DNA from: an uncultured Lachnospiraceae bacterium
Lineage (GTDB): Bacteria > Bacillota_A > Clostridia > Lachnospirales > Lachnospiraceae
Reading direction: 5' to 3'
DNA: 23,961 nt
Assembly (NCBI GenBank): GCA_947178085.1
Contig: CAMWWS010000005.1
Location: forward strand, 1 to 23,961
Part shown: piece after piece, positions 1 to 23,961 of the stretch
How the letters are laid out: each line of letters opens with the position of its first letter
Position numbering within the stretch: position 1 is the stretch's first letter
The notes under the pieces: generated by a model
Told to the model about the DNA's origin: nothing
Databases searched by the model: none
What the model saw: the letters and a program-made list of their open reading frames with translations, nothing else
Made by a program: the position numbers and the translations under genes

Positions 1-830
1 ATATTGCGCAGATTCCAGATTCTGACATTATACTGGGCGGATTTCCGTGTCAGGGGTTTTCTTTAAGTGGTCCTCGCAAAATTGATGATTCAAGAAATGT
101 TTTATATAAGCATTATGTGAGGATTGTTAAAGAAAAGCAACCGCTGATATTTGTTGGTGAAAACGTCAAAGGTTTGCTTACAATGGGAGAAGGGAAAATT
201 ATTGATGCAATTATTGCGGAGTTTTCTGATTGCGGATATGATGTGTTTTTTCAGCTTGTAAATGCAAAAGACTTTGGTGTGCCGCAGGATAGAGAAAGGG
301 TTATTATTTGCGGTTTCCGCAAAGATTTGAAAATAAAAAATTTCACAATTCCGATTCCATATAATATGCGCGTTTCTATGAGAGAAGTCTTGGCGGGTAT
401 GCCTGATCCTGAGCCTAATGATGTGTGCAATGCACCTTATTCGTCCAGATATATGTCGCGAAATAGAAAAAGGGATTGGGATGATGTTTCGTATACTATC
501 CCGGCAATGGCAAAACAGGTTACGTTACATCCGTGTTCGCCGAATATGGTTAAGGTGGGAACAGATGAATGGAGATTTGGCGATAATGGAATAACCAGAC
601 GGTTTAGTTGGCGTGAGGCTGCAGTAATACAGACATTTCCAAGAGATTTGGAATTTTATGGAGATTTAACCAGTAAGTACAAACAGATAGGAAATGCTGT
701 TCCGGTAAAGCTTGCTGAATATGTTGCCATGCAGCTATACGCCATTCTGAGTATTAAGGAGGCGGAAGAAGAATGGCGGGAGGAATCCAGACAGCCAATG
801 GGAAAGCATTTGAATATGCGTGTGTCTTAG
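1..830 (+). CDS. DNA (cytosine-5) methyltransferase, HaeIII-like, 5' end outside window
   Basis: This is the modification subunit of a type II restriction system; it transfers a methyl group from S-adenosylmethionine to cytosine C5. The reading frame is open from base 3, so the N-terminus (SAM-binding motif I) lies upstream of the window. Visible motifs are PCQGFS with the catalytic Cys (motif IV, about base 48), ENVKGL (motif VI), QDRERV (motif VIII) and IGNAVPVKLAEYVA (motif X). The target-recognition stretch with MSRNRKRDW followed by LHPCSPNMVKV resembles M.HaeIII as I remember it, suggesting GGCC as the target; that specificity is an inference. The 3' end overlaps the restriction gene by 58 bases, and the last roughly 20 residues run past the usual C-terminal helix. 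Confidence 0.95.
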   Translation, partial: IAQIPDSDIILGGFPCQGFSLSGPRKIDDSRNVLYKHYVRIVKEKQPLIFVGENVKGLLTMGEGKIIDAIIAEFSDCGYDVFFQLVNAKDFGVPQDRERVIICGFRKDLKIKNFTIPIPYNMRVSMREVLAGMPDPEPNDVCNAPYSSRYMSRNRKRDWDDVSYTIPAMAKQVTLHPCSPNMVKVGTDEWRFGDNGITRRFSWREAAVIQTFPRDLEFYGDLTSKYKQIGNAVPVKLAEYVAMQLYAILSIKEAEEEWREESRQPMGKHLNMRVS

Positions 831-1807
831 GACTGTTCAATGCACTGAAAGAAACGGGAGATGTTCAAATAGAATTATCTCCTCAGTTAGAAACTGCAAA
901 AAAATTGTATGATGAAGCTGCTTCTGATATGAAAACTGCCTTGGATAAAGCAGCAAACGCAGCGATAAGGGTTGTAAAAAGACTGGAACCACAGTTATGG
1001 AATCCTAACAATAATGAGCCGTTGTATTTATCTATCCAACCAGATTCAGCAGGAATAAAAGGTGATGTCCGTGATGTCTTGTGTTTACGCAAACAGAATG
1101 GATGGGAAATAGGCTTTTCTTGTAAACACAATCACCATGCAGTTAAGCATAGCAGATTATCTGACACTATTGATTTCGGAAAAGAGTGGGTAGGTATTCC
1201 ATGTTCACAACAATATTTTGATGCAGTCATTCCATTATTCTCAGAACTGCGAAAGTATAGAGATGACAGTAAGACAGCGGGAAAACCTATGTTATGGGAT
1301 GAAATAAATGAGAAGACAGACAGATATTATAAGCCAATCCTTGAAGCTTTTATGACTGAATTAAAGCGGATAGCAGATAACGAAAAAAATATACCTGAAA
1401 AGCTAATCCAATATCTTTTAGGCAGAAATGATTTTTATAAAGTGATTACGGAAGATAAGAGTCGGACAACAAGGGTAGAGGCAATTAATATTAGAGGAAC
1501 TCTGAATTGTAATTCGGGAACAGAAAAACCTATAACCAAAATTCCTGTTTTAAAAATGCCGACACAGTTTTATCATATAGGATTTAAACCGAGTTCAGAT
1601 AATACTATTGAAGTTGTCTGCGATGGAGGCTGGCAGGTTTCAATGAGAATACATAACGCCAGTTCAAGAGTAGAACCGTCGCTAAAGTTTGATGTTCAGC
1701 TTATTTCGTTTCCATCAACTGTATATGCACAGGTAGAACCGTGGGAAACAGATGAAGAAAAATGGGCAAACAGGCTAGGTGCGTATGCTAAAAAAATAAG
1801 TGAGTAA
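773..1807 (+). CDS. HaeIII-family type II restriction endonuclease
   Basis: This 344-residue protein is the likely cleavage partner of the upstream methyltransferase. The N-terminal NGKAFEYACVLGLFNAL and the central GDVRDVLCLRKQNGWEIGFSCKHNHHAVKHSRLS region look like the HaeIII endonuclease family. D98/D101, E112 and K118 could form a PD-(D/E)XK-type metal site, but I cannot confirm which residues are catalytic. The length fits the roughly 330-residue family. The start at 773 is supported by AAGGAGG at 757-763, inside the end of the methyltransferase gene. The overlap suggests coupled translation, so the nuclease is made only along with its protective enzyme. Pairing and motifs make the family call good; the exact recognition site is not proven. 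Confidence 0.88.
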   Translation: MAGGIQTANGKAFEYACVLGLFNALKETGDVQIELSPQLETAKKLYDEAASDMKTALDKAANAAIRVVKRLEPQLWNPNNNEPLYLSIQPDSAGIKGDVRDVLCLRKQNGWEIGFSCKHNHHAVKHSRLSDTIDFGKEWVGIPCSQQYFDAVIPLFSELRKYRDDSKTAGKPMLWDEINEKTDRYYKPILEAFMTELKRIADNEKNIPEKLIQYLLGRNDFYKVITEDKSRTTRVEAINIRGTLNCNSGTEKPITKIPVLKMPTQFYHIGFKPSSDNTIEVVCDGGWQVSMRIHNASSRVEPSLKFDVQLISFPSTVYAQVEPWETDEEKWANRLGAYAKKISE

Positions 1808-2070
1808 GAGTGAGGCAGTTGGGATAGAACATATCTTAGCTGCTTTTAATTACAGCTAAATATCAGGCTAATAATTTGATTGAAATAGGTGGGGTGGCAA
1901 TCCCACATCTCTTTTAAGACCCATTGGGCGTGACGGCTGCCTGTTCCGTCCTCAGATTTCATCCAATATAGCTTACTCATTTGATAATAGCAAAATGTTG
2001 ATATAATGTCAATATAAAAACATCATAACGGTGATTGCTGATGAGATGAAACGGAAACTCCTTCCCCCTA
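1808..2070. other. Intergenic region after the restriction-modification pair, with three small hairpins
   Basis: No convincing gene was found. Three short inverted repeats are present: 1836-1859 (TTAGCTG/CAGCTAA, 10-nt loop), 1889-1906 (GTGGG/CCCAC, 8-nt loop, followed by CTCTTTT, a weak candidate terminator for the restriction operon) and 1932-1950 (GACGG/CCGTC). A minus-strand frame of 38-44 codons, ending at 1846, runs from ATGs at 1962 or 1980 and contains DGTGSRHAQWVLKEMW. It lacks a ribosome-binding site, so it is not called as a gene. Confidence 0.5.
1984..2012 (-). promoter_or_regulatory. Strong sigma-A-type promoter facing the restriction genes
   Basis: Read on the minus strand: a perfect -35 TTGACA (2007-2012), a 17-base spacer and -10 TATTAT (1984-1989), with an extended -10 TGC just upstream. 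Transcription would start near 1977 and run leftward into the gap after the restriction gene. No well-supported gene lies there, so the product may be a small RNA, an antisense transcript or a very short protein. Confidence 0.6.
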
Positions 2071-2099
2071 GTGACAATTAAAACCATTTATGCTATAAT
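2071..2099 (+). promoter_or_regulatory. Promoter of the response-regulator operon
   Basis: The -35 GTGACA (2071-2076), a 17-base spacer and a perfect -10 TATAAT (2094-2099) with extended TGC element give a clear housekeeping-type promoter. Transcription should start near 2106, about 20 bases before the response-regulator ATG at 2127. Confidence 0.75.
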
Positions 2100-2126
2100 G
2101 CCTCAAAAGTGGAGAGAAGAGCGGCT

Positions 2127-2789
2127 ATGAAAAAGATACTTATCGTTGATGATGACATGCATATAGGAAATATGCTTGAGGAAATCCTCATAAAAGAAGG
2201 CTACCGTGTTTTCCGTGCATATTCCGGAACAGAAGCCTTATATGTTCTTTCTAATCAGAAGCCTGACCTCGTGCTGCTTGACCTGATGCTGCCGGGATTA
2301 AATGGAGAAGATGTGCTTCCCAAGATAAAAGGCATACCTGTCATAGTAGTCAGTGCCAAAGTTGATGTTGATGATAAAGTAGCTTCGCTGCTTGGCGGTG
2401 CCGTTGACTATGTGACGAAGCCTTTCAGCACCAAAGAGCTGTTGGCAAGAATCGCCGTACAGCTTCGCCTCGCGACAAACAATGCCGCGTCCTCCGTTTT
2501 AACATTTGATGATGTTACACTGAATACGGATTCCCACATAATAACGGTAGGCACGATTGAAATCAGGCTTACCAGAACTGAATATGCAATCTTAAGACTG
2601 CTTATGCTAAACCCTGAGCAGGTCATTACGAAATCGTTGCTGCTTGAACGTATCAGCGAAGATACTCCGGATTGTACGGAGACTTCCCTGAAAATGCATG
2701 TCAGCAATTTACGAAAGAAGCTCAGGGATGTAAATGGTAAAGACTATATAGAGGCAGTCTGGGGGATTGGCTTTAAAATGCGGACTTAA
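2127..2789 (+). CDS. OmpR/PhoB-family response regulator
   Basis: This 220-residue cytoplasmic transcription factor pairs with the histidine kinase at 4765. The receiver domain spans about residues 3-113, with the acidic pocket D8-D10, phosphoacceptor D52 (LVLLDLMLPG), S76 and conserved K98 (VTKPF). A winged-helix DNA-binding domain covers about 125-220 (LTRTEYAILRLL, SLKMHVSNLRKKLR, VWGIGFKM). The frame is open to a GTG at 2109, but ATG 2127 matches the normal MKKILIVDDD start and is preceded by GGAGAGAAG. Likely targets are the CTTTAC repeats between this gene and the transporter. The order regulator-ATPase-permease-kinase is typical of peptide-antibiotic sensing and detoxification modules in Firmicutes. 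Confidence 0.93.
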   Translation: MKKILIVDDDMHIGNMLEEILIKEGYRVFRAYSGTEALYVLSNQKPDLVLLDLMLPGLNGEDVLPKIKGIPVIVVSAKVDVDDKVASLLGGAVDYVTKPFSTKELLARIAVQLRLATNNAASSVLTFDDVTLNTDSHIITVGTIEIRLTRTEYAILRLLMLNPEQVITKSLLLERISEDTPDCTETSLKMHVSNLRKKLRDVNGKDYIEAVWGIGFKMRT

Positions 2790-2795
2790 ATAAAT

Positions 2796-2836
2796 CTTTA
2801 CCATTTCTTTACTGTTTTCTTTACCGCTTCCTTTAC
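2796..2836 (+). promoter_or_regulatory. Four phased CTTTAC direct repeats, likely response-regulator binding sites
   Basis: CTTTAC begins at 2796, 2807, 2819 and 2831, a spacing of 11, 12 and 12 bases (about one helix turn). OmpR-family regulators commonly bind head-to-tail half-sites at this spacing. A possible -10 TAGAAT follows at 2847-2852, with no good -35, as expected for an activator-dependent promoter. The array lies immediately upstream of the ABC transporter genes. Confidence 0.7.
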
Positions 2837-2882
2837 TGTTATCCTGTAGAATGCTAACATCATAAAAATGGAGGTTATCTAT

Positions 2883-3797
2883 ATGGATTATGTTCTTAAA
2901 ACGAATGCTTTGAGCAAAAGCTATAAGAATTTCAAAGCATTGAACGGGTTATCTATGAATGTTCCCAAAGGAGCAATCTATGGTTTCGTCGGAAAAAACG
3001 GAGCAGGCAAGACCACGCTAATAAGGCTGATTTGTGGGCTGCAGGAGCCTACATCCGGCGAATACACGTTGTACGGAAGAAAAAACACCGATAAGGATAT
3101 AGCTAAATCACGCAGAAGAGTAGGCGGCGTGGTGGAAACTCCGTCAATATACCTTGATATGACGGCAGTGGACAATCTTAAGCAGCAGTATCTCATTCTG
3201 GGACTTCCGTCTTTTGACGGGCTTGAAGATATTCTTAAGCTGGTCGGGCTGGAAGGAACGGGAAAGAAGAAGGCGAAAAACTTTTCTCTCGGCATGCGCC
3301 AGAGATTGGGAATCGCCATAGCGCTTGTGGGCGACCCTGATTTTCTGATATTGGATGAGCCTGTAAACGGTCTGGACCCGCAAGGTATCATAGAGATGCG
3401 TGAGCTTATACTGCGGCTTAACCGTGAAAAGCAGATTACGGTTCTGATATCAAGCCATATTCTTGACGAGCTTTCCAAGTTTGCAACATACTACGGATTT
3501 ATCGATAACGGACATATTATAAAAGAAATGAGCGCAGAAGAGCTGGAAGACGCCTGCAGGAAATGCGTGAGAATAGAGGTAAGCGATGTGAAAGCTCTTG
3601 CGCGCGTGCTGGATAAAATGAACATTGAATATAAGATACTCTCAGACACTAAAGCTGATGTCTATGCCAAACTCAACGTCTCACAGCTTGCCAAAGCGCT
3701 TGAGGAAGAAAACTGTGAAATCATCTCCATGCAGGAGCATGACGAAAGTCTCGAAAGCTTTTATGTGAGTCTGGTGGGAAAAGAAACTGAGAAATAA
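2883..3797 (+). CDS. ABC transporter ATP-binding protein, BcrA/lantibiotic-export type
   Basis: A 304-residue ATPase that should power the permease encoded next. It has Walker A GKNGAGKTT (about residues 37-45), the signature FSLGMRQR, Walker B LILDEPVNGLDP and the H-loop SSH. After the roughly 220-residue nucleotide-binding domain comes an 80-residue C-terminal extension typical of BcrA-like exporters. The start at 2883 is chosen because GGAGG at 2870-2874 lies 8 bases upstream; an in-frame ATG at 2868 would itself contain that site. It is probably induced through the CTTTAC array by the adjacent two-component system. The likely role is expelling or neutralising a membrane-active peptide, but the substrate is unknown. 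Confidence 0.9.
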   Translation: MDYVLKTNALSKSYKNFKALNGLSMNVPKGAIYGFVGKNGAGKTTLIRLICGLQEPTSGEYTLYGRKNTDKDIAKSRRRVGGVVETPSIYLDMTAVDNLKQQYLILGLPSFDGLEDILKLVGLEGTGKKKAKNFSLGMRQRLGIAIALVGDPDFLILDEPVNGLDPQGIIEMRELILRLNREKQITVLISSHILDELSKFATYYGFIDNGHIIKEMSAEELEDACRKCVRIEVSDVKALARVLDKMNIEYKILSDTKADVYAKLNVSQLAKALEEENCEIISMQEHDESLESFYVSLVGKETEK

Positions 3798-3819
3798 AAC
3801 AGAAGGGAGTATGTTATAT

Positions 3820-4677
3820 ATGAGTAAATTATTAAGGGCAAATTTTACAAGACTTTGGAAAAGCAGGATATTCTGGATTGGTATCCTATACACATTCGGA
3901 ATAGGTTTTTTTGCATCAACAACCCCGTATCGGGAATCTCTTGAGATTGAGGGGTATCACCCGCATTTTGATAATTATTTATTTACAAACAGTCTGTTCA
4001 TGCCGATTGTCTGTGCGGTATTTATCGGATTATTCATAGGAACGGAATACAGTAACGGAACTATTCGTAATAAGATTATAGTAGGGCATACGAGGAGCGC
4101 GGTATATTTCTCAAACCTTATTGTAAGTATTGTTGCCATACTGATAATGCATCTTACTAATTTTGCCACAATTGTTTTATTAGGCGGTACACTTGTTGGA
4201 AACAGAGAAATGCCGATTGCTTATCTTATTATACTTGAGCTTATGAGCATTGTGACGCTGATTGCGTTGTGCGCCTTTTTTCTTCTGATAAGTATGCTTA
4301 TTAAAAGTAAATCAACCGCGTCGGTTGCGGCGATTATTATTTCGTTTGTGTTTCTTTTAGTCGCTATGTCAATAAACAGCAGCCTCGCGCAGCCGGAATA
4401 TTGGGATGCGTATCACCTGTCATTTACAGATGAGTCAGGCGAAGTGATTGAAGAGAATGTTGAAAGACAAAAGAACCCACACTATCTTACGGGTATAAAG
4501 CGTGATATTTATGAGTTTTTAAATGACTTTCTTCCTGGTAGCCAGATGCTTCAGATAGCGGAACAGGAGATTGATGTTTCAGAAAGCGGTGTGAAGCTTC
4601 CTGCGTATTCGCTGTTAATAGTCGTATCGACAACAGCCTGCGGAGTATTTTTCTTCAGGAGAAAAAATTTGAATTAA
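3820..4677 (+). CDS. ABC-2 family transporter permease
   Basis: A 285-residue multi-pass membrane protein and partner of the ATPase just upstream (22-base gap). Hydrophobic segments include an N-terminal TM near WKSRIFWIGILYTFGIGFF, then LFMPIVCAVFIGLFIG, VYFSNLIVSIVAILIM, a pair around ELMSIVTLIALCAFFLLISMLI and AAIIISFVFLLVAM, and a last TM near the C-terminus. The GTEYSNGTIRNKI motif is typical of ABC-2 permeases. A soluble loop of about 80 residues precedes the last TM. The start at 3820 is preferred over ATG 3811 because GGGAG (3805-3809) is 10 bases from 3820 but touches 3811. The transported compound cannot be read from sequence. Confidence 0.88.
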   Translation: MSKLLRANFTRLWKSRIFWIGILYTFGIGFFASTTPYRESLEIEGYHPHFDNYLFTNSLFMPIVCAVFIGLFIGTEYSNGTIRNKIIVGHTRSAVYFSNLIVSIVAILIMHLTNFATIVLLGGTLVGNREMPIAYLIILELMSIVTLIALCAFFLLISMLIKSKSTASVAAIIISFVFLLVAMSINSSLAQPEYWDAYHLSFTDESGEVIEENVERQKNPHYLTGIKRDIYEFLNDFLPGSQMLQIAEQEIDVSESGVKLPAYSLLIVVSTTACGVFFFRRKNLN

Positions 4678-4764
4678 AAGATTGTCGTTAATTGCATAAA
4701 TTTTTGACTTGCAATAACATTTTATAATTGGATAAAGTGATTTATTTTAAAGGGAGCGTTCATT

Positions 4765-5670
4765 ATGGAAATCTGGTTATGGGCTGTAGTCGGTATATTG
4801 TGGACTGTAATTTGCATTTTTGCCGTGATAATTGCTGTTTTAATTATAAAAATATATTTGATGCAAAAAACTGCAAGAGAAATAGAAGAAGCATTTACCG
4901 ACAGGCTCACAACCGATACCAATACGTTGATTGATATTTCAGGCAGCGACAGATATATGCGCAGTCTGGCTAATTCCATTAATGTGCAGCTTCGCAAAAT
5001 ACGCACTGAGCATCACCGCTTCCATCAGGGCGATGTGGAACTTAAGAATGCCGTTACCAATATATCCCACGATTTGCGGACGCCGCTTACCGCCATATGC
5101 GGATATCTGGATTTACTTGAACAGGAAGAAAAGTCAGATGTAGTTAAGCGGTATGTTGAGATAATAAGAAACCGTGTAGATATACTTATACAGCTGACAG
5201 AAGAACTTTTTCGCTACTCAATCGTCATTTCAAATGAAAACGGTGCAGTAAATGAGCCTGTTATAATCAATGAGGTTTTGGAAGAAAGCATAGCCGCTTT
5301 TTATTCTACCTTAAATGAACGGGGTATAAATCCGGATATCCGTATTCCGGAAGAAAAAGTGATAAGAAAGCTTGACCGTTCTGCGCTGACCCGTGTGTTT
5401 TCCAATCTTTTGAATAACGCCGTTAAGTATAGCGACGGCGATTTGAGTATTACTTTATATGAAAACGGTGAAATCATCTTCTCCAATACGGCGCCCGGGC
5501 TTAGCGGAGTGCAGGTGGCCCAGCTCTTTGACCGCTTTTATACGGTTGAATCCGCCAGAAAATCAACAGGTTTAGGGCTGGCGATTGCCAGAACTCTGGT
5601 GGAGCAGATGAACGGCACGATATCTGCCGAATATGAGAATAACAGGCTGAGTATTCGTATTTTGATTTGA
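4765..5670 (+). CDS. Sensor histidine kinase with one short N-terminal membrane segment
   Basis: A 301-residue kinase, probably phosphorylating the response regulator at 2127. One hydrophobic stretch (about residues 5-31) anchors it. There is no extracellular sensor domain, so it may read the state of the neighbouring transporter or sense within the membrane. The dimerisation/phosphotransfer box is NISHDLRTPLTA with H102; the N-box is NLLNNAVKY (about 214-222); the G-boxes include STGLGLAIA (267-275). GGGAG at 4752-4756 supports ATG 4765. A TATAAT at 4723-4728 lies upstream, but the TTGACT before it is only 13 bases away, so a separate promoter is doubtful. A transcript continuing from the permease gene is possible. 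Confidence 0.92.
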   Translation: MEIWLWAVVGILWTVICIFAVIIAVLIIKIYLMQKTAREIEEAFTDRLTTDTNTLIDISGSDRYMRSLANSINVQLRKIRTEHHRFHQGDVELKNAVTNISHDLRTPLTAICGYLDLLEQEEKSDVVKRYVEIIRNRVDILIQLTEELFRYSIVISNENGAVNEPVIINEVLEESIAAFYSTLNERGINPDIRIPEEKVIRKLDRSALTRVFSNLLNNAVKYSDGDLSITLYENGEIIFSNTAPGLSGVQVAQLFDRFYTVESARKSTGLGLAIARTLVEQMNGTISAEYENNRLSIRILI

Positions 5671-5731
5671 ATAATCAGCCTGCGTATTTCTTTCGGTCAA
5701 TGTATGCAGGAACTCTATTCTGCATTAGCAT

Positions 5732-6403
5732 TTAGAATTCCTTCCCACGCATGACTCTTATACTGATAAAGAAAGACACCATGCAGAAGGTAATCACGAA
5801 CAGACACAATATGGCGGCAATGAGCAGCTTATTCATAGATAAAAAAGCTTCTATAAAATGATCTATTCCGGACAGGATAAGCCATATTTGTTGTGTATTG
5901 ATGTGGTTTACAATGTTCTTAGATGCACCAAAAACCACAAAAACGAGAACTGCAAATATCAACATTACAACTCCACTCTTTTCATTTCCGAATTTCATCC
6001 GCACCGGTATCATAATCATTTGAAACAGAAGCAGTACAATATATGTGGCAATTCCTCCCATCAAAATATCTGCTGCTTGATCTGGATGTAAAACAACACA
6101 GAAGACGGATGTTAGCATGAAGCCCAGAAAACTTAAAATAAACGCAATAATATATTTTTCTTTTACATATGTGTTCCTGTTTATTGGCAGCGTCATCAGA
6201 AATACGATACTTTTATCATTTTCATCATATGCAAGCGTATTGATTGCCAGTAAACTGAAAATCATAGTAATATATCCGAATAAGACGGAGGAAGTGAACT
6301 CTGACTGCGAGAAAGACATAATTGCCGCCAGCACAAGCGAAAAAATAATAAATTTTTTGTTTTGTAATATGATTTTTGTATCTTTTATCAGTAATCCTTT
6401 CAT
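5732..6403 (-). CDS. ABC-2 permease of the GntR-controlled exporter
   Basis: A 223-residue protein with about six hydrophobic segments, starting MKGLLIKDTKIILQNKK and followed by FIIFSLVLAAIMSF. The layout fits the small ABC-2 permeases found with YtrB-like ATPases. The LAYDENDKSIVFLMTLPINRNTYVKEKY motif is typical of that family. Its ATG overlaps the stop of the ATPase gene (ATGA), and its ribosome site AAAGGAG lies inside the ATPase gene, indicating translational coupling. It should form a complex with the ATPase in the cytoplasmic membrane. Downstream, a weak inverted repeat (5713-5734, ATGCAG/CTGCAT) without a U-tract could end the transcript. Confidence 0.87.
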   Translation of the reverse strand: MKGLLIKDTKIILQNKKFIIFSLVLAAIMSFSQSEFTSSVLFGYITMIFSLLAINTLAYDENDKSIVFLMTLPINRNTYVKEKYIIAFILSFLGFMLTSVFCVVLHPDQAADILMGGIATYIVLLLFQMIMIPVRMKFGNEKSGVVMLIFAVLVFVVFGASKNIVNHINTQQIWLILSGIDHFIEAFLSMNKLLIAAILCLFVITFCMVSFFISIRVMRGKEF

Positions 6404-7251
6404 AATCTCTCTCCTTTTGCAATCATCAGCATAATATCATCAATATTTCCCTTTTCCACGACAATTTCACGATAATTATCCAGATAGTACTGTCTATCCT
6501 TCGTTAGAAGCTCATAGCCGAAGGGTCTTTTATCTCTGTACAAAATATAACGCTTATCCAATGCCTGATATTGCTCCTCATTGACCTTTAAAATAGCGTA
6601 ATCAGACAGAATCATGTCGGTATCCTCATGAAAAAGGATTTTACCATCCTGTAGAAAATACAAGTTGTCGCATAAACCTTCCAAATCGGAGGAAATATGA
6701 GAGCTGATCAGAATCGCCCGATCCTCATGATTCATAAACTCACGCATCTCGTCTAACAGCTCGCTTCTGGCAACGGAATCCAGTCCCGCAGTGGGCTCAT
6801 CCAATATCAGGAATTTAGCATCATGGCTCATTGCAATCAGCAATTTGAATTTCGCTTTCATTCCGGTTGAGAACTCTTTAAGAGGCTTATTCAGAGGAAG
6901 TTTATAGTACTCGCATTTTTGCAGAAACCAATCCTTGTGAAAGTTACGGTACTCCGCTTCCATAATCGGAATTACATCTTTTATGGTTAGCACACTGCTG
7001 AATGTACTCTCAGCAAGGACTGCTCCTATCTGTTGTTTGTCCGAAACGCTTATTTCCCGGCTGTCTTTACCCAGAATCTCTATTGTACCGCCGTCAGTTC
7101 TAATCAACCCCAAAATTGCCTTAAACGTAGTACTTTTTCCTGCGCCATTCGCACCTATGAGTCCTGTCACACAGCCCTCCGCCACCTGCAGCGAACAGTC
7201 TAAGTTGAAATCTTTATACTTTTTTTGAACATTTTCTAACTTTAGTATCAT
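6400..7251 (-). CDS. ABC transporter ATP-binding protein, YtrB-like
   Basis: A 283-residue ATPase with Walker A GANGAGKSTT (about residues 33-42), the signature FSTGMKAK, Walker B FLILDEPTAGLD and the H-loop SSH. The last 80 residues form a family-typical C-terminal region. AAAGGAG lies 7 bases upstream of the ATG. It follows the GntR regulator gene by 71 bases. That gap holds an inverted repeat ATTAGT/ACTAAT (9-nt loop) that might modulate read-through. Together with the permease it makes a small exporter of the kind induced by cell-wall antibiotics in Bacillus (YtrBCDEF family). That role is inferred from the family, and no substrate is evident. Confidence 0.9.
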   Translation of the reverse strand: MILKLENVQKKYKDFNLDCSLQVAEGCVTGLIGANGAGKSTTFKAILGLIRTDGGTIEILGKDSREISVSDKQQIGAVLAESTFSSVLTIKDVIPIMEAEYRNFHKDWFLQKCEYYKLPLNKPLKEFSTGMKAKFKLLIAMSHDAKFLILDEPTAGLDSVARSELLDEMREFMNHEDRAILISSHISSDLEGLCDNLYFLQDGKILFHEDTDMILSDYAILKVNEEQYQALDKRYILYRDKRPFGYELLTKDRQYYLDNYREIVVEKGNIDDIMLMIAKGERL

Positions 7252-7322
7252 CCAATCACTCCTTTATTGTAGAATTAGTCAATTGCAAACTAATCGTTTA
7301 CAACGGCCGTCTTGCTAAATCT

Positions 7323-7694
7323 CTACTCTTCCAGTATTAACTCAAACAGCTCCCTAATTTCATCATCCTTCATGCCGCATTTTCTTCCTTCCTGAATGGC
7401 CGCTTCAAGCTTGGATTCCACTGCTTTTCTTTTTTCTTCCTGCAAAAGGTTCCGGTTTCCTTTTGCAACGAAGCTTCCTTTTCCGTGCACCGTAACGATA
7501 AAGCCTTCTGCTTCAAGGCTGTCATAGGCTTTCTTTACCGTCAGGGCGCTGATGTTTAAATCTTTGGACAGAGACCTGACTGAAGGAAGAAGAGTTTCCT
7601 CCTGCAAACGTCCGTCCATGATCATAGCTTTAATCTGCCCTATGATTTGCTCATAAATAGGCTGCATTGATGAATTGCTTATTATAATGTTCAT
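7323..7694 (-). CDS. GntR-family repressor, YtrA subfamily
   Basis: A 123-residue regulator made almost entirely of a winged-helix domain. PIYEQIIGQIKAMIMDGRL is followed by LPSVRSLSKDLNISALTVKKAYDSLEAEGFI and the wing VHGKGSFVA. Only about 45 residues remain for dimerisation, as in YtrA-type repressors, which lack a ligand-binding domain of usual size. It heads the operon with its ATPase and permease and probably represses it. AAAGGA about 9 bases upstream supports the ATG at 7694. Its promoter lies inside repeated ATATACTG-like DNA that would suit self-repression. The inducing signal is unknown. Confidence 0.92.
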   Translation of the reverse strand: MNIIISNSSMQPIYEQIIGQIKAMIMDGRLQEETLLPSVRSLSKDLNISALTVKKAYDSLEAEGFIVTVHGKGSFVAKGNRNLLQEEKRKAVESKLEAAIQEGRKCGMKDDEIRELFELILEE

Positions 7695-7783
7695 AGTCTG
7701 TATCCTTTGTCCGTTTTAACGGATTTTGCAGCTAAACTGCTTATTTTGCGCATTTTTATAGTTATATAACTCTTTTAGTAAAC

Positions 7784-7812
7784 AGTATATAACAGTATAT
7801 ATCAGTTGTCAA
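7784..7812 (-). promoter_or_regulatory. Promoter and probable operator of the GntR-exporter operon
   Basis: Read on the minus strand: a perfect -35 TTGACA (7807-7812), a 17-base spacer and -10 TATACT (7784-7789). On the plus strand AACAGTATAT is repeated in tandem (7781-7790, 7791-7800), spanning the -10 and most of the spacer. A perfect 10-base palindrome GTTATATAAC lies just downstream at 7761-7770. The placement suggests binding sites for the YtrA-like repressor, but the exact operator is not proven. Confidence 0.75.
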
Positions 7813-7843
7813 TGGGTAAAATTGAAAAATATTGAAGACATGT

Positions 7844-7877
7844 AAAAACCGCCGGACAGAGTACCGCCGACGGTCTG
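7844..7877 (-). terminator. Rho-independent terminator of the GH31 gene
   Basis: On the minus strand ACCGTCGG (7874-7867) pairs with CCGGCGGT (7855-7848), with one G-U pair and an 11-base loop, followed by a run of five U (7848-7844). It lies about 50 bases after the glycosidase stop codon and separates that gene from the GntR operon on the same strand. Confidence 0.75.
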
Positions 7878-7925
7878 ATATGAATATATATGATTTCAGA
7901 ATGCTTCTTTAATAAAACTTATTAG

Positions 7926-9893
7926 TTAAAAGACTTCCGCGACCTTGGCACCGTCTCTGACAAAAGCTATAAATTCGCTGACCTTGGCCTTTTCGGTCAC
8001 AAACTGTCCGCCGTGTCTTACGCTCTTGTCGGAAGTCCTTATCCACTTGCCCTTTGGAAGATAGACCTCACGCTCAATCTGTCCCTGATTTACAATCGGC
8101 GCGAAGAGGATATCCGGACCAAACATATACTGGTCGCTCAGCCTGTAGCAGTTTTCGTCTTCGGGAAAGTCAAAAAACATCGGACGCATAATGGGTTCGC
8201 CCGTCTCACTGGTCTTTTCGGCGCATTTGAGGATATAGGGTTTAAGGCGCTCTCTTAAAAGAATTAAGTCTTTGATAATCGGATAGTTTTCTTCGCCGAA
8301 ACGCCAAATCTCATTATATCCCCCACCGGGACAGATTATGCCCGGATTTCTGTCAACATAGTCCGACTGCCTGTTTCGCGTTCCGTGAAGTCTCATAACA
8401 GGGCTGAAAAGTCCGAATTGAAACCATCTGATAATAAGCTCGCGGAAGTAATCGCTTTCGGTGTCGCCGCTGAAGAAACCGCCTATATCGGAGTTCCACC
8501 AAGGAATACCGCACATTGCCATGGAAAGACCTGATATTACGCTTTCTTTGAGCGCGTTGAAACTTGAGATTATGTCGCCGTTCCAAACGAGTGCTCCGAA
8601 CTTCTGACTTCCCGGATATGCGGCGCGTGTCAGAAGGACGATTTCATCCTCTCCTTCGGATTTCAGACCATCATAAAAACACTTTGCATAGTAATAGGGG
8701 TACATCAACGCAGTCTGCGCCATGTTTCCGGCGTATGTTTTAAGATTGTTGAACTGCTGAGGGTGTACTTCAGGCTCAGCCTCATCGAGCCAGAACGTTC
8801 TGATGCCGTACTTTATGTAAGTCTTCTTTATCTGATCCCAGACGAAACTTCTCGCGTCCGGATTAGTCATGTCAATATAAGTTTGTTGTCCCCAGAAGTC
8901 GAAAGTGCCATACTGCCCGTTTTCGGTGCGGATGACCAGTTTCCTGTCGTCCATCTCACTCCAGTTGCGGCTCTTCGGGTTTATCGTCGGCCAATAGGAG
9001 ACTACCGGGCGCATACCCATACTTTTAAGCTCGTCAATCATAGCCTTGGGGTCGGGCCAGTATTTAGGGTCAAAGTCGCAGTTGCCCTGCTCAGTCCAAT
9101 GGAAGAAGTCGATAACTATTGCGTTGACAGGAATACCGCGTTTATGGTATTCGCGTGCAACCTCCATAAGCTCTTCCTGCGACTCATAGCGGCACCTGCT
9201 TTGCCAGAAGCCTGCCGCCCATTGCGGCATTTTCGGTGCAAAGCCCGTCAGTCTTGCATAGCGGTTCAGAACCTCAGCGGGTGTATCACCGACGAATACG
9301 AGGTAATCCACCTGATAGCAGCTGTCAGCGCTCCATACCGTATGATTAAGTCCGAATTCAACCATCCCGGGTGATGGGTTGTTCCACAAAAAGCCATAGC
9401 CCAGAGACGAATATATCACAGGCAACGTTGACTTCGTGTTACAATGCATAAGGTCATAGGTACAGCCTTTACGGTCGAAAAAGCCCTGTTGTTCCTGCCC
9501 AAGACCGTATATATGTTCATCATAAGCGTCAAAATATACTCTCGTACGGTAATTGTCTCCCTCAAGGTGGGTATATCTCACCGCGAGATCGTGCTCTTCG
9601 CGGGTCGAAAGAACGGTTTTGTCATCGCGCTTAAATTCTATGCGGCTGCCGGCCCATGACTTTCCGACAGACACGGTGAGCTTGCCGTTTTTAAGTACCG
9701 CTGTTCCGTCGTCTTCAAGATTTGCGGAAGCATTGTCAGTTTCAGGCGGAAGAAGTGTAAAACGTTCGTCTGAAAGCTTAGAATTTCTGGTAGCGCGTAC
9801 CCGCACGCAGTTTTCGCCGTATGGTTCGATTAAAGCAAGCTCGTCACGGGCTTCAAATATGATACTTTTATTTTTTACAGATATTTTGCTCAT
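7926..9893 (-). CDS. Glycoside hydrolase family 31 (alpha-xylosidase/alpha-glucosidase type)
   Basis: A 655-residue cytoplasmic enzyme (no signal peptide) that should release alpha-linked sugars from oligosaccharides with retention of configuration. An N-terminal beta-sandwich is followed by a TIM barrel. FWLDEAEPE carries the probable nucleophile D370, and VWNGD the probable acid/base D440. GGFFSGDTESDYFRELIIRWFQFG and MRLHGTR are further GH31 hallmarks. Length and the EAEPE form suggest an alpha-xylosidase-like branch, but the substrate cannot be fixed by eye. The ribosome site is GGAAGG before ATG 9893. No transporter or sugar regulator flanks it, so it is a lone catabolic gene in an otherwise envelope- and defence-related stretch. 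Confidence 0.93.
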   Translation of the reverse strand: MSKISVKNKSIIFEARDELALIEPYGENCVRVRATRNSKLSDERFTLLPPETDNASANLEDDGTAVLKNGKLTVSVGKSWAGSRIEFKRDDKTVLSTREEHDLAVRYTHLEGDNYRTRVYFDAYDEHIYGLGQEQQGFFDRKGCTYDLMHCNTKSTLPVIYSSLGYGFLWNNPSPGMVEFGLNHTVWSADSCYQVDYLVFVGDTPAEVLNRYARLTGFAPKMPQWAAGFWQSRCRYESQEELMEVAREYHKRGIPVNAIVIDFFHWTEQGNCDFDPKYWPDPKAMIDELKSMGMRPVVSYWPTINPKSRNWSEMDDRKLVIRTENGQYGTFDFWGQQTYIDMTNPDARSFVWDQIKKTYIKYGIRTFWLDEAEPEVHPQQFNNLKTYAGNMAQTALMYPYYYAKCFYDGLKSEGEDEIVLLTRAAYPGSQKFGALVWNGDIISSFNALKESVISGLSMAMCGIPWWNSDIGGFFSGDTESDYFRELIIRWFQFGLFSPVMRLHGTRNRQSDYVDRNPGIICPGGGYNEIWRFGEENYPIIKDLILLRERLKPYILKCAEKTSETGEPIMRPMFFDFPEDENCYRLSDQYMFGPDILFAPIVNQGQIEREVYLPKGKWIRTSDKSVRHGGQFVTEKAKVSEFIAFVRDGAKVAEVF

Positions 9894-9943
9894 TGTGATA
9901 CACCTTCCTTTTCTCGGCAGTCATTCATAAATTGAAATACTGA

Positions 9944-10765
9944 CTATCTGACAGGTATTTTCTTATCCGTATATAAAATGTGATTTACAAGCCACCCAAG
10001 CAAGAACTCTAATAGCTGTTGCAACGATTCCTGTGGATTTTTATCAATTTCAGATAAGTCAATGTTTTCCAGTTTCTGGATAAAGGCGTCATGTGCACGC
10101 TTTTGTGCATCAAGTCCGTCATAGCTGATGCTCTCCATATATTCTTCTTCATCGGCGAAATGGTCCTTCGTATATTCTTTCAACATGTCAAGTATATCCA
10201 GTATTTTGTCATATCCTGAGGCTTCATCATATGACTTTACCAGATGGTTTGCCTTATCTACAATGCTGAAAAGCTCTTTATGTTCGCTGTCGATTAATTC
10301 AATGCCGGTCAGGTATTCATCTGTAAATTCACAGGGATTTTCGCGCACCATCCATTCTTCAAGAGGCGGCAGCTTACCGATAAGAATATCGCTTCCGAGA
10401 ATGTGGCGGTATAGCCATTTTGCAAGAAAATTGACTAAATCAGTCAAAACCCTGCATTGTTCGTCTTCGCCATCAATGTTTGCAAATGCATAGTCACGGA
10501 TTTTTTCGCGAAAATACTCGTGCTGCGAACGTTGAAGAATAAGCTCGGGGTCACGTATCTTGGCCATATAGGCTTCTTCATGCGTAAAATGCTGCTCCGC
10601 ATAATTGTCAAGTTCCTCGATAATTTCCTTCACATCCTGATAACGGTCATTGCAAAAATTATTAGCAAGTATGTACCCGGCTTTGTTCAGCAATTCAAAT
10701 AATGTTCTATGTTCATTATCAAGCTGTTCTATACCAATCAGACAGTCATCCGTAAATTGAAACAT
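9944..10765 (-). CDS. Tandem bacteriohemerythrin (two oxygen-binding domains)
   Basis: A 273-residue cytoplasmic protein made of two hemerythrin domains in one chain. Each holds a complete di-iron ligand pattern. Domain 1: NEH, HFTHEE (His and Glu four residues later), QHEYF, and RHILGSD (His and Asp five later). Domain 2: SEH, HFADEE, AHDAF, and NHILYTD. Single-domain bacteriohemerythrins are about 130 residues, so this is a fusion of two copies. Both begin with a similar F(T)D(D/E)xLxGIExxDxEH stretch, which argues for internal duplication. The start is set at 10765 because GGAGG directly abuts ATG 10774 and lies 9 bases from ATG 10765. The likely role is O2 or NO binding, protecting an anaerobe. 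Confidence 0.92.
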   Translation of the reverse strand: MFQFTDDCLIGIEQLDNEHRTLFELLNKAGYILANNFCNDRYQDVKEIIEELDNYAEQHFTHEEAYMAKIRDPELILQRSQHEYFREKIRDYAFANIDGEDEQCRVLTDLVNFLAKWLYRHILGSDILIGKLPPLEEWMVRENPCEFTDEYLTGIELIDSEHKELFSIVDKANHLVKSYDEASGYDKILDILDMLKEYTKDHFADEEEYMESISYDGLDAQKRAHDAFIQKLENIDLSEIDKNPQESLQQLLEFLLGWLVNHILYTDKKIPVR

Positions 10766-10874
10766 AATAATCATCCTCCGAACATTTTTGTTATTTAATC
10801 AAGAATAGTGTATCATAATATAAAGCAAATTGGAATAAACAGTATTGTCTTATAAAAATGGAATGAATTTATAT

Positions 10875-10903
10875 TTGTAAAAAATACAATATTCGGTTAT
10901 AAT
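10875..10903 (+). promoter_or_regulatory. Promoter and probable operator of the antitoxin gene
   Basis: The -35 TTGTAA (10875-10880) and a perfect -10 TATAAT (10898-10903) are 17 bases apart. The -35 is part of an inverted repeat TTGTA-N5-TACAA (10875-10889), suitable for dimeric Phd-type autorepression. Two copies of GATAAAATT follow in the leader before AAGGAGG and the ATG. Confidence 0.7.
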
Positions 10904-10948
10904 AGGAGTATAGATAAAATTATGATAAAATTTTGATAAGGAGGTTTT

Positions 10949-11206
10949 ATGATACAGATTAGACCAGTTTCAGATTTAAGAAATAAGTTTCCGGATATAG
11001 AGAAAGCAGTTGGAGGAGGCGAACCTGTTTATTTAACCAAAAATGGCTACGGTGCTATGGTTGTTTTAAGTTTAGAAGCGTACTCGAAATTAACAGATGG
11101 TGTGGAAACTACCCTTGATGAAGCAGACAGAGCGGCAATGTATGATAGCAGAAGATATACACATGAGGAAGTGTTCTCAGATATTCGTAGGAGGGTAAAT
11201 GGCTGA
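10949..11206 (+). CDS. Phd/YefM-family antitoxin, intact
   Basis: An 85-residue protein. The N-terminal DNA-binding half has the Phd/YefM pattern: IRPVSDLRNKFPDIEKAV, EPVYLTKNGYGAMVVLSLEAY. The C-terminal tail (TTLDEADRAAMYDSRRYTHEEVFSDIRRRV) would wrap the toxin. AAGGAGG lies 5 bases before the ATG. The toxin start codon at 11199 overlaps its last codons, the usual arrangement for coupled antitoxin and toxin. Here, however, the toxin gene is broken, so the antitoxin appears orphaned. It may still repress its own promoter or neutralise related ParE-type toxins elsewhere in the genome. Confidence 0.9.
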   Translation: MIQIRPVSDLRNKFPDIEKAVGGGEPVYLTKNGYGAMVVLSLEAYSKLTDGVETTLDEADRAAMYDSRRYTHEEVFSDIRRRVNG

Positions 11207-11358
11207 TACAAAATATAAACTGCGGTATTTGCCGCTGTTTTATGAAGATAAAGAACTTTGTTATCTGGTATGTAGTTATAGATGACGAGAGTGAAGATAA
11301 GATTATGGAAATGCGAAGGTTCATGTATAATAAACAGGATAAAGACCAACTTTTATAA
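11199..11358 (+). pseudogene. ParE/RelE-family toxin with internal deletion and frameshift
   Basis: Translation starts with ATG 11199, overlapping the antitoxin stop, and reads MADTKYKLRYLPLFYED, a normal ParE-type N-terminus. It then runs off frame to a stop at 11283-11285. From 11251 a second frame gives KNFVIWYVVIDDESEDK then IMEMRRFMYNKQDKDQLL and a stop at 11356-11358, a typical C-terminal end of the same family. About 45-50 central residues that full-length members carry between these pieces are missing, and the join shifts the frame near 11249. The gene is therefore inactivated by a small deletion. Only a 28-residue peptide could be made from the original start. Confidence 0.85.
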
Positions 11359-11393
11359 AGCAGAAAGAAAGCACTTAGCTTTTTCTCTGCTTT
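11357..11393 (+). terminator. Long hairpin after the toxin remnant, likely terminator
   Basis: A 16-base arm (11357-11372) pairs with 11378-11393 with two mismatches and a 5-base loop ACTTA. The right arm ends in CTTTT, giving a short U-rich tail. It begins at the toxin stop codon and ends just before the MATE gene. It would close the antitoxin transcript, or act as a barrier before the pump gene. Confidence 0.55.
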
Positions 11394-11410
11394 TGTGCAT
11401 GGGTAATAAA

Positions 11411-12796
11411 ATGAAACTATATGATAAAAAACAGATAGACCGGAAAAATATATTATTTGACAATAAGACGCTGTTTTGGCTGATTATGCCCATAGTTTTA
11501 GAGCAGTTTTTTAACTCGCTTATGGGAATGGCAGATACCGTGATGGTAACGACAGTCGGCAGTGAGGCAATATCGGCAGTGGCGCTTGTGGAATCTATAA
11601 ATAATCTGGTTATTCAGATATTTTCGGCGATGGCGGCAGGCGCGGTAATCGTCTGTTCACAGTATATCGGAAGCGGGAATAAAAAGGAAAGCAATAGGGC
11701 AGCAGGGCAGGTTGTGCTTATGGTGCTTGTTATTTCACTCGCAATCACAATATCCGGTATTTTGGGCGGAGAGAAGCTCTTGCGGTTGATTTTCGGAACT
11801 GTTGAAGATTCCGTAATGGAAAATGCTCTGATTTATTTTATAATAACAGCTGTTTCATATCCATTTCAGGCGCTGTTCAGTGCAGGCGCGGCATTTTTCA
11901 GGGCATCGGGCAACTCTAAGTTTCCAACCAATGTATCCGTTATATCAAATGTTATCAACATTATCGGAAATGCCGTATTTATTTATGGTTTTAAATGGGG
12001 AGTGGCCGGCGCTGCAACTGCCACGCTTTTATCAAGAATCTTTAGCACAACAGTGATTTATTACTGCCTGAGAAAGCCAAAGCAGACAATCGTAGTAAAA
12101 GATTACTTGAAAATCCGTCCGGATATGGCGCTCATATTAACAATAATGTCGATTGGCATTCCGGCAGGGATTGAGAACGGTATGTTTCAGTTCGGGAAAA
12201 TTGCAATTCAGTCCACGGTCTCAGCGATGGGAACGACGGTTATGTCCGCTCAGGCAATGACTAATATCTTTGAAATGGCGAACGGTCTTTTTGCCAATGG
12301 AGTAGGAATCGGACTTATGACGGTTGTGGGACAGTGTATCGGAGCAAACAGGATAGAAGAGGCGAAGTACTATATAGTAAAACTTATGGGCGTTGCATGG
12401 GTGGGAGTGTTGATATCGTGCCTTCTTATATTTGCCATTACCAAGCCTATAACATGGCTTAGCGGTATGGAACCTGAGGCAGCTGTACTTTGTTTTGAAA
12501 TGATAACGGCAATAACAATCGTAAAACCGCTGGTATGGGTAGGTGCGTTTGGACTGCCTTATGGTCTCAGGGCAGCGGGAGACGTTAAGTTCCCAATGAT
12601 AGTCTCCATCAGCAGTATGTGGGGATGCCGTGTAATGCTTTGTAACTTCCTTGTTAAAATGTTTCATTTCGGACTCATAGCAGTCTGGCTTGGAATGTTT
12701 GCCGACTGGACTATCAGAGCAGCCATATTTTCAATACGGTTTTTGAGTGGGAAATGGATTCATGGGGGTGTGGTTAGGCGGAAAGGAGAAAATTAA
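11411..12796 (+). CDS. MATE-family multidrug/Na+ (H+) antiporter
   Basis: A 461-residue membrane protein with about 12 hydrophobic segments in two repeated halves. MATE features are FWLIMPIVLEQFFNSLMGMADTVMV near the N-terminus, GSEAISAVALVESI, FFRASGNSKFP, NVISNVINIIGNAVFIYGFKWGVAGAATATLLSR and the second-half GIGLMTVVGQCIGANRIEEA. It should export cationic or toxic compounds driven by an ion gradient. The open frame extends back to 11282 through the toxin remnant, but that part is unlike MATE proteins. ATG 11411 (or 11399) gives the normal length. No good ribosome site is visible, so the exact start is uncertain. A TATAAT at 11327-11332 without a clear -35 may be its promoter. Confidence 0.9.
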   Translation: MKLYDKKQIDRKNILFDNKTLFWLIMPIVLEQFFNSLMGMADTVMVTTVGSEAISAVALVESINNLVIQIFSAMAAGAVIVCSQYIGSGNKKESNRAAGQVVLMVLVISLAITISGILGGEKLLRLIFGTVEDSVMENALIYFIITAVSYPFQALFSAGAAFFRASGNSKFPTNVSVISNVINIIGNAVFIYGFKWGVAGAATATLLSRIFSTTVIYYCLRKPKQTIVVKDYLKIRPDMALILTIMSIGIPAGIENGMFQFGKIAIQSTVSAMGTTVMSAQAMTNIFEMANGLFANGVGIGLMTVVGQCIGANRIEEAKYYIVKLMGVAWVGVLISCLLIFAITKPITWLSGMEPEAAVLCFEMITAITIVKPLVWVGAFGLPYGLRAAGDVKFPMIVSISSMWGCRVMLCNFLVKMFHFGLIAVWLGMFADWTIRAAIFSIRFLSGKWIHGGVVRRKGEN

Positions 12797-12799
12797 ACC

Positions 12800-13393
12800 A
12801 TGCTAAAAGCAAAACTATCAAAAAATAAAAAACGCATTATCTTACTGTCTTTTAGTATTCTCGCCTTAATAGCAGGTTCCATATGTTACCTGTACTTCGA
12901 CGCAGAGCATATACAGCGAAGAATTAAAGAAAAGATATGCGCCAAGGTCATAGAGCATGAAGCTGAGTTATTAGAAATAGTGGAAGAATGTCAGGAGGAA
13001 GCAGCATTAACATACAGAAAAATTGAGAGTAATGATAACGATAATCAATATGCGTTAATTTATTATTACAAAGAATTAAATAATGAAATAATAAGTAAGG
13101 CATTTAGAGACTTTTATCTTAGTATGATTAATAAACAATCAGATGGCTCCGTACGGTTTCATGTCCGCGATTCAATAGTAAGTTTTTTGTGGGATGACTA
13201 TAGGTGTGGCTTTTACTATAGTGAAGATGATAAACCAATCGATGCGGTATGGACTCACAAAATGGATGAAGATGAAACAGAGTTTGAAGATTTGATTTTT
13301 TATGGAGAATACTGGTACAGAACGGAAAAGATAACGGATAACTGGTGGTTCTATGAAACTAAAACAGTATATACGTATGCGACACATCGTTAG
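12800..13393 (+). CDS. Membrane-anchored protein of unknown function
   Basis: This 197-residue protein is not recognised. A basic N-terminus (KAKLSKNKKR) and one hydrophobic segment (about residues 12-34) suggest an uncleaved anchor with the rest outside the cell. A charged, probably helical part (about 38-75, rich in Glu and Lys) is followed by a region rich in Tyr, Trp and acidic residues (YYYKELNN, FLWDDYRCGFYYSEDDK, YGEYWYRTEKITDNWWFYETK). It starts 3 bases after the MATE stop, with GGAG about 13 bases before the ATG, so it is probably cotranscribed with the pump. It could sense or assist at the cell surface, but no domain supports a function. Confidence 0.75.
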   Translation: MLKAKLSKNKKRIILLSFSILALIAGSICYLYFDAEHIQRRIKEKICAKVIEHEAELLEIVEECQEEAALTYRKIESNDNDNQYALIYYYKELNNEIISKAFRDFYLSMINKQSDGSVRFHVRDSIVSFLWDDYRCGFYYSEDDKPIDAVWTHKMDEDETEFEDLIFYGEYWYRTEKITDNWWFYETKTVYTYATHR

Positions 13394-13423
13394 CCTGATG
13401 AGCATAGTTTTATAAAAACTTCA

Positions 13424-13456
13424 CAGGGTCTTCTCAAAAACGGTCAATGGATTTAT
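13424..13456. repeat. 33-bp direct repeat, copy 1 (upstream of the TetR gene)
   Basis: An exact 33-base match to 15606-15638, beginning CAGGGTCTTCTCAAAAACGG and ending TGGATTTAT. The copy ends 21 bases before the TetR start codon. A possible promoter is TTCTCA (13431-13436), 17 bases, then TATTAT (13454-13459). The same spacing recurs in copy 2, so the repeat may be a shared control region. Confidence 0.85.
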
Positions 13457-13477
13457 TATATGATAAGGGGTATAAAA

Positions 13478-14107
13478 ATGAATGAGAAATTTTATTCGCT
13501 GCCCGAGGAAAAGCAACAAAAGATTATACACGCGGGATTTCGGGTGTTCTCGCAGAATTCATATAAGAAAAGTCCGATGAACGAGATTGCCGACTGCGCG
13601 GGAATAAGCAAGTCGCTGCTGTTCCACTATTTTCACAATAAAAAGGAATTGTACCTTTTTCTATGGGATAAAGCCTGCGAGGTAACCATGAAGTACCTTA
13701 ACGAATACGGCTGCTATGAGCCGGACGACCTTTTTGAAATGATGGAACGCGGTATGCGTGCGAAGATATACATGATGAAAAAATATCCAAGTATGACGGC
13801 GTTTGTTGTCAAGGCATTTTACGAGAAAGACCCGGAGATAAATTCGGAGATACGCGACAGCTATCGGAAATATTTCGATATAAAGGCTAATAACGCGCTT
13901 GCGCGGGTAGACACCGCTGATTTTGTCGAAGGGCTTGACTTAAGTATTATGTACCGCGAAATGTACCTCGCTTCGGAAGGGTATCTATGGGAGATATTTC
14001 AGAGCGGTGATGAGCTTGACGTGCCGAAGCTGGAAAAGGATTTCGAGGAAATGCTGAAATTTTGGAAGAAAATATACTTGAAAAAGGGAGTGCAGTTTGA
14101 AAAATAA
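13478..14107 (+). CDS. TetR/AcrR-family transcriptional regulator
   Basis: A 209-residue protein. The N-terminal helix-turn-helix covers about residues 8-55 (QQKIIHAGFRVFSQNSYKKS, MNEIADCAGISKSLLFHYF, HNKKELYLFLW). It is followed by an all-helical ligand-binding domain with no recognisable specificity. The start is set at 13478 because AAGGGG (13465-13470) lies 7 bases upstream; the ATG at 13460 has no such site. TetR genes of this type usually sit directly before an ABC ATPase and permease pair. Here that pair is 1.6 kb downstream, behind an opposite-strand gene, and shares the 33-bp upstream sequence. It most likely represses itself and the exporter. Confidence 0.92.
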   Translation: MNEKFYSLPEEKQQKIIHAGFRVFSQNSYKKSPMNEIADCAGISKSLLFHYFHNKKELYLFLWDKACEVTMKYLNEYGCYEPDDLFEMMERGMRAKIYMMKKYPSMTAFVVKAFYEKDPEINSEIRDSYRKYFDIKANNALARVDTADFVEGLDLSIMYREMYLASEGYLWEIFQSGDELDVPKLEKDFEEMLKFWKKIYLKKGVQFEK

Positions 14108-14115
14108 ATATTAAA

Positions 14116-14154
14116 ATAAAAAAGCAGCGGCAGGTCAATATTAAAACCTGCCGC
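14116..14154 (-). terminator. Terminator between TetR and the secreted-protein gene
   Basis: A perfect 9-base stem, GCGGCAGGT (14127-14135) with ACCTGCCGC (14146-14154), and a 10-base loop. On the minus strand it is followed by TGCTTTTTTA, a good U-tract, so it ends the secreted-protein transcript. It may also slow transcription arriving from the TetR gene. Confidence 0.85.
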
Positions 14155-14179
14155 ATCCTTATATACTTATTTTGTTATA

Positions 14180-15472
14180 TTACTGTGAAACTACAGTATC
14201 CTTATAAACTAATGCAAATGCATAATATGTATCGGTTTCAAAAGTAATTGTATTTGGGTCTGAATCCAGATCCTCCAGTATGACAACCTGTCCGCCCTCA
14301 GTAACACAGATCATCTTGTATGCTCTGCCTGCAGCCTGTAATGACTTGGGTATGCTTAAAGCGATACGTGTTTTTTCATTTGTCTTATAGATAATTTTTC
14401 CGGAAGGGAAGATATTGTATGTTCTTCCGATGTTCCAATCCATCAATACTGCTTCGAAAGAATCGAAACATTTCTTGCCCTGCATTGCATTATGTATTGT
14501 TACAGTATAAGCATTTCCGTTATCTGCGGTATATACTGCCTTTTCTCTGCCGTAAGCTGCATAGCGTTTTTTCTCATCAGGTGTGGTGGGTTTCCATTCT
14601 TCAACCACCGGTTCTGCTACTGTCTCTGTTTTTGCTTCTGATCCTGATTCTACATTTGATTCTTCTTTGGATTCTGATGAGGATGAATCATTTGAACGGA
14701 GATCAAGCACATACCGTGAGGTGTCAGCACTGTCTAAATATTTATTAATATCCCTGCTGAGTGTACGAACATAAATAACATAAACATGACCTTCGCTTAT
14801 GTCTCCACTTAAATTTAATTCTGGATTATTACTACCAAAAGAATAGATGCAGGTACCATCTTCATATACTTCATAGTAAAATCCATAATCTTCACCTAAC
14901 GTATAGCTTGAATTCGATAATTCACAGGAAACAACACCGCTTTCATTTACGGAAACAATCGGTCGAGGTAACTGCTCAGACGGTCTTGTATAATTAAAGA
15001 CATCGCTGTAATCAGAAATTACCCTGTTACCATTGGAATCTACTGCCGCTACATTATATTTGTAATCCCCGCTTTCGCCATAACTCTCAATGTAATGATA
15101 AAGATCATATTTACACTCTCCAGCTGAATGTATTTCCCCGTCAGTAAATGAATTTTGACCGATAAAAACCTGATTTTCACCCGAAACATAAAATACTGCA
15201 GCGTATAAATATACATTGTTATTCGGATTATAAAAAATACCCTGCCCATTTCCAGACCAGCTTAAACTTGTTGGTGGTAAAAGTGAAGTGCTATTTGTAT
15301 TGTTTCCTCCGATTTCATCATCTTGTACTTCCGCACCTGTTTCTTCCAATACTTCAACATCCCCTGCATTGCCGGATTCTTCTTCTGCATTTACCTGAAT
15401 GACGCCGTTCTGGCTGAAAACCAATGCGGTTACGCCTAATGCTGCTAACAGCATTTTTAAACGTTTTTTCAT
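14180..15472 (-). CDS. Secreted FN3-like surface protein
   Basis: A 430-residue exported protein. MKKRLKMLLAALGVTALVFS is a signal peptide, with likely cleavage after A29 (VNA|EE). An acidic stretch follows, then two beta-rich repeats that look fibronectin-type III-like (LPPTSLSWSGNGQGIFYN and LPRPIVSVNESGVVSCE starts). Next come a Ser/Glu-rich linker (about 258-285, SSSSESKEESNVESGSEAK) and a C-terminal domain (about 300-430) with ADNGNAYTVTIHNAMQGKK, DWNIGRTYNIFPSGK and TDTYYAFALVYKD. The C-terminal domain resembles one I associate with Lachnospiraceae secreted proteins of unknown function. There is no LPXTG or lipobox. AAAGGAGA precedes the ATG. It lies opposite and between the TetR gene and its presumed exporter, as if inserted there. 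Confidence 0.8.
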   Translation of the reverse strand: MKKRLKMLLAALGVTALVFSQNGVIQVNAEEESGNAGDVEVLEETGAEVQDDEIGGNNTNSTSLLPPTSLSWSGNGQGIFYNPNNNVYLYAAVFYVSGENQVFIGQNSFTDGEIHSAGECKYDLYHYIESYGESGDYKYNVAAVDSNGNRVISDYSDVFNYTRPSEQLPRPIVSVNESGVVSCELSNSSYTLGEDYGFYYEVYEDGTCIYSFGSNNPELNLSGDISEGHVYVIYVRTLSRDINKYLDSADTSRYVLDLRSNDSSSSESKEESNVESGSEAKTETVAEPVVEEWKPTTPDEKKRYAAYGREKAVYTADNGNAYTVTIHNAMQGKKCFDSFEAVLMDWNIGRTYNIFPSGKIIYKTNEKTRIALSIPKSLQAAGRAYKMICVTEGGQVVILEDLDSDPNTITFETDTYYAFALVYKDTVVSQ

Positions 15473-15605
15473 AATAATAAATCTCCTTTCATCCTTTGGG
15501 GTTTAGCCCTTTTTTATAAATATTTTCGTTAATATTTTAATCAAAACTATTGAATTAGTGTTCCACTGCCAGTGGATATTTTGCGCTTTTTATTATAAGC
15601 TGCCG

Positions 15606-15638
15606 CAGGGTCTTCTCAAAAACGGTCAATGGATTTAT
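15606..15638. repeat. 33-bp direct repeat, copy 2 (upstream of the ABC exporter)
   Basis: Identical over 33 bases to 13424-13456. It is followed by TATACT at 15636-15641, 17 bases after TTCTCA (15613-15618), giving a plausible promoter at the same position as in copy 1. The leader to the ATPase start at 15734 would be about 85 bases. Confidence 0.85.
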
Positions 15639-15733
15639 ACTATGGTAAAGTAGACCGATACGGATAATAACTAATGATAGTAGATTAAGAAAATGGATGA
15701 AAAATTTATTTAAAAGAGGGACGGGTATATAAA

Positions 15734-16606
15734 ATGAACGCTGTTGAAACAATATCGCTGACGAAATTTTACGGCAAGGCAAGAGGGATTACAGACATAA
15801 ATCTGACTGTAGCCGAGGGCGATTTTTTCGGATTTATTGGTCCGAACGGCGCGGGTAAAAGCACTACTATACGAATACTCACGGGGCTTATTTCCCAAAC
15901 AAGTGGAACTGCGGAAGTTTTCGGAAGGGACATCCTCAGCAAAAGGACTGAAGTACTTGCGGATATAGGATATATGCCATCCGAGGCAAATTTTTACCAC
16001 GGTATGAGAGTGGGTGAGGTAATAAAATATTCCGCGAGATTGAGAAACCAAGACTGCGCAAGTGAAGCGGCGAAGCTCTGTGAAAGACTGGATTTGGATG
16101 TCAGCAGAAAAATATCCGAGCTTTCGCTTGGCAACCGCAAAAAAGTTTCCATAGTCTGCGCCTTGCAGCACAGTCCGAAACTATGCATACTTGACGAGCC
16201 TACAAGTGGTCTTGACCCGCTTATGCAGCGCGAATTTTACGCAATTTTAGAGGAGAGAAATAAACAGGGAGCAACGATTTTCCTGTCCTCACACATTCTT
16301 TCCGAGATACAGAAGTACTGCAAGCGTGCTGCTGTTATCCGCGAAGGTCGGCTGTTATTCTGCGATTTTGTGGAAAATCTTGTACACAGCAACGCGAAAA
16401 AGGTCGCATTGTCGGGCATTTCCGAACTGCCTAAGCTTGAAGGTATAGCGAATGTTGAAACTGACGGCGATACGGTTAAGTTCCTATATAGTGGAGAAGT
16501 GCGCGAACTTATGAAGATGCTTGCATCTTTGCCGATAACCGACGTAAGCATTTCCGAACCCGATCTGGAAGAGATTTTTATGCATTATTATACGGAGAGC
16601 AAGTGA
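15734..16606 (+). CDS. ABC transporter ATP-binding protein (TetR-linked exporter)
   Basis: A 290-residue ATPase with Walker A GPNGAGKSTT (about residues 36-45), the signature LSLGNRKK (G and N in place of the commoner SGGQ), Walker B LCILDEPTSGLDP and the H-loop SSH. An ABC-2/NatA-like C-terminal extension of about 75 residues ends in DLEEIFMHYY, the usual EEIF motif of drug and antibiotic exporters. GAGGG lies about 15 bases upstream of the ATG. The permease follows 19 bases downstream. Shared upstream DNA with the TetR gene suggests common control. The substrate is unknown. Confidence 0.92.
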   Translation: MNAVETISLTKFYGKARGITDINLTVAEGDFFGFIGPNGAGKSTTIRILTGLISQTSGTAEVFGRDILSKRTEVLADIGYMPSEANFYHGMRVGEVIKYSARLRNQDCASEAAKLCERLDLDVSRKISELSLGNRKKVSIVCALQHSPKLCILDEPTSGLDPLMQREFYAILEERNKQGATIFLSSHILSEIQKYCKRAAVIREGRLLFCDFVENLVHSNAKKVALSGISELPKLEGIANVETDGDTVKFLYSGEVRELMKMLASLPITDVSISEPDLEEIFMHYYTESK

Positions 16607-16625
16607 AAGGGCTAAGGGTATTAAA

Positions 16626-17411
16626 ATGACAATTCTTAAACATGAAATAAAACAGGGGCGGAATTCGCTTATTATTTGGACGGCGGTCATCGCATTTATG
16701 ATGGGATTGTGTATTATTATCTATCCGGATATGTCCGGGCAGATGGACGGTATAGGCGATGCATTCGCGAATATGGGGGCATTTTCTGCGGCATTCGGAA
16801 TGGATAAGATAAATTTTGGTGAGTTTTTGGGATTTTTCGGAGTGGAGTGCGGAAACATTCTCGGTCTTGGCGGTGCGTTCTTTGCGGCATTGATTGGCAT
16901 TTCGGCACTATCCAAAGAAGAGAGCGAGCACACTGCCGAGTTTCTTATGACACATCCTGTAAGCAGGAAGAACGTTGTTGCTCAGAAGTTCGTTTCAGTA
17001 ATGGTACAGATAGTCATACTGAATGCAGCAGCTATAGGCGTTACGGTACTGACAACGATGTTTATCGGTGAAACTCCCGATATAAAGCCGCTTGTACTGA
17101 CGTTCGCGGCATACTTTATAATGCAGGTCGAGATTGCCGCAGTCTGCTTCGGTATTTCAGCGTTTATAGGCAGGAGCGGGCTTGGGATAGGGCTGGGACT
17201 GGCAGCAGCCTTCTATTTTCTGAATATCATTGCGAACCTTACCGAGAAAGCTGAATTCCTGAAATATATCACACCGTTTGGTTATACCGACAGCGCGGAT
17301 ATTATCGCGGACGGGCGCATTGAAGTGAAGTATCTGGCAGTCGGGCTTGTTGTAAGCGTTATAGGGACAGCCGCAGCTTTTTGGAAGTATGGGCGGAAGG
17401 ATATTTCCTGA
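16626..17411 (+). CDS. ABC-2 permease (TetR-linked exporter)
   Basis: A 261-residue membrane protein with about six hydrophobic segments: NSLIIWTAVIAFMMGLCIII, ILGLGGAFFAALIGISAL, MVQIVILNAAAIGVTVLTTMF, LVLTFAAYFIMQVEIAAVCF, GIGLGLAAAFYFLNIIANL and LAVGLVVSVIGTAAAFW. The motif SKEESEHTAEFLMTHPVSRKNVVAQK is characteristic of ABC-2 permeases. AAGGG before ATG 16626 serves as ribosome site. Its stop is only 4 bases from the stop of the converging nuclease gene, so the two transcripts must end inside each other's coding DNA or overlap. Confidence 0.9.
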   Translation: MTILKHEIKQGRNSLIIWTAVIAFMMGLCIIIYPDMSGQMDGIGDAFANMGAFSAAFGMDKINFGEFLGFFGVECGNILGLGGAFFAALIGISALSKEESEHTAEFLMTHPVSRKNVVAQKFVSVMVQIVILNAAAIGVTVLTTMFIGETPDIKPLVLTFAAYFIMQVEIAAVCFGISAFIGRSGLGIGLGLAAAFYFLNIIANLTEKAEFLKYITPFGYTDSADIIADGRIEVKYLAVGLVVSVIGTAAAFWKYGRKDIS

Positions 17412-17415
17412 TGCG

Positions 17416-18294
17416 TTACTTTTCTTTTAAGCAATACTCCCGATACAACTGTTCACGGTATTTGCTATCGGAAAGCGCCCGCTGCAGTTCTTCGGTTTTT
17501 CCTGCATCCATAAGAGATTTGAGCATTAGGGCAAGTGCGTCACGGCCCTCAGTACGGCCTTCTTCGCGCCCAATTTCGCGCCATTCTTCACGTTCACTCT
17601 GTATATGCTTCTCTTCATCATACTCAAAGATACTCATCGCTATCGCCTCCGCACGATTCTTAGATAAAAAGTCCGAAAGTATTCCATTCATGATACAATA
17701 GTCTACAGCCTTCCCGACTGCTTCGGAAAATGGCATTTCTTTTGCAAATGTCCTGACTTGTTCCACATACTGCGCATATTCTTTTAGAAGTTGACATGCG
17801 TCTAATAGTTCTTGGTTATGCCCTAAATTAATATTATAAACAGTCACGGTCAGGTCTAATGCAGGCTGCTCCTGTTTCTTCTCAAAAGCATTTGAGAGTT
17901 TCAATATCTGCTGTTCAGGCTGGAAATCTGTGCCATTATAGAATACCACAAATTTTGGTGCAGGAATCCGGACAATGGAATTACTATAAAGATTCTTGTC
18001 TTTTGTTCTGCCCTGTAGGATTCCTGTCACATAGAACAGATCTCTTAACGGCATGTTGGGATTAAATGTTGACTGATGTTCATAAAGCAACAGTTCAAAG
18101 TCAAACACAAAAGAAATATCGTTCTTATAATTCAAATAGACAGCATTTTCAAGTGTGGTGATTTCTAATCTGTCTACGTCCGTGTAGGTAGTTGCATTCA
18201 GTGCATTATACAGACTCAAAAGATTTTCTTTTTCTCTGAATAACATCCTGAATACAGTGTCTTTGTAGTTGCGTTGTACATTTGTTTCACTCAT
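17416..18294 (-). CDS. Rpn-family recombination-promoting nuclease/putative transposase
   Basis: A 292-residue protein with the PD-(D/E)XK nuclease pattern of the Rpn (YhgA-like) family: NYKDTVFRMLF near the N-terminus, then YKNDISFVFDFELLLYEHQS with D59, D65 and E72-x-Q74, and NPNMPLRDLFYV. The C-terminal part is charged (EEWREIGREEGRTEGRDALALMLK), with the repeated GREEGR-type motif usual in this group. The frame is open to 18423, but ATG 18294 is preceded by AAGGAGG at 7 bases and starts MSETNVQRNYKD, the family's normal beginning. Rpn proteins of E. coli promote RecA-independent recombination and are linked to phage defence. This role is inferred here. Confidence 0.88.
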   Translation of the reverse strand: MSETNVQRNYKDTVFRMLFREKENLLSLYNALNATTYTDVDRLEITTLENAVYLNYKNDISFVFDFELLLYEHQSTFNPNMPLRDLFYVTGILQGRTKDKNLYSNSIVRIPAPKFVVFYNGTDFQPEQQILKLSNAFEKKQEQPALDLTVTVYNINLGHNQELLDACQLLKEYAQYVEQVRTFAKEMPFSEAVGKAVDYCIMNGILSDFLSKNRAEAIAMSIFEYDEEKHIQSEREEWREIGREEGRTEGRDALALMLKSLMDAGKTEELQRALSDSKYREQLYREYCLKEK

Positions 18295-18663
18295 AAATGT
18301 CCTCCTTAATAGTATGGCAAATCTTTCAAGATAGGTTAGATTACCGATGCAGGAGAACTGTTTCAAACCCTCCTGCTTTGTGCTAATGTTAATTGGAATC
18401 AAAGCATGGATTTTCTGAAACATAGAATATGATAGAAACTGCTAATCTGATTTTATAGAAAATATGCTTTTTATTACTATAACATTTTTTGACGGAATAA
18501 TCAACACATTTTTATTAAAAATAATAAAAATTATATATAATATTAAAAATACTACCATATATCCCTCATGGTAGTATTTACTTTTTCCAATAAAATGCTT
18601 TATATTGTTTAAAACACATACCACATTCGTTTATGTATCAATACATGAAAAGGAGATTACTAT
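18295..18663. other. AT-rich intergenic region with two perfect inverted repeats
   Basis: No supported gene in 369 bases. An inverted repeat GCAGGAG (18349-18355)/CTCCTGC (18370-18376) lies in the leader of the nuclease gene. A stronger 12-base perfect stem is at 18547-18579. A 14-base near-palindrome, ATGTATCAATACAT (18633-18646), sits just before the ribosome site of the next gene and could be an operator. Promoters on either strand are unclear: a TTGACG at about 18491 has no good -10, and a TATATT at 18601 has no good -35. Confidence 0.5.
18547..18579. terminator. 12-bp perfect hairpin of unknown role
   Basis: AAATACTACCAT (18547-18558) pairs perfectly with ATGGTAGTATTT (18568-18579), with a 9-base loop. 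The minus strand continues TTTAATATTA, like a terminator, but no minus-strand gene lies upstream. The plus strand continues ACTTTTTCC, also weakly terminator-like. It lies about 85 bases before the next plus-strand gene and might be an attenuator or a boundary. Confidence 0.4.
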
Positions 18664-19146
18664 ATGAAAAGAAAAAATTTATTCATCATTTATCTGTCAG
18701 AGTTTTTGGTTTTGGCTGCGGGTTATGTTCTGCTGGTAATTAGGGGAAACAATCTTTTTACCATGCCTGCATATGCATTGGTTGACCCACCCACATTGCT
18801 GTTGCTTTTCATCTTTTCAGTTCCGGTTTTGATAGGCTCCGGTTTATGGAAAGACCTGTTTCGGGCTTTCAAAGCAGACCAAAGTTCTCTTATCAAATTG
18901 AAAAGAACTCTTGAAGCAGTGAAACTTTTGCAGCGTCAGATTTTTTATACAGGATGCGTCATAATCATATTATCGGCGCTTGTTACATTGTATACGGCAG
19001 CGCAAAACGAATATATCCTTGAACCAGCACAGTTATTTGTCACAATTTTACCTGCCATATATGTGACGGCGCTGGAGCTTTTGCTTGCACCTCTGTATAC
19101 AGTAACCAAACTGGAAATCTTAGATTATATGGGAAGAGACGAATGA
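18664..19146 (+). CDS. Four-TM membrane protein, first gene of a three-gene operon
   Basis: A 160-residue protein, not firmly recognised. Four hydrophobic segments lie at about 7-26, 42-61, 93-113 and 124-147, with a basic cytoplasmic-looking loop (WKDLFRAFKADQSSLIKLKR) after the second. The stretch VDPPTLLLLFIFSVPVLIGSGLWKDLFRAFK faintly resembles the start of MotA-type stator proteins (a Pro in TM2 and then KD-RAFK), but no other MotA feature is present and I treat this as weak. AAAAGGAG lies 9 bases before the ATG. Its stop overlaps the start of the next gene (ATGA), implying coupled translation. It may act as a sensor or scaffold for the membrane-bound regulator. Confidence 0.75.
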   Translation: MKRKNLFIIYLSEFLVLAAGYVLLVIRGNNLFTMPAYALVDPPTLLLLFIFSVPVLIGSGLWKDLFRAFKADQSSLIKLKRTLEAVKLLQRQIFYTGCVIIILSALVTLYTAAQNEYILEPAQLFVTILPAIYVTALELLLAPLYTVTKLEILDYMGRDE

Positions 19147-19598
19147 AAGGATACGGAAAACAGATTCTATTTACAGGATTATATCTGATTATGCTGACAT
19201 TCCTGCTCGTCCTGCAATACTGCTATATAGACGGAATGATTCCCAGACTTCTTGCAAGCGGAATTGCGCTGCTTCTTACATTTCCATGCCTGATTTTAAT
19301 GAGGAGATGGAAAGATGCAGTTCTGCCGGATGCTGGTGTGGAAAAATCGCCTGTGGAGAGAGAACTTGTGTGGAAAGAGTTTTTGAAGTGTTTGTCCGAA
19401 TACTCGCTTACAAAGCGGGAAGCGGAGGTAGCATGGCTGATATATCGGAAATATACCAATGCACAGATTGGAGAGGAACTTTTTATTTCCGAGACGACTG
19501 TAAAAAAGCATGCCGGGCATATTTACGAAAAAATGTCTGTAAACGGAAGAAATGAACTGATAAAAACCATTGATGATAAATGGGAGGAATTGTTGTGA
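19143..19598 (+). CDS. Membrane-anchored LuxR/GerE-type transcriptional regulator
   Basis: A 151-residue protein. The N-terminus holds two closely spaced TM segments (about 7-28 and 32-53), placing both ends in the cytoplasm. The C-terminal half (about 88-145) is a classic LuxR HTH: LTKREAEVAWLIYRKYTNAQ, IGEELFISETTVKKHAGHIYEK, MSVNGRNELI. There is no receiver or ligand domain. A DNA-binding domain fixed to the membrane by a hairpin must either act there or be released. The next gene, overlapping by 4 bases, encodes an intramembrane protease, which makes regulated release a natural hypothesis. The ATG overlaps the stop of the upstream four-TM gene. Confidence 0.9.
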   Translation: MKGYGKQILFTGLYLIMLTFLLVLQYCYIDGMIPRLLASGIALLLTFPCLILMRRWKDAVLPDAGVEKSPVERELVWKEFLKCLSEYSLTKREAEVAWLIYRKYTNAQIGEELFISETTVKKHAGHIYEKMSVNGRNELIKTIDDKWEELL

Positions 19599-20284
19599 AG
19601 GAAAAATTTAAATTGGGATTAAAAGCAGGGAGTGCGGTTATCGCCTTTTTGATTAGCGATAGTCTGCTTACGGAAATTTATGCATTATTTTTAATGAATC
19701 TGGATATGGATGAACATTTGATAAGGATTTTTTATCAGACAGGCAGCGTTTTGATTACATTATTGATGACATTTCCGATATTTATCCTTGTAATGAGAAT
19801 CTGGGGAAAATTGCCGAGGTTTCATCTGAAAGGGACGGTCGCCCTTACTCGCCTAAACTATCTGGTATATGCAGTGCTGGCTATGATACCTATGGTGTTC
19901 TTAGTGTGTATAGAAATATTTCTGATTCATCAAGGGCAGATTTCACAGGAAGATATAATCAGCCTCACGCAGGAAAATATGATATATACGCTTGTGTTTA
20001 GCTGCGTTCTACTTCCGGTTATGGAAGAAATCATGTTCAGGGGAATATTTCTTCACAGACTATTGCCCCTTGGCGCACTCTACGCGATTCTTCTGACGAC
20101 ATGTTTCTTTGTCATTATACATTACAATAATCCGGTAAATATGCTTTTGTCGCTTGTAACAGGACTGGTACTTACACATATGGCAGTAAAAGCTAAGGGG
20201 ATTCTGCCAACAATAATTTTTCATATAGGAATTAACCTGTTGGGACAGGTCATTCTCCCACTGTGCATAGGGCTGTTGCTCTAA
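19595..20284 (+). CDS. CPBP-family intramembrane metalloprotease (CAAX protease-like)
   Basis: A 229-residue protein with about six to seven hydrophobic segments and all CPBP motifs: EEIMFR (E144, E145, R149), FVIIH with H176 (F172-x3-H), and HIGIN (H210-x3-N214), which together bind zinc inside the membrane. The start is taken as GTG 19595, because GGGAGG (19582-19587) is 7 bases upstream and the codon overlaps the stop of the LuxR gene (GTGA). ATG 19580 would itself overlap that ribosome site. Family members include prenyl-protein proteases and bacteriocin-immunity proteins. Operon context suggests cleavage of the neighbouring membrane regulator or another membrane substrate, which is an inference. 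Confidence 0.88.
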   Translation: MKEKFKLGLKAGSAVIAFLISDSLLTEIYALFLMNLDMDEHLIRIFYQTGSVLITLLMTFPIFILVMRIWGKLPRFHLKGTVALTRLNYLVYAVLAMIPMVFLVCIEIFLIHQGQISQEDIISLTQENMIYTLVFSCVLLPVMEEIMFRGIFLHRLLPLGALYAILLTTCFFVIIHYNNPVNMLLSLVTGLVLTHMAVKAKGILPTIIFHIGINLLGQVILPLCIGLLL

Positions 20285-20325
20285 GTAAATTAGTAAGGCC
20301 CCAGGGTCTGAAATTATTCATGCTC

Positions 20326-21813
20326 TTAATTGTATTCAAACCAGGGACTAAAATATTCTTCCGGTACAGGGTCCGGCATGGTGCTTTCCTTATACTCATT
20401 GGGGCGGGAAGAATAAGCCTGAACGGTAAAACGGTATGCGCTGCCGGGTTCATGTGACAGGAAACTTTCCCGAATAGAGATTCCGCCGTATCCCTTACTT
20501 ACAATATCGCTCTTTGTCCATGTATTATTCATCACGTAATTGCCGTCTTTATCATAGAAAGTTACATTAAAACTGTCTTTATCGTCATAGTCGTCAAGAT
20601 TGTCCCAAGTAGCATAATAAAGCCGGGAATTGTCTTCTTCATATATTTTCCACCTAAGCCCGGTTGGTGCCGGGAGAGGGAGCGCTGATTCGCCGGTGTA
20701 TACGAAAGCGTCGGACACTGTATACGGACTGTCTGTATATTGAATTCCGTCACCGACGGCGGATAGTGCAAAATAATAAATACCATTCTCTTTAAATTCC
20801 GTTGTAACATTCCAGTTCAGAGTTTTTTTATACATGTTATTACCGCCGCCTATTCTTATCAAATCTTCAAAATACCAGTCGCTGTCATCGGGCTCAGGCG
20901 GAGTTTCGGTATCTCTTCTATACAATCTCAAAGAAAACTGGAATTCATCTACAACACCAGATTCCGGCACATTATCCCATACTGCAATACCTGTCTCACC
21001 ATCCCAATGAGGGTTTCCCGGAACAGGCAGGACTGTCAGAGCGGTATCATTATCTTCGCTATTGGTTTGTATCCGGCTGTTCAAATCAGGCAGCTGCATT
21101 ACGCAAAATCCTATGAGAACAAGTAAACAGAGCGCTGCAATGCCACACAGAACATTCTGTCCTGTATGGAAAAAAGCATGCCTTACCTGCCGCACGGACT
21201 GATATCGTTTATCAGGGTCCAGATTCATGCATTTATGGATTATCTTTTTATAGCGTGTTCCCCAACGCTTATCCTCTAATAGACATTCCAGCGTTGCCCC
21301 CAGAGCATAAATATCTGTCCTCTCGTCGGTCTGGGAGAAACCATACTGTTCCGGCGGAGCAAACCCTTTGGTACCCAATAATTTCGTATCCTGCTCCTTA
21401 TCTGCCTTAGGGCTGCGGGCAGCGTCAAAGTCAATGAGATATACCTGCATGTCCTCTGTAATGAGGATATTGGATGGCTTAATGTCACGGTGGATTATCC
21501 CGTTTCCGTGCAGATATTCCAGAACGGAGCATAGTTGCCTGACAACATTAAGAAATTGTTTTTCGGACAATTCTTTGGTTGTTGAAGACTGCGCTTCAAT
21601 ATATTCTTCAATAATTGTTGTGGAATTTTCAGAAACAATAACCTCATGCAGCTTAGGAAGGCAGGGATGAGGATGGTTTTGCAGCATTTGATAAACAGGC
21701 TGCTGTCCGGCTAATTTCTTTTGGACATATAGCTGTGTTCCCTCTTTCTCACGCACCAGAAGCACAGTACTTTTTTCAGTCTGCTTTATCAGTTTTATTT
21801 CCTCGTATTTCAT
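20326..21813 (-). CDS. Membrane Ser/Thr protein kinase with extracellular FN3-like domains
   Basis: A 495-residue protein. The N-terminal cytoplasmic kinase (about 1-210) has K32/K33 (LYVQKKL), the catalytic loop IIHRDIKPSNI (D110, N115), LIDFDAAR at the metal site (DFD in place of DFG), and GTKGFAPPEQYG as activation and APE-like segment. The glycine-rich loop is poorly formed (IKQTEKSTVLLV), yet the catalytic residues remain. One TM segment covers about 219-240. The external part (about 258-495) holds two FN3-like repeats (LPVPGNPHWDGETGIAVWDN; LPLPAPTGLRWKIYEED) in place of the PASTA repeats of PknB-type kinases. It is divergent from, and shares promoter DNA with, a small HTH protein, a likely partner or substrate. 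Confidence 0.9.
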   Translation of the reverse strand: MKYEEIKLIKQTEKSTVLLVREKEGTQLYVQKKLAGQQPVYQMLQNHPHPCLPKLHEVIVSENSTTIIEEYIEAQSSTTKELSEKQFLNVVRQLCSVLEYLHGNGIIHRDIKPSNILITEDMQVYLIDFDAARSPKADKEQDTKLLGTKGFAPPEQYGFSQTDERTDIYALGATLECLLEDKRWGTRYKKIIHKCMNLDPDKRYQSVRQVRHAFFHTGQNVLCGIAALCLLVLIGFCVMQLPDLNSRIQTNSEDNDTALTVLPVPGNPHWDGETGIAVWDNVPESGVVDEFQFSLRLYRRDTETPPEPDDSDWYFEDLIRIGGGNNMYKKTLNWNVTTEFKENGIYYFALSAVGDGIQYTDSPYTVSDAFVYTGESALPLPAPTGLRWKIYEEDNSRLYYATWDNLDDYDDKDSFNVTFYDKDGNYVMNNTWTKSDIVSKGYGGISIRESFLSHEPGSAYRFTVQAYSSRPNEYKESTMPDPVPEEYFSPWFEYN

Positions 21814-21867
21814 GATTCTTTATCCTCGCCGGAAGTTTGTACGCGCATGGAAAACACAGTTCACTGC

Positions 21868-21896
21868 TTGTCGTACCTTTTATAATGTGCTAGAAT
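21868..21896 (+). promoter_or_regulatory. Promoter of the HTH gene
   Basis: The -35 TTGTCG (21868-21873), a 17-base spacer and -10 TAGAAT (21891-21896) with extended TGC element. Transcription would start near 21903, about 23 bases before ATG 21926. Its -10 overlaps the -10 of the opposite kinase promoter by two bases. Confidence 0.7.
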
Positions 21897-21924
21897 TATA
21901 TCACATCATTCAGGAGAAATACAA
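21895..21924 (-). promoter_or_regulatory. Promoter of the Ser/Thr kinase gene
   Basis: On the minus strand: -35 TTGTAT (21919-21924), an 18-base spacer and a perfect -10 TATAAT (21895-21900) with extended TGA element. Transcription would start near 21888, about 75 bases before the kinase ATG. Its -35 lies right beside the start codon of the HTH gene, so the two promoters face each other and cannot be occupied together. Confidence 0.68.
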
Positions 21925-21925
21925 T

Positions 21926-22363
21926 ATGGATACAAAAACTACAGAAGAACTGAGACATGAAATTAAGGCTGCAACGGACATTGAGGACTATCTGAAAAGC
22001 AATAAAGAGAGTCTGAACGTATGTAATCTGCCCGAATATCTGAATATTCTGCTTTCACAAAAAGGGATTACCAAAGCTGACGTGGTGCGTGATTCTCTAA
22101 TGACCCGGTCATACGTGTATCAGATATTTTCAGGTGAGAAGACCCCGCTTCGCGACAAGCTTATTTCCATAGCCTTCGGTCTGCATCTTTCCGATGAAGA
22201 AGCGCAGACAATGCTAAAGATATCAAAGAATAGGGAGTTATATGCAAGAGACGAGCGGGATGCCATAATCCTGTTTGCCTTGCAGCGAAATAAAACGGTT
22301 TATGAAACCAATGACTTATTGTTCGACCATGGTTTTGAAATGCTGGGGGCTATGGAAGAGTGA
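21926..22363 (+). CDS. XRE-like helix-turn-helix protein next to the Ser/Thr kinase
   Basis: A 145-residue cytoplasmic protein. A helix-turn-helix of the Cro/CI type lies at about 35-80: LPEYLNILLSQKGITKADVV, RDSLMTRSYVYQIFSGEKTP, LRDKLISIAFGL. A helical C-terminal half follows (HLSDEEAQTMLKISKNRELY, ARDERDAIILFALQRNKTVYE). CAGGAGA about 9 bases before ATG 21926 fixes the start; an ATG at 21812 is in frame but lies in the promoter region and adds an unrelated tail. Ser/Thr residues in the first 60 positions are possible kinase targets. The divergent layout suggests it controls the kinase gene and itself, and that the kinase may modify it. Confidence 0.82.
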   Translation: MDTKTTEELRHEIKAATDIEDYLKSNKESLNVCNLPEYLNILLSQKGITKADVVRDSLMTRSYVYQIFSGEKTPLRDKLISIAFGLHLSDEEAQTMLKISKNRELYARDERDAIILFALQRNKTVYETNDLLFDHGFEMLGAMEE

Positions 22364-22372
22364 TTTCTGATG

Positions 22373-22981
22373 TTATGACTTAAAATATCGTAGCATCTGC
22401 ACTAATATCGGACTGTCATCTAATTCATCAATTTCTCTTTCTCGTTCTCCAAATGGTACAAAACCATGTGTGGAATAAAAATCGTGAAGTTTTTGATTGG
22501 AAGCACATTCTATATATGCCGTTTTTCCTCCGATAATATGCTGGACGTTTTGAATATTCTGGAAGGCTAGATATAATAAATCATTACCACTAATGGGATA
22601 TTTCTTGGCGATATCGGAATAATTTCTTCCTAGTTGCGCGATAAGAGGCATAGATATGAGATATCGGTCTAAAGCTGTATCATATTGTGAGAATTTGGAA
22701 ATACGCTTTTTGAGGGTTGTAGAAAGCATATTAGCAGACACGGCAACAAACTTGTTGGCAAGAGTGTAATAACCAGTCAGAACATTACCTTTTTCAGTTT
22801 CCCTAAATACAAGAAATGTTATGGCAATTCGCTGTTTTGCAAAATTTATTGCATTGTTATGTATGAAATCATCAACATCCATGTTAAGGGAACAAATAAA
22901 TGTGGAGAGGATTTTTTTGCATGAATCCTCTCCATACATATCCAGCATATCTAAAATATTAATTTGCTTTATTGTACACAT
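22373..22981 (-). CDS. GNAT-family acetyltransferase, possible toxin of a two-gene module
   Basis: A 202-residue protein. The C-terminal half has the GNAT pattern: an acetyl-CoA-binding-like segment QLGRNYSDIAKKYPISGNDL then LYLAFQNIQ, a core strand AYIECASNQKLHDFYSTHGF, and the tail DSPILVQMLRYF. It also has an unusual N-terminal helical part (MCTIKQINILDMLDMYGEDS). This form resembles standalone Firmicutes GNAT proteins that travel with a tiny upstream partner. Its ATG shares one base with the stop of a 59-residue gene (TAATG), so translation is coupled. The substrate is unknown; it might acetylate aminoacyl-tRNA, as TacT-type toxins do, or another target. Toxin activity is inference from the arrangement. 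Confidence 0.82.
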   Translation of the reverse strand: MCTIKQINILDMLDMYGEDSCKKILSTFICSLNMDVDDFIHNNAINFAKQRIAITFLVFRETEKGNVLTGYYTLANKFVAVSANMLSTTLKKRISKFSQYDTALDRYLISMPLIAQLGRNYSDIAKKYPISGNDLLYLAFQNIQNVQHIIGGKTAYIECASNQKLHDFYSTHGFVPFGEREREIDELDDSPILVQMLRYFKS

Positions 22982-23160
22982 TATTTTACAAACGCTCCTA
23001 AAAATTTCTTTATATCTTCGCCCTTAACATCTTCATATTGTATATTATCAAGGGAGGAAGCTTCAGCAGTTTCGGCAGCTTGCTCTAGGGCATTGATAAA
23101 TATTTCAGCAGCATTCGGCTCAGTGATAACAATATTTTTCATAATGCTTTGTGTAGCCAT
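22981..23160 (-). CDS. 59-residue small protein, candidate antitoxin or partner of the GNAT enzyme
   Basis: A short gene that simple length cut-offs miss. The protein starts MATQSIMKNIVITEPNAAEI, continues FINALEQAAETAEASS and ends EDVKGEDIKKFLGAFVK. It has a short beta-like start (SIMKNIVIT), a helix (NAAEIFINALEQAAETAEA) and an acidic/basic tail, as in many small antitoxins. AAAGGAG lies 7 bases before the ATG, and the stop overlaps the acetyltransferase start by one base. A good promoter lies 46 bases upstream. I cannot name the family. Gene order, size and coupling are those of a type II toxin-antitoxin module. Confidence 0.8.
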   Translation of the reverse strand: MATQSIMKNIVITEPNAAEIFINALEQAAETAEASSLDNIQYEDVKGEDIKKFLGAFVK

Positions 23161-23205
23161 AATACCACTCCTTTCGAAGACATTACATTAAGTATTTCTA
23201 TTATT

Positions 23206-23234
23206 AGTATACGTCAAATATGAAGATTTATCAA
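23206..23234 (-). promoter_or_regulatory. Promoter of the small-protein/GNAT operon
   Basis: On the minus strand: -35 TTGATA (23229-23234), a 17-base spacer and -10 TATACT (23206-23211). Transcription would start near 23199, about 40 bases before the small protein's ATG at 23160. Confidence 0.7.
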
Positions 23235-23263
23235 CTGTTGCTGAAAAATTATAAAATGTTATT

Positions 23264-23413
23264 TTACTCAAACTCCATAGCCTCCAGTTCTTCTATCGTT
23301 TTTACAATCACATGCCCATTTTTAACCTGTTGATTGGCTTTTTTCAACTGTTCCATTTCATCGTCAAATAATATCTTAAAAATCTGTATACGGTTACAAA
23401 AAACGTATTTTTT
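23264..23413 (-). pseudogene. C-terminal remnant of a RelB/DinJ-like antitoxin
   Basis: The minus-strand frame between stops at 23414-23416 and 23264-23266 reads KKYVFCNRIQIFKILFDDEM then EQLKKANQQVKNGHVIVKTI and EELEAMEFE. The ending is very like the C-terminus of clostridial RelB/DinJ antitoxins (LKKAN-QQ-K-G-VIVKT-EELEAME). The ribbon-helix-helix N-terminus is missing, and there is no start codon before an internal Met that would leave 32 residues. No toxin gene follows in the same direction. It is therefore read as a decayed fragment, although expression of the 32-residue piece cannot be excluded. Confidence 0.6.
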
Positions 23414-23428
23414 TTAAAAATTTTCATG

Positions 23429-23434
23429 TATAAT
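23429..23434 (+). promoter_or_regulatory. -10 element of the esterase gene
   Basis: A perfect TATAAT 35 bases before the esterase ATG, with no convincing -35 (TATTTT at 17 bases). It may be weak or activator-dependent. Confidence 0.4.
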
Positions 23435-23468
23435 TCAGATATAAATAAAGCGCACAGGAGGTATAATT

Positions 23469-23961
23469 ATGAGATATATTACATTAGACATTAAAAATAA
23501 TGAATCTATGGACTATGCATCACTGTATTTATATTTGCTGGATGATTCGAAATCTATCAACATTCATGAGAGACCTATTGTGATTGTCTGCCCCGGTGGG
23601 GGATATTCGTATACGTCGGATAGAGAAGCAGAAATTGTAGCAATGCAGTTTTTGGCTATGGGGTATCATGCGGCAGTGCTCAGGTATTCTGTAGCGCCGG
23701 CAGTATTTCCGGCAGCAGTGCTGGAATTAGGGGAAGCAGTGAAGAGAATAAGGCAAAACAGTGAGGAATGGTGTATTGATGCCCATAAAATTGTTGTAGC
23801 AGGCTTCTCGGCGGGTGGTCATATGGCTGCCGGATATTGCATGTTTTGGGATAAGGAATGGATGATGGAAAGACTTGGGGCCAAAAAAGAGGAACTGCGT
23901 CCGGATGGCATGATTCTGGGATATCCGGTAATTACTTCAGGGGAATATGCCCATCGTGAAT
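23469..23961 (+). CDS. Alpha/beta-hydrolase (carbohydrate esterase/acetylxylan esterase-like), 3' end outside window
   Basis: The first 164 codons of an esterase. The oxyanion loop CPGGGYSYTSDREAE and the nucleophile elbow GFSAGGH (Ser at about residue 118) are clear alpha/beta-hydrolase motifs of the lipase/esterase group often used to deacetylate plant polysaccharides. There is no signal peptide, so it should act in the cytoplasm on imported oligosaccharides. AGGAGG lies 8 bases before ATG 23469. The catalytic Asp and His lie beyond the window. It could cooperate in metabolism with the GH31 enzyme at 7926, but the two are far apart and not in one operon. Confidence 0.88.
   Translation, partial: MRYITLDIKNNESMDYASLYLYLLDDSKSINIHERPIVIVCPGGGYSYTSDREAEIVAMQFLAMGYHAAVLRYSVAPAVFPAAVLELGEAVKRIRQNSEEWCIDAHKIVVAGFSAGGHMAAGYCMFWDKEWMMERLGAKKEELRPDGMILGYPVITSGEYAHRE

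What the first reader, a model, noticed from the sequence alone, without database searches (positions are those of the whole stretch)
18664..20284. Three-gene operon that may release a membrane-held transcription factor by intramembrane proteolysis
Seen: a four-TM protein, a LuxR-type HTH protein with two N-terminal TM segments, and a CPBP metalloprotease with all catalytic motifs, each gene overlapping the next by 4 bases. Known: CPBP proteins cut within membranes, and LuxR HTH domains bind DNA as free dimers. Inferred: the protease frees the regulator when the four-TM protein perceives a signal. I know of no described system with this exact gene set. The 14-base palindrome at 18633-18646 could be its own target site.
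Basis: partly seen in the sequence, partly recalled or inferred. Interest (0 to 1): 0.75.

Follow-up and report, generated by a model that had tools for sequence, protein, structure and literature searches.

The report
Membrane gene switch from motor part
Gut bacteria of the family Lachnospiraceae carry a pair of genes in which a relative of the flagellar motor's stator protein sits beside a DNA-binding protein anchored in the membrane, and shared DNA sites suggest that this pair works as a self-controlling gene switch, with the protease next to it in this genome being a late addition.

The parts
18549..18577 (+). Conserved inverted repeat ATACTAC-N15-GTAGTAT: proposed operator of the regulator (autoregulation)
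   Evidence: 0 mismatches; same element with at most 1 mismatch and total length 28-30 in 51 of 67 g1 upstream regions, 100 shuffled half-sites mean 0.05, max 3; recurs before MacAB-like and MotA genes
18577..18606 (+). Promoter-like site, TTTACT-18-TATATT; operator abuts the -35 position
   Evidence: the promoter scan alone is at chance level, 8 found against 7.4 expected; in 16 of 51 sites a -10-like hexamer starts 22 bases after the operator, no other offset above 3; in the window it starts after 23
18664..19146 (+). g1: shortened MotA-fold 4-TM protein (160 aa), no large cytoplasmic loop
19143..19598 (+). g2: membrane-tethered LuxR-type regulator (151 aa): TM aa 8-26 and 35-53, HTH aa 88-141 (19404-19565)
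19595..20284 (+). g3: CPBP (Rce1-like) intramembrane protease, GTG start, 229 aa, E144 E145 / H176 / H210 N214; third gene seen only in the window's clade
18633..18646 (+).
   Evidence: absent from L001 and L002

Best explanation
A stator-derived membrane sensor drives a membrane-tethered transcription activator. g1 and the membrane part of g2 are descendants of MotA that lost the rotor-contacting cytoplasmic loop; I saw no MotB beside them. They assemble in the membrane (inferred) and hold two or more LuxR domains at its inner face. When the envelope or the ion gradient is disturbed (inferred), the assembly shifts so that paired LuxR domains bind ATACTAC inverted repeats that abut the -35 region, and activate transcription (inferred from site position). 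In the two closest genomes the only exact site found is before this operon, so the switch turns on itself and with it the CPBP protease, which is a clade-specific output or modulator rather than the general trigger. In one group of relatives the same site also lies before a MacAB-like exporter, which points to envelope or antimicrobial-peptide stress. Shown by sequence: homology, gene pairing, DNA element and the genes behind it. Inferred: binding, activation, oligomer, signal.
Confidence: 0.6

Rival explanations
1. One reading: CPBP cuts g2 in or near the membrane when g1 perceives a signal, and the freed LuxR domain acts in the cytoplasm.
For: Catalytic motifs intact; g3 appears to be the third gene throughout the closest clade: 8 of 18 other g3 homologues share longest-contig lengths (26409, 3420, 6651, 6936, 28507, 76243, 1844, 10285) with g1 or g2 homologues; the sequence puts positive residues after TM2, so the HTH should be cytoplasmic.
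Against: A g3 relative lies near the regulator in only 2 of 80 loci although the g1-g2 pair and the DNA element are conserved without it, so the regulator must work without this neighbour in most genomes. A CPBP encoded elsewhere in those genomes was not searched for.
Confidence: 0.12
2. g3 is an output or non-proteolytic modulator: an immunity or membrane-stress protein made when the switch turns on, or a partner that tunes g1-g2 as Abx1 does with CovS. This is compatible with the best explanation and specifies the protease's part in it.
For: It lies in the operon behind the conserved site, the only exact site found in G001 and G002; in other genomes the site precedes an exporter. CAAX proteases are reported in bacteriocin immunity, and Abx1 acts on CovS independently of proteolysis (PMC9298176, passages).
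Against: No functional data; I did not search the window for bacteriocin genes. The same paper reports that its own CAAX protease SilX did not give immunity.
Confidence: 0.45
3. g1 is an anti-activator that sequesters g2 at the membrane without forming a stator-like ring; release or loosening activates g2.
For: Works also for loci with a soluble LuxR partner (L093-L095, L097); overlapping start/stop favours coupled synthesis.
Against: Long regulators and XRE fusions carry the MotA-like domain in the same chain as the HTH, which argues for an integral sensor rather than a separate inhibitor.
Confidence: 0.3
4. The inverted repeat is an RNA hairpin (attenuator or terminator), not an operator.
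For: It is palindromic; a terminator-like call lies on it on the minus strand (2 found in the region against 1.4 expected).
Against: Total length is confined to 28-30 (or 18-19, about one helical turn less) with variable spacer sequence; a -10-like hexamer follows at a preferred 22 bases, so it is probably upstream of the transcript; it recurs before unrelated operons.
Confidence: 0.07

Closest known systems
MotA / PomA / MotP flagellar stator proteins (Pfam MotA_ExbB)
   Same: Four-helix fold with two long C-terminal helices; D-x-P-[TS] at TM2; GPxxAV and a conserved tyrosine and proline around TM4 in most family members
   Different: No large cytoplasmic rotor-contact loop, no PAWG motif before TM3, beside a DNA-binding protein
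Membrane-tethered one-component regulators (ToxR, CadC; recalled)
   Same: DNA-binding domain anchored in the membrane
   Different: LuxR-type HTH at the C-terminus, no extracytoplasmic sensor domain, partner with MotA fold
LiaR / VraR / DegU-type LuxR (NarL) HTH
   Same: Nearest solved DNA-binding domains: 7x1k for the window protein (titled DegU), LiaR and VraR at 42-46% identity for a long relative
   Different: No receiver domain in the window protein
Abx1-CovS and MroQ (CPBP proteins in signalling)
   Same: CPBP protein tied to a regulatory system (PMC9298176, passages)
   Different: Those act with two-component or Agr systems; here the regulator itself is membrane-bound and mostly lacks a CPBP neighbour

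Membership tests
MotA_ExbB (PF01618) stator family, for g1 | Sequence profile match of the window protein itself | tested here: not met
   No Pfam match up to E 10
MotA_ExbB (PF01618) stator family, for g1 | Profile match of the g1 family | tested here: met
   PDB MotA E 7.3e-7; PF01618 in 20 of 51 members at E 10 or less; the g1 of L013 (place G004:C69:160144) over the curated cut-off, that of L043 below it, three others not seen
MotA_ExbB (PF01618) stator family, for g1 | MotA fold | tested here: met
Functional flagellar stator | Cytoplasmic rotor-contact loop and PAWG motif | tested here: not met
   Both absent in the members compared with 11 full-length MotA proteins
Functional flagellar stator | MotB partner | tested here: inconclusive
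   None among ten window proteins scanned with Pfam or recognised by eye in seven loci; no MotB model was run on genomes
LuxR/GerE regulators, for g2 | GerE HTH domain | tested here: met
   E 6.7e-16; 46 of 46 family members
CPBP/Rce1-like proteases, for g3 | Domain and EExxxR, FxxxH, HxxxN motifs | tested here: met
Regulated intramembrane proteolysis system | Protease conserved as neighbour of the tethered regulator | tested here: not met
   2 of 80 loci
Regulated intramembrane proteolysis system | Cleavage and release of the regulator | not testable with these tools
   needs an experiment
Membrane-tethered one-component regulator | TM anchor and DNA-binding domain in one chain | tested here: met
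   (TM by hydropathy)
Membrane-tethered one-component regulator | Extracytoplasmic sensor domain (ToxR/CadC type) | tested here: not met
   Only a short loop between the two predicted TM segments (about aa 27-34)

The most novel reading that the evidence does not exclude
A whole class of bacterial transcription regulators uses the stator fold of the flagellar motor as its sensor. Stator-type subunits (g1, the membrane half of g2, and in some genomes a full-length MotA paralogue with no MotB seen beside it) form a mixed ring that reads ion-motive force, membrane tension or motor load and passes it straight to LuxR domains; XRE regulators in the same family of bacteria took up the same membrane fold separately. 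It occurs almost only in genomes that have the flagellar switch protein FliG (48 of 50 pair genomes against 128 of 250 in the family), so mixing with the flagellar stator itself is possible.
Probability: 0.25. Interest if true: 0.92.

Novelty: new variant of a known kind. Interest (0 to 1): 0.77.

Why it matters
Proteins with the MotA/ExbB fold are known as parts of ion-driven motors. Finding that fold beside, and fused to, two unrelated kinds of DNA-binding domain suggests it can serve as a signal receiver, which would be a new sensor type and a handle on how anaerobic gut bacteria read their membrane state. The DNA element and the genes behind it make the idea testable at once.

Tried and rejected
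Protease as the common trigger: 2 of 80 loci. Second target in the window's clade: matches of the 29-base form with up to 2 mismatches are at control level in G001 (4 against 7) and G002 (8 against 7). Operator search with a wide gap (3-16) in 21 genomes: 24 forward against 17 backward control, so weak by itself; the narrow gap (14-16) in 48 genomes gave 30 against 6; of the 30, 19 lie in the pair's own locus and 11 elsewhere: 8 before the exporter operon, 1 (G278) beside the same ECF gene at a contig end, 1 before a MotA paralogue, 1 without an evident target (L185). Two further sites have no evident target (L141, L142). MotA_ExbB or MotA models on long regulators: no MotA hit among the best 25 rows listed per protein; the PDB profile is weak (PomA E 0.077) and the fold carries the claim. 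Foldseek alone gave no E at or below 0.001 for g1. FliG association may follow from kinship; not corrected for. One of the 48 FliG matches (G261) is a weak 168-aa frame, and a genome with a stand-alone MotA-like gene (G024, L107) has no FliG match. Class-wide search (291 genomes): 17 with E at or below 1e-7, ten of them frames of 264-277 aa that match only the C-terminal part, most likely flagellar MotA. g1 leaders without the element although the regulator is of the usual kind include L091 (there it precedes the MotA gene) and the 11 leaders listed with more than 2 mismatches. Papers: ten text searches were answered; I saw only listings, which are capped (for example 12 of 250, 20 of 34), except passages of PMC9298176 and of PMC10341847 ('transcription' and 'DNA-binding' occur 0 times).

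Full report
Observation. The three genes are at the stated places with the stated features. g1 (160 aa) has four hydrophobic segments and no Pfam match; g2 (151 aa) has two and a GerE domain; g3 is a CPBP protein with its motifs intact. The g3 start is GTG 19595 or ATG 19580; the ribosome-binding site favours GTG.

Who keeps company with whom. A scan of one genome per species with a g2-family alignment found 130 relatives and kept the best 80 loci, most of them Lachnospiraceae by record title. A g1 relative lies directly upstream of the regulator in 66 by a simple rule and, on closer look, upstream in 8 more (L007, with a MotA gene between; L008, L009, L044, L055, L059, L069, L073), so 74 of 80. 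L078 has one about 1.6 kb away; in L054, L063 (contig edge), L068, L074 and L077 none was found. In 23 of 66 the genes overlap by four bases, with script-chosen starts. A g3 relative lies within 250 bp on the same strand in L001 and L002 only. In the protein database 8 of the 18 other g3 homologues (60-87% identity) have the same longest-contig length as close g1 or g2 homologues or as the contig of L001, from which I infer that the protease is the usual third gene in the window's own clade and not beyond.

The DNA site. Looking for shared inverted repeats upstream of g1 gave ATACTAC-N-GTAGTAT. With at most one mismatch and total length 28-30 it is present in 51 of 67 leaders (66 loci and the window), exactly in 31; 100 shuffled half-sites gave a mean of 0.05 and a maximum of 3. 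The motif was found in these same leaders, so this is a description and not an independent test. Lengths are concentrated at 28-30, with a minor group at 18-19, about one helical turn shorter; in the tally of best matches the short form occurs only with regulators of 190 aa or more. A -10-like hexamer starts 22 bases after the site in 16 of 51 cases, no other offset exceeding 3, so the site abuts the -35 region, an activator position.

Genome-wide. Exact sites with the narrow gap in 48 further genomes numbered 30 (in 24 genomes) against 6 for the backward pattern; 19 of the 30 are in the pair's own locus and 11 elsewhere. A wider gap in 21 genomes gave 24 against 17, which is weak by itself. 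Together, sites away from the pair lie before a three-gene operon of MacB-type ATPase, periplasmic-adaptor-type protein and MacB-type permease in 12 genomes (4, 8); the operon was classified on L139 and the others by similarity to it. These 12 are close relatives. In a thirteenth (L178) the contig ends before the operon. Three other sites have no evident target (L141, L142, L185). A full-length MotA paralogue lies beside the pair in nine loci; in seven of them inspected by eye no MotB was recognised. The site precedes such MotA genes with 0-2 mismatches in 7 of 10 cases examined, including G258 where the gene stands apart from the pair. The site is missing (3-5 mismatches) in the leaders of the pairs with soluble regulators (EQTVKNH recognition helix) and of 7 XRE fusions. 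In the window the site is 18549-18577 without mismatch.

Flagella. FliG is found in 48 of 50 pair genomes (50 of the 66 pair loci, first in number order; one of the 48 matches is weak) and in 128 of 250 genomes of the family. In that same set of 250, the 11 pair genomes and the 16 XRE-fusion genomes among the fetched best matches all have it; G024, with a stand-alone MotA-like gene, does not. Kinship was not corrected for.

Mechanism. I judge it most likely that g1 and g2 form a membrane sensor-activator that switches on its own operon; the signal is probably envelope or ion-gradient disturbance because of the MacAB-like target and the origin of the fold. g3 is then an output or tuner in this clade. 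The release model is possible as a local refinement.

Known or new. MotA-fold proteins are known as motor parts, membrane-tethered regulators are known, LuxR domains are known. I saw no report of the combination in the listings of ten answered searches of the held library, which lacks most subscription papers.

Noticed in passing
L099, L100, L101, L103, L109, L111, L117 and others (16 in alignment A7): XRE-type HTH fused to a MotA-like membrane domain in one protein; L099 and L100 pass both HTH_3 and MotA_ExbB cut-offs.
   Followed up: partly
L184:3125-3907; L007, L035, L038, L046, L047, L055, L059, L060, L091: Full-length MotA paralogue; the six aligned have [FL]-I-H-x-P-S and G-x-G-M-[SA]-L-A-L where flagellar MotA has F-[LI]-D-x-P-S and GPxMxVAL. 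Often under the same DNA site.
   Followed up: partly
L093, L094, L095, L097: g1 followed by a soluble LuxR domain of 79-85 aa with EQTVKNH recognition helix and no ATACTAC site.
   Followed up: no
L137-L140, L175-L177, L179-L183: A gene like an ECF-transporter S component (PF12822 in L139) lies on the other side of the site from the MacAB-like operon in all 12.
   Followed up: no
window:20326-21813 (-): Protein kinase domain (Pkinase E 6e-29) with a C-terminal extension, convergent with the operon.
   Followed up: no
window:15734-17411 (+): ABC transporter pair, DrrA-like ATPase and ABC-2 permease with below-cut-off similarity to lantibiotic-protection families.
   Followed up: no
window:17416-18423 (-): 335-aa protein without Pfam match; reminds me (recalled) of Rpn-type recombination-promoting nucleases.
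   Followed up: no
L034:6239-7264: A protein with six hydrophobic segments follows g2 after 31 bases, another possible clade-specific third gene.
   Followed up: no
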